From Corynebacterium aurimucosum (lineage in GTDB: Bacteria; Actinomycetota; Actinomycetes; Mycobacteriales; Mycobacteriaceae), in assembly GCF_030408555.1 (NCBI RefSeq), contig NZ_CP047048.1, forward strand, positions 558,001 to 622,000: a stretch of 64,000 nt of DNA. Reading direction: 5' to 3'. This document shows, piece after piece, positions 1 to 64,000 of this stretch. A model generated the notes under the pieces. It did not search any database, was not told where the DNA came from, and saw only the letters and a program-made list of their open reading frames with translations. A program made the translations under genes and the position numbers. Each line of letters begins with the position of its first letter. Positions within the stretch are counted from its first letter, which is position 1.

Positions 1-720
1 GCCGGATGGAACCTGGTGCAGGCCGAATCCGCCGCCAAGGGCCGCGCGGGCGTGGGCATCCTATCGAAGCATGCGCTTGGCGACGTCTCCGTAGGCTTCG
101 GCTCCTTCGCCGAATCCGGCCGCTTCATCGCCGCCACCGTGGAAGGCGTGCGCGTGGCCTCTTTGTATCTGCCCTCCGGCGATACTGATTCCCCGAAGCA
201 GGATGAGAAGTACCTCTTCTTGGATGAATTCTCTGAAGTTTTGGATGAGATGGCCGCGACGTATCCGGAGTCTGTTATCGGCGGTGATTGGAACATCTGC
301 CACCGCGCCCAGGACTTGAAGAACAACAAGCCCAACGAGAAGAAGTCCGGACACTTGCCGGAGGAGCGAGCCTTCATGGACCGCGTTTTTGGCTCTTTCC
401 CGGATGATGAGCCCCAGGAGAAGAAGGGGCTTGGGGACTGGCTCGGCGTGGTGGACTACGAAACCAAGACCGCCTGGGAGGCGGCCAAGGATCCGCAATG
501 GTTTGACGTCGCCAGGCGCCTGCACCCGGAGGCCGAGGGGCCCTATACCTGGTGGACCTACCGCGGCCAGGCTTTCAACAACGACGCCGGGTGGCGCATT
601 GACTATCAGGCTGCCACGAAGGCCATGCTGGAGCGCGCGCAGCGCACGTGGGTGGAGAAGGCGCCGACGGTGGAGGAGCGCTGGTCCGATCACTCTCCGC
701 TTCTGGTGGAGTACAAGTAG
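1..720 (+). CDS. xth: Exodeoxyribonuclease III (5' end cut by window edge)
   Basis: The frame is open from base 1, so the start lies outside the window; 239 residues are visible. Motifs of the exonuclease III / AP endonuclease (EEP phosphatase) fold are present: GGDWNICH near visible residue 94, GWRIDYQ near 199, and the C-terminal SDHSP with the catalytic Asp-His pair. Known role of the family: Mg2+-dependent cleavage at abasic sites and 3'-5' exonuclease in base excision repair. Followed at 66 bp by a small membrane protein gene. Confidence 0.93.
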   Translation, partial: AGWNLVQAESAAKGRAGVGILSKHALGDVSVGFGSFAESGRFIAATVEGVRVASLYLPSGDTDSPKQDEKYLFLDEFSEVLDEMAATYPESVIGGDWNICHRAQDLKNNKPNEKKSGHLPEERAFMDRVFGSFPDDEPQEKKGLGDWLGVVDYETKTAWEAAKDPQWFDVARRLHPEAEGPYTWWTYRGQAFNNDAGWRIDYQAATKAMLERAQRTWVEKAPTVEERWSDHSPLLVEYK

Positions 721-785
721 CCCACATCAAGTAGTGGTACGATAATCCCGTCTTAACGTCCTTTTCTATTTCGCAGGAGATGCTC

Positions 786-977
786 ATGACCCGCGCAATC
801 ATCTACTTTGTCCTCGGCGCTATTCTGCTTGCCCTGGGTATCTGGTGGTGGACCATCGTCGGACCGTCCTTTGCCTTCCTTGGCCCGATCGTCCTCCAGG
901 GTGTTGGCGGCGCGTTCATGGTGGCCGGTTTCGCCGTGATGATGGACGTTATTAGCCCGACCTCCCGCAAGATTTAA
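786..977 (+). CDS. Small two-helix membrane protein, unknown function
   Basis: 63 residues with two hydrophobic stretches (about residues 3-24 and 28-52) joined by a short SFAFLGP turn. The ATG at 786 is preferred over the one at 780 because AGGAG at 774-778 sits seven bases upstream of it. The polar tail ISPTSRKI is short. It lies between xth and trpS on the same strand. No catalytic motif is visible and I do not recognise a named family. Confidence 0.75.
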   Translation: MTRAIIYFVLGAILLALGIWWWTIVGPSFAFLGPIVLQGVGGAFMVAGFAVMMDVISPTSRKI

Positions 978-1025
978 CCGACGCAGCGCCTCCCCGGCGG
1001 AGGCGGCAGAGTAGAGTGATCAACC

Positions 1026-2060
1026 ATGACTGACTCCACTTCTGCATCGACCTCCGCTTCTCGAGTCCTCTCTGGTATTCAGCCCACGGCGGACTCCTAC
1101 CACCTGGGTAACTACCTTGGAGCGCTCAAGCAGTGGATTGACCTGCAAGACTCCCACGAGGCTTTTTACTTCATCCCGGACCTGCACGCCATCACAGTGG
1201 AGCAGAACCCGGAGGAGCTGCGCCACCGCACCGTGGCGGGCGCCGCGCAGCTCATCGCATTGGGCATTGACCCGGCGAAATCCACCCTCTTCGTACAATC
1301 CCACGTCCCCGCACACGCGGAGCTGACGTGGGTTTTGCAGTGCCTGACCGGCTTCGGTGAGGCTTCCCGCATGACCCAGTTCAAGGACAAGTCCCTCAAA
1401 CAGGGCCAGGACCGCACGTCCGTGGGCCTATTTACCTATCCCGTCCTGATGGCCGCGGATATCCTCCTGTATTCCCCGCACTATGTGCCGGTGGGGGAGG
1501 ATCAGCGCCAGCACCTTGAGCTCACCCGCAACCTGGCGGAGCGCTTCAACAACAAGTACGGCGAGGTCTTCCGTGTGCCGGAGGCCTTCATTCCGGAAGG
1601 TTCGGCCAAGATTTATGACCTGCAGGAGCCAACGGCCAAGATGTCGAAGTCGGGTGCTAACCCGAAGGGCATCGTAAACCTGCTCGATGCTCCCAAGACC
1701 TCCGCCAAGCGCATCAAGTCCGCGGTGACCGATGACCTTGGCGTGGTGGCCTTTGACCGCGAGAAGCAGCCCGGTGTGTCCAACCTGCTGGCCATTCAGT
1801 CCGCGCTGACTGGCGAGAGCATCCCGGACCTCGTGGACAAGTACGAGGGCCAGGGCTATGGCCACCTGAAGGTGGACACGGCGGAAGCACTTGAGGCTTT
1901 CACCACTCCGCTGAAGGCTCGCTACGACGAGCTCATGGAAGACCGCGGCGAGTTGGAGCGTATTTTGGCCAAGGGCGCCGAGCACGCCACGGAGATTGCC
2001 ACCCCGCTCGTGGACAAGGTCTACGAGGCGGTGGGCTTTCTCCCCGCGCGTCGCGGCTGA
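1026..2060 (+). CDS. trpS: Tryptophan--tRNA ligase
   Basis: 344 residues, normal length for bacterial TrpRS. Class I synthetase signatures are clear: a HIGH-type motif HLGN near residue 26 inside [15 protein letters not shown], and KMSKS near residue 205. It charges tRNA-Trp in the cytoplasm, using ATP. The ATG follows a short gap after a GGCGGAGG purine run. It precedes the YihY-family gene by 74 bp. No T-box or leader peptide was seen upstream, so special regulation is not evident. Confidence 0.97.
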
Positions 2061-2134
2061 GTTGGCTAGCATGATGAAGACTGTGTAGAGGATTCTGTAA
2101 CTTATTTCTGTAATTCATAAAAAGGGGAAAGCCT

Positions 2135-3217
2135 GTGGCGCCAACGACTCAACCCGATGAGAAAAAGACTGATGATTACGGCATCGAGCGTGCATATGCC
2201 GATGAGCCGGGAGCGGTAGATAAGGTCCGCGAGAAGTCCGGTTTTATCGACCACATCATGAAGATGCTGGATCGCTACGGTAGCCAAGGCGGCAACCAGT
2301 TCGCGGCCGGAATTACGTATTTCTCGGTTCTTGCTATCTTCCCCATCTTCATGCTCACGGTGGCAGCCATCGCCACCGTGTTGGCCAATCGCCCCGATCT
2401 CATGCAACAACTGGAAGAGCAGATCGCGAACGCCGTGTCGGGCGATCTGGGGGATTCGATTACGGAGCTTCTCCATACCGCGATTGAACAGCGCGGTGCG
2501 ATGTACGGCATCGGTGGCCTCACCACCCTGTGGTCTGGGCTCGGCTGGATGAATAACCTGCGCATCGGCATTTCGGCGATGTGGATGCAGGATCCGACTG
2601 ACGCCCCGGGCAACTTTGTGACCAAGAAGCTCAGCGACCTGCTGGGGCTCATCGGCCTGCTCGTGGCCATGGTTATCGCCTTCGGCGTGACGGCGGCGGG
2701 TTCCTCCGGACTGACCCAAAAGATCTTCGAGTGGGTTGGTATCGAGTCCTTCCCAGGAATGGGAACGGTGCTGGTTATCGCCGGCATCGTGATCGGTCTC
2801 ATCGCTAACTTCCTCGTCTTCTGGTGGATGGTGGCTTTCCTGCCGCGCACGAAGGTGCCCACCAAGTCTGGTCTGAAGGGCGCGGCTATCGGCGCTGTGA
2901 TCTTTGAGGCCATCAAACAGCTGTCCACCATCATCATGTCCTCCGCGGCAGGCAACCCGGCCGGCGCCGTGTTTGGCCCGGTGATCGTCCTCATGGTGGT
3001 CATGTACTTGGTCTGGCGCGTCGTGCTTTACGTCTCCGCCTGGACAGCCACCACCGAGGAGTCCCTCGAGCTGCTGGTTCCGCCGGTTCCGGATCAGGCA
3101 GTCATCCGCGTCCGCAACGAGATCCGCCAGGGCCCGAACACGGGCGTGACCTTGGGCGCCGGTGCTGCCCTTGGTGCGGCCGCCGCGGGTGCGTGGGCCC
3201 TGCTGCGGCGAAAGTAG
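2135..3217 (+). CDS. YihY/BrkB-family inner membrane protein (YhjD-like)
   Basis: 360 residues starting at GTG behind AAAAGGGGAAAG. About five to six hydrophobic helices lie between residues 60 and 300 (e.g. ITYFSVLAIFPIFMLTVAAIA, LLGLIGLLVAMVIAFGV), with an Ala/Gly-rich C-terminus ending in LLRRK. The pattern of the first helices matches the YihY/BrkB (formerly 'ribonuclease BN') family. Function is not established for most members; some have been proposed to export lipids or solutes. The RDD gene starts seven bases after its stop, suggesting co-transcription. Confidence 0.85.
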   Translation: MAPTTQPDEKKTDDYGIERAYADEPGAVDKVREKSGFIDHIMKMLDRYGSQGGNQFAAGITYFSVLAIFPIFMLTVAAIATVLANRPDLMQQLEEQIANAVSGDLGDSITELLHTAIEQRGAMYGIGGLTTLWSGLGWMNNLRIGISAMWMQDPTDAPGNFVTKKLSDLLGLIGLLVAMVIAFGVTAAGSSGLTQKIFEWVGIESFPGMGTVLVIAGIVIGLIANFLVFWWMVAFLPRTKVPTKSGLKGAAIGAVIFEAIKQLSTIIMSSAAGNPAGAVFGPVIVLMVVMYLVWRVVLYVSAWTATTEESLELLVPPVPDQAVIRVRNEIRQGPNTGVTLGAGAALGAAAAGAWALLRRK

Positions 3218-3223
3218 GGCGGG

Positions 3224-3964
3224 ATGCTACCAGCGTCTTTTGCCCCGAACCTTTATACGCACTTCACCCTGGATTCGCGCGCGACCTCACGCGAGCTCAG
3301 CGTGCAGCTAGCGGCTGCCGACGCCCACCTCGAAGGCCTCGGCTACCTCCCCGAGGACTCCGAACGCGAGGAACTCGCCGTTGCCGCCCGCATTCTCTGC
3401 GAGCCCTCGTCCCGAGCCAGCTATGACCAAATGATGGAATCAGGTGCTCGGCTCACGTGGGCGCAGCTCGATGACTACGCCACTACCGGCCGCTGGGGCG
3501 AGAGCTATCATGCTGCCACACCCGCCGCGCCTGTTCAGGACGCCCCGCGCGCTACTCCTGGCACCCGAGTGCTTTTGGCCGTCATCGACTACGTCATTGC
3601 GGCGATTGGTGTGTCCCTCTTGCTAAGCGTCGGGGTATACAACTCCACTCTCAATGAGGTCTGGCTCACCAGTTTCTCGGGGATCATCACGGTGGCCTAT
3701 TACATCTGCTTCGAAGTCCTAGTTGGGGCAACGCCGGCGAAGCTGATAGCTGGATACACGGTGCGCGATGTCACCACCCACAACAAGCTCACCTGGCAGC
3801 AGAGCATCAAGCGCAACTGGTGGCGCGTGGCCTCCCTCGTGCCGCTCATCGGCCCGCTCATTGCCTTCTTTGGTGCCCTGTACGTGGTGACCACGATTGG
3901 TCCGAAGAATGCGCTGCGCGGCCAGCACGACATTATGGCTAACGCCGAAGTAGTGAAAAAGTAG
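3224..3964 (+). CDS. RDD-family membrane protein with J-domain-like N-terminus
   Basis: 246 residues. Residues 1-75 look like a degenerate J-domain (LYTHFTLDSRATSREL ... ILCEPSSRASYDQMM resembles the last helix of DnaJ domains) but there is no HPD triplet, so Hsp70 stimulation is unlikely. Residues about 105-235 form an RDD domain: GTRVLLAVIDYVIAAIGVSLL opens the first helix with an Arg-x-x-Ala-x-x-Asp pattern, then two more helices. Its 3' end overlaps the convergent carboxypeptidase gene by 26 bp. Role unknown; RDD proteins are small membrane proteins, some linked to ion transport. Confidence 0.75.
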   Translation: MLPASFAPNLYTHFTLDSRATSRELSVQLAAADAHLEGLGYLPEDSEREELAVAARILCEPSSRASYDQMMESGARLTWAQLDDYATTGRWGESYHAATPAAPVQDAPRATPGTRVLLAVIDYVIAAIGVSLLLSVGVYNSTLNEVWLTSFSGIITVAYYICFEVLVGATPAKLIAGYTVRDVTTHNKLTWQQSIKRNWWRVASLVPLIGPLIAFFGALYVVTTIGPKNALRGQHDIMANAEVVKK

Positions 3965-5159
3965 CAACCACTACGACCAGGAGAGCGACGAGCCCTGCCA
4001 CGAGCCACCCAATCCAGCCCTGCGAGTCCCCAAAGGATGAAGACCCCGCAGTCGCCTCCGGGGTGGCGGGCGTGGACGGCGTGGTAGGAGCCGGGGTGGT
4101 TGGTGCAGATTCCGAGGGCTCCTCTTGTCCAGCCGCGAAATCATCCACAAGCCCTACGCCATCGCCGGGGCGGACGTCGGAGGCTTCGTCGAGAAGCATC
4201 TGCGCCTGCTCCCAAGCGCGGAAACCATGCTCGACGGTTGTATCGAGGAGGACCGCCTGCAGGCGGCGCCCGCCGCGATTAATCGCGCCGACGAAGGTAT
4301 GGTGCGCGTCCTCGGTATAGCCCGTCTTGCCGCCGATACCATCCGGGTCGTTGAGGAAGAGCCCATTGTCGTTCCACAGCTCATAACCGGGCATGTCACC
4401 CCAGCCGGGAAACTCCACGTGCTCGGTATCGACGATGCGCGCGAAGGTGTCGTTGGCAAAAGCCGCGCGGTAGATCAACGAGATATCCGCCGCGGACGTC
4501 GACATGCCTGCCGCGTCCAAACCGGAGTAGCTCGCCGCCACCGTCGAGCGCGTGCCAATCTCCTGTGCCTTCGCGTTGACTTTCTCCAGCGCCTTCTCAT
4601 CCCCGCCAACAGCCTGCGCGAGGGCGTGCGCGGCGTCGTTGCCGGAAGCCATGAGTAGACCCTGTAAAAGCTGCTCCACGGTATAGACACCATCGGGGCC
4701 GAGGCCGACGGCGGAGCCTTCGACGGAGGCGTCGTCAAGCGTGGCGGTGATGCGCTGGTCCAGGGGCAGCTCTTCGATGACCACGAGCGCCAGCAGCGCC
4801 TTGATGATGGAGGCTGGGCGGTAGCGCCCGTTGGGATCCTTCATGGCGATGATTTCGCCAGTATCCAGGTCGCTAACCATCCACGCCGAAGCCACAACGT
4901 CCTTATTGACCCGAAAACCGCGCGGGGCTGTCACACCGCACGCAGCGCCCTCAACCGCGGGAAGGGGAGTGGGCGCTTCCTGGCCAGGTGCCAACCTCTC
5001 AGAGGTGGTCGTCGGTTCCTCGGGAACAAGGGAATGCGGGCAGGAGTCGGTATCCGGCGCGGTGGTGCGCGTGGGCGATGAGGACTCTTCCTCTTCTGCA
5101 AACGCGGGCGGCGTCGCGGCTAAGGCGAGGGCAGTGAGGATCGCGGGGACATGTTTCAT
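3939..5159 (-). CDS. D-alanyl-D-alanine carboxypeptidase (PBP5-type, membrane anchored)
   Basis: 406 residues from ATG at 5159, where a signal peptide begins (MKHVPAILTALALAATPPAFA). The three active-site motifs of S11 serine peptidases are present: SIIK (catalytic Ser, residues near 122), SGN (near 181) and KTG (near 279). A Pro/Thr/Ser-rich linker precedes a C-terminal transmembrane helix (GWIGWLVAGLVALLVVVVATF) ending in LLRR, so the enzyme is tethered to the outer membrane face. It trims the terminal D-Ala from peptidoglycan stem peptides. Divergent from the gene starting at 5199. The frame is open further upstream, but that extension overlaps the divergent gene and has no signal sequence. 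Confidence 0.92.
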   Translation of the reverse strand: MKHVPAILTALALAATPPAFAEEEESSSPTRTTAPDTDSCPHSLVPEEPTTTSERLAPGQEAPTPLPAVEGAACGVTAPRGFRVNKDVVASAWMVSDLDTGEIIAMKDPNGRYRPASIIKALLALVVIEELPLDQRITATLDDASVEGSAVGLGPDGVYTVEQLLQGLLMASGNDAAHALAQAVGGDEKALEKVNAKAQEIGTRSTVAASYSGLDAAGMSTSAADISLIYRAAFANDTFARIVDTEHVEFPGWGDMPGYELWNDNGLFLNDPDGIGGKTGYTEDAHHTFVGAINRGGRRLQAVLLDTTVEHGFRAWEQAQMLLDEASDVRPGDGVGLVDDFAAGQEEPSESAPTTPAPTTPSTPATPEATAGSSSFGDSQGWIGWLVAGLVALLVVVVATFSLLRR

Positions 5160-5198
5160 AGCGTGCTTAATCCTAGACCGCGTCCTAGGATGATCCTC

Positions 5199-6083
5199 AT
5201 GCATGACGCACCTCTGATTAGCCCCGAAAATAAAGACTCCGGCGCTGAGATTTTCGCCGGTCTGCCCAAGGTGACGCTCTTGGCGCCGTTGCCCACGGAT
5301 GCTTCCACCCCAGAGGAGCTCCGCGCGGCCACGCACGCTGTTGTGCAGGCGCTTGCCAGCGACCACGTGGTCTACGCCGAGCTCCGCCTGTGCCCCAGTG
5401 CTTTCTCCTTCGGTGCCGCCGAGGCGCTCGCTGCGGCGCGGGAAGGACTCGACGTTCCTGGAATTGATGCTCGCCTCCTCGTTGAGGGCGATGCCAATAG
5501 CTGGGATGTAGGCGAAGGCGTTGCTGGTGCTGCGCTGACAAAGTTGTCTGCGGCTGAGAAGCTCCGCGCAGATTTCATCCCGTGGGAGCGGGACGTTGCC
5601 TCCTATGAGGATGCCGTGGTGGCTGTGCAGGCGGGTGCGACACGCCTTGTGCACGCCACTGATCTTGTCGATGACTTCAGCGCTGATCTCGACGGCGTTC
5701 GCCCTGGCAAGGCATCCGCGTGGGTGCGGGATCGCCGCATCGCGTTGACCTTCGCGCCGCTGGAGGAGCTGCCCGCAGAGGAGCTGGCTGACCATCCTCT
5801 GCCGCTGCTGCAGCAGCTTGGCTTTACCTGCACCGTGGCAGGCGAGAAGCTCAGTGACGTTTTCCTGGCCCTGAGCGAGACCTTCGGCTATGGGCTGGAG
5901 GAGTTCTTCGATCTCACTATCAAGGCGATTGAGAACTCTTTTGCCAGTGAAGAAGACCGCCAGCGCCTCATCGAGCAGGAAATCCTACCCGCCTACGAGG
6001 AGCTAGCGGATCCGGAATTCGCGGAAGACGCTTCTGATGTGAACGCTTCCGAAGCGGAAGAAGACAGCGAGTCTTCCGAGTAA
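5199..6083 (+). CDS. Adenosine deaminase-like protein
   Basis: 294 residues from ATG 5199 (AGGA at 5187-5190 gives good spacing; ATG 5190 is an alternative). It resembles the amidohydrolase adenosine/AMP deaminase superfamily: 'LPKVTLLAPLPTDAS' at the start, VVYAELRLCP near residue 60 and 'PLPLLQQLGFTCTVAGEKLSDVFLALSETFGY' near 210, the last echoing the C-terminal part of adenosine deaminases. The metal-binding HxH (usual 'KAELHxHLDG') and later His/Asp ligands are not seen, so it is probably not a functional deaminase. The Glu/Asp/Ser-rich tail is unstructured. Function unknown. Confidence 0.6.
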   Translation: MHDAPLISPENKDSGAEIFAGLPKVTLLAPLPTDASTPEELRAATHAVVQALASDHVVYAELRLCPSAFSFGAAEALAAAREGLDVPGIDARLLVEGDANSWDVGEGVAGAALTKLSAAEKLRADFIPWERDVASYEDAVVAVQAGATRLVHATDLVDDFSADLDGVRPGKASAWVRDRRIALTFAPLEELPAEELADHPLPLLQQLGFTCTVAGEKLSDVFLALSETFGYGLEEFFDLTIKAIENSFASEEDRQRLIEQEILPAYEELADPEFAEDASDVNASEAEEDSESSE

Positions 6084-6086
6084 AAA

Positions 6087-7325
6087 CTAGAAGCGGGAGA
6101 AGCGCTTCGTCAGCATTTCCTCCAGGCCCTTCCAGGACTCCGCGTGCTCGGTGTAGGGCTTGGAGGGCACGTAGCCTGCGTGCTCGGTGGAACCCAGCAT
6201 GTAGCCCAGGTAGTCCTGGAAGCGCGGGTTCTGCAGCATGTAGGAGTTGATGGAGTCATCCCCGGCCCAGTCGGCGGCATCTGCGCAGACCTCGTAGCAA
6301 CGGCTCATCTGGTCCGTATCAACGGATTCGGGGCCCTTTTCAATATCGCGGACAATGCCGTAGAAGCTGTACTGGTTATCCGGGTGAACGGTGACCTCGA
6401 GCTCACCAGCGTTCGCTGCGGCAACGACTTCCTCCCAGGTGGATACCTTTGCTAGGTCGTGGTCATCGTTTTCCATGATCCAGCGCACCAGCACCTTGGA
6501 GCTGGGGAAGGTGAAGATTTCGCCCCACTTGCCCAAGAAAACCGGCTTGCCGTCGAGGTAGGTGCGCAGGGTGTAGACCGTCCTCTGATCGGCGGTGATC
6601 TTCACCGGGTCGATGCCCGCGGCTGCCCAGGGGGAGCTGTCATAAGGATCGGCGGATTCTGCGGCGGCCTTGCGCTCTTCCTCGGCCTTCTTGCGGGCTT
6701 CCTCTGCTGCTTCGCTGGCGGCGGAGATGCGGGTGGCGGCGTTGGTGGTTGCATCCTGGGTGAAGTCAGAGGAAGGAACGACCTTGACCACCTTGTCGAG
6801 GTCTTCGATGACCGAGCGCCAGTTGCTGTGGATAACGCGGCCCACGCCGGACCACTCACTCATGCCCTGTTCACCGGCGTAGTGATCGGCTCCGCGGGCA
6901 GGGTTGCGCAGGATGGAGTGCGATGCGAAGAAGATGACGGTGTGTTCCGCGGCGCAGACCTCCGCTAGTGCCTGTGCAATCTCCAGGCAGCGTGCGACGG
7001 TGGACACGTTCTCGTGGCTGGGGCGGCCGGCCAGGTGCTTCGGCATGCCGATGAGGTCGTAGACGCGTTTCTTTTCTGGCACGACACGGTCCGCCGCTTG
7101 GGAATTAAAGGCTTCCCACTTCGGGTGGTCGAGCAAGTCGTGCTTCGTGCCGGATTCGAGGAAGCAGAGCATCTCGGCTTCGGTGTTAAAGAGCAGGACG
7201 GATTCGTCGTCACCGAGAAAGGCCTGCCACTCGGAACCGTTCTGGCGCCACTTTGGCGCCCATAGGGTATAAAAATCGCCCTCAGAAAGGGAGAGCTTGA
7301 TGGGGACAATAGCGCGGGTGTTCAT
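6087..7325 (-). CDS. Conserved hypothetical protein with internally duplicated domain
   Basis: 412 residues; ATG 7325 preferred to TTG 7331. I do not recognise a named family. Two halves look homologous: residues about 17-75 (FYTLW ... FLGDDESVLLFNTEAEM ... HPKWEAFNSQ) and about 250-305 (VYTLR ... FLGKWGEIFTFPSSKV ... WEEVVAA), each followed by a helix of similar pattern (ARCLEIAQALAEVC, SRCYEVCADAADWAG). They are separated by a charged Ala/Glu/Lys segment (residues about 205-225) that could form a coiled coil. No signal peptide or membrane segment; probably cytoplasmic. It is the last gene before the convergent deaminase-like gene. Confidence 0.7.
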   Translation of the reverse strand: MNTRAIVPIKLSLSEGDFYTLWAPKWRQNGSEWQAFLGDDESVLLFNTEAEMLCFLESGTKHDLLDHPKWEAFNSQAADRVVPEKKRVYDLIGMPKHLAGRPSHENVSTVARCLEIAQALAEVCAAEHTVIFFASHSILRNPARGADHYAGEQGMSEWSGVGRVIHSNWRSVIEDLDKVVKVVPSSDFTQDATTNAATRISAASEAAEEARKKAEEERKAAAESADPYDSSPWAAAGIDPVKITADQRTVYTLRTYLDGKPVFLGKWGEIFTFPSSKVLVRWIMENDDHDLAKVSTWEEVVAAANAGELEVTVHPDNQYSFYGIVRDIEKGPESVDTDQMSRCYEVCADAADWAGDDSINSYMLQNPRFQDYLGYMLGSTEHAGYVPSKPYTEHAESWKGLEEMLTKRFSRF

Positions 7326-7336
7326 GGGCAAATAGT

Positions 7337-8203
7337 CTACCCTGTGGGCCTCCAGAAGCCTTTGAAAGCCATCCCCATGTTGTTGGTGCGCAGTGGATTG
7401 GTTTGCACGGGGCTGCCGGCCTCCACCATCTGCCCGTCACCGGAGTACATGGCCACATGCCCATCCCACACAACGAGGTCGCCGGGCTGCAGCTCATCCG
7501 CGCTCACCTGGCGGCCCACGGTCTGGCTTTCAGCGGTGCGCGGCAGTTCCACCCCAGCCTGGCGCCAAGCCCATTGGGTTAGCCCCGAGCAATCGAAGCT
7601 GCCGTTGCCGGTGCCGCCCCATCCATAGGGTGTGCCCAGCTGGGAGAGTGCGGCTTGCACCGCGGCCTGGCCTTGCGCGCTTCCTTTGCTATCAGAGGAC
7701 GAGGACGTGGTCAGCGCGTGGCGTGCTCCGCCTTCCTCCTGCGGACCGCGCACTGAAGGGCGCACCGCGCGTTGTGCAATGGGCACGAGGGGCGCGGCCG
7801 CCTGAAGGAGCTCCCCGGCCAGCTGCTTTACGCGCAGCATCGCCTTGCCGACGTACTCCATTGCCAAGGCCTGCAAAGCCGAGCGGGCTGCGGCCTGTGT
7901 GGCTGGGTTGGGGATGAGCAAGCCCAAGGCTAAAGGCAGTCCGCGCTGGAGCAACTCGAATCCCAGCCCGATGAGGTCCCTGACGGCCGCCGAGATGAGC
8001 CCGCGCGCGGAATCTAGCGCAGAGCGCGCCGTGGAAAGGTCCTCGGTGGCCTGGCGTGCGGTGGCGAAAAGCGCCCGCGGATCTCCGTGCGCTATCTCCG
8101 CTAAGGGCCCGGCAGCAGTGAGATCGGGCACAGTGGGCAGGGAGACATCGGGAAGCTGTGCCGGCTGCATCCGAGCGATGTGAGCGATTGCTGACTCCAA
8201 CAT
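7337..8203 (-). CDS. NlpC/P60-family peptidase with helical N-terminus
   Basis: 288 residues from ATG 8203 (GTG 8206 is equally possible). The C-terminal ~110 residues are an NlpC/P60 domain: catalytic Cys in FDCSGLTQWAW, His in WDGHVAMYSG, and a Gln/Asn-type third residue further on. Such enzymes cut D-iGlu-to-diaminopimelate bonds in cell wall peptides. The N-terminal half is Ala-rich and helical with no classical signal peptide. The start overlaps the stop of the small EspC-like gene upstream, so the two are translationally coupled; I infer that they may be secreted together, perhaps through a type VII-like route. Confidence 0.82.
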   Translation of the reverse strand: MLESAIAHIARMQPAQLPDVSLPTVPDLTAAGPLAEIAHGDPRALFATARQATEDLSTARSALDSARGLISAAVRDLIGLGFELLQRGLPLALGLLIPNPATQAAARSALQALAMEYVGKAMLRVKQLAGELLQAAAPLVPIAQRAVRPSVRGPQEEGGARHALTTSSSSDSKGSAQGQAAVQAALSQLGTPYGWGGTGNGSFDCSGLTQWAWRQAGVELPRTAESQTVGRQVSADELQPGDLVVWDGHVAMYSGDGQMVEAGSPVQTNPLRTNNMGMAFKGFWRPTG

Positions 8204-8487
8204 CACAGACCCCCACAGGCGCTAGCAAGAGCACCGTCAGCGTCCTCGGCCTCGCGGGCCATGCGGAAGCTGGAGTCCGCCACAGCTCCGGCATCCGCCC
8301 TGACCTGGGCAAGGCGGGCAGCGAGGTTTTCCATGGCGGAGTTAAATGCGCCGGTGAAGCCACCCAGAACGGAATCTATAGGTAACGCAGGAGGGGGAGT
8401 GGCGGAGGCTTGGGAGACGGTGGCCAGTTCGTGTGCCAGCCGGCGGGTGTATTCGGTGTCAATAGTGAATGTGTCAAAGCTAGTCAT
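8203..8487 (-). CDS. Small helical protein, EspC/WXG100-like
   Basis: 94 residues predicted as two long helices separated by a Pro-rich turn (TPPPALPIDS, residues 31-40), the size and shape of EspC/ESX-type secreted proteins; there is no Trp-x-Gly, so it is not a classical WXG100 member. FDTFTIDTEYTRRLAHELATV at the start resembles EspC-type 'DTDALRAHAR' openings. It overlaps the NlpC/P60 gene by one codon junction (stop and start share bases). Identity as an ESX-associated substrate is an inference; no ESX core genes lie in the window. Confidence 0.6.
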   Translation of the reverse strand: MTSFDTFTIDTEYTRRLAHELATVSQASATPPPALPIDSVLGGFTGAFNSAMENLAARLAQVRADAGAVADSSFRMAREAEDADGALASACGGL

Positions 8488-8548
8488 GCCTTTTTAGACT
8501 GCGCCGCCCGCTGATCGGTTCCCGGCGGATTCTTATACAGTGAAGGGC

Positions 8549-9184
8549 ATGGATATCCACGTAGTAGACCACCCCCTCGCCGCCTCCCGGCTCACGCTGA
8601 TGCGTGATGCCCGCAGCGATAACACCGCTTTCCGTGCCGCCCTGCGAGACCTGGGCACCATGCTGGTGTATGAAGCAGCCCGTGATTTGCCCGTCGAGCA
8701 TTTTGATTGCGTCACTCCCGTCGCCACGGCGGAGGGCACCCGCCTGCAAAACCCGCCGATTATCGTGCCCATCATCCGTGCTGGTCTGGGCATGATTGAC
8801 CCGGCCCTGTCCATGATTCCGGATGCCCAGGTCGGCTTCATCGGTATGGCGCGAGATGAGGAAACCCACGAGCCGGTGCCTTATCTGGAGGCCCTACCGG
8901 AGGATCTCAGCGGCCGCAGCGTCTTCGTGGTTGACCCGATGCTCGCCACGGGTGGTTCCCTCCTGCACTCCCTGAAGCTCCTTGCGGACCGTGGCGCTAC
9001 CGACATCACGGCGATCTGCATGGTCTCCGCCCAGCCGGGCGTTGATGCGCTGGCTAACTCGGGCTTGCCAGTTCGCTTGGTCACTGCAGTGATTGATCCG
9101 GCCCTCAACGAGGACGCTTATATCGTGCCGGGGCTGGGTGACGCCGGCGATCGCCTCTATGGCCCCCGCAATATCGACCTGTAG
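8549..9184 (+). CDS. upp: Uracil phosphoribosyltransferase
   Basis: 211 residues from ATG 8549 ([11 protein letters not shown] is the usual start of the family; the ATG at 8540 lacks better spacing). The PRPP-binding loop [11 protein letters not shown] lies near residue 128, and the C-terminal uracil-binding [12 protein letters not shown] motif is intact. It converts uracil and PRPP to UMP in pyrimidine salvage. Divergent from the EspC-like gene, and followed by the amidohydrolase gene after 118 bp. Confidence 0.97.
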
Positions 9185-9302
9185 CGAAACCGTCGGTCAG
9201 GGCAGACCGCTCAGTATATCTAGCGTGTGACCTGCCCGGCTAACTGAACCGCATGGTCTAGTTGTAGACTCTTCCCAGGAGGAAACCACGGAGGAGGAAG
9301 CA

Positions 9303-10484
9303 TTGATCTCGGACTACGTCAGTGAGTGGTTCAGCAACCACCGCGCGGAGGTCATCGCGTGGCGCCGCCATATTCACCGCCACCCGGAGACTTCCAATAA
9401 CGAGGTGGAAACCACCCGCTTCCTGTCCCGCACCCTGCGTGAGTACGGCTTGGAGCCGCATCTTTTCCCCGAGACCGGCCTCATGGTGGATATTGGCCCC
9501 GATACGGAACTTGGGCGCTTGGCCTTCCGCGCCGATATTGACGCGCTGCCCGTCACCGAAGTCACCGGACTCGAATACACCTCCGAGGTCCCCGGCGTCA
9601 TGCACGCGTGTGGGCATGACATACATACCACCATTGCGCTGGCCACGGCCTGCGCCCTGGCGGACCTTAATCGCGAGCATCCGCTAGATTTCGGTGTTCG
9701 TGTCATTTTCCAGCCCGCCGAAGAAGTCTGGGTAGGCGGCGCCACCGATGTCATCGAGTGGGGTGCGCTCGAAGGCGTGAACTCCATCTTTGCCGTGCAC
9801 GTCGAACCAAAGCTGCGCGTCGGGCGTATCGGCGTTCGCGCTGGGGCGATCACCTCCGCGACCGATGTTGTGGAAATCAACGTCTCCGGCCCCGGCGGGC
9901 ATACCTCGCGCCCGCACTTGTCGGCGGACGTCGTCTATGCGCTGGGCAAGCTGCTGACGGACCTGCCAGGTTTGCTCTCACGCCGCGTCGATCCGCGCAC
10001 CGGCACCGTCTTGGTCTTCGGCCAGGTGAATTCCGGCTATGCCCCGAACGCGATCCCTGAGACCGGCTCTGTGTCTGGCACTATGCGCACGGCAGACATC
10101 GGAATCTGGCGGGATATGCAAACGCTCTTCTCCGAGTTGGTGGAACAGGTGCTAGCGCCCCTGGGTGTGGAGCATGAGCTGGTCTACCACCGTGGGGTTC
10201 CGCCCGTGCTTAACGACGACGTCTCTACCGCCCTCCTTGCCAGCGCTGCCCAGGCCATTGACCCGCAGGCTGTGGTTCAGGCCCCGCAATCCTCGGGCGG
10301 CGAGGATTTCTCGTGGTACCTAGAAAAGGTGCCCGGCTCCATGGCTCGCCTTGGCTGCTGGTCCGGTGAAGGCGAGCAGCATGATCTGCATATGGGTGAT
10401 TTGGCCCCCGATGAGAGAGCCATCGGCGTGGGCGTCAAACTCTTTGGCTCCGTAGCGGAGCAGTTTGCCAACGTGGAGGATTAA
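9303..10484 (+). CDS. M20-family amidohydrolase
   Basis: 393 residues starting at TTG 9303, set by the strong GGAGGAGG site about eight bases upstream. M20D peptidase/aminoacylase signatures: HRHPETS (residues 22-28), HACGHDIHT metal ligands (near 102), FQPAEEV with the catalytic Glu (near 138), and AVHVEP. The family removes acyl groups from amino acids, indole-acetyl conjugates or similar amides. Corynebacteria often place such genes near upp. The physiological substrate is not shown by the sequence. Confidence 0.88.
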   Translation: MISDYVSEWFSNHRAEVIAWRRHIHRHPETSNNEVETTRFLSRTLREYGLEPHLFPETGLMVDIGPDTELGRLAFRADIDALPVTEVTGLEYTSEVPGVMHACGHDIHTTIALATACALADLNREHPLDFGVRVIFQPAEEVWVGGATDVIEWGALEGVNSIFAVHVEPKLRVGRIGVRAGAITSATDVVEINVSGPGGHTSRPHLSADVVYALGKLLTDLPGLLSRRVDPRTGTVLVFGQVNSGYAPNAIPETGSVSGTMRTADIGIWRDMQTLFSELVEQVLAPLGVEHELVYHRGVPPVLNDDVSTALLASAAQAIDPQAVVQAPQSSGGEDFSWYLEKVPGSMARLGCWSGEGEQHDLHMGDLAPDERAIGVGVKLFGSVAEQFANVED

Positions 10485-10556
10485 GCGCCTAAGCACTACA
10501 CTGTGACAAGGATTTCCCAGAGTTCTTATAGGCAGAATTTTAAAAAAGGAGCGACA

Positions 10557-11981
10557 GTGTCACAGGAAGCCCCCCGCATCGTAATCATCGGCGGTGGCCC
10601 CGCAGGCTACGAGGCTGCGACCGCCGGCGCCAAGTACGGCGCGCACATTACGTTGATTGAGGAACAGGGCCCCGGTGGCTCCTCCGTTCTCTTGGACTGC
10701 GTGCCCTCGAAGTCCTTCATCGCTGGCGCCAACATTCGCACCGACTTCCGCCGCGCCGATGACATGGGCCTGAACCACCAGCTCAGCTCCTTGCAGCTGA
10801 GCCTGGAGGCCCTCAACGGCCGTGTTCAGGCGCTGGCTGCTAACCAGTCCCGTGACGTCCGTGCGGGCCTGGAGAAGATTGGCGTCAAGGTCATCGATGG
10901 CCGCGCGGCGTTCTCCGAGGATCAGCATGGGGTGAAGGGTGCAGCGCACAAGGTTGATGTCACCCATAAGGATGGCACCACTGAGACCCTCGACGCGGAC
11001 CTCGTCCTCGTTGCTACCGGTGCCACCCCGCGCATTCTGCCGGGCGCGCAGCCGGACGGCGAGCGCATCCTCACCTGGCAGCAGGTCTATGACCTCAAGG
11101 AGGAGCCGGAACACCTCATCGTGGTCGGCTCCGGCGTGACCGGTGCTGAGTTCGTTTCCGCCTTCGCCGAGATGGGCGTGCGCGTGACCATGGTGGCTTC
11201 CCGCGACCGCATTCTGCCGCACGACGACGCCGACGCTGCCGACGTCCTCGAGACCGTCCTGGCCGAGCGCGGCGTGGAGCTGGAGAAGAACTGCCGCGTG
11301 GAGACCGTCTCCCGTACTGAGGACGGCAACGTGGTGGTCAAGACCCAGGATGGTCGCGAGATCCACGGCTCCCACGTCATCATGTCCATCGGTTCCATCC
11401 CGAATACCAAGAACCTCGGCTTGGAGCACGTTGGTGTGGCTACCACGAAGTCCGGCCACATCGAGGTTGACCGCGTTTCCCGCACCAATGTCGCTGGCAT
11501 CTATGCCGCCGGCGACTGCTCCGACCTGTTCCCGCTGGCTTCCGTTGCCGCGATGCAGGGCCGTATCGCTATGTACCACTCCCTGGGTGAGGGCGTGTCC
11601 CCGCTGCGCCTGAAGACCGTAGCAACCGCCGTGTTTACCCGCCCGGAGATCGCAGCCGTGGGCTTTACCCAGGCGGAGATTGAGGCCGGTGAGGTTGCCG
11701 CCCGCACCATCACGATGCCGTTGAATACCAACCCGCGCGCCAAGATGCGCTCACTGCAGCACGGCTTTGTCAAGCTCTTCTGCCGTGCGACCTCCGGCCG
11801 CGTCATCGGTGGCGTGATTGTTGCTCCGACCGCCTCCGAGCTTATTCTGCCCATCGCGGTCGCCGTGACCAACCAGCTCACCGTGAACCAGCTAGCGGAT
11901 TCCCTGGCGGTCTACCCGTCCCTGTCCGGCACCATCACGGAGGCGGCCCGCCGCCTCGTTGCTCACGATGACCTTGAGTAA
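10557..11981 (+). CDS. lpdA: NAD(P)H-quinone dehydrogenase, LpdA-type flavoprotein disulfide reductase family
   Basis: 474 residues from GTG 10557 behind AAAAAAGGAG. FAD dinucleotide fold IIGGGPAGYEAA near residue 10, NAD fold VVGSGVTGAEF near 185, and a second FAD motif GIYAAGDCSD near 318. The redox-disulfide region reads LLDCVPSK: only one of the two usual cysteines is present, as in the LpdA/Rv3303c branch, which reduces quinones rather than lipoamide (family knowledge). So it is not a lipoamide dehydrogenase despite the name. A palindromic terminator follows at 11993. Confidence 0.87.
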   Translation: MSQEAPRIVIIGGGPAGYEAATAGAKYGAHITLIEEQGPGGSSVLLDCVPSKSFIAGANIRTDFRRADDMGLNHQLSSLQLSLEALNGRVQALAANQSRDVRAGLEKIGVKVIDGRAAFSEDQHGVKGAAHKVDVTHKDGTTETLDADLVLVATGATPRILPGAQPDGERILTWQQVYDLKEEPEHLIVVGSGVTGAEFVSAFAEMGVRVTMVASRDRILPHDDADAADVLETVLAERGVELEKNCRVETVSRTEDGNVVVKTQDGREIHGSHVIMSIGSIPNTKNLGLEHVGVATTKSGHIEVDRVSRTNVAGIYAAGDCSDLFPLASVAAMQGRIAMYHSLGEGVSPLRLKTVATAVFTRPEIAAVGFTQAEIEAGEVAARTITMPLNTNPRAKMRSLQHGFVKLFCRATSGRVIGGVIVAPTASELILPIAVAVTNQLTVNQLADSLAVYPSLSGTITEAARRLVAHDDLE

Positions 11982-11992
11982 AGACCTCGCGT

Positions 11993-12014
11993 AAATCAGA
12001 CCCGGGTCTGATTT
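11993..12014. terminator. Palindromic terminator after lpdA
   Basis: A 22-bp perfect palindrome: AAATCAGACCC joined directly to GGGTCTGATTT, followed by ATC. It lies 11 bp after the lpdA stop and could act for transcripts from either side; prpR (minus strand) ends 230 bp further on. Confidence 0.6.
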
Positions 12015-12029
12015 ATCTACGGCCCGCTC

Positions 12030-12107
12030 TTATAAGCCCAGTGTGCTCACCGCATGCTGGGCTTCTTCCATGGTGAACTGCTCGCCGTATTCGCTGGTGA
12101 GCTGCAT
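12030..12107 (-). pseudogene. Relic of an Ltp-type surface lipoprotein domain
   Basis: The minus strand reads MQLTSEYGEQFTMEEAQHAV followed by STLGL and a stop. This matches the end of the 'host cell surface-exposed lipoprotein' (Ltp) repeat, in which each unit closes with a LxSEYGxxFTxExAxxAV pattern. Upstream codons stop resembling the domain within a few residues, and no start site is convincing. I read it as the last 25 codons of a decayed gene. It shares the 262-bp gap between lpdA and prpR with the terminator. Confidence 0.5.
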
Positions 12108-12243
12108 AAGGGGTGGACATGAGAGAGAACCTCCTGCGTAGGTGAGGGAAGAGAACTCGGCGTGGTGCCGAACACGTCCTATCCTGGCAAGCCCACCGGA
12201 CATCGCAGTAGGAAATTCGAAAGCCTAGGCGAAAATGAAAGAA

Positions 12244-13551
12244 CTATGAGGTGGCATAAGCCGAAACCGGCGTGGCATTGAGGTCGAGGCTGACGGGCCG
12301 CCCCACCTGTGGGAAGGCACGCTGCGGGCACGCTGGACGTGGGCAGGCGGCGCAGCCAGGGCCGATGGGGGTCGCCTCAGAAGGGGAGAGGTTGAGCGCA
12401 TCCGCGTAGACCACGCGATCCGCCTGTGCGATATCGCAGCCTAAGCCCACGACGAATTCTTTGCGCGGCGTGCCCCAGGCCTGGGCCTGGCCTTGGACGA
12501 AGCGCGCAATCCACAAGTAGGTGTGGTCATCGGGCATCGAGGCCACCTGCCTCGTGATGCGGTTGGGCGTTTCAAAAGCGCGGTGCACGACCCACAACGG
12601 GCAGGAGCCGCCGCTGCGGGTGAAGTGGAAAGCGGTGGAGGACTGGCGCTTGGAAATATTTCCTGCGCGGTCGGTGCGGATGAAGGAGAAGGGAACGCCT
12701 TGGTGGCCGGGTCGCTGTAACGTCGACAAGCGCTGCGCGGTGGTCTCGAAACCAGTGCCAAAGGCCGTCGCGATGACGTCGATGTCATAGCGCGTTTCCT
12801 CCGCAGTGGCGAGGAACTGGGTATAAGGCATGGTCACGGCGGCGGCAAAATACTGCGCGAGGCCCAGCGTGCCAATAGTCTGTGCTTCCTCGCCCGGCAA
12901 TTCGGCGACGAGTTCCGCGCAATGCTCCGGGTAGGCCAGCAGGCAGTACTGGAGCGCCATTTCAAAGACGAGTTGGGATTCCGTAAGGCCCGCGCGCAGG
13001 TGCAACTCGCGGTCGTGGAAGGTGCGGCGGCGCGGGGACGAGGAGGAAAAGCGCGTCGTGACACCGAATTCATCCTGCAAGACGGAAGCTAAGCGCCCGC
13101 GGCGCAGGACTCGGTCTCCGAGCGAATCGGAGAGCTCCTCGGCGGCTGTGTCGAGGCTATGGACGTAGTTGTGGGCGTCGTAGAAGAAGTCACGGACCGC
13201 TTCGAAAGGGCCGGGTTCGGCGGGGGTGTGTGCGGCGGCGTCGACAAGCCGGGGTAAAAGTTCGGGGAAGCGCCCGCTTAAGTCAGTAAGGGTGGCTTCG
13301 GTGGCTTCGGGGAAGAGCTGGCGCAGCTCGGCGAGAGCGCGCAGATCGCGGTCCCCTGCAAAGTACGTGGCGTCAACGCCGAAGCGTTGGGTCAGCTGCA
13401 GGAGGACGGTGACGGTGAGGGGGCGCTGGTCATTTTCCAGCTGGTTGAGGTAGCTGGTGGATAGCCCCAGCTGCTTCGCCATGGCGGCTTGTGTGAGTTT
13501 GCGTTCCTTGCGTAGTGCGTGGATTCTCGCCCCCGCGTAGTGCTTAGTCAC
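12244..13551 (-). CDS. prpR: Propionate-responsive transcription regulator (PrpR/ScfR family, RamB-like)
   Basis: 435 residues from GTG 13551 behind AGGAGG. An N-terminal XRE helix-turn-helix (residues about 8-60, KLTQAAMAKQLGLSTSYLNQLE) precedes a long effector region of the short-chain fatty-acid regulator type. The C-terminus has a cysteine group (GLGCDIAQ, then PGCAACPRPACP); in Mycobacterium tuberculosis PrpR the C-terminal cysteines bind a 4Fe-4S cluster, which I infer here. Divergent from prpDBC, with a TTTTGCAAA motif between the starts that fits its known operator type. It likely activates the methylcitrate cycle genes in response to propionyl-CoA. Confidence 0.88.
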   Translation of the reverse strand: MTKHYAGARIHALRKERKLTQAAMAKQLGLSTSYLNQLENDQRPLTVTVLLQLTQRFGVDATYFAGDRDLRALAELRQLFPEATEATLTDLSGRFPELLPRLVDAAAHTPAEPGPFEAVRDFFYDAHNYVHSLDTAAEELSDSLGDRVLRRGRLASVLQDEFGVTTRFSSSSPRRRTFHDRELHLRAGLTESQLVFEMALQYCLLAYPEHCAELVAELPGEEAQTIGTLGLAQYFAAAVTMPYTQFLATAEETRYDIDVIATAFGTGFETTAQRLSTLQRPGHQGVPFSFIRTDRAGNISKRQSSTAFHFTRSGGSCPLWVVHRAFETPNRITRQVASMPDDHTYLWIARFVQGQAQAWGTPRKEFVVGLGCDIAQADRVVYADALNLSPSEATPIGPGCAACPRPACPQRAFPQVGRPVSLDLNATPVSAYATS

Positions 13552-13597
13552 CGTCTGCGTCCTCCTAAAAAGCCATCCCACCTGGAAATTCCACAAG

Positions 13598-13624
13598 TTT
13601 TGCAAACAACGCAAAGTCTTGCAA
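13598..13624. promoter_or_regulatory. Candidate PrpR/RamB operator between prpR and prpD
   Basis: TTTTGCAAA (13598-13606) contains the palindrome TTTGCAAA, and a second half-like site GCAAAGTCTTGCAA follows (13611-13624). TTTGCAAA is the motif reported for mycobacterial PrpR, and RamB sites of corynebacteria share the TTTGCAAA-like core. It lies 47 bp upstream of the prpR start and about 100 bp upstream of prpD, in their shared 168-bp region. Confidence 0.65.
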
Positions 13625-13719
13625 CAGATAGTCACAGTTTACACATGTGGCAGGTCACACGGAGCGAGGTTAGTGTGATGCCTATCGCAATCGTTGTTCT
13701 GGTCTAGGAGGGAATCCCG

Positions 13720-15231
13720 TTGATTAACCACGAAGTACGTACCCACAAGTCCGCCGAGGACTTTCCTATTGAAGAGCACTTGGCCTACAAGGTTGCCAAG
13801 GTAGCTGCCGATCCCGTCGAGGTTCCGGCCGAGACCACCGAGATGATCATCAACCGCATCATCGATAACGCCTCCGTGGCCGTCGCTTCCGCAACGCGCC
13901 GCCCGGTTACCTCCGCCCGCGTCATTGCACAGGCCCACCCGGTGCAGGAAGGCGGCGCCACCATCTTCGGCGTGGACGGTAACTACTCCGCCGAATGGGC
14001 TGCGCTGGCCAACGGCACCGCCGTGCGCGAGCTGGACTACCACGACACCTTCCTTGCTGCCGACTACTCCCACCCAGGCGATAACATCCCGCCGATTCTG
14101 GCCGTGGCACAGCACAAGGGGCTGACCGGCAAGGACCTCATCCGTGGCCTGGCTACTGGCTACGAAATCCAGGTTAACCTGGTCAAGGGCATCTGCCTCC
14201 ACGAGTGGAAGATTGACCACGTGGCACACCTTGGTCCGTCCGTCGCCGCGGGTATCGGCACCATGTTGAACCTCGATGTGGACACCATCTACCAGGCCAT
14301 CGGCCAGGCACTGCACACCACCACCGCCACCCGCCAGTCCCGCAAGGGCCTGATTTCCTCCTGGAAGGCCTACGCCCCAGCCTTCGCGGGCAAGATGGCC
14401 ATCGAGGCAGTGGACCGCTCCATGCGCGGCGAGGGTGCCCCGGCCCCGATTTGGGAAGGTGAGGACGGCTTCATCGCCTGGATGCTGCACTCCCCGGAGC
14501 GCACCTACACCGTCCCCCTTCCGGCGGAGGGTGAAGAAAAGCGCGCCATCCTGGACACCTACACCAAGGAGCACTCCGCGGAGTACCAGGCACAGGCCCC
14601 GATCGACATGGCCTTTGCCCTCAAGAAGACCCTCGCGGAGAAGGGCCTGAAGACGGAGGACATCGAGTCCATCGTCCTGCACACCTCGCACCACACCCAC
14701 TACGTCATCGGCACCGGCGCTAACGACCCGCAGAAGATGGATCCGAACGCCTCCCGCGAGACCCTGGATCACTCCATCATGTACATTTTCGCCGTGGCCC
14801 TGCAGGACGGCGAGTGGGACTACGAGACCTCCTACTCTGACGGGCGCAAGCACCGTCAGGACACCATCGACCTGTGGCACAAGATTTCCACCGTCGAGGA
14901 CCCGGAGTGGACCCGCCGCTACCACTCCAACGACCTGGATGAGAAGGCTTTCGGCGGCAAGGCCGTCATCACCTTCAAGGACGGCACCGTCATTGAGGAT
15001 GAGCGCGCGGTGGCCGACGCCCACCCGCTCGGCGCCCGCCCCTTCGGCCGCGAGGAGTACATCAACAAGTTCAAGAAGCTCGCTGCCGGCAAGGTCTCGG
15101 AGGAGGAGCAGGAGCGTTTCCTCGCTGCCGCGCAGAACCTGGAGAACCTCACCGACCTGAACGAACTCAACGTTCGCCTCACCGACGAGGCTATCGCCAC
15201 CGCACCCGAGACCCCGAAGGGACTGTTCTAA
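13720..15231 (+). CDS. prpD: 2-Methylcitrate dehydratase
   Basis: 503 residues from TTG 13720 preceded by TAGGAGGGA. MmgE/PrpD family throughout: the '[21 protein letters not shown]' stretch (residues about 207-228), the '[23 protein letters not shown]' segment with the family's conserved histidines, and '[10 protein letters not shown]' near the C-terminus. It dehydrates 2-methylcitrate to 2-methyl-cis-aconitate in propionate breakdown. prpB begins at the base right after its stop, so they form one operon. Confidence 0.96.
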
Positions 15232-16164
15232 ATGGCTGGCCTATTTGGCTCCACTATCAGCAACGCAGACAAGCGCAAGAGCTTTCGCGAGGCGCTGAAT
15301 GCACCGGAAATCACCACGCTGCCGGGCGCCTTCAACCCGCTGACCGCGCGCCTTATCCAGGATCTCGGTGGCTTCGGCGGCGTCTACGTCTCCGGCGCGG
15401 TGCTGGCCAATGACCTGGGCCTGCCGGACATCGGCCTGACCACGCTCACCGAGGTAGCGCAGCGCGCCGGGCACATTGCCCGTGCCACGGACTTGCCGGT
15501 GCTTGTCGACGCCGATACCGGCTTCGGCGAACCCATGTCCGCCGCCCGCACGGTTGCCGCGCTGGAGGACGCTGGCCTGGCCGGCTGCCACCTGGAGGAC
15601 CAGGTCAACCCGAAGCGCTGCGGTCACCTCGATGGTAAGGAAGTCGTGCCGACGGATCTCATGGTTCGCCGCATTACCGCCGCCGTCAATGAGCGCCGCG
15701 ATGAGAACTTCATCATCTGTGCCCGCACCGATGCCGCCGGCATCCACGGCATCGATGAGGCCATCGAGCGCGCCAAGGCTTATGCCGATGCCGGCGCGGA
15801 CCTCATTTTCACCGAGGCCTTGTACTCGCCGAAGGACTTTGAAAAGTTCCGCGCCGCCGTGGACACCCCGCTGCTGGCCAACATGACGGAGTTCGGCAAG
15901 ACCGAGCTGCTGTCGGCTAAGCGCATTGAGGACTTGGGCTACAACGCCGTCATCTGGCCGGTATCCACCCTGCGCGTGGCCATGGGTGCTACCGAAGAAT
16001 TCCTCCGCGACATGCAGGAGACCGGACTGCAATCCGAGGAGTGGCTCGAGCGCATGCAGCACCGCTCCCGCCTCTACGAGCTGGTGCGCTACGACGAGTA
16101 CAACGCCTTCGACCAGAGCGTGTTCACGTACTCCAAGGACAGCTACAAGCCCACCTTTGACTAA
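15232..16164 (+). CDS. prpB: 2-Methylisocitrate lyase
   Basis: 310 residues, the family's usual length. The active-site signature KRCGH is found in NPKRCGHLDGKE near residue 126, with VDADTGFGEP (Mg2+-binding Asp residues) near 88 and 'ICARTDA' near 160. It splits 2-methylisocitrate to pyruvate and succinate. It starts directly at the prpD stop, and prpC follows after 50 bp that contain a hairpin. Confidence 0.96.
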   Translation: MAGLFGSTISNADKRKSFREALNAPEITTLPGAFNPLTARLIQDLGGFGGVYVSGAVLANDLGLPDIGLTTLTEVAQRAGHIARATDLPVLVDADTGFGEPMSAARTVAALEDAGLAGCHLEDQVNPKRCGHLDGKEVVPTDLMVRRITAAVNERRDENFIICARTDAAGIHGIDEAIERAKAYADAGADLIFTEALYSPKDFEKFRAAVDTPLLANMTEFGKTELLSAKRIEDLGYNAVIWPVSTLRVAMGATEEFLRDMQETGLQSEEWLERMQHRSRLYELVRYDEYNAFDQSVFTYSKDSYKPTFD

Positions 16165-16171
16165 TCCCCCC

Positions 16172-16193
16172 GGCCTAGCCCACACGCTAGGCC
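16172..16193. promoter_or_regulatory. Intercistronic hairpin between prpB and prpC
   Basis: GGCCTAGC (16172-16179) and GCTAGGCC (16186-16193) form an 8-bp perfect stem with a six-base loop. No T-run follows, and the prpC ribosome site AAGGAG comes right after. It may stabilise one part of the mRNA or adjust relative expression of prpC. Confidence 0.45.
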
Positions 16194-16214
16194 CCCCACT
16201 TAAGGAGAAACACC

Positions 16215-17363
16215 ATGTCTGAAACCCCAGAGATCCGCAAGGGCCTGTACGGCGTTGTCGTCGACGAGACCGCCGTGTCCAAGGTTGTCCCGGAGACCAA
16301 CTCCCTGACCTACCGTGGCTACCCGGTGCAGGAGCTGGCCCGCTACTGCTCCTTCGAGGAGGTTGCCTACCTGCTGTGGAATGGCGAGCTGCCGACCCAG
16401 GATGAGCTGGTCCGCTTCTCCGCCCGTGAGAAGGCACTGCGTCACCTGGACCGCCACCTCATCGACCTGATCACCTCCATGCCGAAGTCCTGCCACCCGA
16501 TGGACGTGCTGCGTACCGCAGTCTCCTTCATCGGCTCCCAGGATCCGGAGGAGTACACCAAGGACTCCGAGCACATCCGCCGCACCGCGCTGGAGCTTAT
16601 GGCGAAGTTGCCGACCATCGTCGCACTCGACATCCGTCGCCGCCGTGGCGAGGGATACCTCGAGCCTTCCCGCAAGAAGGGCTTTGCGGAGAACTTCCTG
16701 TGGATGGTCTTCGGTGAGGAGGAAGGCTCCCCAGCCCTGTCGCGCTCCGATATTGAGGCCTTTGATAAGTCCCTCATCCTCTACGCGGAGCACTCCTTCA
16801 ACGCGTCCACCTTCGCTGCCCGCGTGGTGACCTCCACGATGTCCGATACCTACTCCGCTGTTACCGCCGCCATCGGCGCCCTGAAGGGCCCGCTACACGG
16901 TGGTGCTAACGAGGCCGTGATGAAGAACTTCCTGGAGGTCGGTGACCCGGCCAAGGCAGAGGAGTGGACGCTCAACAAGCTCAAGAACAAGGAGCTCGTC
17001 ATGGGTTTCGGTCACCGCGTGTACAAGAACGGTGACTCCCGTGTTCCGACCATGGAGGCTGCCTTCCGCGAGCTGGCCAAGGATCACGGCCAGGAGCAGT
17101 GGGTGGAGATGTACGAGAAGATGGCTAAGACCATGTACGAGAACACCTCCATCAAGATCCAGCCGAACCTGGACTTCCCGGCTGGCCCCGCGTACCACAT
17201 CTTGGGCTTCGACATCGAGTTCTTCACCCCGATCTTCGTGATGGCCCGCATCACTGGCTGGACCGCACACATCGTGGAGCAGAACGAGAACAACTCCCTC
17301 ATTCGCCCGCTGTCTGCTTACAACGGCAAGGAGCAGCGCTCCGTTCCTCCGAAGCAGATCTAA
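16215..17363 (+). CDS. prpC: 2-Methylcitrate synthase
   Basis: 382 residues of the citrate synthase fold. Active-site segments are visible: PLHGGANEAVM (His, near residue 224), MGFGHRVYKNGDSR (His, near 263) and the catalytic Asp region 'PNLDFPAGPAYH' (near 317). It joins propionyl-CoA and oxaloacetate to give 2-methylcitrate, the first step of the cycle whose other enzymes are encoded just upstream. ATG 16215 follows AAGGAGAAACACC. Members can also use acetyl-CoA weakly. A terminator follows. Confidence 0.96.
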   Translation: MSETPEIRKGLYGVVVDETAVSKVVPETNSLTYRGYPVQELARYCSFEEVAYLLWNGELPTQDELVRFSAREKALRHLDRHLIDLITSMPKSCHPMDVLRTAVSFIGSQDPEEYTKDSEHIRRTALELMAKLPTIVALDIRRRRGEGYLEPSRKKGFAENFLWMVFGEEEGSPALSRSDIEAFDKSLILYAEHSFNASTFAARVVTSTMSDTYSAVTAAIGALKGPLHGGANEAVMKNFLEVGDPAKAEEWTLNKLKNKELVMGFGHRVYKNGDSRVPTMEAAFRELAKDHGQEQWVEMYEKMAKTMYENTSIKIQPNLDFPAGPAYHILGFDIEFFTPIFVMARITGWTAHIVEQNENNSLIRPLSAYNGKEQRSVPPKQI

Positions 17364-17385
17364 GAGAAGCGGACCTAGTCAGCGT

Positions 17386-17425
17386 AAAACCAGCGCACGA
17401 AACTTTCTTCTCGTGGGCTGGTTTT
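17386..17425 (+). terminator. Rho-independent terminator of the prpDBC operon
   Basis: AAAACCAGC and GCTGGTTTT form the stem, continued by ACGA/TCGT beyond a GC/G bulge, around the loop AACTTTCTTC; CTTCTTTG follows. It lies 22 bp after the prpC stop. Confidence 0.8.
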
Positions 17426-17550
17426 CTTCTTTGTCCGACTATGTGCAGCGTGTGGATTCCTGTTGACATATAAGCCGATTCTCGCCCGCGTTGTCGCCTC
17501 GGACACTATCCTTGTCTTCGTATTGTTCCTATCTGAAAGGATCACTCCTA

Positions 17551-20500
17551 GTGTCTGATACCGCCCACAAGTCCTTCTCCAAGATCTTGGTGGCCAACCG
17601 CGGTGAGATTGCCGTGCGTGCCTTCCGCGCCGCCTTTGAGGTCGGTTCCAAGACCGTTGCAATTTATCCCAAAGAAGACCGCAACTCCTTCCACCGCGCC
17701 TTCGCGGATGAAGCCGTGCGTATCGGTACCGAGGGTCAGCCGGTCAAGGCTTATCTCGATATCGATGAGGTTATTCGCGCCGCCAAGAAGTCCGGTGCGG
17801 ATGCCATTTACCCGGGGTATGGCTTCCTTTCAGAGCGTGCAGATTTGGCTCGCGCCTGCCGTGACAACGGCATCAAGTTCATCGGCCCCACGGCTGAGAC
17901 CCTCGACCTGACCGGCGATAAGGCCGCCGCTGTGGCTGCAGCTGAGGAAGCAGGGCTGCCTACGTTGAAGGACTCGAAGCCCTCGACGGACGTCGACAAG
18001 CTGGCGGAGTACGCCAAGGACTTTGAGTTCCCCGTCTTCGTGAAGGCAGTGGCCGGCGGTGGCGGCCGCGGTATGCGCTTCATCGAGAACGAAGCAGAAC
18101 TGAAGACCAAGTGCGCTGAGGCCTCCCGCGAGGCGGAGGCCGCCTTCGGCGATGGCAATGTTTACCTCGAGACCGCGGTCATTCGCCCGCAGCACATTGA
18201 GGTGCAGATTCTGGCTGACTCCCAGGGCAACGTCATGCACCTGTACGAGCGCGACTGCTCCGTGCAGCGTCGCCACCAGAAGGTTGTGGAGATTGCCCCG
18301 GCGCCGACGCTGGACCCGGAACTGCGATACCGCATCTGCGCGGACGCCGTGAAGTTCTGCGAGCACATCAATTACGAGGGCGCTGGTACCGTCGAGTTCC
18401 TTGTTGATGAGAAGGGCAACCACGTCTTCATCGAGATGAACCCGCGCGTGCAGGTCGAGCACACCGTGACCGAGGAGGTCACGGGCGTGGACATCGTGAA
18501 GTCTCAGATGCAGATTGCCGCGGGCCTCTCCCTGGAGGAGCTGGGCCTCAAGCAGGAGGATATCCACATCACCGGCGCGGCACTGCAGTGCCGTATCACC
18601 ACTGAGGACCCCTCTAACGGCTTCCGCCCAGATACCGGCACGCTGACCCAGTACCGCTCGCCGGGCGGCGCGGGCGTGCGTCTCGACGGTGCAACGGCCG
18701 TCGGCGCGGAGATCTCCCCGAACTTTGACTCGCTGCTGGTGAAGATGACCTGCCGCGGTGTCACTTTCGAGCAAGCCGTGGCCCGTGCGCAGCGCGCGCT
18801 CAACGAGTTCACCGTGGCCGGCGTGGCCACCAATATCGGCTTCCTGCGCGCTCTGTTGCGCGAGCCGGACTTCGTCAACACTCGCGTGGACACCAGCTTC
18901 ATTCCGGAGCACCCGGACCTGCTGAAGGCCCCGCCGGCTGTGGACGAATCTGGCCGCATCATCGACTACATCGCTGACGTGACCGTCAACAAGCCGAACG
19001 GTGAGCGTCCGACCACCCTGCGCCCCTTCGATAAGCTGCCGGATCTGGACTTTAACTCCGAGCTGCCGCGCGGTTCCCGTGACGACTTGCTGGAGCTGGG
19101 CCCGAAGAAGTGGGCAGAAAAGATCCGTAAGCAGGATGCTCTGGCGGTCACCGATACCACCTTCCGCGATGCTCACCAGTCCCTGCTGGCTACCCGCGTG
19201 CGCGGTACCGCTCTGGTCACGGCTGCTGAAGCCGTCGCCCGCATGACCCCGGAACTCTACTCCGTGGAGGCGTGGGGTGGTGCTACTTACGATGTCGCCA
19301 TGCGCTTCCTCAAGGAGGACCCGTGGGTGCGCCTGGATCTGCTGCGTGAGGCCATGCCGAACCAAAACATCCAGATGCTGCTGCGTGGCCGCAACACCGT
19401 GGGCTACTCGCCGTACTCCAACGATGTGTGCACCGGCTTCGTGCAGGAGGCTGCTAAGTCCGGCGTGGATATCTTCCGTATCTTCGATGCGCTAAACGAC
19501 GTCACCCAGATGCGCCCGGCTATCGACGCCGTCCTAGAGACCAACACCACCGTGGCCGAGGTTGCCATGGCCTACTCCGGCGACATGTGCTCCCCGGATG
19601 AGAAGCTCTACACGCTGGATTACTACCTCAAGCTGGCCGAAGAGATCGTCAACACCGGCGCCCACGTCTTGGCCATTAAGGACATGGCAGGCCTGCTGCG
19701 TCCGGAGTCCGCATCCAAGCTGGTCATGGCTCTGCGCAAGGAGTTTGATCTGCCGGTTCACGTGCACACGCACGATACCGCGGGTGGCCAGCTGGCTACC
19801 TACTACGCGGCGGCCCTCTCTGGCGCGGACATCGTCGACGGTGCCTCCGCACCGCTAGCGGGAACCACCTCTCAGCCATCGCTGTCCGCCATCATCGCGG
19901 CATTCTCCAACTCCTCGCGTGACACCGGTATTTCCCTCAAGGCAGTCTCTGACCTGGAGCCCTACTGGGAGGCAGTACGCCAGCTCTACCAGCCGTTCGA
20001 GAAGGGCATTCCTGGACCGACCGGCCGCGTCTACCGCCACGAGATTCCGGGCGGCCAGCTGTCCAACCTGCGCGCGCAGGCTACTGCGCTGGGCTTGGAG
20101 GACCGCTTCGAGGTTATCGAGGACACCTACGCTGCGGTGAACGAGATGCTTGGCCGCCCGACCAAGGTGACTCCGTCCTCCAAGGTGGTCGGTGACCTCG
20201 CTCTGCACCTCGTGGGTGCTGGCGTGGACCCGGCTGACTTCGAGGCCAACCCCACCAAGTACGACATCCCGGATTCCGTCATCGCCTTCCTACGCGGTGA
20301 GCTCGGTACGCCTCCGGGTGGCTGGCCGCCGCTGCGCGACAAGGTCCTGGAGGGCCGCGCGCCTGGCGACGTCGCCGTCAAGCCCGTCCCCGAAGAGGAG
20401 AAGAAGCACCTGAGTTCGGATGATTCCACCGAGCGCCGTGCCTCCCTCAACCGCTTGCTCTTCCCGAAGCAGTTCGAGGAGTTCAACGAGTTCCGCCGCA

Positions 20501-20982
20501 CCTACGGCAATACCGAGGCGCTGACGGATACCGTCTTCTTCTACGGACTGGAAGAAGGTAAGGACTACATTGTCCACCACTTCCCGGAGGGCTCCAACGA
20601 CCGCGCAGACCTCAAGCCCATCACCTTGCGTCTTGATGCTATGGGTGAGCCGGACGAGAAGGGCATCCGCAACGTCGTACTCAACGTCAACGGCCAGATC
20701 CGCCCGCTCAAGGTTCGCGACAACAACGTTGAGTCCACTGTCGCCACCGTGGAGAAGGCTGACCCGTCCAACGAGGGCCACGTGGCCGCACCGTTTGCCG
20801 GCGTGGTGAACCCGACCGCCAAGCCGGGTGACGAGGTCAAGGCCGGCGACCAGATCGCCGTCATCGAGGCCATGAAGATGGAAGCCTCCATCTCCGCCAC
20901 CAAGGATGGCACCATCGAGCGCGTCGCCATCGGCGCCGCCACCAAGGTTGAGGGCGGCGACCTCATCGCGGTCATCAACTAA
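17551..20982 (+). CDS. pyc: Pyruvate carboxylase
   Basis: 1143 residues from GTG 17551 (GAAAGGA upstream), the expected size of the one-chain enzyme. Order of domains: biotin carboxylase with ATP-grasp loop GGGGRGMRF (about residue 170), carboxyltransferase opening with TDTTFRDAHQSLLATR (about 535-550) including metal-binding HVHTHDTAGG (about 735), and C-terminal biotinyl domain with EAMKMEAS, the Lys being the biotin site (about 1109). It carboxylates pyruvate to oxaloacetate, the main anaplerotic step of corynebacteria, and supplies oxaloacetate to PrpC. Biotin would be attached by the BirA encoded at 45466. Confidence 0.98.
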   Translation: MSDTAHKSFSKILVANRGEIAVRAFRAAFEVGSKTVAIYPKEDRNSFHRAFADEAVRIGTEGQPVKAYLDIDEVIRAAKKSGADAIYPGYGFLSERADLARACRDNGIKFIGPTAETLDLTGDKAAAVAAAEEAGLPTLKDSKPSTDVDKLAEYAKDFEFPVFVKAVAGGGGRGMRFIENEAELKTKCAEASREAEAAFGDGNVYLETAVIRPQHIEVQILADSQGNVMHLYERDCSVQRRHQKVVEIAPAPTLDPELRYRICADAVKFCEHINYEGAGTVEFLVDEKGNHVFIEMNPRVQVEHTVTEEVTGVDIVKSQMQIAAGLSLEELGLKQEDIHITGAALQCRITTEDPSNGFRPDTGTLTQYRSPGGAGVRLDGATAVGAEISPNFDSLLVKMTCRGVTFEQAVARAQRALNEFTVAGVATNIGFLRALLREPDFVNTRVDTSFIPEHPDLLKAPPAVDESGRIIDYIADVTVNKPNGERPTTLRPFDKLPDLDFNSELPRGSRDDLLELGPKKWAEKIRKQDALAVTDTTFRDAHQSLLATRVRGTALVTAAEAVARMTPELYSVEAWGGATYDVAMRFLKEDPWVRLDLLREAMPNQNIQMLLRGRNTVGYSPYSNDVCTGFVQEAAKSGVDIFRIFDALNDVTQMRPAIDAVLETNTTVAEVAMAYSGDMCSPDEKLYTLDYYLKLAEEIVNTGAHVLAIKDMAGLLRPESASKLVMALRKEFDLPVHVHTHDTAGGQLATYYAAALSGADIVDGASAPLAGTTSQPSLSAIIAAFSNSSRDTGISLKAVSDLEPYWEAVRQLYQPFEKGIPGPTGRVYRHEIPGGQLSNLRAQATALGLEDRFEVIEDTYAAVNEMLGRPTKVTPSSKVVGDLALHLVGAGVDPADFEANPTKYDIPDSVIAFLRGELGTPPGGWPPLRDKVLEGRAPGDVAVKPVPEEEKKHLSSDDSTERRASLNRLLFPKQFEEFNEFRRTYGNTEALTDTVFFYGLEEGKDYIVHHFPEGSNDRADLKPITLRLDAMGEPDEKGIRNVVLNVNGQIRPLKVRDNNVESTVATVEKADPSNEGHVAAPFAGVVNPTAKPGDEVKAGDQIAVIEAMKMEASISATKDGTIERVAIGAATKVEGGDLIAVIN

Positions 20983-21157
20983 AGACCGACTTAGGTCATG
21001 GATGGGTGAGCAGCGTCATTCTTGGCGCTGCTCCCTGGTGGTTTTGGCGGTGGGATGGGATTCTTCCTCACTACATTGACCTAAGCCAGGAGGGCGCCTC
21101 GCAAAAGGCATCTGGCAGAAGGCATCTTTGGGTCCAAAAACGCCATCTGCACTGAGT

Positions 21158-21189
21158 AAAAGGCGTTTTCAGCCGTGAAAACGCCTTTT
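21158..21189. terminator. Perfect 14-bp hairpin, repeat family member, likely bidirectional terminator
   Basis: AAAAGGCGTTTTCA (21158-21171) and TGAAAACGCCTTTT (21176-21189) form a perfect stem with loop GCCG. Each strand ends in TTTT, so it could end transcription from pyc and from the opposite side. Related hairpins occur at 46494, 46540 and 56372. Confidence 0.65.
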
Positions 21190-21390
21190 GACTGATGCCT
21201 TTTATCAGACGCCTCCCGCATGTCGATGGAGGCACGTAGACGTTGCGCGTTGCGAGGGGAGCGAAGAAGCTAGTCGCGTTTTCGCGAAGATACGTGCAGC
21301 GTTATACGGAAACCGTCGTTGTGGCCCGACTTGGATCCGCGGTGGGTGAGCAACGTCGCTCTTCGCGCTGCCGTAGGCGCGCCGCGAAAG

Positions 21391-21450
21391 GTGTCGAGTA
21401 TAGTCGACACTTTTAGAAGAAACCGAGGAAGTGTCGAGTATAGTCGACAT
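21391..21450. repeat. Two copies of a 20-bp inverted repeat
   Basis: GTGTCGAGTATAGTCGACAC (21391-21410) has 7-bp arms GTGTCGA/TCGACAC around GTATAG. A second copy differs only at the last base (21431-21450, ending CAT). The copies begin 40 bp apart, about four helical turns, which would suit two bound protein dimers; the function is unknown. Confidence 0.6.
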
Positions 21451-21539
21451 CTTTTGTCGGCTTGCGGGGACCTGACCCCTGTTAGGTAGACACCTGATAT
21501 CCAGCCCTGTTGGGTTGGGAAGAAAGGTAATCTACCACC

Positions 21540-21840
21540 ATGCCTAGGTACTCCGAACAGTTCAAACGTGATGCTGTGGCCCTCTACGAAAACAATGAGG
21601 ACCTCTCACTTCACGCGGCTTCAGCAGAGCTAGGAATCAATCGTTCCTCACTTTATTCCTGGCTTAAGCAGTACGGCACCGGCAAGCGTGTCCGCACAAA
21701 AAGCATGCGCGACAAGGCACAGGCGACGACTGATTCTGAGCGGATCCGCCAGTGAGACAAAAGAAGTCTCTAAGCTTCGTGAAGAACGCGATATCCTGCG
21801 TAAGGCCGCGAAATATTTTGCCGAAGAGACACGCTGGTAA
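21540..21840 (+). pseudogene. IS3 transposase OrfA, frameshifted
   Basis: Frame one encodes 71 residues with an N-terminal helix-turn-helix (YSEQFKRDAVALYE ... ELGINRSSLYSWLKQYG), then stops at 21753. The usual OrfA continuation (KEVSKLREERDILRKAAKYF, the leucine-zipper end) is found in the +1 frame and stops at 21838. A two-base loss or one-base gain near 21750 would explain this. From that second frame a normal -1 slip would enter orfB, as expected of IS3 elements. Confidence 0.75.
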
Positions 21841-21890
21841 TCCGCTTCCAGTTTGTCTATGACCATCGAACCGAGTACTCGGTCAAGCGG

Positions 21891-22733
21891 ATGTGCCACG
21901 TGTTAAAGCTCAATCGCTCCTCGTTCTACAAATGGGTCAACACCCGCGAAAAACGCAGGTTAGAGATGTGTTCGGATGCTCTTATTGGTGCACGAATCAA
22001 GAGCATCTTCGATGATGAGCACGGGCTTTATGGTGCTAAACGCATCGCTGCAAGCCTTAAAGCCGATACGGACTTTCCTCCGATCAATCACAAGAAGGTC
22101 GCACGCATTATGAAATCCATGGGGCTAAAAGGCTTTACTAAACAACGTCGATGTGTCACTACCAGGCGCAAGCCTGGTCATCGAGTCATGCCAGATTTAG
22201 TAGGCCGCAAATTCACCGCTGATAAGCCGAACCAGGTGTATGTAGGCGATATCACCTACCTGCCGTGTAAGGGAGGCAAGAACATGTACCTTGCCACAGT
22301 CATCGACGTCTACTCGCGCAAACTTGTCGGTCATGCGCTCGCCGATCACATGCGGGTATCGCTGGTTATCGAAGCTTTGTCCCATGCCAGCAAGGTTCGC
22401 GGAAGCCTTAAAGGGGTAATTTTCCATTCTGATCATGGCAGTGTGTACACCTCACAGGCTTTTCAAGACCACTGCACCCAACTTGGTGTTCGCCAATCCA
22501 TGGGAGCAGTGGGAACGAGTGCCGATAATGCCCTGGCAGAATCGTTTAACGCCACTTTAAAGCGTGAAGTTCTGCGAGATAGGAAAGTTTTTGACAATCC
22601 CATCATCTGCCGCCAAGAAGTCTTCCGATGGTGCATGCGCTACAACACGCGCAGACGGCACTCCTGGTGCAACCTTCTAGCCCCCGATGACTTCGAAGCA
22701 CTCACATCAGCTACACTGACCCAAGCAGCATAG
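21891..22733 (+). CDS. IS3 transposase OrfB (DDE integrase domain)
   Basis: 280 residues from ATG 21891; the frame is open to about 21834 and encodes typical OrfB N-terminal sequence (RFQFVYDHRTEYSVKRM), consistent with translation by -1 frameshift from orfA rather than by its own start. Motifs: HTH_21-like region, then the rve core with D in VGDITYLP, D in HSDHGSVYT and E in LAESFNATLKRE, spaced as DD(35)E. The catalytic part looks intact, but the orfA frameshift probably prevents making the OrfAB fusion. Confidence 0.88.
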   Translation: MCHVLKLNRSSFYKWVNTREKRRLEMCSDALIGARIKSIFDDEHGLYGAKRIAASLKADTDFPPINHKKVARIMKSMGLKGFTKQRRCVTTRRKPGHRVMPDLVGRKFTADKPNQVYVGDITYLPCKGGKNMYLATVIDVYSRKLVGHALADHMRVSLVIEALSHASKVRGSLKGVIFHSDHGSVYTSQAFQDHCTQLGVRQSMGAVGTSADNALAESFNATLKREVLRDRKVFDNPIICRQEVFRWCMRYNTRRRHSWCNLLAPDDFEALTSATLTQAA

Positions 22734-22776
22734 CTAACCCCCGACGTGTCTACTTTCCGGGGGTCAGGCCCCGGTG

Positions 22777-23334
22777 CTAGAAACGCTTGAGCATCACGTG
22801 GGCATCCGGGCGGCCCGGGACGTCGATGTCGACGAAGCCCTCGGATTCATAAAGCTTGCGGGCGCCGGTGTTCTCCGGCTCAATCCACAGCGAAATGGCT
22901 GGGGCTTCCTGCGCCTCGGCGAGGTCGCAGGCGTTGCGCAGGAGGCGTCGCCCAGCGCCTAAGCCCCTGTAGCGGGATTCCACAGCAATGAAGAGCTCGG
23001 GGATCTCCTCTGGATCGAGGTCTGTGGCCCACTGGGACTCATCAAAAGGATCGGCCTCTGGATTGCCGGTGTAAGCAGCACCCTTCGCTTCAGTGGTGTA
23101 GTAGCGCAGCCACGCGCCACCAACGGGCACGCGGTGGCTGGAGACAGCGATGACGCCGCCGTCGACATGGGGAGACCATTCATCGACGTACAGCCCCACG
23201 TCAGGCGTGTGGAAGTCCCCGATATGGGCGTCCTCGTCACCGAGGACATCGGCGAGGAAAAGAAGGCGGGAGAGGTAGGTACGGTCGTGCTCCTTGGCCA
23301 ACCGTACGCCGAACTCGGAATCGTTAACGCTCAT
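22777..23334 (-). CDS. GNAT-family N-acetyltransferase
   Basis: 185 residues from ATG 23334 (GGAAGG upstream). The acetyl-CoA-binding motif A is seen as ESRYRGLGAGRRLLRNA (about residues 117-133), and the C-terminal ENTGARKLYESEGF is the usual GNAT motif B. It transfers an acetyl group to an unknown amine or protein; substrate cannot be inferred. It lies downstream of accBC on the same strand, separated by 260 bp with a large hairpin, so is likely transcribed on its own. The IS3 element ends 10 bp beyond its stop. Confidence 0.85.
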   Translation of the reverse strand: MSVNDSEFGVRLAKEHDRTYLSRLLFLADVLGDEDAHIGDFHTPDVGLYVDEWSPHVDGGVIAVSSHRVPVGGAWLRYYTTEAKGAAYTGNPEADPFDESQWATDLDPEEIPELFIAVESRYRGLGAGRRLLRNACDLAEAQEAPAISLWIEPENTGARKLYESEGFVDIDVPGRPDAHVMLKRF

Positions 23335-23440
23335 GCCTTCCGAGGCTACTTGATCTCTGAATTTAGTCACTAACTGAGTGACTCGAGGGGAGTTGGTGGC
23401 GCAATCCTGATGCGCCATTGCTGCATCCCCCCGGAGCGAC

Positions 23441-23504
23441 AAAACAGCACCCCGGTAAGTAGTACTCAGCGGGTAAGTAACCCGGAGCAGAGCTCCACCG
23501 GGGT
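23441..23504 (-). terminator. Large branched hairpin between accBC and the acetyltransferase gene
   Basis: On the minus strand ACCCCGGT (23504-23497) pairs with ACCGGGGT (23456-23449), closing a 64-base structure with an inner GGAGC/GCTCC hairpin, followed by GCTGTTTTG. It lies about 90-150 bases after accBC. Likely terminator; a structured RNA is possible. Confidence 0.5.
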
Positions 23505-23594
23505 ATCACGTCAAAGAGTACTTAACAGTGCTAATCGAGGCAAGGTTTGTCGCAGTTTTGCGCTGTTCTCTGCCGGCAGAGACGCATTAGCGAA

Positions 23595-25367
<1,773 letters not shown>

Positions 25368-25459
25368 GGCAGGAACCCTCCTCCATTTTTTCTGATAGGA
25401 CTGCGTACTATTCTTGCACACCAAAACATGAGGATACCTTCACATCTTGGTTTCGTGTC

Positions 25460-25494
25460 AAAAAATAAACCCGCACCAGCGTGGATGCGGGGTT
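25460..25494 (-). terminator. Rho-independent terminator after thtR
   Basis: On the minus strand AACCCCGCATCCA pairs with TGGTGCGGGTT (loop CGC, minor mismatches), followed by TATTTTTTG. It lies 15 bp after the thtR stop and separates it from accBC. Confidence 0.85.
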
Positions 25495-25508
25495 AATTCG
25501 GTGTGTTC

Positions 25509-26369
25509 TTAACGCTCAACGGGCATTCGAACCATGTTGCCCCACTCTGCCCACGAGCCATCGTAGACGCGCGGGTTGTCGAAGCCGAGCAGGTACTTGA
25601 GTACAAACCAGGTGTGTGCGGCCTGAGCGCCGACATGCGAGTAGAGGACGGTTTCCGTTGCGGGCTCTAGCTCGCCATAGTTGACCTTGAGCTCGCTGAG
25701 CGCGCGGAAGCAGCCGTTGGGGTAGACCGCTCGATCCCACTCGAGGTTGATGGCGCCTGGGATGTGACCGTGGGTCAAGGTGGTGCCGTAGGCAGACTCA
25801 CCAGTTCCGTTCTTGAGGGCAGCTTCGCCGCAGAACTCGTCTGGGCTGCGGGTGTCGACCACCGTGGCGGTGGAGCCGCGCAGCTCGTCGACGAAGATGC
25901 GGGATGATTCTTCGCGGGAAACCTCAGGGTAGGAGGAAGGGGTCGGGTCAGGGACCATAAACGAGGTATCGCGTTCCTCGGACATCCAGGCATCCCGGCC
26001 ACCATCGAGAAGCCGCACGTCTTCGTGGCCGTACAGCTCAAAGATCCACAGGGCGAATGCAGCCCACCAGTTGGACTTGTCTCCGTACAGGATGACGGTG
26101 TCATCGCGCTCGATGCCCTTCGAGCGAAGGAGGGCTGTGAAATCTTCCGCGCTGATGATGTCCCTCGTTGTGTTATCGAGCAACTCCGTCTGGACGTTGA
26201 TACGGATAGCGGTGGGGATGTGGCCGATATCGTAGAGGAGTGAATCCTCATCGACCTCGATGACGTGGAGGCCGTTGATGCCCAGTCGCGCGGATAGCCA
26301 CGGTGCGGACACGAGGCGCTCAGGGTGCGCGTACTCCTGGAAAGGGGGATTCGGGTCGAATTCGGCCAC
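25509..26369 (-). CDS. thtR: Rhodanese-like sulfurtransferase homologue without the usual catalytic Cys
   Basis: 286 residues from GTG 26369 (AGAAAGGCAGG upstream). Two rhodanese domains: SAPWLSARLG to GGRDAWMSEER, then LRGSTATVVDTRSP to the C-terminus DGSWAEWGNMVRMPVER. The closest family is CysA/SseA thiosulfate sulfurtransferase (thiosulfate + cyanide to thiocyanate + sulfite), and its active-site loop normally begins with Cys. Here the loop reads LYSHVGAQAAHTWF, with Ser (TCG codon) at that place. So sulfur transfer by the usual persulfide is doubtful. It lies upstream of accBC on the same strand, as in C. glutamicum (recalled). Confidence 0.85.
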   Translation of the reverse strand: MAEFDPNPPFQEYAHPERLVSAPWLSARLGINGLHVIEVDEDSLLYDIGHIPTAIRINVQTELLDNTTRDIISAEDFTALLRSKGIERDDTVILYGDKSNWWAAFALWIFELYGHEDVRLLDGGRDAWMSEERDTSFMVPDPTPSSYPEVSREESSRIFVDELRGSTATVVDTRSPDEFCGEAALKNGTGESAYGTTLTHGHIPGAINLEWDRAVYPNGCFRALSELKVNYGELEPATETVLYSHVGAQAAHTWFVLKYLLGFDNPRVYDGSWAEWGNMVRMPVER

Positions 26370-26658
26370 GGTCCACCTGCCTTTCTCGTTAAGGGGAAAC
26401 GTTCGCTTCAACTCTAGCGCGCTCGGCCGAAAAGTGGTCACGGGGGAGGGCTCTTTGTGGTGTTGGATACATTTTTATGCCGTAGGGCGCCAGCTCGCGT
26501 GCACTGGTTATAACAAGTGTGCAGGTCAGGGGCTAAAAACTGCGTTAAGCTCGACTTTTATCGCATTTTGGCGTCGCTTCTTCAGGTGAGCGAACAGGCC
26601 TCACCTGGGTTATTTTAAGAAGTGACACTCATTAACCCCCTAGCGAAAGGGAAGCACT

Positions 26659-27717
26659 GTGCACAAGGCAATCGTCGTCTTCGAGGTCGAGGGCGGATCC
26701 GACAAGCAGATCAATGGACACCGTAAGGACACCATGCCGATCGTCGACTGCATCAAGGATGCAGGCTGGCACGCAGAGGTCGTGTTCTACCGTCCCGAGT
26801 GGTCTGAGAAGCTCTTTGAGTATGTATCTGAGAACTTCGATGCCTACATTTCCCGCGTGAACCCGGGCAACATCCCGGGCGGTGAGAAGGGCTACTTCGA
26901 CTTGCTCACCAAGCTGTCCGACGCCGGCCTGGTCGGCATGTCCACCCCGTACGAGATGATGGCTTACGGCGCCAAGGATGCCCTGGTTAAGCTCAATGAC
27001 ACGGACCTGGTTCCGGCTGACACCGCCGCCTACTACGACGTCGAGTCCTTCCACAAGACCTTCCCGGCCTCCCTGTCCTACGGCGAGCGCGTGCTCAAGC
27101 AGAACCGCGGTTCCACTGGTTCCGGCATCTGGCGCGTGCGCCTTGCCGACGAGAAGCTGGCCGAGTCCGTCGAACCGGGCACCGCACTGCCTCTCGACAC
27201 CAAGATCAAGTGCACCGAGGCTGTGGACAACCACACCGAGGAGCGCGAGCTCGGCGAGTTTATGGATTTCTGCGACCAGTACATCGTGGGTGACAACGGC
27301 ATGCTCGTGGACATGCGCTTCATGCCGCGCATCGTTGAAGGCGAGATTCGTATTCTTCTCGTGGGCCCGGATCCGGTCTTCGTGGTGCACAAGAAGCCGG
27401 CTGAGGGCGGCGACGCTTTCTCCGCGACCCTGTTCTCCGGTGCTAAGTACACCTACCAGAAGCCGGAGGAGTGGCAGGAACTCGTCGACATGTTCGCTGA
27501 GGTCCGCCCGGTCATTGCAGAGAAGCTCGGTGGTGACAACATCCCACTGATCTGGACCGCAGACTTCATGCTGGCGGACGGTGAGAACGGCGAAGACACC
27601 TATGTCCTTGGTGAGATCAACTGCTCCTGCGTGGGCTTCACCTCTGAGCTGGACATGGGCATCCAGGAAAAGGTGGCGGCTGAAGCCATCAAGCGCGTGG
27701 AGGCCAAGCACGCATAA
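26659..27717 (+). CDS. ATP-grasp-type protein, Cj0069-like family
   Basis: 352 residues from GTG 26659 behind AAAGGGAAG. The centre resembles an ATP-grasp ligase: VLKQNRGSTGSGIWRV (ATP-binding loop, about residues 150-165), VDMRFMPRIVEGEIRILLV (about 215-233), and VLGEINCSCVGFTS near 318, with Glu and Asn as likely Mg2+ ligands. I recall this as the 'Cj0069 family', without a known reaction. No partner gene for a peptide or siderophore pathway is adjacent. Cytoplasmic, no signal peptide. Confidence 0.75.
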   Translation: MHKAIVVFEVEGGSDKQINGHRKDTMPIVDCIKDAGWHAEVVFYRPEWSEKLFEYVSENFDAYISRVNPGNIPGGEKGYFDLLTKLSDAGLVGMSTPYEMMAYGAKDALVKLNDTDLVPADTAAYYDVESFHKTFPASLSYGERVLKQNRGSTGSGIWRVRLADEKLAESVEPGTALPLDTKIKCTEAVDNHTEERELGEFMDFCDQYIVGDNGMLVDMRFMPRIVEGEIRILLVGPDPVFVVHKKPAEGGDAFSATLFSGAKYTYQKPEEWQELVDMFAEVRPVIAEKLGGDNIPLIWTADFMLADGENGEDTYVLGEINCSCVGFTSELDMGIQEKVAAEAIKRVEAKHA

Positions 27718-27746
27718 GCGTTTATTTTCGCGCTAGCCTTATCGAG

Positions 27747-27780
27747 TTTCCCCTGCCGCGGCCGGGGAAATTTGCATTTT
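27747..27780 (+). terminator. Terminator after the ATP-grasp gene
   Basis: TTTCCCC (27747-27753) pairs with GGGGAAA (27764-27770) across a GC-rich loop, followed by TTTGCATTTT. Located 30 bp after the stop. Confidence 0.65.
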
Positions 27781-27913
27781 CTTGGGGCTTATTCCCCGAG
27801 CCGGGCTGCCGGTGAGCGAGATCTCAGGTACGTTCGAAGGGGTAAAAATTGCGCCAGTGTAGTGCTGTAGCGTGCTGCGAAATTCGATGATTCTCCGAAA
27901 GGTCTAAGGAATA

Positions 27914-29050
27914 ATGACGAACCCCAACCAGTTTGGTGAGAACGCCGACAACAGCGATAGCAACGTGGGCGATAACAGCTTTAACGGTTCCCACGGCGAG
28001 AACTCTGGGAACGATAACTTCGGTAGCTTTGGCGGCTACGGCAGCCCCCAGTCCAACAAGGATAGCTCGGCGTCTGGCTGGAATGCCCAGGATTCGAACT
28101 CCGGCTTTGGCTGGGGTGGCCAGGCAGGATACGGCGATTACTCCGAGAACTCCGCTGAGACTTCCTCGTTTGGTAGCGCCTCTTCCCAGGATTCGCAGCC
28201 GGACACTGACCGCGAAGCTAAGGACAGCACGTTTAGCGAAGGCTTTGCTTCTGCTGAGCCCGCATCCGAGTCCGCTAAGGACCAGGACACCCACTCCACC
28301 CAGGACTCCTTTGGCGCCTCCTATGCTTCCTACAACACCGATAGTGGTGCTGGCGCCGAGCATGCCGCTGAGTCGACGAACTCGAACCAGAGCCACAGCG
28401 ACAACGGCTACGGCACTAACGGCTATGGCAACGACTGCTTTGGCGGTGGTGCGCAGACGGAATCCAACCAGGGCCATGGCTTTGGGCAGCAGTCAAGCAA
28501 TGGTTTCGGTAGCCAGGCCTCTCACTCCAACTCCACGTCCGGTTTTGGTAGCTACTCCCAGCAGAACCAGGGCTTCGGTGCACAGGAGCAGCAAGGTTTC
28601 GGCTCCCAAGGACAGCAAGGTTTCGGCACCCAGGAGCAGCAGGGCTTTGGCCAGCAGAACTCGCCCTTTGCGGCCTCCCCGCAGAATCAGTACCCGCAGC
28701 AGGCTGCGCCGAATGGCGGTTCTTCCAAGGGCACGGGATTCTTCAAGGCGCTGTTTGACTTCTCTTTCAGCAACTTTATCACCCTGAAGTTCTCGTCCTT
28801 CATTTATATGCTGCTCGTCATTTTGTCAGCAGTCTTCTGGGTAGGAACGATCCTCTTCTCCTTCGCGTTTTTCGCTGATAGCGTTCTTTTGGGAATCCTT
28901 GCGTTCCTCGGTGCTGTGATCTTCGGCGGAATCACCTTCCTTTTTTACGTCATCCAGTTCCGATTGATCTTGGAGTTCTTCGTGGCAAACATCCGCACCG
29001 CGCAGAACACCGGCGATCTGGTTGCCAAGGCGGATGGCGATAAGGCTTAA
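27914..29050 (+). CDS. DUF4282 membrane protein with long Gln/Gly/Asn/Ser-rich N-terminus
   Basis: 378 residues. About residues 1-270 are low complexity, rich in Asn, Ser, Gly and later Gln/Phe/Gly, with repeats of the QGFG-x-QEQ type (about 214-252). Composition resembles prion-like, phase-separating segments. The last ~110 residues (FFKALFDFSFSNFITLKFSSFIYML ... FFVANIRTAQNT) form a DUF4282 domain with two transmembrane helices. The ATG follows AAGGTCTAAGGA. No known function; the cytosolic N-terminal tail could act as a scaffold. A strong terminator follows. Confidence 0.82.
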   Translation: MTNPNQFGENADNSDSNVGDNSFNGSHGENSGNDNFGSFGGYGSPQSNKDSSASGWNAQDSNSGFGWGGQAGYGDYSENSAETSSFGSASSQDSQPDTDREAKDSTFSEGFASAEPASESAKDQDTHSTQDSFGASYASYNTDSGAGAEHAAESTNSNQSHSDNGYGTNGYGNDCFGGGAQTESNQGHGFGQQSSNGFGSQASHSNSTSGFGSYSQQNQGFGAQEQQGFGSQGQQGFGTQEQQGFGQQNSPFAASPQNQYPQQAAPNGGSSKGTGFFKALFDFSFSNFITLKFSSFIYMLLVILSAVFWVGTILFSFAFFADSVLLGILAFLGAVIFGGITFLFYVIQFRLILEFFVANIRTAQNTGDLVAKADGDKA

Positions 29051-29085
29051 AAGTCACTCTCCGCGCTGCTGTAGGGCAGACAAAC

Positions 29086-29125
29086 AAATCCCGCGGCCTC
29101 AGTATTCGAGGTCCGCGGGATTTTT
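29086..29125. terminator. Strong terminator between the DUF4282 gene and the DUF3151 gene
   Basis: AAATCCCGCGG(C)CTC and GAG(G)TCCGCGGGATTT form a stem of about 15 bp, loop AGTATTC, with TTTTT at its 3' end on the plus strand and AAATT on the other. It serves the plus-strand DUF4282 gene and may also end the convergent transcript. Confidence 0.88.
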
Positions 29126-29200
29126 CTATGCAGGGGCCGCCGCGGTTTACGCGGCGAGCAGAGTGGCGTTGTTCCTAGCCAGTCGGGCTGGCCGAGCTGC

Positions 29201-29617
29201 TTAGTCCAGCAGCGCGGCGACGGACTCGGGGTCGGCGTCGGAAAGCATCTGGCGGATGCGGTCATACTCCGCGTCCTCACCGATGGCCTTTGCAGCATGG
29301 CCCAGAGCGGCAATCGCGCGCAGCACACCCTGGTTGGGCTCGTGGGAGAAGGGGACAGGGCCCCAGCCCTTCCAACCATTGCCGCGCAGGCGGTCGAGGC
29401 TGCGGTGGTAGCCGGTACGCGCATAGGCGTAGGCGGTGATGAAAGCGGTGGGCTCAGCACCCTTGTTCTTGTCTAGTTCCTGTTCCGCCAGCAGAGCCCA
29501 GAGCAGCGGGGAATCCGGGTGGGTGACAATTCCTGCGGTGAGATCGGAGGTACTGTCAGCACCCGGATCGGCGGGCAGCTTGATGGGCGGGGGAGCGAGC
29601 ATATCTTTCATTTCCAT
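29201..29617 (-). CDS. DUF3151-family protein
   Basis: 138 residues. Recognised from the family pattern MLAPPPIKLPAD at the start and FITAYAYARTGYHRSLDRLRGNGWKGWGPVPFSHEPNQGVLRAIAALGHAA in the centre, conserved across mycolic-acid actinobacteria; TPR-like helices are likely. Its role is unknown. The start at 29617 or 29611 (MKDML) cannot be decided. The gene lies downstream of the maf/accE/dtsR group on the same strand, 104 bp after maf. Confidence 0.8.
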   Translation of the reverse strand: MEMKDMLAPPPIKLPADPGADSTSDLTAGIVTHPDSPLLWALLAEQELDKNKGAEPTAFITAYAYARTGYHRSLDRLRGNGWKGWGPVPFSHEPNQGVLRAIAALGHAAKAIGEDAEYDRIRQMLSDADPESVAALLD

Positions 29618-29721
29618 GCCGCCCCACTCTAGCCATGTGGCGCCACGGCCACCAGAGGGGGCGAACCTTGAAAGGGGCGAACCTGGAAGGTTCGCCCGGA
29701 ACTAGAAGGGCTCGCCCAGAA

Positions 29722-30318
29722 TTAGTGCTGAGCCCAGAAATCGGAAACGTTGAGCCCAAAGAAATACAGCGCGCGGCGCAGCACTGGTAGCGAAAGGCCG
29801 ATAACGGAGGAGGGATCGCCCTCAATGCGGTCGATGAACCAGCCGCCGAGGGCTTCCAAGGTAAAGGCGCCGGCGCATTCGAGTGGCTCGCCGGTGCGGG
29901 CGTAGGCCTCGATATCGGCGTTCGAAGCCTGGGCAAAGTGCACCGTCGTGCGCGAGGCTTCTACGAAGCGCTTATCGCCCCGCAGCACGCAATGGCCGGT
30001 GATGAGCTCCGCGGCGCGCCCGGCCTGCGCGTGCCAGCGCTCCACGGTGGCCTCGGGGGTATGGGGTTTGCCTTGGAGGGAGCCGTCGAGAAGCAGCATG
30101 GAATCCCCGCCCACCACGACGTCCTCGGGATAGTCAGGAGCAATAGCCTCTGCCTTAGCAGTAGCCAGCGCACAGACGATCTCGGCGGGCTCAGCACCCG
30201 CCAGGCGCTCCTCGATGGCCCGCTCATCCACGTGGGCCGGGGCGATGACGGGTTCCACGCCCGCACCCCGCAGGATGGACAGGCGGGAGGGGGACTGGGA
30301 AGCTAGAACCAGGCGCAT
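29722..30318 (-). CDS. maf: Maf-family nucleoside triphosphate pyrophosphatase
   Basis: 198 residues from ATG 30318, where the signature MRLVLASQSPSRLSIL begins; the longer frame upstream would run into accE. GGDSMLLLDG (about residues 72-81) and the later 'FTLEALGGWFIDRIEGDPSSVIGLSLP' are family motifs. Maf enzymes hydrolyse dTTP/UTP or modified NTPs and help prevent misincorporation. It starts four bases after the accE stop, so it belongs to the dtsR2-accE-maf transcription unit. Confidence 0.94.
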   Translation of the reverse strand: MRLVLASQSPSRLSILRGAGVEPVIAPAHVDERAIEERLAGAEPAEIVCALATAKAEAIAPDYPEDVVVGGDSMLLLDGSLQGKPHTPEATVERWHAQAGRAAELITGHCVLRGDKRFVEASRTTVHFAQASNADIEAYARTGEPLECAGAFTLEALGGWFIDRIEGDPSSVIGLSLPVLRRALYFFGLNVSDFWAQH

Positions 30319-30322
30319 GCGC

Positions 30323-30517
30323 TTAGTAGTAGCGGACGTTGCGGAAGGCGGACGGGTTGAATACGTCACCCGGCTGGCCCCACAGGTCGCGCTCGGAGCG
30401 GATATCGGCGGCCTTGGCGCGCGCCTCAGAGTCGAGCTGGCTGAGCACCGTGGACAGGGCCGCCACCTCAGCGTCGGTGGGGTTGCCGCGCAGAACGGTA
30501 AACAGGGAAGCGGTCAT
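30323..30517 (-). CDS. accE: Acyl-CoA carboxylase epsilon subunit
   Basis: 64 residues: MTASLFTVLRGNPTDAEVAAL, then a helix, ending in LWGQPGDVFNPSAFRNVRYY. The opening 'VLRGNPTDEE' and the 'W ... P ... W/FR' tail are the marks of the small AccE subunit that stabilises actinobacterial acyl-CoA carboxylases by bridging AccBC/AccA3 and AccD. It is placed between dtsR2 and maf on the same strand with gaps of 10 and 4 bp. Confidence 0.9.
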   Translation of the reverse strand: MTASLFTVLRGNPTDAEVAALSTVLSQLDSEARAKAADIRSERDLWGQPGDVFNPSAFRNVRYY

Positions 30518-30527
30518 AGGGAAACCT

Positions 30528-31859
30528 CTACAAAACGATATTGCCGTGTTTCTTCGGCAGGGTTGGAATAATCTTGCGATCCAGTAGGCGCAGGCCCTCG
30601 ATGAGGGAGCCGCGGGTGGCTGCCGGGGTAATGACGGAATCGACGAGACCACGCTCAGCGGCCTGGTACGGGGTCAGGTAGGCGGCGGCCTCCTCCTCGC
30701 TCAGCTCTAGCTCTGCGGCCAGTGCAGGGGCATCGGCCACTGAGATCTCGGCCGTCGGCCACGCATAGGACAGGTCCGCACCGAGTTCCTTGGAGCCGAA
30801 AGCGATGTAGCCGGTGCCGTGCGCGCGGCGGACGATGACACTGATCTTGCCTACGCTCGCCGCGGAGTAGGCGTGCACCAGCTTGGCCAGCGCTGCCTTC
30901 TCCACATCCAGCGCCGGGGAGTCGACGAACTCGATAATGGGGGTATTGAAGGCATCGCAGAGGCGGATGAAACGCGCGGCCTTAGCGGCAGCTTCCGCAT
31001 CGAAGGAGTCGCGGTTGGCGATGATGCCCACGGTGCGGCCCTCCACGCGACCGAAGCCGGTGAAGACACCGCGCACCTGGGCGCCGAGCTCGAAAACATC
31101 CTCGCAGGTGGCGGTGACCACGTCGGCGAGATCGACGGCGCCGTCATCTCCCACGAGGGTATCGAGGGCGTGGTCGGCGTCGGTAATGTTCTCCTCCACA
31201 GAGCCCGCAACGATGGTGGCCTCGGTGCGGGGAGCGGCGGCACGGTTATTGGAAGGCAGGTAGGAGAGCACGCGCTTGGCGACGTTCACCTCGTGCTCCC
31301 CATCCGCCTGCAGGTCACCGTCCGGAGCAATGACGACATCCGACAGCGCGGCTACGAGCGAGGCCTCCTTGGAGTCCGCGTAGACTGCCGTGACCTGCGG
31401 GATGAGGCCGGAAGCGGTGGTGGCGCGGGCCAGGATGCGGGCCTGCATGGCGGAGGAGACAATGCCCTCCTGGGCGCGGGGCTTATCGCTGGCGACGAGT
31501 GCGACGATGGGCACGCCGGTCTTAATGGCCAGGTCATAAAGCTTGGTGACCTTTTCGCCATAGACCTCGCCCATGGTGCCGTCGAAAAGCGAGGCGTCCT
31601 GCGCATAGGCGCAGACCTTGCGGCCATCGACAGTGCCGAAGCCGGTGACGACGCCATCGGTGTAAGGACGGATGTGCTCGCGGCCGAACTCGGTGGAGCG
31701 GTGGCGAGCGAGCGCGTCGGTCTCCACGAAGGATCCGGCGTCAAAGAGCGCCTCGATGGCGCTGCGGGCCGCAGGAACCTCTCCCTGCGGCGCTCGGGAC
31801 TCGGTGAGCTTGGCGCTCAGGTCCTCGATCTTGCCAGCGGTCGTCTTCAAGTCAGTCAT
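30528..31859 (-). CDS. dtsR2: Acyl-CoA carboxylase carboxyltransferase paralogue DtsR2, degenerate N-domain
   Basis: 443 residues, roughly 94 shorter than its neighbour DtsR1 (537). N- and C-terminal ends align well with DtsR1 (GSFVETDALARHRSTEFG, LPKKHGNIVL), but the N-domain oxyanion loops differ: DtsR1 has [14 protein letters not shown] and [11 protein letters not shown], whereas here the corresponding stretches are VASDKPRAQEGIVSS and SKEASLVAALSD. The C-domain lacks the [10 protein letters not shown] loop (reads DSPALDVEKA). The protein is therefore unlikely to be an ordinary catalyst and may be structural. Followed 10 bp later by accE. Confidence 0.85.
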   Translation of the reverse strand: MTDLKTTAGKIEDLSAKLTESRAPQGEVPAARSAIEALFDAGSFVETDALARHRSTEFGREHIRPYTDGVVTGFGTVDGRKVCAYAQDASLFDGTMGEVYGEKVTKLYDLAIKTGVPIVALVASDKPRAQEGIVSSAMQARILARATTASGLIPQVTAVYADSKEASLVAALSDVVIAPDGDLQADGEHEVNVAKRVLSYLPSNNRAAAPRTEATIVAGSVEENITDADHALDTLVGDDGAVDLADVVTATCEDVFELGAQVRGVFTGFGRVEGRTVGIIANRDSFDAEAAAKAARFIRLCDAFNTPIIEFVDSPALDVEKAALAKLVHAYSAASVGKISVIVRRAHGTGYIAFGSKELGADLSYAWPTAEISVADAPALAAELELSEEEAAAYLTPYQAAERGLVDSVITPAATRGSLIEGLRLLDRKIIPTLPKKHGNIVL

Positions 31860-31918
31860 GGGACACTAGTGTAATACAGTGCGTCTTCTGTACTAATCTG
31901 TGCCGATCCGAGTGCGCG

Positions 31919-33532
31919 CTAAAGCGGGATGTTGCCGTGCTTGCGTGCCGGGCGGGCCACATTCTTGTCCGTGAAGAAGCGCAGATTTTTGGCGATTGCA
32001 CTGCGGGTTTCAGAGGGGAGAATGACGGCGTCGATAAGCCCGCGCTCCGCTGCCTTATACGGGTTGAGCATGTGGTCTTCGTATTCGCGCTCGAAGGACT
32101 TGGTCAGTTCAGCTACGTCGAGGCCCTTCTCGTGGGCAGCCTTGATCTCCTTGCGGTAGATAAAACCGACGGCGCCGGCAGCGCCCATGACCGCGATCTG
32201 GGCGGTGGGCCAAGCCAGGTTGACGTCCGCTCCCAGTCCCTTGGAGCCCATCACACAGTAAGCGCCGCCGTAGGCCTTGCGCAGGGTGACGGTGATCTTC
32301 GGAACGGTGGCTTCGGCGTAGGCGTAGAGCAGCTTGGCGCCGCGGCGCAGGATGCCATCGTGTTCCTGGTCGGCGCCGGGGAGGAAGCCGGGGACGTCGA
32401 CCAACATGATGATCGGGATATTAAAGGCATCGCAGGTGCGCACGAAGCGCGCGGCCTTCTCCGAAGAATTGATGTCGAGGCAGCCGGCGAAGACCTGGGG
32501 CTGGTTGGCCACGAACCCCACGGTGCGCCCTTCGATGCGGCCGAAGGCGGTGACCACGTTATCGGCGCGGTCGGCTTGGATCTCCAGGAAATCGCCGTCA
32601 TCGGTGAGAGCCTCGATGATCTCCTTGACGTCATAGGGCTGGTTCGGGGAATCCGGGATGATGCTATCCAGCACGAGGTCGTCGACGGTTTCTTCGCCCA
32701 GCTCCTCGTAGGGCTCAACCGGGGTCAGCTGGCGGTTATTGGAGGGCAGGTAGGTCAGTAGGTCGTGTACCCAATCGAGCGCTTCCTCGTCGCTAGAAGC
32801 GGTGTAGTGCGAGGTGCCGGACTTATGCATGTGGACGCCGGCGCCGCCGAGTTCTTCCTGGCTGACTTCTTCGCCGGTGACGGTCTTGATGACATCTGGT
32901 CCGGTAACGAACATCTTGGACTTCTCATCCACCATCACCACGAAGTCGGTCAGTGCGGGGGAGTAGGCGTTGCCGCCGGCGCAAGCACCCATGATGACGG
33001 AGATTTGTGGGACGACGCCGGAGGCCTTGACGTTCTGGTAGAAGGTCTTGGCAATCCAGTCCAGGGACACGGCGCCATCCTGGATGCGGGCGCCGGCGCC
33101 CTCGTACAGTCCGATGAGCGGGCGGCCGGTGGTGATGGACAGCTCCATGATCTTGATCATCTTCTCGCCGTAGACTTCGCCGAGGGCACCGCCGAAGACG
33201 GTTCCGTCCTGGGAGAAGATGCAGACCTCGCGGCCATCGATGGTGCCCCAGCCGGTGACGATGCCATCGGTGAGCGGGCGCTTCTTGCCCATCCCGAAGT
33301 CCGTGGTGCGGTGCACGGCGAGCATGTCGGTCTCCACGAAGGAGCCTTCATCGAGGAGGTAGTCCAAGCGCTCCCGGGCTGTGAGGCGGCCCTGGGCGTG
33401 GACCTTGTCGTGGGCTTTTGCACCCATGGGCTGCGCCGCTGCTTCGCGACGCCTCTTCAGTTCAGCGATCTTGCCTGCGGTGGTGTCGGCGCTCAGGGAG
33501 TCAAGCTCCGACAAATGTGAGGAAATAGTCAT
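31919..33532 (-). CDS. accD1: Acetyl-CoA carboxylase carboxyltransferase subunit AccD1 (DtsR1)
   Basis: 537 residues of the crotonase-fold carboxyltransferase. N-domain: [32 protein letters not shown] (oxyanion loop, about residue 145) and [16 protein letters not shown]-domain: [38 protein letters not shown] with GSKGLGAD. Ends in ARKHGNIPL as acyl-CoA carboxylase beta chains do. With AccBC and AccE it makes malonyl-CoA for fatty and mycolic acid synthesis; in C. glutamicum dtsR1 is needed for fatty acid supply and is linked to glutamate secretion. DtsR2 follows 59 bp downstream. Confidence 0.96.
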
Positions 33533-33668
33533 GTTTCGACAGTGTAGAGAAGTTTTGCACAGGAATGTATAGCGGCGATCGGGTGATTTCTCTCACAATT
33601 GACGTTTGTGCAGGTAGATGGGGTGGGAAAAGTGAGGGTTTTCTCGCATACGGCGTGTTGGGTGCATG

Positions 33669-34523
33669 CTAACCGTCCTTGCCACCTTGCTCAGTTCCAA
33701 GGGCGCTGTGCAGGCGAGCAACGTGTAGGGCAATGTAGGCGAGCTCATTGTCATTAATGGCATGACCTTGACCTTCCAATTTGGAACGGACGAGACGAGC
33801 AATGCGCACTGCTGCAGCATCATCGTGTTCGATAGCCGCAAGCATGGAGTGCAATGGTGCGTCAGCTTCCCGGCTCGGGGAATGTAAACGTGCGAAGAGA
33901 TACCGCAGGTGCGTAACGAATCGTGTGACCGTGGGGGAGCTGGGGCGAAGGTGGCACTGAAGCTCGGAAGAGACCAAGTCGAGAAGAGCAGAGATTTCCT
34001 TCGTGGTGTTTTCTGCCTTGGTCATATCCCCATCCACAAACTGGGCGTTGATGAAATGCATCGCTACGGCGGCGGCTTCATCGCGGGCTAGACGGACGCT
34101 AGTGGCTTTCTCTACTTGGTCGAGGAGCTTTAATCCCAGCTCAAATTCCTCTGGGTACAAAGTGGATACTTCCCACATCAATGGGTAGCTGAATTCGATT
34201 CCGCTTTCTTCGCGTTCGATTGCGAAAGAAATATGATCTGCTAGGCCTAAAACTAAAAGCTGTGTTTCGCTGACCTGAGAGTGCGTGTTTACGAAATTTA
34301 CAACAAGATTGACTATGTCTAGCGGGAGATCAGAGAGTAGTGCGGTGAGGTTTGCGATGGGGTGAGCGGAGCTTGGGCGGAATACTTGCTCCACAGCATC
34401 ATCCTGGATTTCATCGCCAAGCTTTCGACCGAAACCAATCCCCTTGCCCAAGCAGATAGCTTGAGTACCTTGTGCGTCGGTACAGAGCACAGCGTTGTTG
34501 TTAAGTGCGCGGATGACATCCAT
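33669..34523 (-). CDS. bglG: BglG/LicT-family antiterminator
   Basis: 284 residues. N-terminal RNA-binding (CAT) domain (MDVIRALNNNAVLC ... GKGIGFGRKLGD), then two PTS-regulation domains with phosphorylatable histidines: PRD1 (about residues 70-170, including NTHS and LADH) and PRD2 (about 180-280, with AMHFINAQ and ALHVARLH). Such proteins bind a RAT stem-loop and stop a terminator forming. That RAT is visible at 38104-38135 in front of bglF. Last gene of the bgl group. The permease that would normally control it through phosphorylation is interrupted here. Confidence 0.93.
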   Translation of the reverse strand: MDVIRALNNNAVLCTDAQGTQAICLGKGIGFGRKLGDEIQDDAVEQVFRPSSAHPIANLTALLSDLPLDIVNLVVNFVNTHSQVSETQLLVLGLADHISFAIEREESGIEFSYPLMWEVSTLYPEEFELGLKLLDQVEKATSVRLARDEAAAVAMHFINAQFVDGDMTKAENTTKEISALLDLVSSELQCHLRPSSPTVTRFVTHLRYLFARLHSPSREADAPLHSMLAAIEHDDAAAVRIARLVRSKLEGQGHAINDNELAYIALHVARLHSALGTEQGGKDG

Positions 34524-34534
34524 AGATTTAGGGT

Positions 34535-34589
34535 ACAGGGCACGGTAACGCAGACTTGAAAGGTGCAGTCGTACGTGACCGTGCCCTGT
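34535..34589 (-). terminator. Long hairpin between bglA and bglG
   Basis: ACAGGGCACGGT (34535-34546) and ACCGTGCCCTGT (34578-34589) form a perfect 12-bp stem with an inner loop. No U-run follows on the minus strand, but it is likely to reduce read-through from bglA into bglG or stabilise bglA mRNA. No second RAT was found. Confidence 0.6.
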
Positions 34590-34606
34590 CTTAGGAGGTG
34601 AGATTG

Positions 34607-36046
<1,440 letters not shown>

Positions 36047-38002
36047 TTACTTGGCTCCTTCTGCGTGAGTCTGGTTCGAGGACTTGGCTTCAACGGCCAT
36101 GAGCTCGTTTCCATGAGTGGTACGGGTTGATGGATGGATGATGACATCAGCGAACTTTTTCGTATTCGTGATGATCACTGGCGTAGTGAGGGAATAGCCC
36201 GCTTGGGTAATCAATTGAGCATCAAATTCAACCAATAAGTCTCCTTCTTCGACGCGCTGTCCCTTTGTAACGTGACTGGTGAATGGCTTTCCCTTGAGCG
36301 CGACCGTGTCTAGGCCGATGTGGACCAGAACTTCAACGCCGTCATCTGAAATGATCCCTACAGCGTGTTTGGATGGAAGGACTGTCGCAACAGTGCCATC
36401 GAAGGGCGCGTAAACCTTGTTGTCGGTCGGTTCTACGGCCACGCCCTCGCCCATGGTGCCCTGTGCAAAGACCGGATCGTCCACCTCGTTAAGAGCGAGA
36501 ACTGTGCCAGTCACAGGGCTTGAGATGTGGAAGACGGTCTCTTTTTGGGAGAGCTGGTTGTGGTATTCAGCGGATGCGGCATCGGAGTCGGGGGAGCTGT
36601 CGGTTGCTTCGGCAGGGGCCTCGGCGAGCACATCCGTGAAACCAACAAAGTAGACGCCGATGACGGCTCCGAAGAATGCTACAGCGCAGCCAATAATCTC
36701 TCCCATGAGCGAGTTCGTTCCAGGTTCGTAGGCATTCATGATGGTGAGCACGCCAGGTAGTCCTGCATAGACGTATTGCAGGGAACCGAAGAGGGACACC
36801 ACAATGGCGCCTGCCGCACCCGCGACACAGCCCACAATGAATGGCTTCTTTAGGCGGAGTGTAACGCCATAAATAGCGGGTTCAGTGATGCCGAAGACGC
36901 CGGTCAGGGAAGCGGATGCGGCGACCTTCTTCATTTCGGGGCTGCGAGACTTGAGGAAGACTCCGAAGGCCGCTCCAACCTGAGCAATCACCGCAGCGGT
37001 CTGGAAGGCCTGGAAGGGGTCTGAGCCATACTGTTCAAAGTTTGCGAGGACCATTGGGGTAACGCCCCAGTGCACACCAAAAATGACGATTACCTGCCAG
37101 AAACCACCTACCATGGCTGCGGCGACAGGGGGAGCAACATCGACCAACCAGTTGAAACCGTCTGCAATGAGAATTGCGCCCTGGTTGGATAGAGGGCCAA
37201 TAATCAGAACAGTGAGTGGCACGGCGATGATGAGGCAGAACAGCGGGGTAAACAGCTGCGTGATGACCTCAGGTAGGTGCTTCCGGAAAAACCTTTCGAG
37301 GTAAGACAATCCCTACACGACGAAAAGGGGTGGAAGCACAGTTGAGGTGTATGTGGTCTCGCTCAATCCAAAACCGAAAAGCGAAATGTGTTCGCCCTCG
37401 GCCACACGTGAGGCAATGTCGGCCATTTCTGGGGCGACGAGAGCGCCAACGGCGGCGACAGAGATGAATGTGTTGGTCTTGAAGAATTGCGAGGCGGTGA
37501 TCGCGATGAGGATGGGGAGGAAAGTAAAAGGCGCCCAGCTCATGAGCGAGAAAATCTCGTATGTACCTGTCTCACCAAACTCCGGCCAGGCGGCAGTGAT
37601 GAGGATGAGCGCACCTTGGATAAGGCCCGCTGCGGCGAGTACGTAAATGAAGGGGGCAAAGACCGCCGACATCATAGCGATGATGCGGTTCATGAGGGTG
37701 GGTTTATTGTCCTCGTCATCAATCTGCTGTTCATTAGGATCGATTCCTAGCTGATCAATGGCAGCTTCGTAGACCTCTCCCACGCGGTTGCCGATGACGA
37801 TTTGGAACTGCCCTCCCTTCTCGACGGTTGTGATGACGCCGGGCAGATTCTCAATCTTGGTGTGGGCGTCTTCGGGAGTGCTCTTCAGGACAAGGCGCAG
37901 GCGAGTGGCGCACCGAGCAATTCCTGTGATGTTAGATGGCCCGCCGACCAAAGTGATGATGTCGTGGGCAAGCTTTGGATAATCACGCACCGAGGCGGTC
38001 AT
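36047..38002 (-). pseudogene. bglF: PTS beta-glucoside permease EIIBCA interrupted by one amber codon
   Basis: Read through, 651 residues: EIIB with phospho-acceptor Cys in IARCATRLRL (about 26-35), EIIC with about eight to ten membrane helices, and EIIA with phospho-acceptor His in VLVHIGLDTVAL (about 560). At 37313-37315 an in-frame TAG follows TTC-GTC-GTG; the flanking PPLFVV and GLSYLERFF join perfectly, so it looks like TGG to TAG. The downstream part could restart at TTG 37309 but has no good ribosome site, and the split falls inside EIIC. Without suppression, no functional transporter is expected. No other lesion was seen, suggesting a recent event (or sequencing error). Confidence 0.9.
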
Positions 38003-38047
38003 GATGTCCTCACTTTCGTTCTTAGGCTTTCGAAAAGTCCCAAAACG

Positions 38048-38135
38048 AAAAAGACTCGCGAGAGCAATGAAGCTGAAGTCCCTTTCGTTAAAGGGGATTC
38101 CGCTTCAGGTTCTTGCCTCTTGCGAGTAACAGGCC
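38048..38135 (-). promoter_or_regulatory. RAT antiterminator overlapping an intrinsic terminator, upstream of bglF
   Basis: On the minus strand, CCTGTTACTCGCAAGAGG, then CAAGAACCTGAA (38132-38103) fits the ribonucleic antiterminator consensus (xTGTTACT ... GGCAAAACCTxAA) of BglG/LicT systems. The same ACTCGCAAGAG arm (38128-38118) also pairs with CTCTCGCGAGT (38063-38053) to make a long terminator stem with inner GAAGC/GCTTC and CCCTTT/AAAGGG helices, followed by CTTTTTCGTTTT. The two folds exclude each other. It lies 46 bp before the bglF start. Confidence 0.88.
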
Positions 38136-38153
38136 TGATAGCCGATATGTGAC

Positions 38154-38190
38154 ACTATAGCCCCTCTTGTGGCAGGGCACAAGAGGGGCT
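38154..38190 (-). promoter_or_regulatory. Candidate bgl promoter embedded in a 13-bp inverted repeat
   Basis: TTGTGC (38182-38177), a 17-bp spacer and TATAGT (38159-38154) make a good -35/-10 pair that would start transcription just upstream of the RAT. The -35 and spacer lie inside a perfect inverted repeat, AGCCCCTCTTGTG (38159-38171) and CACAAGAGGGGCT (38178-38190), which could be a repressor operator or, alternatively, the terminator of the gene ending at 38205 (no T-run follows). Confidence 0.55.
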
Positions 38191-38204
38191 AGCTGTGACG
38201 TGGA

Positions 38205-38486
38205 TTAAGCGGCTTTATCTGGAGCGTTGGCTAGCCAGCCGAGGTTGTAAAGGAAGAGTTCAACCTCTGTGAGATCCTCTTCGCTGGGAAAGGAGTTGGT
38301 CAGCGCCGCGTAGGACTCTTCGATGTCGGTGCGGGTGGCTGGGACGAGGCCGTGCTTGTGCAGATCTTCGGCGATCTGCGATACCAGCGGCGCCGGGTGC
38401 ACCGTGTCAAGGTTGATTCCGGTGGCACTCTTGAATTCGTTAGTGATGGCGGAAAGGAATCCGGTCAGGGTATTCATTTGGCTCAC
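38205..38486 (-). CDS. Hypothetical 93-residue protein upstream of the bgl operon
   Basis: MSQMNTLTGFLSAITNEFKS start, behind AGAGAGGTGAG in good spacing. Predicted all helical, acidic, no signal peptide or membrane segment. Residues about 25-55 (VHPAPLVSQIAEDLHKHGLVPATRTDIEESYAAL) hold most of the ordered helix pattern. I do not recognise it. It is transcribed in the same direction as bglF but is separated by the palindrome and the RAT, so probably independent. A predicted promoter may lie in the TA-rich gap above 38500 but was not defined. Confidence 0.6.
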   Translation of the reverse strand: MSQMNTLTGFLSAITNEFKSATGINLDTVHPAPLVSQIAEDLHKHGLVPATRTDIEESYAALTNSFPSEEDLTEVELFLYNLGWLANAPDKAA

Positions 38487-38637
38487 CTCTCTATTTCTTG
38501 TCGTAATGATGCGGCCGTCCGCATCATGGGGTTAAACCAACTATATAGGTAAAGTTCTCTAAAAGCTAGCTTTCGTTCACGGCGAGTTAACTTTCAGTTA
38601 ACCTAGCGCGAAATATGAGGTGAGAAACGAGCGCCTT

Positions 38638-40140
38638 TTAAGCCTCAATGGGCAGCCAGGCGTAGCCATAGGGCCCGAGCTCCACAGGGCCTAGGTCGAC
38701 GGTCTGATCCGTGAAGTTGTGCAGGCACAACAACTCACCGCGCTGGAATCCCAGAACGCCCGTCTGACCGGTTTCCACGGCTTCGAAAGGTGCGGTGCCG
38801 AGTTCCGGATGTGCCTTACGCTGCTGGATTAGACCGCGGAGGCTGTGGAGGAGCGAGGAGTCGTCGGCAAGCTGCTCTTTCACTGAGACCCCTACGCCGC
38901 CGACGATGGGACGGCGCGGGTGAGCGGATGTAGTGAAACCTGCGCCCTCACCGGGCTCCCATTGCATGGGCGTGCGCACGGCATCGCGGTCGGGCAATTC
39001 GGGGGCATCGTTCATACCAATCTCATCGCCGTAATACAGGAAGGGCGCACCCGGCAGAGTCATGAGAAGTGAATAAAAAAGCTCAATCTTGCGGTAATCA
39101 TTGCCCAACAGCGGCGCGAGGCGCCGCGCGATGCCCACGTGGGCGCGCATCTGCTCATCCGGCAGGTAGTGCTCGTACATGATGGCGCGCTGGTCCTCGT
39201 CGACCATTTCTAGGGTCAGCTCGTCGTGGTTGCGCAGGAAGGTGCCCCACTGACAACCCTGGGGAAGCTCCGGAAGCTCCGCCATGATGTCGTAGACCGG
39301 TGTGGCGTCCCCCAGCGCGAGGGCTTGGTAAAGCCGCGGCATCACTGGGAAGTTGAACACCATGTGGAAGCGATTGCCCGTGCCATAAAACTCCATGGTT
39401 TCTTCGGGCGGCTGGTTAGCCTCCGCGATCATGATGGCCTCGGGGTAATTCTCGTCGATGAAGGCGCGGACCTTCTCCACAAACTCGACCGTCTCCGGCA
39501 GAGACTCGCCGCCCACCCCATCACGCTCGTACAGGTAGGCGATGGCATCGAGGCGGAAGCCGTCCACGCCCTTATCTAGCCAGAAGGAAAGAATCTTGAA
39601 TACTTCCTCGTGGACCTTCGGGTTGTCGTAGTTTAGGTCCGGCTGGTGTGAGTAGAAGCGGTGGAAGTAGTACTGCTTGCGCTCCGGGTCCCATGCCCAA
39701 TTCGAGGTTTCCGTATCGGTGAAGATAATGCGGATCTCGGGGTAGCGCAGGGGATCATCGCCCCACACGTAATAGTCGCCGTAAGGGCCTTCCGGATCGG
39801 TGCGGGAGGCCTGGAACCACGGATGAACGGTAGAGGTGTGGTTGAAAGCCAAATCCGTCATGAGGCGCATGCCACGAGCGTGAAGTTCGGTGACGAGCTC
39901 GTCAAAGTCTTCCATCGTGCCGTAGTCAGGGTGAATGGAGTAGTAGTCGGCGATGTCATAGCCGTCATCGCGCAGCGGGGAGGGATAGAAGGGGGAGAGC
40001 CACAGGCAGTCCACTCCGAGCCACTTGAGGTAATCCAGCTTCTCAATAACTCCACGTAGCGTGCCAACGCCTTCGCCGTGGGTGTCCTTGTACGAGCCCA
40101 CGAGGGCCTGGTAGAAAATGGCGTTATCGTGCCAGGTCAT
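38638..40140 (-). CDS. Trehalose synthase-like GH13 alpha-glucosyl isomerase/hydrolase
   Basis: 500 residues from ATG 40140 (AAGGATCTCC upstream; overlaps the stop of the small membrane gene as ATGA). GH13 conserved regions: DLAFNHTS (I), GFRLDAIA with nucleophile Asp (II), IAEANQP with Glu (III) and FLRNHDELTLE (IV). The TreS-like pattern 'FYQALVGSYKDTHGEGVGTLRG' and 'YPEIRIIFTDTETSNWAWDPERKQYYFHRF' is strong. TreS interconverts maltose and trehalose. No maltokinase domain is attached. Its position at the end of a sugar-import operon suggests it processes the imported disaccharide, most likely trehalose or maltose. Confidence 0.85.
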   Translation of the reverse strand: MTWHDNAIFYQALVGSYKDTHGEGVGTLRGVIEKLDYLKWLGVDCLWLSPFYPSPLRDDGYDIADYYSIHPDYGTMEDFDELVTELHARGMRLMTDLAFNHTSTVHPWFQASRTDPEGPYGDYYVWGDDPLRYPEIRIIFTDTETSNWAWDPERKQYYFHRFYSHQPDLNYDNPKVHEEVFKILSFWLDKGVDGFRLDAIAYLYERDGVGGESLPETVEFVEKVRAFIDENYPEAIMIAEANQPPEETMEFYGTGNRFHMVFNFPVMPRLYQALALGDATPVYDIMAELPELPQGCQWGTFLRNHDELTLEMVDEDQRAIMYEHYLPDEQMRAHVGIARRLAPLLGNDYRKIELFYSLLMTLPGAPFLYYGDEIGMNDAPELPDRDAVRTPMQWEPGEGAGFTTSAHPRRPIVGGVGVSVKEQLADDSSLLHSLRGLIQQRKAHPELGTAPFEAVETGQTGVLGFQRGELLCLHNFTDQTVDLGPVELGPYGYAWLPIEA

Positions 40141-40322
40141 CGGAGATCCTTCCGTTTGGCCCGCCACAGCAGAAACTCCGCCAGGCACAGCGCGCCCGCC
40201 AGGAGCCCCGGCCAGATGGCGGGGGAGGGGTGAAAAAGATTGAGGACTGCTTGCACCAGCGCTAGGAAGGCAAAGAAGCCAACGAATCCCAGCGCGGTGT
40301 CCCATAGCAGTTCACGGCGCAT
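40137..40322 (-). CDS. Small membrane protein of the sugar ABC operon
   Basis: 61 residues with two hydrophobic helices (ALGFVGFFAFLALVQAVLNLF, AIWPGLLAGALCLAEFLLW) and a basic tail. It overlaps the permease stop (one base) upstream and the TreS-like start downstream. C. glutamicum has comparable small membrane proteins in sugar ABC operons (MusI is required for maltose uptake; a small ORF sits in the tus trehalose locus), so an accessory role in transport is inferred. Confidence 0.7.
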   Translation of the reverse strand: MRRELLWDTALGFVGFFAFLALVQAVLNLFHPSPAIWPGLLAGALCLAEFLLWRAKRKDLR

Positions 40323-41143
40323 TAAGCCTTGACACCTCCGGCGGTGAGGCCGGCGACGATGCGGTGCTGGAAGATGAGCACCATGATGATGAGCGGAACC
40401 GTTACCAGCGCGCCCGCGGCCATGGTGGCGGCATAGGGGTACTCGAAGGCCGAGGGGCCCGAGAAACGCGCGATAGCCACGGTCACCGGCTCAGTAGCAG
40501 TGGTGGATAGCTGCTTGGCCAGCATGAACTCGTTCCACGTTGTGATGAAAGCGATGATGGCGGTGGTAAACAGCGCGGGCGCGGCCAGGGGCAGGAGCAC
40601 GAGGCGGAAAGCTTGACCGCGGGAAGCGCCGTCCACGCGGGCAGCTTCCTCCAGCTCCCAGGGCAGCTGACGGAAGAAGCTCAGCAGCGTGTAGACAGTC
40701 AGGGGCAGCGCGAAGGAGATATTCGGAATGATCATCGCGCGGTAGGTGCCAATCCACTCGAGGTTGCCAAAGAGCTGGAAGAGCGGGGTCACCAACGCGA
40801 TGGCCGGGAACATCGAGGCGGCCAGGATGATGCCGGTGACGATACCTTTTCCAGGGAAGTCGTAGCGAGCTAGCGCATAGGCGGTGAACACGCCGATGAG
40901 GACTGCGACAGCGGTCGTGGCTAGGGAGATAAGCAAAGAGTTCCCCAGTGCGTTGAGGAAGTCATTGCCCTTGTCTGTTGCCAGTGCATCCCGGAAGTTG
41001 TCCAAGGTCACGTGCGTGGGCCACGGGGTGGTGTCGAAGGTATGGGACTTGTGCCGCAAGGCGGTGACAACCATCCAGTAGAAGGGCGCGAGCCCCCAGA
41101 ACATGATGAAGAGGATGCCGAGGTAGTGGCCAAGCTTTTTCAT
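40322..41143 (-). CDS. Sugar ABC transporter permease (TusG/SugB-like)
   Basis: 273 residues with six predicted membrane helices. The cytoplasmic EAA loop is ELEEAARVDGASRGQAFRLVLLPLAAP (about residues 178-205), which docks on the ATPase. MalG-type family. It overlaps the upstream permease by four bases (ATGA-type) and its stop overlaps the start of the small membrane protein, so the operon is tightly coupled. With the neighbouring genes it should import an alpha-glucoside disaccharide, most likely trehalose by synteny with the tus operon. Confidence 0.92.
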   Translation of the reverse strand: MKKLGHYLGILFIMFWGLAPFYWMVVTALRHKSHTFDTTPWPTHVTLDNFRDALATDKGNDFLNALGNSLLISLATTAVAVLIGVFTAYALARYDFPGKGIVTGIILAASMFPAIALVTPLFQLFGNLEWIGTYRAMIIPNISFALPLTVYTLLSFFRQLPWELEEAARVDGASRGQAFRLVLLPLAAPALFTTAIIAFITTWNEFMLAKQLSTTATEPVTVAIARFSGPSAFEYPYAATMAAGALVTVPLIIMVLIFQHRIVAGLTAGGVKA

Positions 41144-42117
41144 GACTTCTTCTCCTTCTTCTGGCGAGCAGTACCGGAGATATCAGCGCCGAGGAAGCGG
41201 ACGAGGATGAACGCGACGGTGAAGATAAGCAGGAAGATGAGTGTGGACAGCGCGGAGGCTGAGTTGAAGTGGCCCTGGCGCATGTCTTCCACCACCAGCT
41301 GGGAAATGGTGGCCGTCGGCGCGTTGGAGGAAGCGGAGATCATGATGACCGGCAGGTCGTACATACGCAGCGCATCCAGCGTGCGGAAGAGGATGGCCAC
41401 CATGAGTGCTGGCCGCACCAGTGGCAGGGTGATGGTGAAGAAGGTTTGGATACGCGAGGCGCCGTCCACGCGTGCTGCGTCATAGACATCGCGCGGAATC
41501 ATCTGCAGGCCTGCCAGGATGAGCAGTGCCATGAACGGGGCGGTCTTCCACACATCAGCGATAATCACCGCGAGGCGGGCATAGAACGGGTCCGTGGTCC
41601 ATGCGATGCGCGAGCCGATGAGCGCGTTAACGATGCCATCCGGTGCAAACATGAACTGCCATAGCTTCGCGGTGACTGCGGTGGGAATGGCCCAGGGAAC
41701 CAGCACCGCCGCGCGCACGAGGCCGCGACCGCGGTATTCGCCGTTCATCACCAGCGCCATGAACATGCCCAAAATCGTTTCCAGGGTCACCGTGACCACG
41801 GTGAAAAAGAGCGTGATCTTAAGTGCCGGCCAGAAATCAGTAGCGATGACGCCATCCGGGCACGTGCTGGCCTGGCCGGTGGCAGACATGCAGCGATTAG
41901 TGATCCAGTACAGGTAGTTCTCGAGGCCTGCGAATGCGCCTTCCTCGAATACACCCGTGGTCGGGTTAAGCCGCTTGTTGCCCTGGAAGGACAACATCAC
42001 AGCGCGCACGATGGGATAGCCGATGACCACGGCCAGCGCTATCAGCGCCGGCGCGATGAGCGCAGCAACGCGCAGATACTGTCTGCGGGGCTGCGCGGTA
42101 GGCGGTGCTCCAGCCAT
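41140..42117 (-). CDS. Sugar ABC transporter permease (TusF/SugA-like)
   Basis: 325 residues from ATG 42117 (AAAGGCAGG upstream; the longer frame upstream would run through the leader hairpin). MalF-type: six helices, and an EAA motif VYDAARVDGASRIQTFFTITLPLVRPAL in the cytoplasmic loop (about residues 212-240). Forms the membrane channel with the permease encoded next. The 197-bp gap before it holds a stem-loop that probably lowers its expression relative to the binding protein. Confidence 0.92.
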   Translation of the reverse strand: MAGAPPTAQPRRQYLRVAALIAPALIALAVVIGYPIVRAVMLSFQGNKRLNPTTGVFEEGAFAGLENYLYWITNRCMSATGQASTCPDGVIATDFWPALKITLFFTVVTVTLETILGMFMALVMNGEYRGRGLVRAAVLVPWAIPTAVTAKLWQFMFAPDGIVNALIGSRIAWTTDPFYARLAVIIADVWKTAPFMALLILAGLQMIPRDVYDAARVDGASRIQTFFTITLPLVRPALMVAILFRTLDALRMYDLPVIMISASSNAPTATISQLVVEDMRQGHFNSASALSTLIFLLIFTVAFILVRFLGADISGTARQKKEKKS

Positions 42118-42257
42118 GCGGTGCCTGCCTTTCTGATTTATAGGGGAGGGGGTTATCGGGGGTTGGGGAAAATCATAGCGGGTGGCGTAGACATCCTCTG
42201 GACATCCTCTGCGCGCGAGCACCTTGATGCCCATTGGTTTAAATCCAGATCAAAGAA

Positions 42258-42297
42258 GGAGGCGCGGGCAAGTCACGTGGACTTACTCGCGCCCCCA
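42258..42297 (-). promoter_or_regulatory. Stem-loop between the binding protein and permease genes
   Basis: On the minus strand GGGGGCGCG and CGCGCCTCC pair as the outer stem with AGTAAGTC/GACTTGC inside and an ACGT loop. No long U-run, only CTTCTTTG. This site is typical for differential expression in binding-protein-dependent operons. Confidence 0.65.
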
Positions 42298-42313
42298 TTT
42301 CACGCTGGGAAGA

Positions 42314-43603
42314 TTAACCCTGGGAGGCTGCCTCGATGGCGGCCTTCATGTCCTTCGTAGCGTCATCGACGGACTTGTCAGCGGTCAGAGCCGCGTAGGC
42401 GTTATCCTGCACGGCCTTGGAGATGGCGGTGTAGAACGGGGAGACCGGACGCGGCGCGGCGTTCTCCAAGGACTCCTTGAGAGCCGGAAGGTACGGGAAC
42501 TCCTCGACGAGGGACTCATCGTCGTAGATGGAGGCCAGTACCGGCGGGAAGGAAGCCTCAGCGAAGGACTTCTGGTTCTCCTCGTTGATGATGAACTTCA
42601 TGAAGTCCAGGGCCGTAGCCTTGTGCTCGGAGTTGATGTTGATGCCGTTGTTGTAGCCACCGAGGGTGGAGACACCGACTCCGTCCTTGCCCACCAGCGG
42701 CTGGACTTCAAACTTCACGCCAGCCTCTTCGGCATTGGTGTACATGTACGGCCAGTTGATGGCAAAAGCGGTCTTGCCCTCAGTGAACGCGAGGTTGGTC
42801 TCCTCCTCCGTTGTGGCGGTGGAGTCCTTGGAGATGGTGCCGTCTTCGTAGGCGTCGACAAGCGCCTGCAGGCCTTCCTTGGCCTCGTCGGAGTCAACAG
42901 CGACGTTGCCCTCATCATCCAAGATGGAGCCGCCCCAGCCCTCGATGAAGCCGGCGGTGTTGACGGTGAGGCCCTCGTACTGCTTGAGCTGCGTGGTCAG
43001 GCAGGAAGCATCATCCTTGAGAGCCTCGCAGGCAGAAGCGATGTCTGCGAACTTCTCCGGAGCCTTGTCCGCCAACTCAGTGTTGCGGAAGAGCAGCTGG
43101 CCGTTGGTGTTCTGCGGCAGCGCGTAGAGGGTGTCGTTGTAGGTGGCGGACTCCACGGTGGGCTCCAGCAGTCCGGAGGTGTCCACCTCAAGGTTACCGG
43201 TTAGCGGTGCCAGCCACTGGTTAGCGGCGAAGTCCGCGGTCCAGACCACGTCCAGCGCCATGACGTCGTAGTCGGAGTTGCCCGCCTGCAGGGACTGCAC
43301 GAGGGTCTCGCGCTGAGCGTCGGCCTCGCCGGCGAGCTCCTTGAGCTCGACCTTCTCATCTGGGTGCTCGGCGTTCCATGCCTCGATGATGGGCGTGATC
43401 TTGTCGGTATCGTTTTTGCCCATGGCGAAGGTGATGGGGCCGCGGCCGTCACCATCAGTCGAGGAGGCATCGGAGCCAGTGCTTGACGACGATCCCTCGT
43501 CGCTCGAGGAGCAACCCGCCAAGGTCAGTGCGAGTGCAGCGGTGGTGACGACAACGCCGCGGCGGACAGAACGCAGCGAGCTGGGGAGGAAGGGCTTCTT
43601 CAT
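42314..43603 (-). CDS. ABC transporter sugar-binding lipoprotein (TusE/LpqY-like)
   Basis: 429 residues from ATG 43603 (AAAGGTGA upstream). Lipoprotein signal peptide MKKPFLPSSLRSVRRGVVVT, hydrophobic core, then lipobox LTLAGC-SSS with Cys as the lipid site (residue about 30), followed by a Ser-rich linker. Extracellular solute-binding protein family 1 fold: PITFAMGKNDTDKITPIIEAWN, DYDVMALDVVWTADFAANQWLAPL, and 'GGYNNGININSEHKATALDFMKFI'. It captures the sugar outside the cell and delivers it to the two permeases downstream. Confidence 0.93.
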   Translation of the reverse strand: MKKPFLPSSLRSVRRGVVVTTAALALTLAGCSSSDEGSSSSTGSDASSTDGDGRGPITFAMGKNDTDKITPIIEAWNAEHPDEKVELKELAGEADAQRETLVQSLQAGNSDYDVMALDVVWTADFAANQWLAPLTGNLEVDTSGLLEPTVESATYNDTLYALPQNTNGQLLFRNTELADKAPEKFADIASACEALKDDASCLTTQLKQYEGLTVNTAGFIEGWGGSILDDEGNVAVDSDEAKEGLQALVDAYEDGTISKDSTATTEEETNLAFTEGKTAFAINWPYMYTNAEEAGVKFEVQPLVGKDGVGVSTLGGYNNGININSEHKATALDFMKFIINEENQKSFAEASFPPVLASIYDDESLVEEFPYLPALKESLENAAPRPVSPFYTAISKAVQDNAYAALTADKSVDDATKDMKAAIEAASQG

Positions 43604-43728
43604 TGAATATTCACCTTTCGGAAAACTTCTGATGACTACAAAATAGGGGATCATCCCCACACTGCACGTGGTTTTGGCTTTTAATTCACTTCAAACGGGG
43701 GTGAAATCACCCCTGTCCGTGGTGTTTC

Positions 43729-44718
43729 TTAAGCCTCAATACGCTGGCCGGTCTCCGGATCGAAGCGGTGAGCCTCGCGGGGGTTAAAGGTCAGCACGAC
43801 GTTCTCACCACGCTGCGGAACGTTGTCGCTCGCGCGGGCGACGAAGCGCTGCTCGCCCACCATGACGTAGACGAAGGACTCAGAGCCCAGCTCTTCCACG
43901 AACTCCACCGTGCCTTGGAAGCCAATCGGCCCCTTATTGATGAACATTTTTTCCGGGCGAACGCCGACGCGTCCGCCGTTGTAGTCGAAGATGTTCATCG
44001 CGGGGGAACCGATGAAACCGGCGACGAATTCGTTAGCGGGAGCGTCGTAGAGCTCGCGCGGTGGCGCGACTTGCTGCAGAACACCGTCCTTGAGCACGGC
44101 CACGCGGTCACCCATGGTCATGGCCTCCACCTGGTCGTGGGTGACGTAGACAGTGGTGGTGCCGAGACGCTGTTGGAGGCTGGCCAGCTCCGCGCGGGTT
44201 TGCACGCGCAGCTTAGCGTCGAGGTTAGACAGGGGCTCATCCATGAGGAAGGCCTTCGGCTCGCGCACGATGGCGCGGCCCATGGCCACGCGCTGACGCT
44301 GACCACCGGAGAGGTCTTTGGGCTTGCGCTGCAGGTACTCCGTCAGCCCAAGGGTCTTCGCTGCTTCTTCTACTTTGGCTTTGATTTCAGCCTTGGGCAT
44401 CTTGGCCAGCTTGAGGGCGAAGCCCATGTTCTGGGCAACGGTGAGGTGCGGGTAGAGCGCGTAGTTCTGGAAGACCATGGCGATATCGCGATCGCCTGGC
44501 TCAAGGCCCGTGACGTCTTTGCCGTCAATAAGGATGCGGCCGCTGGAGACCGGCTCCAGCCCCGCGAGGGCGCGCAGGGTGGTGGACTTACCGCAGCCGG
44601 ACGGGCCGACGAGGACTAGAAACTCGCCGTCCGCAATCTCGAGATTGAGGTCTTTGACCGTGGGGTTCTCGGCACGGGGATAGGTGATGCCGACGTTCTC
44701 AAAAGTGACCTTTGCCAT
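43729..44718 (-). CDS. Sugar ABC transporter ATP-binding protein (UgpC/MsiK/TusK type)
   Basis: 329 residues. Walker A GPSGCGKSTT (about residues 38-47), Q-loop VFQNYALYP, signature LSGGQRQRVAMGRAIV (about 135), Walker B AFLMDEPLSNLDAK (about 156) and H-loop YVTHDQVEAM. C-terminal MalK-type TOBE/OB region (GRVGVRPEKMF ...). Because it sits at the head of the operon, it may serve just this importer, although MsiK-type ATPases can serve several. Divergent from the lipoprotein gene at 44767, with 48 bp between starts. Confidence 0.95.
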   Translation of the reverse strand: MAKVTFENVGITYPRAENPTVKDLNLEIADGEFLVLVGPSGCGKSTTLRALAGLEPVSSGRILIDGKDVTGLEPGDRDIAMVFQNYALYPHLTVAQNMGFALKLAKMPKAEIKAKVEEAAKTLGLTEYLQRKPKDLSGGQRQRVAMGRAIVREPKAFLMDEPLSNLDAKLRVQTRAELASLQQRLGTTTVYVTHDQVEAMTMGDRVAVLKDGVLQQVAPPRELYDAPANEFVAGFIGSPAMNIFDYNGGRVGVRPEKMFINKGPIGFQGTVEFVEELGSESFVYVMVGEQRFVARASDNVPQRGENVVLTFNPREAHRFDPETGQRIEA

Positions 44719-44766
44719 GGATTCACACTAGCACCTGGCGGTGCGTGCATTAGGCTGGAATTTGTT

Positions 44767-45423
44767 ATGAAGAAGTTCGCTCCACTCCTCGCACTGCTCT
44801 TGGTCGGTTGCTCCAGTACGGAATCCGCCGAGTCCTTTGCGCCACTGACAACCGTTTCTACTGGGACTGCTGATGCGTCTTCAGCGCCTTCGGAGACTAC
44901 GACGGAGTCATTGACCTCCACTACCAAATCTTCTTCGGAAGAGCCTTCCCCGACGATGCCCTCGAAGGAGTCCGCGACATCGCCGACGACTTCGGCTGCA
45001 GAGACGCAGCGCGATACCGTGTTCCGCGCTATTTTTGCCGATACTGTCGACGCATCTGACGTCCGCTCACAGTTGGTGGACAATGGCCACGTGAATCGCT
45101 CCACCATGCGTGCCAGCATGAAGGGGATGGGCCTGGATGTCTCGGATTCGGAATTGCAAGAGTACGGCGAGTGGGTTTGTGAATGGGTTACCCCAGCAAC
45201 TCGCTATGTGCTGGTGACTGAAGGGAAGCCGGACAGCCTTGGGGCACAAGACCGCGCTGATTACGACAAGTTGATCGGGGATACTGTTTCTTTCCTGGCA
45301 GATACGCGGCAGATCACCGTCACGCCTGAGCAGGTCACCCATGCGTTGCCGCAGGCGGTGCTGACTACCTGTCTTGACGATGCTACTGCCCGCACAATTC
45401 TGGCCAATCCGGATTACTTTTAG
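44767..45423 (+). CDS. Hypothetical lipoprotein
   Basis: 218 residues with a short lipoprotein signal: MKKFAPLLALLLVGC, lipobox LLVG-C at Cys15, then a Thr/Ser/Pro-rich stretch to about residue 80. The C-terminal ~130 residues are helical (TRYVLVTEGKPDS, ITVTPEQVTHALPQAVLTTC) and contain two Cys (CEW and TTC-L) that may form a disulphide; the pattern recalls short secreted DUF732-like domains but I cannot assign it firmly. Likely membrane-anchored, outer face. It lies 42 bp before birA on the same strand. Confidence 0.7.
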   Translation: MKKFAPLLALLLVGCSSTESAESFAPLTTVSTGTADASSAPSETTTESLTSTTKSSSEEPSPTMPSKESATSPTTSAAETQRDTVFRAIFADTVDASDVRSQLVDNGHVNRSTMRASMKGMGLDVSDSELQEYGEWVCEWVTPATRYVLVTEGKPDSLGAQDRADYDKLIGDTVSFLADTRQITVTPEQVTHALPQAVLTTCLDDATARTILANPDYF

Positions 45424-45465
45424 TTACTTCGAGGCGGCAGTGATCCGGCGGGTAACCTAGGGTGC

Positions 45466-46386
45466 ATGACTGCACTTGATATGGACCGAATCCGCGAGGC
45501 GCTGAGCGAAGACTTCGCTGTTATCGATTACACCGAGTCCACTGGCTCCACCAATACCGATCTCATGCAGGCCGGCAAGGTGGCTGATGGCACCGTTTTG
45601 CTGGCTAATGAGCAGGTTGCCGGTAAGGGCCGATTGGGCCGTCAGTGGGTGAGCCCGGCTGGTTCGCAGCTCATCTTTTCCGTTCTCATCCTTCCGGATT
45701 CGTTGGATCACCTCGGTACTTTGCCGCTAGCTGCCGGCTTGGCCGTGACTGATTCCGTAGAGGGTGCGGTACTCAAGTGGCCGAATGACGTGCACATCGA
45801 TGGTAAGAAGCTGTGCGGTATCCTCGCCGAGGCTGGTCCAGTGGGCGAGGCCTTCAAATCTGCTCCGAAGACGGAAGTTTCCAAGGCTGAAATCAACAAG
45901 GCAGAGATCAACAAGGCAGAGATCAACAAGGCAGAGATCAACAAGGCAGAGATCAATAAGGCAGAGATCAACAAAGCCGAGGTCAGTAAAGCTGAAATCG
46001 CCCCCAAGACCCAGTCTGCGAACCCGCCTTCAGCCCGCGTGGTCGTGGGCATGGGCATCAACGTCACCCTGACCCGCGAGGAACTGCCCATCGAGGCCGC
46101 GACATCGCTCGCGCTCGAAGGCCTTGAGACCGACCGCACGCAGCTGGCCATCACCGTGCTGAAGAACCTGCGTCGCCGCATTACCCAGTGGGAGCAGCAG
46201 GACCCACAGCTTTTGGCTGATTACCGTAAGGTGTGTTCTTCCATCGGGCAGGAAGTCCGCCTCGAAGCCCCGGCCGGCGACGTCATCGGCACCGTCGAGG
46301 GCGTGGCCGATGATGGCCGCATCAACGTTGGCGGCGAGTATTACTCCGCGGGTGATGTCATCCACCTGCGCCCGGCTGATAATTAG
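45466..46386 (+). CDS. birA: Biotin--[acetyl-CoA-carboxylase] ligase with pentapeptide-repeat insert
   Basis: 306 residues; BirA monofunctional class with no HTH. Catalytic loop EQVAGKGRLGRQW (GKGRLGRxW, about residues 48-58), substrate strands LKWPNDVHIDGKKLCGILAE (about 103-123) and VVVGMGINV (about 190), plus the C-terminal SH3-like part. Between the two core strands, residues about 136-178 form TEVSK, six AEINK copies, AEVSK and AEIAPK, a low-complexity insert in a loop where ordinary BirA has a short turn. The enzyme biotinylates Lys of AccBC and Pyc. The insert is in frame and the core looks intact, so it should fold. Confidence 0.93.
   Translation: MTALDMDRIREALSEDFAVIDYTESTGSTNTDLMQAGKVADGTVLLANEQVAGKGRLGRQWVSPAGSQLIFSVLILPDSLDHLGTLPLAAGLAVTDSVEGAVLKWPNDVHIDGKKLCGILAEAGPVGEAFKSAPKTEVSKAEINKAEINKAEINKAEINKAEINKAEINKAEVSKAEIAPKTQSANPPSARVVVGMGINVTLTREELPIEAATSLALEGLETDRTQLAITVLKNLRRRITQWEQQDPQLLADYRKVCSSIGQEVRLEAPAGDVIGTVEGVADDGRINVGGEYYSAGDVIHLRPADN
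45871..45999 (+). repeat. 15-bp minisatellite in birA encoding AEINK units
   Basis: Consecutive 15-bp units, GCAGAGATCAACAAG in four nearly exact copies (45901-45960) with flanking diverged copies: ACGGAAGTTTCCAAG (45871), GCTGAAATCAACAAG (45886), GCAGAGATCAACAAA (45961), GCCGAGGTCAGTAAA (45976) and GCTGAAATC (45991). Length change in units of 15 bp would keep the frame. Confidence 0.92.
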
Positions 46387-46465
46387 TCGCCCGCGCTGCG
46401 TGGCGTCTAAGCGTCGACCGGCGAGGCCCCATAGAAGACGCCGTGCTCGACACATGGCGCTATTC

Positions 46466-46583
46466 AAAAGGCGTCTGTCAGAAGGCATCAGTCAAAAGGC
46501 GTCTTTGGGGGCAAAGACACCTTTTGGACGCCTCCACATGGCGTTTTCAGGGGCAAAGACGCCTTTTGACTGACGCCTTTTAG
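46466..46583. repeat. 14-nt-unit repeat cluster with two hairpins (AAAAGGC family)
   Basis: Between birA and the PH-domain gene: consecutive units AAAAGGCGTCTGTC, AGAAGGCATCAGTC, AAAAGGCGTCTTTG (46466-46507). Then the hairpin arm AAAAGGCGTCTTTG (46494-46507) pairs with CAAAGACACCTTTT (46512-46525) across GGGG; a second hairpin is GGCGT/ACGCC near 46540-46564, ending in CTTTTGACTGACGCCTTTT. Same family as 21100-21215, 56344-56437 and 57538-57627. May also act as a terminator after birA. Confidence 0.7.
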
Positions 46584-46670
46584 GAAATGCCATGTGCGAA
46601 GCCTTGGCTGGGCCTGCAAGGCCTAGGACGTGACGTCCTCTTGCCTGGACGGCGGGAGCAGGCAGGTACC

Positions 46671-47123
46671 ATGAGCCCCATGAACCTCATGCAGATGGGC
46701 CGCGGCGAGGTTGTGCGCGCGGATATGACCGCCCCCTTTCGGACGCTGCTCTTTCCTTTTTTAGAGCTCATCGTGATTACCGGGGTGTGCTGGATTGCCA
46801 TCGGCTGGTGTGACTATAACGGCATGGACCTGGCGCTTCGCAATGGCTTAGTAGCTTTATGGGCCCTGCTTGCTGCCTGGCGCTTCATCGGTCCCTTGGT
46901 GAAAGCCCGCCGTAAGCGCTTCATCGTGACCAACCTGCGCGTCATCGCTCGCGAAGGCAAACGCGTTGATTCGATCCCGCTCACGGATATCCGTGGTGCG
47001 CGCCGCCGTCGCGGCGGGATTTCGCTGGCACTCCACGGATACGAGAAGCCGATGTATTTCCCATCCATCCCCAAAGCCAAGCGCGTCGAGGATATCCTCA
47101 ACGAGCAACCGGTCTGGGGTTAG
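46671..47123 (+). CDS. PH-domain-containing membrane protein
   Basis: 150 residues from ATG 46671 (CAGGCAGG upstream). Two transmembrane helices at about residues 20-45 and 57-75 (TLLFPFLELIVITGVCWIAIGW, LVALWALLAAWRFIGPLV) precede a bacterial PH-like domain: RRKRFIVTNLRVIAREGKRVDSIPLTDIRGARRRRGGISLALHG. This is the 'PH domain-containing protein' small membrane family (DUF304-like). Its 3' end overlaps the convergent alsD gene by 4 bp. Function unknown. Confidence 0.75.
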   Translation: MSPMNLMQMGRGEVVRADMTAPFRTLLFPFLELIVITGVCWIAIGWCDYNGMDLALRNGLVALWALLAAWRFIGPLVKARRKRFIVTNLRVIAREGKRVDSIPLTDIRGARRRRGGISLALHGYEKPMYFPSIPKAKRVEDILNEQPVWG

Positions 47124-47839
47124 TCCTTAATCTCCGTCGTGTGTAGCTGCTGGTCCAAGTCATCAGGGGCCAGGTTGGCGGAGCGGAACTCGTGGGTCAG
47201 CGGCAAGCGCAGATCTAGGTCCGTGCCAGGGCAGAGCTCAATGGTGGCCTCATCCACCGTGTAGTCCAGCACGTGTCCGCCGGAGGTCCGCGCAGCGTCA
47301 ATAAAGTGCACGTGGCAGCCCGGCACCGAAATGCCTTTTTCAAAGACCGGTGTGCGGAAACCACCGATGATGCCTTCGACGTTTTCAAAGCGCAGTTCCT
47401 TATCGCCGCCCACGGCCTGCGCCATCGGCGGATAAGGCTTGCTCTGCTTGACCACCGTGCGGGTAACCACGTTGCTGAAGCGTCCGGTGATTCGCACCGC
47501 GTACATGTAGTTGGCGGAAGGCTCGACTTCATCGATGAAGGCCGAAAGCTCCTCGCGCTTCAATCCCTTGGGCGCGGCCACCTTAATACGGGGGACGAAG
47601 TTCGTGGCCACCGCGAAGGGGGTTCCCTGGTCCAAGTCCGCTACCGTCGCGGTGCCATCGCCGCGTAGCTGGTAGCACACGCCGTCGAGGATAATCATCT
47701 CCCCATCCAGCGCATCGAAGGTGCCGATGCCAAAATTGCCTTTGCCCAAGAGCTCGCCGATGGTCATTTCGCCGTCGTAAATGCCATCCAACAGCGCGGT
47801 CATGAGGGAGTTCTGAAAGATGGTATGCCGGACGATCAT
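47120..47839 (-). CDS. alsD: Acetolactate decarboxylase
   Basis: 239 residues from ATG 47839; the family length. MTALLDGIYDGEMTIGELLGKGNFGIGTFDALDGEMIILDG is the hallmark N-terminal segment; Zn2+ ligands are the His residues in CHVHFID and GGHVLDY (near residues 176-192), with Glu near the end of the ELCPGTD segment. It turns 2-acetolactate into (R)-acetoin and CO2, diverting pyruvate-derived acetolactate from valine synthesis. Divergent from purK with 24 bp between starts, an unrelated partner. Not a gene of C. glutamicum as far as I recall. Confidence 0.92.
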   Translation of the reverse strand: MIVRHTIFQNSLMTALLDGIYDGEMTIGELLGKGNFGIGTFDALDGEMIILDGVCYQLRGDGTATVADLDQGTPFAVATNFVPRIKVAAPKGLKREELSAFIDEVEPSANYMYAVRITGRFSNVVTRTVVKQSKPYPPMAQAVGGDKELRFENVEGIIGGFRTPVFEKGISVPGCHVHFIDAARTSGGHVLDYTVDEATIELCPGTDLDLRLPLTHEFRSANLAPDDLDQQLHTTEIKD

Positions 47840-47863
47840 GGCCCCAAGGCTAGTATTGAAAGG

Positions 47864-49087
47864 GTGAGTGAACAACACAAACCCCTCGTTACTGTTTATG
47901 GAGACGGCCAGCTTGCACGCATGATGCAGCCGGCCGCCGCAGAGCTCGACATCAGCTTGCGCGTGCTGGCCTCCGCGCCAGACAAGTCCGCCGCACAGGT
48001 GATCCCGGATGTGGTGCTCGGTGACTACCACGATCTCGACGTGCTCACCGCCGCCGCGGAAGGCGCGGATGCAATTACCTTTGAGCACGAGCACGTCCCG
48101 ACGGAGCACGTCGAGCGTCTTATCGCCGACGGCCTCAACGTCCAGCCCCAGCCTTCCGCTCTCCTCTACGCGCAGGACAAACTGTTCATGCGCGAGAAGC
48201 TGGCCGAGCTGGGCGCCCCAGTGCCGCGCTTTGCCGCTATTGAATCGGTGGAGGATGCGCGGGATTTCGCCGCGCTTGTCGACGGTCACGTGTGCCTCAA
48301 AGCCCGCCGCGGCGGCTACGACGGTCATGGCGTGTGGTTCCCGTCAGCGGAGGAGCTGGAGCCGCTGGTAGAAGAGCTTCTCGCCGCTGGTACTCCGCTT
48401 ATGGCTGAGGAAAAAGTTTCCCTTACTCGCGAGCTGTCCGTGCTCGTCGCCCGCCGCCCCTCCGGCGAGGTCAAAGCCTGGCCGGTCACCGAGTCGGTGC
48501 AGCGAGACGGCATCTGCGCCGGGGCTTTTGCCCCAGCCCCGAACTTGTCGGCAGCGCTCGCGGAGCGCGCCATGCAGGTGGGCATCAAGGTAGCCACCGA
48601 GCTGGGCGTTACGGGTGTGCTGGCAGTGGAGCTTTTCGCTTTTGCCACGAAGCAAGACGCCGGCTGCATCATCGCGTCCGCTTCAGGCGCGCCGGGAGCG
48701 GTTGTGGAAGAAGATATTGCGGTCAACGAGCTGGCCATGCGCCCGCACAACACCGGCCACTGGACGCAGGATGGCTGCGTGACCTCGCAGTTCGAGCAGC
48801 ACCTGCGCGCCGTGCTGGACCTGCCGCTGGGCTCCACCGCGCCATTGGCGCCCGTAACGGTCATGGCCAATGTGCTGGGGGCTGAGGAGGATCCGCAGAT
48901 GCCCATGCCGCAGCGCGTCCGTGAAGTCATGGAGCGCTACCCGCAGGCGAAGATCCACCTCTACGGTAAGGACCACCAGCCGGGTCGCAAGATCGGCCAC
49001 GTCAACGTCGTTGGTGAGGACGTGGAGGAAACGCGCCGCATCGCCCACGATGCCGCCCACTTCCTCGTCCACGCGCAGTGGGCGTAA
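47864..49087 (+). CDS. purK: N5-carboxyaminoimidazole ribonucleotide synthase
   Basis: 407 residues from GTG 47864 (AAAGGGTGAGTG context; an ATG at 47825 would reach into alsD). ATP-grasp fold: VYGDGQLARMMQPAAAELDI, EHEHVPTEHVERL, 'LKARRGGYDGHGVWF' (ATP loop, about 145), and 'NELAMRPHNTGHWTQDGCVTSQFEQHLRA', the usual purK signature. It carboxylates aminoimidazole ribonucleotide in purine synthesis; the product is taken by PurE, encoded 99 bp downstream. A hairpin covers its stop codon. Confidence 0.97.
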   Translation: MSEQHKPLVTVYGDGQLARMMQPAAAELDISLRVLASAPDKSAAQVIPDVVLGDYHDLDVLTAAAEGADAITFEHEHVPTEHVERLIADGLNVQPQPSALLYAQDKLFMREKLAELGAPVPRFAAIESVEDARDFAALVDGHVCLKARRGGYDGHGVWFPSAEELEPLVEELLAAGTPLMAEEKVSLTRELSVLVARRPSGEVKAWPVTESVQRDGICAGAFAPAPNLSAALAERAMQVGIKVATELGVTGVLAVELFAFATKQDAGCIIASASGAPGAVVEEDIAVNELAMRPHNTGHWTQDGCVTSQFEQHLRAVLDLPLGSTAPLAPVTVMANVLGAEEDPQMPMPQRVREVMERYPQAKIHLYGKDHQPGRKIGHVNVVGEDVEETRRIAHDAAHFLVHAQWA

Positions 49088-49154
49088 GCCCACTGCGCAC
49101 TCTTAAGCCCACAGCGCACTCTTCAGACCACTGCGCACTCTTAAGCCCGCAGCG
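49073..49154. repeat. Hairpin over the purK stop and three 19-bp tandem repeats
   Basis: GCGCAGTGGGC (49073-49083) and GCCCACTGCGC (49088-49098) form a perfect 11-bp stem with loop GTAA, containing the purK stop codon. Overlapping it, three 19-bp units run from 49089 to 49145: CCCACTGCGCACTCTTAAG and two close variants, then a partial unit CCCGCAGCG. Between purK and purE. Confidence 0.8.
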
Positions 49155-49186
49155 AGCTTAAACGCTAGTAAAGAAGGAGATTTTTC

Positions 49187-49687
49187 ATGGAACCACTCGT
49201 CGGACTGATCATGGGATCCGATTCCGATTGGCCCACCGTCAAGCCCGCAGCCGAAGTGCTCGCCGAGTTCGGCGTGCCCTTTGAGGTGGGCGTCGTCAGT
49301 GCGCACCGCACCCCAGAAAAGATGCTGGCTTATGCCAAGTCTGCCCACGAGCGCGGGCTCAAGGCCATCATCGCCTGTGCCGGTGGTGCGGCCCACCTGC
49401 CAGGCATGGTTGCCGCGGCCACGCCGCTGCCGGTCATCGGCATCCCGCGCGCGTTGAAGGATCTCGATGGTCTCGATTCACTGCTGTCCATCGTGCAGAT
49501 GCCGGGTGGGGTGCCGGTGGCAACCGTATCCATCGGCGGTGCGAAGAATGCGGGCCTGCTTGCCGTGCGCATCCTCTCCGCGGGCGACCCAGCACTGGTG
49601 GAGAAGATGGCAGCCTACCAAGAGAACATGGCCGCCGAAGTAGAAAAGAAGGATGAGAACCTGCGTTCCCAGCTCCTCGGCGAATAA
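49187..49687 (+). CDS. purE: N5-carboxyaminoimidazole ribonucleotide mutase
   Basis: 166 residues from ATG 49187 (AAGGAG upstream). Class I Pur[20 protein letters not shown] (phosphate-binding SDSDW, residues about 9-13), [10 protein letters not shown] with His (about 42), [15 protein letters not shown] (about 66-80) and '[22 protein letters not shown]'. It moves the N5 carboxyl to C4 to give CAIR, the purine step after PurK. Confidence 0.97.
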
Positions 49688-49696
49688 GACGCGGCT

Positions 49697-50590
49697 TTAA
49701 CCGGGCAACTCGCTTGTCAGATCCGGGTAGGAGGCCTGGGCGCCGGAGCCCGTGACGGTAAAGGCCCCGACCCGCGCGGCGAAGCGCGCGGCATCCACCA
49801 GCGAATCGCCGTCCAACAAGCGGGCACACAGCGCGCCGGCGAAGGCATCGCCCGCGCCGGTCGTATCGACGGCGGTGACGCGTGGGGAGGGAACGTCGAT
49901 AAGCTCGGCCCCCTCGGCCACAAGCGCCCCGCGCGCGCCCAGCGTGAGAACCACCGAGGCAAAGCCGGCCTCCCTTAAGCGCTGCGCTAGCTCCGCTGGC
50001 GCGCCCTGGCCGCTCAACCCCAGCTGCTCGAGGATGAGCCCGGCCTCGTGCTCATTGGCCAGCAGCGGGTCGGCGCGCAGGAGCGCTTCCTTTTCCACCT
50101 CGATGACCGGTGCGAGGTTGACCACGACCCGACCTTTGGCCAGCTCGATTGCCTTGGCAAAGCCCGCTGGCGGTATCTCACCTTGGAGCAAAATGAGCTC
50201 CGATGCGGTGATGGGGGAGGAGTGCGTGGTGACGAATGAATCGCTGACAAGCGCATTAGCACCCGGCACCACGATGATGGTGTTTTCACCCTGCTTATCT
50301 ACGGTGATGACGGCTAAACCTGTTACCTCTTCGCTGGCCTCGACGTGCGTGAGGTCCACGCCGCTGGCCTGCAAGTAGTGCATCGCAGGCGCGGCATAAG
50401 CATCGCTGCCCACCGCGCCGACGAAGCTCACCTGCGCACCCAGCTGGGCAGCCGCGACCGCCTGGTTTGCTCCTTTGCCACCCGCGGTGATGGTTCCGCC
50501 GTGCCCCAAGAGGGTTTCGCCGGGCTGGGGGTGTCGCGCGGTGTGGACCACGAGGTCAGCGTTGATGGAACCGACTACGCACATGCTCAT
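49697..50590 (-). CDS. rbsK: Ribokinase (PfkB family)
   Basis: 297 residues from ATG 50590 (or 50584). MCVVGSINADLVVHTARHPQPGETLLG opens with the substrate GSxNxD motif; GGKGANQAVAAAQLGA is the Gly-Gly substrate loop; DTTGAGDAFAGALCARLL near residue 245 is the PfkB signature with catalytic Asp. It phosphorylates D-ribose to ribose-5-phosphate. No ribose transporter is next to it. Convergent with purE, 9 bp between stops. Confidence 0.93.
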   Translation of the reverse strand: MSMCVVGSINADLVVHTARHPQPGETLLGHGGTITAGGKGANQAVAAAQLGAQVSFVGAVGSDAYAAPAMHYLQASGVDLTHVEASEEVTGLAVITVDKQGENTIIVVPGANALVSDSFVTTHSSPITASELILLQGEIPPAGFAKAIELAKGRVVVNLAPVIEVEKEALLRADPLLANEHEAGLILEQLGLSGQGAPAELAQRLREAGFASVVLTLGARGALVAEGAELIDVPSPRVTAVDTTGAGDAFAGALCARLLDGDSLVDAARFAARVGAFTVTGSGAQASYPDLTSELPG

Positions 50591-50621
50591 GCTGACCAGT
50601 ATGCACGCTAAGCTAGCGGGC

Positions 50622-51092
50622 ATGCAGTTTCCGCTTCTGGTGTTGGGCGCGCGCGTCGAGGGCGGCGAGCCTGGTCCGCTGCTACGTAGCCGGTTGGACC
50701 GAGCGGTGGTGTTGGCTCGCCTGTTGCCGGAGGAGCCAATCATCGTGACCGGCTTCGGGGAGGCGGAGCCGATGGCGCGCTACCTCATCGAGCGGGGCGT
50801 TAATCCGGAGCGGATTCTCCTCGAACCACTCGCTACCAGCACCAACGAGAACCTCGAGCGCGCCCATGCGCTGTGCCCGGAATACACCTATTTCCGCGTT
50901 GTGACCAATGACTTCCACGTGCTGCGCACCCGCATGTGGGCCGGGCACCTAGGGATTCGCGTTCACATGCACGGCGTGCGGACCCCGCGGAAAGACCGCT
51001 GGTGGAACTACCTGCGCGAGGTGGTGGCGACGCCGCATTCGCTGCTGCGCATTGTGTGGCGGCGGGTGGTGGCTAGGCGCCGAAGAACATGA
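50622..51092 (+). CDS. DUF218/YdcF-family protein
   Basis: 156 residues from ATG 50622 (an ATG at 50601 would add 7 residues). DUF218 pattern: VLGARVEGGEPGPLLRSRLDRAVVLARLL, then 'IIVTGFGEAEPMARYLIERGVNPERILLEPLATSTNENL' and 'FRVVTNDFHVLRTRMWAGHLG'. Family known from SanA/ElyC/YdcF, binding S-adenosylmethionine or acting on lipid-linked sugars in the membrane; here it is a soluble-looking form with a basic tail and no clear helix. Ends by overlapping the convergent gene at 51073 by 20 bp. Confidence 0.8.
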   Translation: MQFPLLVLGARVEGGEPGPLLRSRLDRAVVLARLLPEEPIIVTGFGEAEPMARYLIERGVNPERILLEPLATSTNENLERAHALCPEYTYFRVVTNDFHVLRTRMWAGHLGIRVHMHGVRTPRKDRWWNYLREVVATPHSLLRIVWRRVVARRRRT

Positions 51093-51546
51093 GCACGATG
51101 GCAATCATCCAAATGACAAACCAGTGGCGCTTTTGCGGAGTGGTCGGGTTGGCCTTCTGCTGCAGCGACTTGAGGAAGTACCACGTTCCAGGCAAGGCGA
51201 AGCCGATGCCCATGGCTACATCGCCATCAGTAATTCCGGTGAAGCCTACGAGGACCGAAAACAGACTCAAAAGCCCTTTGAACAGGGAGAAGCTGTGGAT
51301 CGTGCCGCCCGGTGCGTGCTGTTCAAGGGAATAGTCCTGCATCGGCGCCGGTGCGTAGGCGCGCTCAGGCTCAGTGAAAGGTTCAGCAGAAGGCTCCGCG
51401 GCCGGATCCGCGAAACGCTCTGCAGAAGGATTCGCAGAAGGCGCCGCGTAGGATTCGCGCGCGGGCTCCGCGAAGGGATTAGCCCCGCGGCCGTTGATTG
51501 GCTTGGCCGGCTCCTCGAAAGGGTTGGAGTCAAAGGGATTGCTCAT
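51073..51546 (-). CDS. Membrane protein with Pro/Ala/Glu-rich N-terminus
   Basis: 157 residues from ATG 51546 (MSNPFDSNPFEEPAK). The first ~85 residues are a disordered stretch with recurring 'NPF' and 'AEPSAEPF' repeats; then helices TIHSFSLFKGLLSLFSVLVGFTGITDG and VIWMIAIVLMFFG at the membrane, and a basic stretch with KANPTTPQKRH between. Resembles TM2-type small membrane proteins with variable tails. Role unknown. Confidence 0.65.
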   Translation of the reverse strand: MSNPFDSNPFEEPAKPINGRGANPFAEPARESYAAPSANPSAERFADPAAEPSAEPFTEPERAYAPAPMQDYSLEQHAPGGTIHSFSLFKGLLSLFSVLVGFTGITDGDVAMGIGFALPGTWYFLKSLQQKANPTTPQKRHWFVIWMIAIVLMFFGA

Positions 51547-51584
51547 GCGATTCACACTAGGCCACTAGTACACCGAACCCCGAA

Positions 51585-52625
51585 TTAGAGCTTGGCCAGC
51601 GTCTTCCGGATGCCTTCTTTCAGCGTTGCCCGTGATTGCTTCATCGGATGCGCAATCGCCCGCAGGCCCATGTATGCAATTTGGTCCGCTGCGCGGTTCA
51701 ACGGGTCACCCGCATGCCCCATCACCCGACGGATGGTCACCGCGCAGACTCCCTCCACGTCATTCCACGCTTGCTGGAAGCGCGAGCGCGAGCCGGAAGA
51801 CAGCCCCCGCCACACCCCGCGCGAGCGCATCGCCTTCGAGCCCTTCTGCCGAATCTGTTCCACCGCTTCTAATGCAGCGACGGAGTCTGACTCGATGATC
51901 GCCTTGGTTGCCCCGACTTTGAGCAGGTATTTCAACGCCAGGGTGAGGGATTCGAGCTCAAGCTCATCGGTGCTGGCCGTCGTCTTGCGCGTGCGCAACC
52001 GGTAGTCACCATTGCTGGCCACGAAGCACATGGAGCCCTTAAACACCGTGTCCGAGGAGGCATCCGTGGCGATGCGCACGGTGGCGTCTATGGGCCACGA
52101 GGAGGCTGTCGAGAAGTTCGGCCACCAGTGCGCCTCCGGCGTTTCCACCTTGACGACCTGCTTCTTGCGTGGGGCCTCGCCTTCTTTCTTCGCGCGGCGC
52201 GCGGTGATCCCGGCCTGCTTGCGTCGCACGGAGCTAGCGCTTTTCGACGCCCTATTCTCCTCCGCAAAACTCCCCGTCACGGTATAGCCGCGTTCCTCCA
52301 GGGCGGCGCGAAGTGCCGCTTGCCGGCGCCCAGTGACGATCCATTTGCGCCCTCGAATACTTTTCGTGGCCTTCTCCAATTCGCGGACGGCTACCTCAAC
52401 GATATCGCCCTTCCGAATCTGGCCCTTGCGCACGAAGCGCGTTTTCTTGGTGTTAACGGCGATGACCCAGCCATCAATCGTGCCGTTCTCGGCGGAATCC
52501 CAGCGCTCATCCCACAGCGCAATAGCCACGTGCACGGGTGCTGAGATCATGTCCTTGGTGATCTTGCGCGTGCCGTAGGTGCGCGACTGCGTGCCCATCA
52601 GGGCGGAGAGCTCGAGTGGTTCCAT
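51585..52625 (-). CDS. RNase H-like protein with unknown N-terminal domain
   Basis: 346 residues from ATG 52625. C-terminal half (about 175-330) carries an RNase HI fold: first Asp in RIATDASSD, Glu in TDELELESLTLALKYL, Asp in IIESDSVAALEAVEQI, and the final His/Asp in VMGHAGDPLNRAADQIAYMG; all four acidic residues are present. The N-terminal half (MEPLELSALMGTQSRTYGTR to about 125) is unfamiliar, with a beta-rich pattern (ALWDERWDS ... DGWVIAVNTKKTRFV) and a Lys/Arg/Ser stretch before the RNase H part. Whether it removes RNA:DNA hybrids is an inference. Confidence 0.75.
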   Translation of the reverse strand: MEPLELSALMGTQSRTYGTRKITKDMISAPVHVAIALWDERWDSAENGTIDGWVIAVNTKKTRFVRKGQIRKGDIVEVAVRELEKATKSIRGRKWIVTGRRQAALRAALEERGYTVTGSFAEENRASKSASSVRRKQAGITARRAKKEGEAPRKKQVVKVETPEAHWWPNFSTASSWPIDATVRIATDASSDTVFKGSMCFVASNGDYRLRTRKTTASTDELELESLTLALKYLLKVGATKAIIESDSVAALEAVEQIRQKGSKAMRSRGVWRGLSSGSRSRFQQAWNDVEGVCAVTIRRVMGHAGDPLNRAADQIAYMGLRAIAHPMKQSRATLKEGIRKTLAKL

Positions 52626-52720
52626 AGCTCTACTAGTAAACCATTTCAGCGCTTTTCTGTAACGCTCGGCTGTCTGATGCAACATACTCAGTGAGCCCAC
52701 GAACAATATGGAGTTATTTA

Positions 52721-53215
52721 GTGTCTGTCCTTACCTTGCCTGGTTCGCGTAAGCGGGAATTCTCCCGCCTGTTTCGCGAGCATTACCCGGCGGTGCTGGC
52801 CTATTTGCGCCGCCGCGTCCCACCGAGTCACGCGGAAGAGCTGGCGGCTGATGTGTTTGAGCGAGCGTGGGCTGGCTTCGACTCTTTACGCGGCACGCCG
52901 CTGCCGTGGCTCTACGGCATCGCCCGCAATGTGATGCGGGAGTTCTACCGCACCCGGCGGGAGACGGAGAACCTCGACGACCATGAGCTGGAATCCTATG
53001 CCGGTTATGACGCAGTCGATGCCAATCTCGACATCACTCGCGCGTTGATGCAGTTGCCGCATGCCGAGCGCGAAATCCTCACCCTCCATGCGTGGGAGGG
53101 CCTCGACCACCCCGATATCGCCGAGGTCCTCGGCATTTCCCGCAATAACGTGCGCGTTCGACTGCACCGCGCGCGTACCCACCTATCCGAACTCACAGGA
53201 GAAACCGATGCCTAA
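52721..53215 (+). CDS. ECF-type RNA polymerase sigma factor
   Basis: 164 residues from GTG 52721; GGAG at 52708-52711 gives the correct spacing, whereas ATG 52691 has none. Region 2 (FSRLFREHYPAVLAYLRRRV ... PPSHAEELAADVFERAW ... TPLPWLYGIARNVMREFYR, about 15-95) and region 4 helix-turn-helix (LPHAEREILTLHAWEGLDHPDIAEVLGISRNNVRVRLHRARTHL, about 113-155) are standard for sigma-70 family, SigM/SigK-like. The gene overlaps the next one by 8 bp. Confidence 0.92.
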   Translation: MSVLTLPGSRKREFSRLFREHYPAVLAYLRRRVPPSHAEELAADVFERAWAGFDSLRGTPLPWLYGIARNVMREFYRTRRETENLDDHELESYAGYDAVDANLDITRALMQLPHAEREILTLHAWEGLDHPDIAEVLGISRNNVRVRLHRARTHLSELTGETDA

Positions 53216-54257
53216 CTCTCTCGACAAACTCCGCGCCGCCAATCCTGTTCCCGACACCGCGCTTGACGACGCATCCCTCGCCCGCTCCGAAGACACCCTC
53301 GCACAGATTACGAAGGGTCGGTCCACGTGGACTATCGCGGCGGCTTCCGTCGCGGTGCTTGCGCTCATCGGTGGCGCCTTCCCGTTGCTCAATAACTCGG
53401 AGCCCGTGGCCTCGGCCGCAGAGATTCTGACGCAGGCCGGCGAAGCTGCGGCCACCCAGCCCGATGCCGTGGATAAAGGCGTGACCGCGAAGGAATACAT
53501 GAAGCGCGTCGATACCCTCGGCGATGCCACCGCGATCACCGAATATGCGGTGGATGCCGGCGGTGCCGTGGAGGTCTCCTCGCAGGGAGAGGTCCCGGGC
53601 TTTGATCCGCAGCCCTCCATCAACCCAGAAGACCTCGTCGTTGCGACCGATCGCGCTGGGTTGGAGAAGCTGGCGGATTCCGCCCCGAATCGCGCGCTAG
53701 GCGCGCTGGAGCTGCTGCTCCAGCCGGGCCTGAGTAGCGAGCAGCAGAAGATTGCTTATGACATGCTGGCGGATGCGGAAGGCAATGAGGTCGGCACTGT
53801 TGAGGGCGAAGGCGAGGACCAGCTGGTCACCGTGATTCGCGATTCTGACCGCGTCTCCTTCTCCGTCTTGCCTGCGACCGGCCAACTGGTGCGCGTGGTC
53901 GGCCTCGTAGGCCCGGACGTGGAAACCACCATCGATGCCACCGCGATCTTGGACTGCGTCTCCGTCACAGGCCTGGAGGGCCCGGACCGCATCTCGCTAG
54001 CGTGCGCTGACAATAATTACCTGGTCAACGAATTAGACTGGCAGCGCTGGGGGGCCGACTCCGCAGAGGCAGAGGGCGTGGCGATTGAGAACGACTGCGA
54101 CCCCAATTGCGCGGAAGGCACATTCAATGAGGATCGCGTCAAGGTGGTCGTCGACAAGCGCGTGGCGTGCGGCTACCATGCCGAGGTTTACTCTCGCGTG
54201 CGCGTGCAGTACCCGGATGGGCGCGAGGAAGAGCAGCAGATTGGCTGCGCGCCCTAG
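53208..54257 (+). CDS. Membrane-bound anti-sigma-like protein (CU044_5270-type)
   Basis: 349 residues from ATG 53208 (AGGAGAAACCG upstream), overlapping the sigma gene by 8 bp. A short cytosolic N-terminus, one transmembrane helix (about residues 40-58, TIAAASVAVLALIGGAFPLL) and a long outer part with Cys pairs (DCVSVTG, ENDCDPNCAEG, RVACGYH, IGCAP) that may form disulphides. Gene pairing with an ECF sigma gene suggests it restrains that sigma factor, although the usual anti-sigma Zn-binding HxxxCxxC is absent. The 'CU044_5270 family' name is from memory. Confidence 0.75.
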   Translation: MPNSLDKLRAANPVPDTALDDASLARSEDTLAQITKGRSTWTIAAASVAVLALIGGAFPLLNNSEPVASAAEILTQAGEAAATQPDAVDKGVTAKEYMKRVDTLGDATAITEYAVDAGGAVEVSSQGEVPGFDPQPSINPEDLVVATDRAGLEKLADSAPNRALGALELLLQPGLSSEQQKIAYDMLADAEGNEVGTVEGEGEDQLVTVIRDSDRVSFSVLPATGQLVRVVGLVGPDVETTIDATAILDCVSVTGLEGPDRISLACADNNYLVNELDWQRWGADSAEAEGVAIENDCDPNCAEGTFNEDRVKVVVDKRVACGYHAEVYSRVRVQYPDGREEEQQIGCAP

Positions 54258-54811
54258 GTAAGTTGGCGCAGGGCGAACTGGCCGTACATCTCTCCTAAAG
54301 CCTCGGCGGTGTAATCACCGTCGGGGCTAAACCATTGGGCCACACCGATGCCCATATCGATGAGCGCCCAGCAGGCGATTTTGAGGTTCTCCGCATGGAA
54401 GTCACCCTCGTTGACCACGGCCATCCAGCGCGCGACATAGTCGCGGCGCAGCTGCAGGACGACGGACTTGTGGGGCTCTTCGAGGTTAGTGAGCTCGTTG
54501 TTGACCACGCGGACGCGCCGAGCATGGGTGGCATGGTAGATGACATGGGCTTTCATGGTGGCGACGAGCTTGTCGCGGGGATCGCTGAGCCCGGCGAGGC
54601 AGGCGGCGTTGGCGCGGAGGAGATCCTCCATGGCGGTGATGGTGACTTCAGCGAGGAGCTCCTGTTTGGAGGAGTAGTGGTTGTACAGGCTGGAGGCGCG
54701 CATGCCGACGGCCTTGGCGATGTCCTCCATGCCGGTGGCGTGGTAGCCGCGCTGGTCAAAGAGGTCGAGTGCGGCGGCGGCGATTTGGTCGCGGCGTCTC
54801 TGGTTGGCCAT
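54254..54811 (-). CDS. TetR/AcrR-family transcription regulator
   Basis: 185 residues from ATG 54811. N-terminal HTH: IAAAALDLFDQRGYHATGMEDIAKAVGMRASSLYNHYSSKQELLAEV (about residues 9-55) is standard. The ligand domain shows 'HATHARRVRVVNNELTNL' and 'VVLQLRRDYVARWMAVV', as in KstR2-like and other TetR proteins that respond to acyl-CoA. Divergent from the acyl-CoA dehydrogenase gene at 55056, which is its probable target. Its 3' end overlaps the anti-sigma gene by 4 bp (convergent). Confidence 0.9.
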   Translation of the reverse strand: MANQRRRDQIAAAALDLFDQRGYHATGMEDIAKAVGMRASSLYNHYSSKQELLAEVTITAMEDLLRANAACLAGLSDPRDKLVATMKAHVIYHATHARRVRVVNNELTNLEEPHKSVVLQLRRDYVARWMAVVNEGDFHAENLKIACWALIDMGIGVAQWFSPDGDYTAEALGEMYGQFALRQLT

Positions 54812-54908
54812 GGTGGGCGTCCTCCTCAATGAGCTAATGGTGGTTAGTGTACCTGCGATGTGGGGTGTGGGGGACGGTTGGGGGCTGGTTTGTCTGGTGA
54901 CTGTCCTT

Positions 54909-54968
54909 GCGTGGTCGTGCCGCGTTGTGCGTGGTCGTGCCGCGTTGTGTGTGGTCGTGTCACGTTAT
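54909..54968 (+). repeat. Three 20-bp tandem repeats upstream of the acyl-CoA dehydrogenase
   Basis: GCGTGGTCGTGCCGCGTTGT is repeated exactly at 54909-54928 and 54929-54948; a third copy at 54949-54968 differs by four bases. It lies between the TetR start and the dehydrogenase start, where the promoter(s) and operator should be. Confidence 0.85.
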
Positions 54969-55055
54969 GTGTGAGGCACTTGACAGCCAATGGAGGGTCA
55001 GGTCACAATTAGGGCTAATAGCCATTCGTATTGCCTGTTTATTGGAGAACTCACC

Positions 55056-56231
55056 ATGTCTCACAACCTCTTTGAGTCCACCACTGATTTCTTGGGTGTT
55101 TTTGACAGCCTCTCTGAGTCCGATGCTGCGGGGTGGAAGCGTGCAGCGCAGTTTCGTGAGTACTCCGCCCCGGTGATCAACCAGCACTGGCAGGCTGCGG
55201 AGTACCCACTGGACTTGGTTCAGCGCTTGGGCGACTTGGACGTGATGACGGATGGCCTGGCGGTGGAAGGCCATGAACAGATGTCCACGCTTGGTGCTGG
55301 CCTGGCACTCATGGAGGTCACGCGCGCGGATGCCTCGATGGGCACGGTGATTGCGGTGCAGGCTGGGCTGGCCATGCGCTCAATTTCGATGTTGGGTTCT
55401 CCGGAACAGCAGGCCTTGTATTTGCCGCAGATGGCTTCGTGCTCTTTGCTTGGTGCCTTCGGGCTGACGGAACCGGCTCACGGTTCGGACTCAATTGCTT
55501 TGGAGACCACCGCGGTGCGCGACGGCGATGAATGGGTGCTTAATGGCGAGAAGAAGTGGATCGGCAACGGCGCTTCCGGCGGAATCACGATCATTTATGC
55601 GCGCATGGAGGACGGCAATGTTGGCGGTTTCATCGTCCCGCAGGACGCACCCGGCTACTCGGCTTCCGTTATCGAAGGCAAGCTGTCTCTTCGTGCTATC
55701 CACCAGGCACACATTACGTTGACCGACTGCCGCATCCCCGCCGCCAACCAACTGCCGGGCTGCCGCAGCTTCAAGGATGTGTCTCGCGTTCTCACCGCTA
55801 CCCGCATTGGTGTGTCCTGGATGGCGCTGGGCTCCGCGGTGGCCTGCTACGAGATTGCCCGCTCGTATGTGCTGGAGCGCGTGCAGTTTGGTCGCGAGCT
55901 GGCGAAAGCGCAGATTATTCAGCAGCGCTTGGCCAATATGGTGCTTGACTTGAGCCAAATGATGCTGACCTGCCGTGAGGTCTCTTTGCGCGAAACCGCG
56001 GGGACCTTGGCCCCGGAGCAGGCCTCGGCGGCGAAGCTCCACAACACCCGCGCTGCTCGTCGAATTGCCGCTGATGCCCGCGACATGCTCGGCGGAGTCG
56101 GCATCCTGCTAGAAAACGACATCGCGCGCCACTTCGCCGACATCGAGGCCATGCACACCTACGAAGGAACCGATACCGTGCAATCCCTGATTATGGGCAA
56201 GAAGATTACCGGTTTCTCGGCCTACAAGTAG
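55056..56231 (+). CDS. Acyl-CoA dehydrogenase (glutaryl-CoA dehydrogenase-like)
   Basis: 391 residues from ATG 55056 (TTGGAGAAC upstream). Typical ACAD domains: N-terminal helices, FAD/substrate region 'GLTEPAHGSDSIALETTA' and 'WVLNGEKKWIGNGASGG', the middle beta domain, and the C-terminal helices with 'YEGTDTVQSLIMGKKITG', containing the catalytic Glu position of the glutaryl-CoA dehydrogenase type. It oxidises an acyl-CoA to enoyl-CoA with FAD. Divergent from a TetR gene that likely controls it. Confidence 0.93.
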   Translation: MSHNLFESTTDFLGVFDSLSESDAAGWKRAAQFREYSAPVINQHWQAAEYPLDLVQRLGDLDVMTDGLAVEGHEQMSTLGAGLALMEVTRADASMGTVIAVQAGLAMRSISMLGSPEQQALYLPQMASCSLLGAFGLTEPAHGSDSIALETTAVRDGDEWVLNGEKKWIGNGASGGITIIYARMEDGNVGGFIVPQDAPGYSASVIEGKLSLRAIHQAHITLTDCRIPAANQLPGCRSFKDVSRVLTATRIGVSWMALGSAVACYEIARSYVLERVQFGRELAKAQIIQQRLANMVLDLSQMMLTCREVSLRETAGTLAPEQASAAKLHNTRAARRIAADARDMLGGVGILLENDIARHFADIEAMHTYEGTDTVQSLIMGKKITGFSAYK

Positions 56232-56594
56232 CGTTTCGAAGTGGCCCCATATTCCACCGTGCCCATCTTTTCCCACTATCGCGGTCATTCTAGGTTCGAG
56301 TCCTGGTGGGGAGGCCTCTGTTGGAACCGTCGTGAGCGGTCGAAGATGGTTCTGCTCAGAAGGCATTAGTGAGAAGGTTTGTTTGGGGGCAAACGAACCT
56401 TCTTTGTGCTGTTAGAAGGTTTACTTGGGTGCAAACGGGCCTTTTGACTAGAGACTTCTGAGTGAAGCCTTGTGAGTGGAACCTTGTGGATTACTTTGTT
56501 GAAGGATCAGCCAATTCGATGGATGAGTTGTAGTTATCCACAGACGGGGAATCGACCGTAGCTTTTGAGGGCTGGAAGCCATGATGATGGAAGC
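56232..56594. repeat. Intergenic region with tRNA-like T-arm and left AAAAGGC-family repeat
   Basis: 363 bp with no gene. T-arm-like sequence CTAGG TTCGAGT CCTGG at 56290-56306. Repeat copy at 56344-56437: AGATGGTT, TCAGAAGGCATTAGTG, the hairpin AGAAGGTTTGTTTG (56372-56385) / CAAACGAACCTTCT (56390-56403), and a second AGAAGGTTTACTTG block. The same block recurs after the next gene. Confidence 0.6.
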
Positions 56595-57506
56595 ATGATT
56601 GACGATTCACACCTCATTTACCTACGACCCCTTTCGAACAACCACCCTGTGTGGAAACAACTTGCTTCAGGTGAACTTATTCGCCTCACCTCGCGTTACG
56701 CGATAAACAGCGAGTACTATTCAGCTCTTCCTTACTACCAACGCCATCTCTTTGACATCGTTGCCTTCGGGCGTAGCGCTCATCGGTCAGTTCTCGTGGA
56801 AAGATCTGCGGCCAAACTGTTGGGCTTGTGGACGCTGTCGTCTCGGGACGCACAGGTTGTTCTAGCACGGCAATCCAAAACAGTCCCGCCGCGACGGCAA
56901 TGGGATAGCAAGGTGATGTACCGAAAAATGTGGCTGCCAACCTCAGACATTATGGAGCGCTTCGGGCTTCGGTGCACGTCGGTTGCGCGCACCTGCATCG
57001 ACGTCGCACGGCTTGCGACGTTTGAGGAAGGGCTGATGGCTGTCGACTCCGCTTTGCGCAAACGACTCGTTAGCATTGACGATTTACGGTCAATGATCAC
57101 GGCAATGGGCCGTGTAAAAGGTGCTGCTCAGGCTAGGAAAGTGGTTATGCATGCTACCGCCCTCGCCGAATCTCCCTATGAGTCCTATGCGCGCGGCATG
57201 TTAATTGTGGAAGGTCTGGGAAAGAATCTCGTGGTTCAGCCAGAGCTTCAGGGTGGGTATCGGCCGGACTTGCTTCTCAACGGCAAAGTCATCATGGAAA
57301 TAGACGGCGCTGTGAAGTACGACGGAGCGACCTACGGAAAATCTACCGAAGCGGTGATACGGGCTGAGCGGCAAAGAGAGAAATACCTTCAGAATCTCGG
57401 ATACATCGTGCTGCGCTATTCACCACGGGATCTTCTCCAGAACCGAGAACAGGTTCTTAACGAGGTGCGCGGTGCGTTAAACACCGTGCAACCTCGTTCA
57501 GCCTAG
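56595..57506 (+). CDS. AbiEi/DUF559-like protein with endonuclease-type C-terminus
   Basis: 303 residues from ATG 56595 (GATGGAAGC upstream). Residues about 60-150 resemble the 'type IV toxin-antitoxin AbiEi antitoxin' region: AAKLLGLWTLSSRDAQVV and SDIMERFGLRCTSVARTCIDVARLATFEEGLMAVD. The C-terminal ~85 residues look like a PD-(D/E)XK/DUF559 fold: GYRPDLLLNGKVIMEIDGAVKYDG, with Asp, Glu and Asp at suitable spacing, and 'QREKYLQNLGYIVLRYSPRDLL'. Codon use is poorer in GC than its neighbours. Lies between ~90-bp direct repeats. Role (defence or toxin control) is inference. Confidence 0.7.
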   Translation: MIDDSHLIYLRPLSNNHPVWKQLASGELIRLTSRYAINSEYYSALPYYQRHLFDIVAFGRSAHRSVLVERSAAKLLGLWTLSSRDAQVVLARQSKTVPPRRQWDSKVMYRKMWLPTSDIMERFGLRCTSVARTCIDVARLATFEEGLMAVDSALRKRLVSIDDLRSMITAMGRVKGAAQARKVVMHATALAESPYESYARGMLIVEGLGKNLVVQPELQGGYRPDLLLNGKVIMEIDGAVKYDGATYGKSTEAVIRAERQREKYLQNLGYIVLRYSPRDLLQNREQVLNEVRGALNTVQPRSA

Positions 57507-57537
57507 CGAGCCTCCTTGTCAGCACGAGGGCGCTGCC

Positions 57538-57630
57538 AGATGGTTTCATTCAGAAGGCATTAGTGAAAAGGTTTGTTTGGGGGAAAACGAACCGTTTGTA
57601 AACGCCTAGATGGTTTACTTGGGGGGGGGG
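57538..57630. repeat. Right direct repeat of the AAAAGGC family, ending in G10
   Basis: Matches the block at 56344-56437: AGATGGTT, TCAGAAGGCATTAGTG, AAAAGGTTTGTTTGGGGG, AAACGAACC, then ATGGTTTACTTGGGG. Ends in a run of ten G (57621-57630). Together they bracket the gene at 56595-57506. No gene in the rest of the 172-bp gap. Confidence 0.65.
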
Positions 57631-57678
57631 AATGCGACCGGGGAAGCCCAACGCATGTGGGCCTCGAGCATTCGCGTT

Positions 57679-59445
57679 TTAGCGCTTCAGCCCCGCGATC
57701 ATGGTCTTCAAGTTGCTGCGCAGGAAATCCTCGTAGGTTCCCGCGACCGTGCCCGGCTTGCCGAGCTCATCGGAGTGCAGTGGCTCGTCGAAGATCGGAA
57801 TCCCGGCCTCCTTCGAGACGGTCTTCATGGGGCGCGTATCCACGTTCGACTCCACGAACAGGTGCTTCGGGCGCTTGTCCTTCAGCTGGCGCACGAGGTG
57901 TCCGATCTGCGCGGGGGAGCCGTTTTCATCCGTGTCGATCTGCCAGATATACAGCTGCTCCATGCCGTAGGTGTCGACCATGTATTGGAAGGCATGTTCA
58001 CTGGCCACGAGCACACGATCCTCCTTCGGCAGCGCACCGATCTGCTCGCGGTAGTCGGCGTCGATGCTCTCCAGCATGGCCTTGTACTCCGCCCCCTTCT
58101 CCTCGATGTGCTCGGCACGCTCGGGCAGGGCCTCGGCCAGCGCCGCGGTCACGTTCTCGGCCATCGCGATGCCGACGGTCGGGTCCAGGAAGGCGTGCGG
58201 GTTGATCTCCTGATTGCCCTTTTCGTCCTTGAGGTACTTCGGTTCCACGCCCTTGGTGGCCTCGACCATCTGGGAATCGTCCAGGCCCGCGGTGTTTTTC
58301 AGTTTCGCGAGCCAGCCGTGCTCACCGCCCTCGAGGTTCAGCCCGTTGTAGAACAGCAGGTCGGCGTCGCTCGTCGCATCCAGGTCCGCGGGCAGGGGGT
58401 CGTAGTCGTGCGGGTCCGTGCCGGTCGGCACGAGGTTATGGACGTCCACCGCCTCGCCGCCGATCTCCTCCACCAGGTCCGCCAGCAGCGTGAAGGTGGT
58501 GACGACGTTCAGCTGCTCACCGTCTGCCTTCTCCTCCGTCGAGAAGGTCACGGCCCCGAACACGAGGGCACCGCCCACCAGGAGGGCCAACAGCGCGGCC
58601 AGTGGCTTATTGCCCAGCGAGCGAGCAATCAGTCCCTTGCCTGGCGCGAAGAGGAAAGCCAGCAGGAACAGCGCGCTGGCGGTCAGCACGATCGTCACGC
58701 CGGAGGACACGTTGTAGCTATAGCTCAGGAACAGCCCCACTACGGAGCTGAGCGCCGAGATCGCCACTGAAAGCCCGATCATCACTCCCAGCCGGTTCGT
58801 CAGCAGGTACGCCGCCGACGCCGGAGTAATCAGCAGGGAGACCACCAGGATCACGCCCACCGTCTGCAGGGAAATGACCGTCACCAGCGTGAGCACCACC
58901 ATCAGCCCGTAGTGGATTGCCCGCACGGGCACGCCAGCCGACTGCGCCATGACGGGGTCGAAGGTGCTGAGCTTGAGCTCCTTGTAAAAGACCAGCGTGA
59001 GAATCAGCACGGCAGCGGCAATACCGATCGAGAGGTTGCGGTCGGCGTCCTGAACGGTCAGGACGTTGCCGAAGAGGATCTCCGTCAGATCCGTCGCCGT
59101 CTGCGCTTTCGCCATGAGCAGCACGCCGATCGCGAAGAAGGTGGAAAAGACGATGCCGATCGCCGAATCGTTCTTCACAGTGGAGCGTTCGCTGATCAGC
59201 CCGATCGCCAGTGTGGCGAGTAGACCCGCGACCACCGCCCCGAGGAAGAGGTTCGTGCCGAGCAGGTAGGAGGCCGCGACCCCCGGTAGTACGGCGTGCG
59301 AGATGGCGTCGCCGATCAGGGCCATGCCGCGCAGCACGATGAAGCTGCCGACGATGCCGCAGGCCACGCCCACGATCACCGAGGTGATCAGCGCTTTTTG
59401 CAGGTAGCCGTGGCTGAGTAGTGAGTCGAGGAACTCCGCGATCAT
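57679..59445 (-). CDS. Metal ABC transporter permease fused to its binding protein
   Basis: 588 residues from ATG 59445 (GGAGGAG upstream). Residues about 1-265 are an ABC-3/ZnuB-type permease with eight to nine helices (GSFIVLRGMALIGDAISHAVLPG). A further helix (LLALLVGGALVFGAVTF, about 285-302) leads to a ZnuA/TroA-type domain: GTDPHDYDP (His), NPHAFLDP (His), FVESNVDTR (Glu) and DEPLHSDEL (Asp), a His-His-Glu-Asp set typical of Mn2+/Zn2+ carriers. Gene overlaps the ATPase gene by four bases. Mn2+ is favoured but not proven. Confidence 0.88.
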   Translation of the reverse strand: MIAEFLDSLLSHGYLQKALITSVIVGVACGIVGSFIVLRGMALIGDAISHAVLPGVAASYLLGTNLFLGAVVAGLLATLAIGLISERSTVKNDSAIGIVFSTFFAIGVLLMAKAQTATDLTEILFGNVLTVQDADRNLSIGIAAAVLILTLVFYKELKLSTFDPVMAQSAGVPVRAIHYGLMVVLTLVTVISLQTVGVILVVSLLITPASAAYLLTNRLGVMIGLSVAISALSSVVGLFLSYSYNVSSGVTIVLTASALFLLAFLFAPGKGLIARSLGNKPLAALLALLVGGALVFGAVTFSTEEKADGEQLNVVTTFTLLADLVEEIGGEAVDVHNLVPTGTDPHDYDPLPADLDATSDADLLFYNGLNLEGGEHGWLAKLKNTAGLDDSQMVEATKGVEPKYLKDEKGNQEINPHAFLDPTVGIAMAENVTAALAEALPERAEHIEEKGAEYKAMLESIDADYREQIGALPKEDRVLVASEHAFQYMVDTYGMEQLYIWQIDTDENGSPAQIGHLVRQLKDKRPKHLFVESNVDTRPMKTVSKEAGIPIFDEPLHSDELGKPGTVAGTYEDFLRSNLKTMIAGLKR

Positions 59446-60251
59446 GCTGTCTCCTCCTGGAGGGCTGCCTGCCGTGGCGTGGGGTGGGCTGGTGCTGACG
59501 GCTCGCGGATGACGAGCGCGCCGAAGGCCTTCTGCAGCACGTCGGGGACGAAGACCTCCTCGGTGGGACCCGCCGCGACGAGCTCGCCGTTGAGGACGAT
59601 GAGGTCGTTGTAGTAGCCGCGCACCGTGTTCATGTCGTGGTGCACGACGACGACGTGCTTGCCCGCGTCCGCCATCTGCCGCAGCAGGGTCACGATCGTC
59701 TTCTCGCTGGGGACGTCGATGCCGACGAAGGGCTCGTCCAGGAAGATGTACTCCGCGTCCTGGACGATGGCGCGGGCAAAGAGGACGCGCTGGAACTGTC
59801 CGCCCGAGAGTTCGCTGATGTGGCGGTGGCGAAAGTCCCACATGTCGACGTCCTTGAGAGCCTGGGTGGCTGCTTCGCGTTCGGCCTTGCCGGGGCGGTG
59901 GAAAAGACCCAGGCGCGGGTAAGTGCCCATCAGGACGGTGTCGAAGACGCTGGTGGGGAAGTTGCGGTCGAGGTCAGAGCGCTGCTCGATATAAGCGATT
60001 GCGCGGCGCTGCTCGGCGGGGGCCTTGCCGTCGAGGGTGACGGGGTAGCCGGCAGGGGCGCCGGTGGGGCCTGTGCCGTGGACGTTGTGTTTGTCCAGGA
60101 TCTGGAGCATCGCCTTCATGAGGGTGGATTTGCCTGAGCCGTTGGGGCCGATGATGCCGTGCATGCCGGGGGAGTCGAGGGTGAAGCTGATGTTCCGAAT
60201 CGCGGTGTTCGCGCCGTAGCTCACGCTCAAGTTCTGGACGCTAATACTCAT
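59442..60251 (-). CDS. Metal ABC transporter ATP-binding protein
   Basis: 269 residues from ATG 60251 (MSISVQNLSVSYG; the extra upstream codons of the frame have only TTG). Walker A GPNGSGKSTLMKAM (about 37-50), signature SELSGGQFQRVLFARAIVQD (about 148), Walker B YIFLDEPFVGID (about 172), H-loop VVVHHDMNTV. ZnuC/MntB-type. With the fused permease/binding protein it imports a divalent metal. It opens the operon, which is preceded by a palindromic operator-like site and the IS110 element. Confidence 0.92.
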   Translation of the reverse strand: MSISVQNLSVSYGANTAIRNISFTLDSPGMHGIIGPNGSGKSTLMKAMLQILDKHNVHGTGPTGAPAGYPVTLDGKAPAEQRRAIAYIEQRSDLDRNFPTSVFDTVLMGTYPRLGLFHRPGKAEREAATQALKDVDMWDFRHRHISELSGGQFQRVLFARAIVQDAEYIFLDEPFVGIDVPSEKTIVTLLRQMADAGKHVVVVHHDMNTVRGYYNDLIVLNGELVAAGPTEEVFVPDVLQKAFGALVIREPSAPAHPTPRQAALQEETA

Positions 60252-60273
60252 GGCAGCCAAGAATAGTGTTCAG

Positions 60274-60304
60274 TTCAATGAATCACCAAATTCAATGTAT
60301 TGAA
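60274..60304. promoter_or_regulatory. Palindromic operator-like site before the metal ABC operon
   Basis: TTCAATGTATTGAA (60291-60304) is a perfect 6-2-6 palindrome, and TTCAATGAATCA (60274-60285) a partial second copy 17 bp away. It lies 23-53 bp upstream of the ATPase start on the minus strand. Position and shape fit a metal-dependent repressor (MntR/DtxR- or Zur-like); I do not know its exact partner. Confidence 0.6.
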
Positions 60305-60448
60305 CTTTGGGGTGGGGTGGTGTTGGGGGGTGTCCCTATGTTTTTGTCAAGTGCCAGACCGATGTTGACGAGCACAGTCTTGGGAGTAGTTTCTTAGGCG
60401 TGCCTAGGAGCCGGCCAGCGTGTGCTGGTCGGCTTCGTCTTTGGGGCT

Positions 60449-60782
60449 TTATGCGGCGACGGGGCGTGGCGGGATTTCGCGGAAGAACTCCTTGTTTTTC
60501 AGCATCGCGTAGATGACATTGCATCGGCGTCGTGCCAGGCAGATGACTGCTGCGTTGTGGCGTTTTCCTTCAGCGCGTTTGCGTTCGTAATACCGCCGTG
60601 ACGGTTCGTGGCTGCGGATAACTGCGAATGCGGAGTAGAACAAGGCGTTTTTCAGTCGTTTATTGCCTGACCGTGCCGGGAATTCACCTCTGATCGACGA
60701 ACCGGATCGTCTAGTCACGGGTGCTATTCCAGCATAAGCAGCTAAGTGGCCAGCACTAGCGAAGTCGGAGCCATCACCGATC
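60449..60782 (-). pseudogene. IS110 transposase, C-terminal part
   Basis: Continues the transposase from the GATC duplication: IGDGSDFASAGHLAAYAGIAPVTRRSG, then GNKRLKNALFYSAFAVIR and a basic tail. This is the IS116/IS110/IS902 domain with a conserved Ser-type catalytic region. Joining 62109 to 60778 (using a single GATC) restores LLAIGDGSDF in frame. Broken by the IS3 insertion. Confidence 0.85.
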
Positions 60783-60828
60783 TGGGGTTGCCCGCAAATC
60801 GTGGACACGTAGTGGAGCTACCTAGTGG

Positions 60829-61728
60829 TTAGGCAGCTATTTCTTTTCTGCTGTTGATTGCGCCGGTGTGGTTCTCGAAGTCGACGGGGCTGACCATTCC
60901 GAGTGCAGAGTGCCGGCGCCGACGGTTGTAGACGACTTCAATCCAGTAGGCAACGGCCTTGCGTGCAGCATCACGGGTAGGCCATCGCTTACGGTCGTAG
61001 AATTCAGTCTTTAGCGTCGACCAGAACGACTCAGCCATCGCGTTATCGAAGCACACACCAGTACGCCCCACAGACTGAGCAATGCCCAGTCTGCTGCAGA
61101 CCTCCCAGAGCTTCTCACTGGTAAATTGCGTTCCGCGGTCAGCGTGAAACACCAGCCCATCAGGAACATCACCGCGCAGTGTATGCGCCATCCGCAGGGC
61201 CCGTTCGACCAGGTGTGTGTCTTGCACGCTATCCATAGCCCAGCCCAGCACTCTGCGGGAATGACCATCGCGGACCGCGCACAAGTACAACCAGCCCTCA
61301 CCGGTGCGAAGGTAGGTAATATCTGACATCCACACTCGGTTGAGCTCACCAGTATCAAACATGCGCTTGACCAGGTCAGGAAGACTCGACTTACGCTTGG
61401 CTTGGATTGTAGTCACCGGGACAAAGGCACGCGGTGAAATCCCTTCAATGCCCATCATGCGCATCCGCTTCGCCACAGTCTTACGGTTAAGCGAAATGTG
61501 GTAGCGCTCGGCAAGCTCTGCGGTGATCCGCGGAGCACCATAAACCTCATCGGAGTCTTTCCAAATCTGATGAATCTTACGGTCAACATCATCGTAAAAT
61601 GCTGCCCGATCATCCTTTCCGGATAGTCGTTTCTGCTGCACATGGGCCCATTTGTAGTATCCAGACCGAGATACTTTTAATAGTCGTGCCATGCGCTTGA
61701 TGCTGTAGTTCGCCTTCTCCTGCTGCAT
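60829..61728 (-). CDS. IS3-family transposase OrfB
   Basis: 299 residues, full length. Opening QQEKANYSIKRMARLLKVSRSGYYKWA, then the rve core with D in MSDITYLRT, D in FHADRGTQFT and E in MAESFWSTLKTE, a proper DDE set. The start ATG shares one base with the orfA stop (TAATG), so it can be made by coupling or -1 frameshift. Copies the IS3 element. Confidence 0.95.
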   Translation of the reverse strand: MQQEKANYSIKRMARLLKVSRSGYYKWAHVQQKRLSGKDDRAAFYDDVDRKIHQIWKDSDEVYGAPRITAELAERYHISLNRKTVAKRMRMMGIEGISPRAFVPVTTIQAKRKSSLPDLVKRMFDTGELNRVWMSDITYLRTGEGWLYLCAVRDGHSRRVLGWAMDSVQDTHLVERALRMAHTLRGDVPDGLVFHADRGTQFTSEKLWEVCSRLGIAQSVGRTGVCFDNAMAESFWSTLKTEFYDRKRWPTRDAARKAVAYWIEVVYNRRRRHSALGMVSPVDFENHTGAINSRKEIAA

Positions 61729-62045
61729 TAGTTCGAACTTTTCTGCTCGCGTTGCCTCAAAGCGAAGAAGGCTGTCGCTTTTGACAAAAACTCGTTATCC
61801 ATCTTGGCTTCCGCCAACTCACGGCGCAGACGAGCATTCTCAGCACGAAGATCAGCCTCACTCATCCCATCCGAGGCTCCTCGGCGTTCACGCTCGAGTT
61901 TGACCCACCGGCCTAAAAGCCCGGCGGAAACACCGATTTCCTTAGCCACATGGGCAATTGGGCGCTCTGACTCGATTACCAGGTTCGCGGCCTCACGCCG
62001 GTACTCCGGCGTGTACTTCTTGCGCTGTTGACTCACAATGAACAT
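61728..62045 (-). CDS. IS3-family transposase OrfA
   Basis: 105 residues. HTH (RKKYTPEYRREAANLVIES ... EIGVSAGLLGRWVKLERE) followed by a leucine-zipper helix (DLRAENARLRRELAEAKMDNEFLSKATAFFA), as in OrfA of IS3 elements. Ends against the orfB start. Confidence 0.95.
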   Translation of the reverse strand: MFIVSQQRKKYTPEYRREAANLVIESERPIAHVAKEIGVSAGLLGRWVKLERERRGASDGMSEADLRAENARLRRELAEAKMDNEFLSKATAFFALRQREQKSSN

Positions 62046-62105
62046 CCTCTCTTACGGACACAAGATCCGTACAAATAGGGTGTCCACTAAACGAGGGTAA
62101 CCTCA

Positions 62106-62986
62106 GATCGCAAGAAGGATCTGCGCTGCGGTCTTGATGCCGACTCCGGGCATACTCATCAAGACCTCACAAAGAGGGAAATCAGCGAGCATCTCTTCAA
62201 CCTGCTCAGCAATGGTGTTTCGTTGCTCTTTGAGGGCCTGGATGTTTGCAGCCAGTTGAGGAATTACTAACTCGGCGGCATCGCTTCCAGGCACGGTGAC
62301 TGTTTGAGCTTTCAGCGCTGTAAAAATGTCGTCTACCAGCGGGGTGGGGTCTTTACGTGTGCGCTTGATCATCCAGTTCAACACTCGTTGGTATCCGGCT
62401 CTTTTTAGCCCCTGCGGTCCCTTGTAATGGATCAATAATTCCAGGATCGGCGTGCGAGTCAGGGTGCTACCAGCAAAAACTCGTTCCAGGCTGGGGTAGA
62501 TCTGGGTGAGGACACTGCGAAGCCGATTGACAGTGCGAGTGCAATCGCGGGCGATGTCATCATCGAAGCCGGACAGCATCTTTAGGGCGGAGAGTACCTC
62601 ATCATTGCGGTCGACGGCACGTAGCGTGTGGGGCATTGTGCGGGCGGTGTCGGCGATGATGAATGCGTCGCGTTTGTCTGTTTTGCACGTCCCGGATAGA
62701 GATCTGCAGCTTTGCGCATCGCAAGACCTGGCAGGTATCCGACTTCGCAACCGCAGTCCCGGGCTACAGCAATCGGTAGTGCGCCGATGGTGTTGGGTTG
62801 GTCGACGATCACGAGCACGGTGCCAAGCTTCTGAAGCTGGTGAAAAACGCCTGCTAGTTCGGATTCGAGTTGAGGCAACGGTTTGTCGAAGACCTTGTTG
62901 CCATCACGGTCTAAGGCGCAGGCGTGGTGTTCAGATTTGCCGACGTCTAACCCAAGGAATATGTCGATGGAATGCTCCGGAGACAT
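62106..62986 (-). pseudogene. IS110 transposase, N-terminal part, with a frameshift
   Basis: From ATG 62986: LGLDVGKSEHHACALD (first Asp of DEDD), VLVIVDQPNTIGALP (Asp), GCEVGYLPGLAMRKAADLYPG. Then the frame is lost: the match continues in another frame from about 62690 (TCKTDKRDAFIIADTARTMPHTL ... SMPGVGIKTAAQILLAI). A one-base deletion at CCGGG-ACG explains it. The second break is the IS3 insertion at 62106-62109, after LLAI. Confidence 0.85.
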
Positions 62987-63270
62987 GATGAGCTCCTAGA
63001 AAACGAGATGGGTATGGCGTTGTTCCAGTCGCTGGTGTCATGACCTTCGTTGCAAGCACCCACGTTACAAAGAGACCTAGTTTAAAACTGGCCGTGTCCC
63101 TATCAGCTGTCATCGAAAGTCCTGGCACCCGGCGGCAACACCCCCCGGATTATGGAAACTACAGGGCAGGTAAGCCATACCGGGACCAGCGACTATCCCC
63201 ATTATCGGGGACACTCACAAGGTAACGGGCAAGTAAACCATGTGACTAATGCCTTTTAAGTGGAACCATG

Positions 63271-63335
63271 TGCAAGTTTGAGCTGTACACAGAATGACCA
63301 GCTCAAACTTGCAAGTGACCAGCTTAAACCTGCCT
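63271..63335. repeat. 15-bp inverted repeat with a third direct copy
   Basis: TGCAAGTTTGAGCTG (63271-63285) and CAGCTCAAACTTGCA (63299-63313) are perfect inverted arms with a 13-base loop; a further diverged copy, CAGCTTAAACCTGCC (63320-63334), follows in direct orientation to the second arm. No T-run. Function unknown. Confidence 0.7.
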
Positions 63336-63371
63336 GTCAATTGCCGGTCCAGGTCGCAACGAACAAGGAGA

Positions 63372-63400
63372 AACCCCACTCCGAAAAAGGGAGCGGGGTT
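63372..63400 (-). terminator. Terminator of the crotonase gene
   Basis: On the minus strand AACCCCGCTCC pairs with GGAGTGGGGTT (one mismatch), loop CTTTTTC, followed by TCTCCTTG. It lies 21 bp after the stop. Confidence 0.7.
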
Positions 63401-63421
63401 GGGAAATAGAAGCGGCCGGGG

Positions 63422-64000
63422 CTAGTTGTTGAGGGGCTTGCGGGTTGCGGCCATGTGTTTGGCGCGCTCCACGTTGGCTGGGAGGAGGACCAGCGGTACG
63501 TCGAATTCCACTTCGCGCTCACAGAACTCGGTGAAGCTCAGCGAAGCCGAGGCGGAGTTGGAGGAAGTAGGGGCGGTATACATCTCGGCGAGCTTGGCCA
63601 CGATAACGTGGTCGTTCTCGGTGGTGCCCTCGATGGGCCAGTCATGGTCCAAGGCGGGGGAGCCGGAGTACATCTCGATAGAAGCGTCTGCAGGCGGGGT
63701 GTAGGAGGCAGCCAGGTCCGCGGCCTCGAGCAAAGCGTGAGCGAGGACGTGGTCGAAGGACATGAGCACGACGTCATCCGAAGCCAAGAAACCAGCCTTC
63801 TGTGCCTCGAAAGCAGAAGAGAAGTTGCGCGCCGAGGCGATGAAGTCGAAGGCCTTCTGGTGATAGTCTTCGACACCGGCCGCCTTGAGCCGCTCCAGCG
63901 AAGAGATCGTGCCCGTCCAGCCTGGGTAGAGACCCACCGTGCGCTCCGGGAAACCGAGGCGCGTATCAGCATGAGCAACAATGCGGTCGCAGGCCAGTGC
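63422..64000 (-). CDS. Crotonase-domain protein, C-terminal part (cut by window edge)
   Basis: The frame is open to base 64000, so 192 residues are visible. ALACDRIVAHADTRLGFPERTVGLYPGWTGT is a clear enoyl-CoA hydratase/isomerase segment (oxyanion region and the Glu-containing PE site). The rest (MSFDHVLAHALLEAADLAAS ... VPLVLLPANVERAKHMAATRKPLNN) fits the tail of a 3-hydroxyacyl-CoA dehydrogenase/enoyl-CoA hydratase fusion (FadB/FadJ-like) in which the crotonase domain is C-terminal. Full assignment depends on sequence outside the window. Confidence 0.8.
   Translation of the reverse strand, partial: ALACDRIVAHADTRLGFPERTVGLYPGWTGTISSLERLKAAGVEDYHQKAFDFIASARNFSSAFEAQKAGFLASDDVVLMSFDHVLAHALLEAADLAASYTPPADASIEMYSGSPALDHDWPIEGTTENDHVIVAKLAEMYTAPTSSNSASASLSFTEFCEREVEFDVPLVLLPANVERAKHMAATRKPLNN

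Follow-up and report, generated by a model that had tools for sequence, protein, structure and literature searches.

In the 64,000-nucleotide stretch of DNA analysed here (the window), birA encodes a predicted biotin-protein ligase whose catalytic domain is interrupted by an array of pentapeptides (Table 1). Both BPL domains, catalytic and C-terminal, are present and score above the Pfam cut-offs (PF03099, BPL_LplA_LipB; PF02237, BPL_C). These are its only two Pfam domains; the catalytic match begins at residue 23, and the N-terminal DNA-binding domain is absent, in keeping with Group I. The motifs GKGRLGRQW, KWPND and KKLCGIL are all found in this putative ligase. Its close homologs carry the source names C. 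aurimucosum and C. guaraldiae, and M. tuberculosis BirA chains are among its best solved relatives. BirA is expected to be needed for growth. In its own genome (2.74 Mb, Corynebacterium) the protein is the single match. BirA of C. glutamicum is likewise described as monofunctional (PMC3398298).

Table 1. Coordinates of birA and of the elements in and around its insert, in window positions.
Feature	Position	Strand	Basis
birA, monofunctional (Group I) biotin-protein ligase, 306 aa	45466..46386	+	ORF, Pfam
Conserved strand G118-I-L-A-E-A123 just before the insert	45817..45834	+	sequence
N-terminal linker GPVGEAFKSAPK	45835..45870	+	sequence
Unit 1, TEVSK	45871..45885	+	sequence
Units 2-7, six AEINK	45886..45975	+	sequence, Tandem Repeats Finder
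Unit 8, AEVSK	45976..45990	+	sequence
Partial unit 9, AEIAP	45991..46005	+	sequence
C-terminal linker KTQSANPPSA	46006..46035	+	sequence
Conserved strand RVVVGMGINV after the insert	46036..46065	+	sequence

The array as a DNA repeat

Between GILAEA and RVVVGMGIN the order is GPVGEAFKSAPK, TEVSK, six AEINK and AEVSK, followed by AEIAPKTQSANPPSA. Eight full units, each exactly 15 bp, cover 45871-45990 in birA. An earlier note on this DNA had read the same units from the letters alone; the end that it gave to the array, 45999, falls inside the partial ninth unit, which runs to 46005. Tandem Repeats Finder reports 45882-45985 with a period of 15, 6.9 copies and 92% matches. The 15-bp periodicity is far above chance, with a best lag-15 self-match of 82 out of 90 positions, whereas 20 first-order Markov shuffles of the window reached 38-47. 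A search of its own genome at E up to 10 found no second copy of the array, and a search by pattern, with its codons guessed, returned no match.

Three consecutive copies are identical at the DNA level, and for same-peptide units of the window array the mean difference over 15 pairs is 1.33 nt, whereas those in most other arrays with such pairs are 2 to 4 nt apart. The window array is younger than most others, although L006, L017, L022 and L025 are also low in this difference, on one or two pairs each. Taken together, the three identical copies and the low mean difference make a recent local expansion in this strain plausible, as had been suggested.

An open frame of 157 aa lies opposite the array on the minus strand (45708-46181), and its product would contain a hydrophobic LLISA repeat; this frame is probably a by-product of the array codons. 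Just after birA, 46460-46610 carries a dispersed palindromic repeat with 23 matches at about 15 places in the genome, itself included, which looks like a REP- or MITE-type element; the region 46440-46600 folds to -80.4 kcal/mol (z -7.8). A 19-bp repeat of 3.4 copies (49085-49148) extends from the end of a purK-like ORF into the gap before the next ORF; besides itself, the genome gave a single further match to it, of 24 bp, in reverse orientation at that position. A 20-bp repeat of 3.2 copies (54911-54973), the region of which occurs once in the genome, is flanked by a minus-strand TetR-like ORF and an acyl-CoA-dehydrogenase-like one (both named by eye). Finally, a 24-bp coding repeat of QQGFG type is located at 28574-28641, in the low-complexity N-terminal region of the ORF at 27914-29050.

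Site, length and distribution of the insert

The alignment to M. tuberculosis BirA is interrupted between residues 146 and 151 of chain 3l1a. In E. coli BirA, dimer loop II is the loop joining beta6 and beta7 and is described as promoting ligand-induced dimerisation, while in M. tuberculosis BirA, reported to be monomeric in solution, it is reduced to a two-residue turn, Q148-P149 (PMC2821413). Given the break in the M. tuberculosis match and the beta6-beta7 placement of dimer loop II, the array is this turn in enlarged form, here in a ligase without a repressor domain. As such, the earlier placement of the array in a loop between two core strands holds, and the M. tuberculosis alignment puts it at the equivalent of the dimerisation loop. 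Gly/Ser loops occupy the same turn in L029, L030, L110 and L111. In BirA of Arthrobacter cryoconiti (L062) an unrelated insert of 49 residues is found there, which means that this turn has accepted inserts more than once.

Loop lengths were compared in two sets of database proteins. For the window protein, the best 120 of 2524 homologs were taken and 119 were parsed (the pattern did not catch P0046), with the loop measured from PVGEA up to the strand that follows the array; loops of 45 (2 proteins), 50 (3), 55 (7), 60 (77), 65 (28), 70 (1) and 80 (1) residues were found, so that 60 or 65 residues account for 105 of the 119. For the C. macginleyi protein, 120 of the 6255 homologs found among 8000 scored candidates yielded 119 parsed proteins (P0196 was missed), with loops of 27 (3), 42 (30), 47 (56), 52 (18), 57 (11) and 62 (1) residues. 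More than one loop length is present in 9 of 83 identical-flank groups of the first set and in 8 of 91 flank groups of the second. Proteins identical to the window BirA outside the loop (from the RIR motif on) carry five, six or nine AEINK units, and P0010, with the same flank, carries four AEINK and one ADINK. Furthermore, among four chromosome-sized contigs source-named C. tuberculostearicum, one encodes a protein of 279 aa and three encode one of 284 aa. Tandem unit number, then, differs between close relatives, as in a coding VNTR.

Every length step within each set is five residues, though it should be noted that a database of intact proteins cannot reveal frameshifts. Because lengths differ in whole 15-bp steps the frame is kept, just as the earlier note had expected of a 15-bp unit, and across related species array length varies rather than being fixed. 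The lower end of the range is informative as well. Single-unit proteins make up three of the 119 parsed in the C. macginleyi set, one of them source-named C. macginleyi, and at locus L054 in a genome of this species the BirA loop likewise holds one unit. A search of that genome for a second ligase found a single ligase match only. One unit in C. macginleyi, together with no second ligase match, indicates that many units are not essential for a working ligase, and the array is thus not needed for a working enzyme, ligase activity here being predicted.

Within the genus, a BirA match was obtained in 200 of the 201 genomes searched, and at least 28 of these 201 Corynebacterium genomes carry arrays (loops L001-L028 were read). 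Units of the form x-E-hydrophobic-polar-K are present in 27 of the 28 array loops, three of which (L020, L027 and L028) mix them with EFKSx units; L026 has EFKSx units only. Twenty further Corynebacterium loci show an FKSG-type loop (L109), two Gly/Ser loops (L110 and L111) and 17 short turns. Named carriers include C. striatum, C. minutissimum, C. aurimucosum, C. tuberculostearicum, C. kefirresidentii, C. flavescens, C. phocae and C. phoceense. In a tree of 54 distinct BirA cores with the loop removed (rows with identical cores merged; the seven unparsed rows L115-L118, L120, L122 and L127 left out), array rows fall inside one supported group of 41 rows (98/92), which also holds Gly/Ser loops, FKSG-type loops, the short turns L112 and L113, and C. 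macginleyi. Array presence requires at least four changes on this tree, and its history may consist of one gain and several losses, or of repeated gains. Among the publication titles listed for BirA or biotin ligase with pentapeptide, tandem repeat or Corynebacterium, none describes this array.

Selection on the peptide and fold of the insert

From 45 loci we obtained 30 distinct arrays, whose units were cut in frame from the PKTE anchor. The first unit was left out of the count since this anchor fixes its T and E in nearly all arrays; terminal five-mers, 15 each of the AE.AP and AVGG types, and the mixed or other arrays L020 and L026-L028 were omitted too. In the resulting 150 units, with i as the central residue, position i-1 is Glu in 150/150 and i+2 is Lys in 150/150, while i is hydrophobic throughout (V97, I34, L17, M1, F1) and i-2 is A in 125, T in 14 and V in 11. 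Divergence between units of the same array amounts to a pS of 0.903 and a pN of 0.102, with pN below pS in all 30 arrays; including the first units (180 units) gives 0.849 and 0.149, and for comparison the BirA core between species gives 0.521 and 0.110. A pN this far below pS, with Glu and Lys invariant, shows that the pattern is kept by selection and not by recent copying. The x-E-hydrophobic-polar-K pattern is held by purifying selection; unit number is loosely constrained, the peptide pattern is constrained.

So what could such a repeat fold into? At E up to 1, the window loop has 12 matches in the PDB set (E 1.6e-9 to 0.12), all to pentapeptide-repeat or designed solenoid chains, and the HMMER alignment sets A on A, E on D/N/S and I on L. 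Matches other than those named in the next sentence bear names that we take to belong to the same design series as SynRFR24.1. As described in the sources, the designed solenoid SynRFR24.1 corresponds to 4YC5 and a relative of it to 5DNS (PMC6127164), whereas HetL (3DU1), Alr5209 and Np275/276 are pentapeptide-repeat proteins (PMC8145042). The best of these E-values sums weak repeats, a single stretch of the best match never being better than E 0.32. Permuting the order within units leaves no PDB-set match, and a loop with reversed units retains nine weak ones (E 0.086 or worse), seven of which are designed solenoids. Other loops of the family were compared as well: the one AEVNK-type loop tried has its best PDB match at E 0.013, the 104-residue loop matches at E 0.0031 beside unrelated proteins, a TEVTK protein has no PDB match at 0.1, and an EFKSx loop matches IcmE/DotG best (1.9e-10), with QnrB1 and SV2C at E 0.006-0.011. 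Against Pfam, the AEINK loop matched no pentapeptide family, and the EFKSx array L026 reached PF13599 (E 0.0096) and PF25296 (E 5.7e-4), both below cut-off. A PF00805 search of the window's genome returned nothing.

The published description of pentapeptide-repeat proteins asks for at least eight contiguous units, L or F as the central residue, i-2 in A/C/S/V/T/L/I and i-1 in D/N/S/K/E/I/R (PMC8145042). In our arrays both i-2 and i-1 fall within these sets in 150/150 units; the centre is L or F in 18/150 (33/180 with first units, and 0/8 in the window), and the 30 arrays have 4-8 units, the window array having eight and the partial one. Filing the insert as a pentapeptide-repeat protein was rejected: the Pfam cut-offs are missed, and the centre is mostly V/I where the family has L/F. 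An order-wide search with the loop alone gave weak matches in 14 of 149 other genomes (E 1.4e-7 to 9.4e-4). The nine regions read (L130-L138) mostly hold tandem repeats of other five-residue units, such as AEVSD, AEIHQ and AEVER, the repeat of L132 lying in a frame with stops and that of L137 being more degenerate. Of the eight compared to Pfam (L132 omitted), L138 (AEFDR) passes PF00805 and PF13576, L137 has a decapeptide family match below cut-off, and the other six match no repeat family. Hence A-E-hydrophobic five-mers arise elsewhere, and the PDB similarity may be partly compositional. By the Pfam cut-offs, an F-centred array of this form does count as a pentapeptide repeat, and the V/I-centred one of birA does not. 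The AEFDR array of L138, near 1501-1644, lies in a long ORF that also bears a sub-threshold Sacsin-domain match.

Evidence against a solenoid comes from the array itself, in that conservation is higher for Glu and Lys, which would point outward, than for the residues of the putative core, and unit numbers are not multiples of four. Conserved Glu and Lys are two residues apart in both kinds of unit (K-A-E; E-F-K) and would lie on one face if the chain were extended. On balance, a beta-solenoid-like insert is a near-even prospect as judged from the period, the residue pattern and the dependence of these matches on residue order, a disordered one is rather unlikely, and a helical one slightly more so. 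The earlier note had thought the pattern suited to an extended helical hairpin, and an alpha-helical rod or hairpin rising from the turn, held by Glu-Lys pairs from i to i+3, would indeed suit the helix-favoring Ala, Glu and Lys, the mean helix-propensity cost of AEINK (0.344) and the fact that no residues are better conserved than Glu and Lys. However, a hydrophobic residue at each fifth position gives no helix face: the hydrophobic moment at 100 degrees is about 0.02 for the array, near zero because its period is five. Moreover, the interior of the array has no central break at which a hairpin could turn, and TEVTK/AEVTK and GEFKS units are poorer helix formers, with mean costs of 0.452 and 0.540 (Pace-Scholtz propensities). 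With pentapeptide-repeat proteins as the PDB matches of the window loop, a helical rod or hairpin seems improbable, and the amphipathic form finds no footing in the near-zero moment.

Proposed explanation: a tolerated insert at a former dimerisation loop

We propose, at a probability of somewhat under 60% for the explanation in full, solenoid included, that the array is a coding minisatellite specific to one clade and placed where a dimerisation loop used to be, of which the peptide pattern is constrained and the length largely free. In one Corynebacterium group, the beta6-beta7 turn of the single, monofunctional BirA would have taken on this array, gaining and losing units by replication slippage or unequal exchange. 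The turn may have been free to grow because an enzyme without a DNA-binding domain would need no repressor dimer, to whose formation the loop contributes in E. coli. The insert would then project from the catalytic domain into solvent as a separate module. Its most likely form is a short stack resembling a beta-solenoid, in which the small residue and V/I/L would face inward and Glu and Lys outward, and selection would keep it foldable and soluble rather than fixed in length. Most likely, the insert is tolerated and kept well-behaved rather than required.

An alternative is that the array mediates self-association or docks biotin acceptors, unit number tuning the affinity. Its position at the E. 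coli dimer loop, the strong conservation of the peptide and the clustering of lengths at 60 or 65 residues in the window-query set are in line with such a role. Yet near-identical proteins differ in length, C. macginleyi goes down to one unit, and the clustering may merely reflect shared descent, so we regard an interaction module as improbable, on a par with the helical rod. A more specific version, in which the enzyme grew a fast-evolving beta-solenoid at the lost dimer loop and slippage tunes its height and hence contact with itself or with acceptors, strikes us as a long shot; if true, it would be a natural case of a repeat fold born and tuned inside a housekeeping enzyme.

Less probable again is neutral padding, the other suggestion of the earlier note, by which slippage alters unit number in an exposed turn and the peptide is irrelevant. 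Such padding would agree with the different lengths among proteins with identical flanks, with the tolerance of a single unit, and with a turn that hosts the Gly/Ser loops and the 49-residue insert mentioned above. Against this, Glu and Lys are invariant and the centre is always hydrophobic in the face of a pS of 0.903, and homogenisation without selection would lower silent and replacement differences alike; at the level of the peptide, neutral padding is unlikely. An assembly artefact, finally, can be set aside as very improbable: short contigs do supply many of the length variants, but the window's exact protein stands for six contigs, the longest being the window's own of 2.72 Mb, chromosome-sized contigs differ in length, and arrays with silent divergence recur across species.

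For this one enzyme, database proteins provide a natural series of repeat inserts from 1 to 11 units long, to which the Gly/Ser loops, FKSG-type repeats and mixed arrays add related forms. The series could help to show how a loop gives rise to a repeat fold, and the system as a whole whether the loss of a dimer interface makes room for new structure. At the least, the birA array may serve as a strain-typing locus in these corynebacteria.

How does this insert compare with known systems? Dimer loop II of the bifunctional E. coli BirA occupies the same beta6-beta7 turn, in an enzyme that, unlike the array ligase, has a DNA-binding domain, and the turn spans two residues in M. tuberculosis compared with 42 to 104 in array-bearing loops (27-29 with one unit). 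Pentapeptide-repeat proteins (PF00805, the Rfr quadrilateral beta-helix; QnrB1 and the luminal domain of SV2C) share the period of five, a small i-2 and a hydrophobic i. In contrast to their L/F centre, that of the array is V/I in 131/150 units, with Glu and Lys invariant; furthermore, the 30 arrays have 4-8 units, and the insert sits in an enzyme turn and stays below the Pfam thresholds. With coding minisatellites (VNTRs) in bacterial genes, lastly, the array shares a 15-bp frame-keeping unit and length polymorphism; unlike those, it is located within the catalytic domain of a housekeeping enzyme that is present in one copy, and its peptide unit is under purifying selection.
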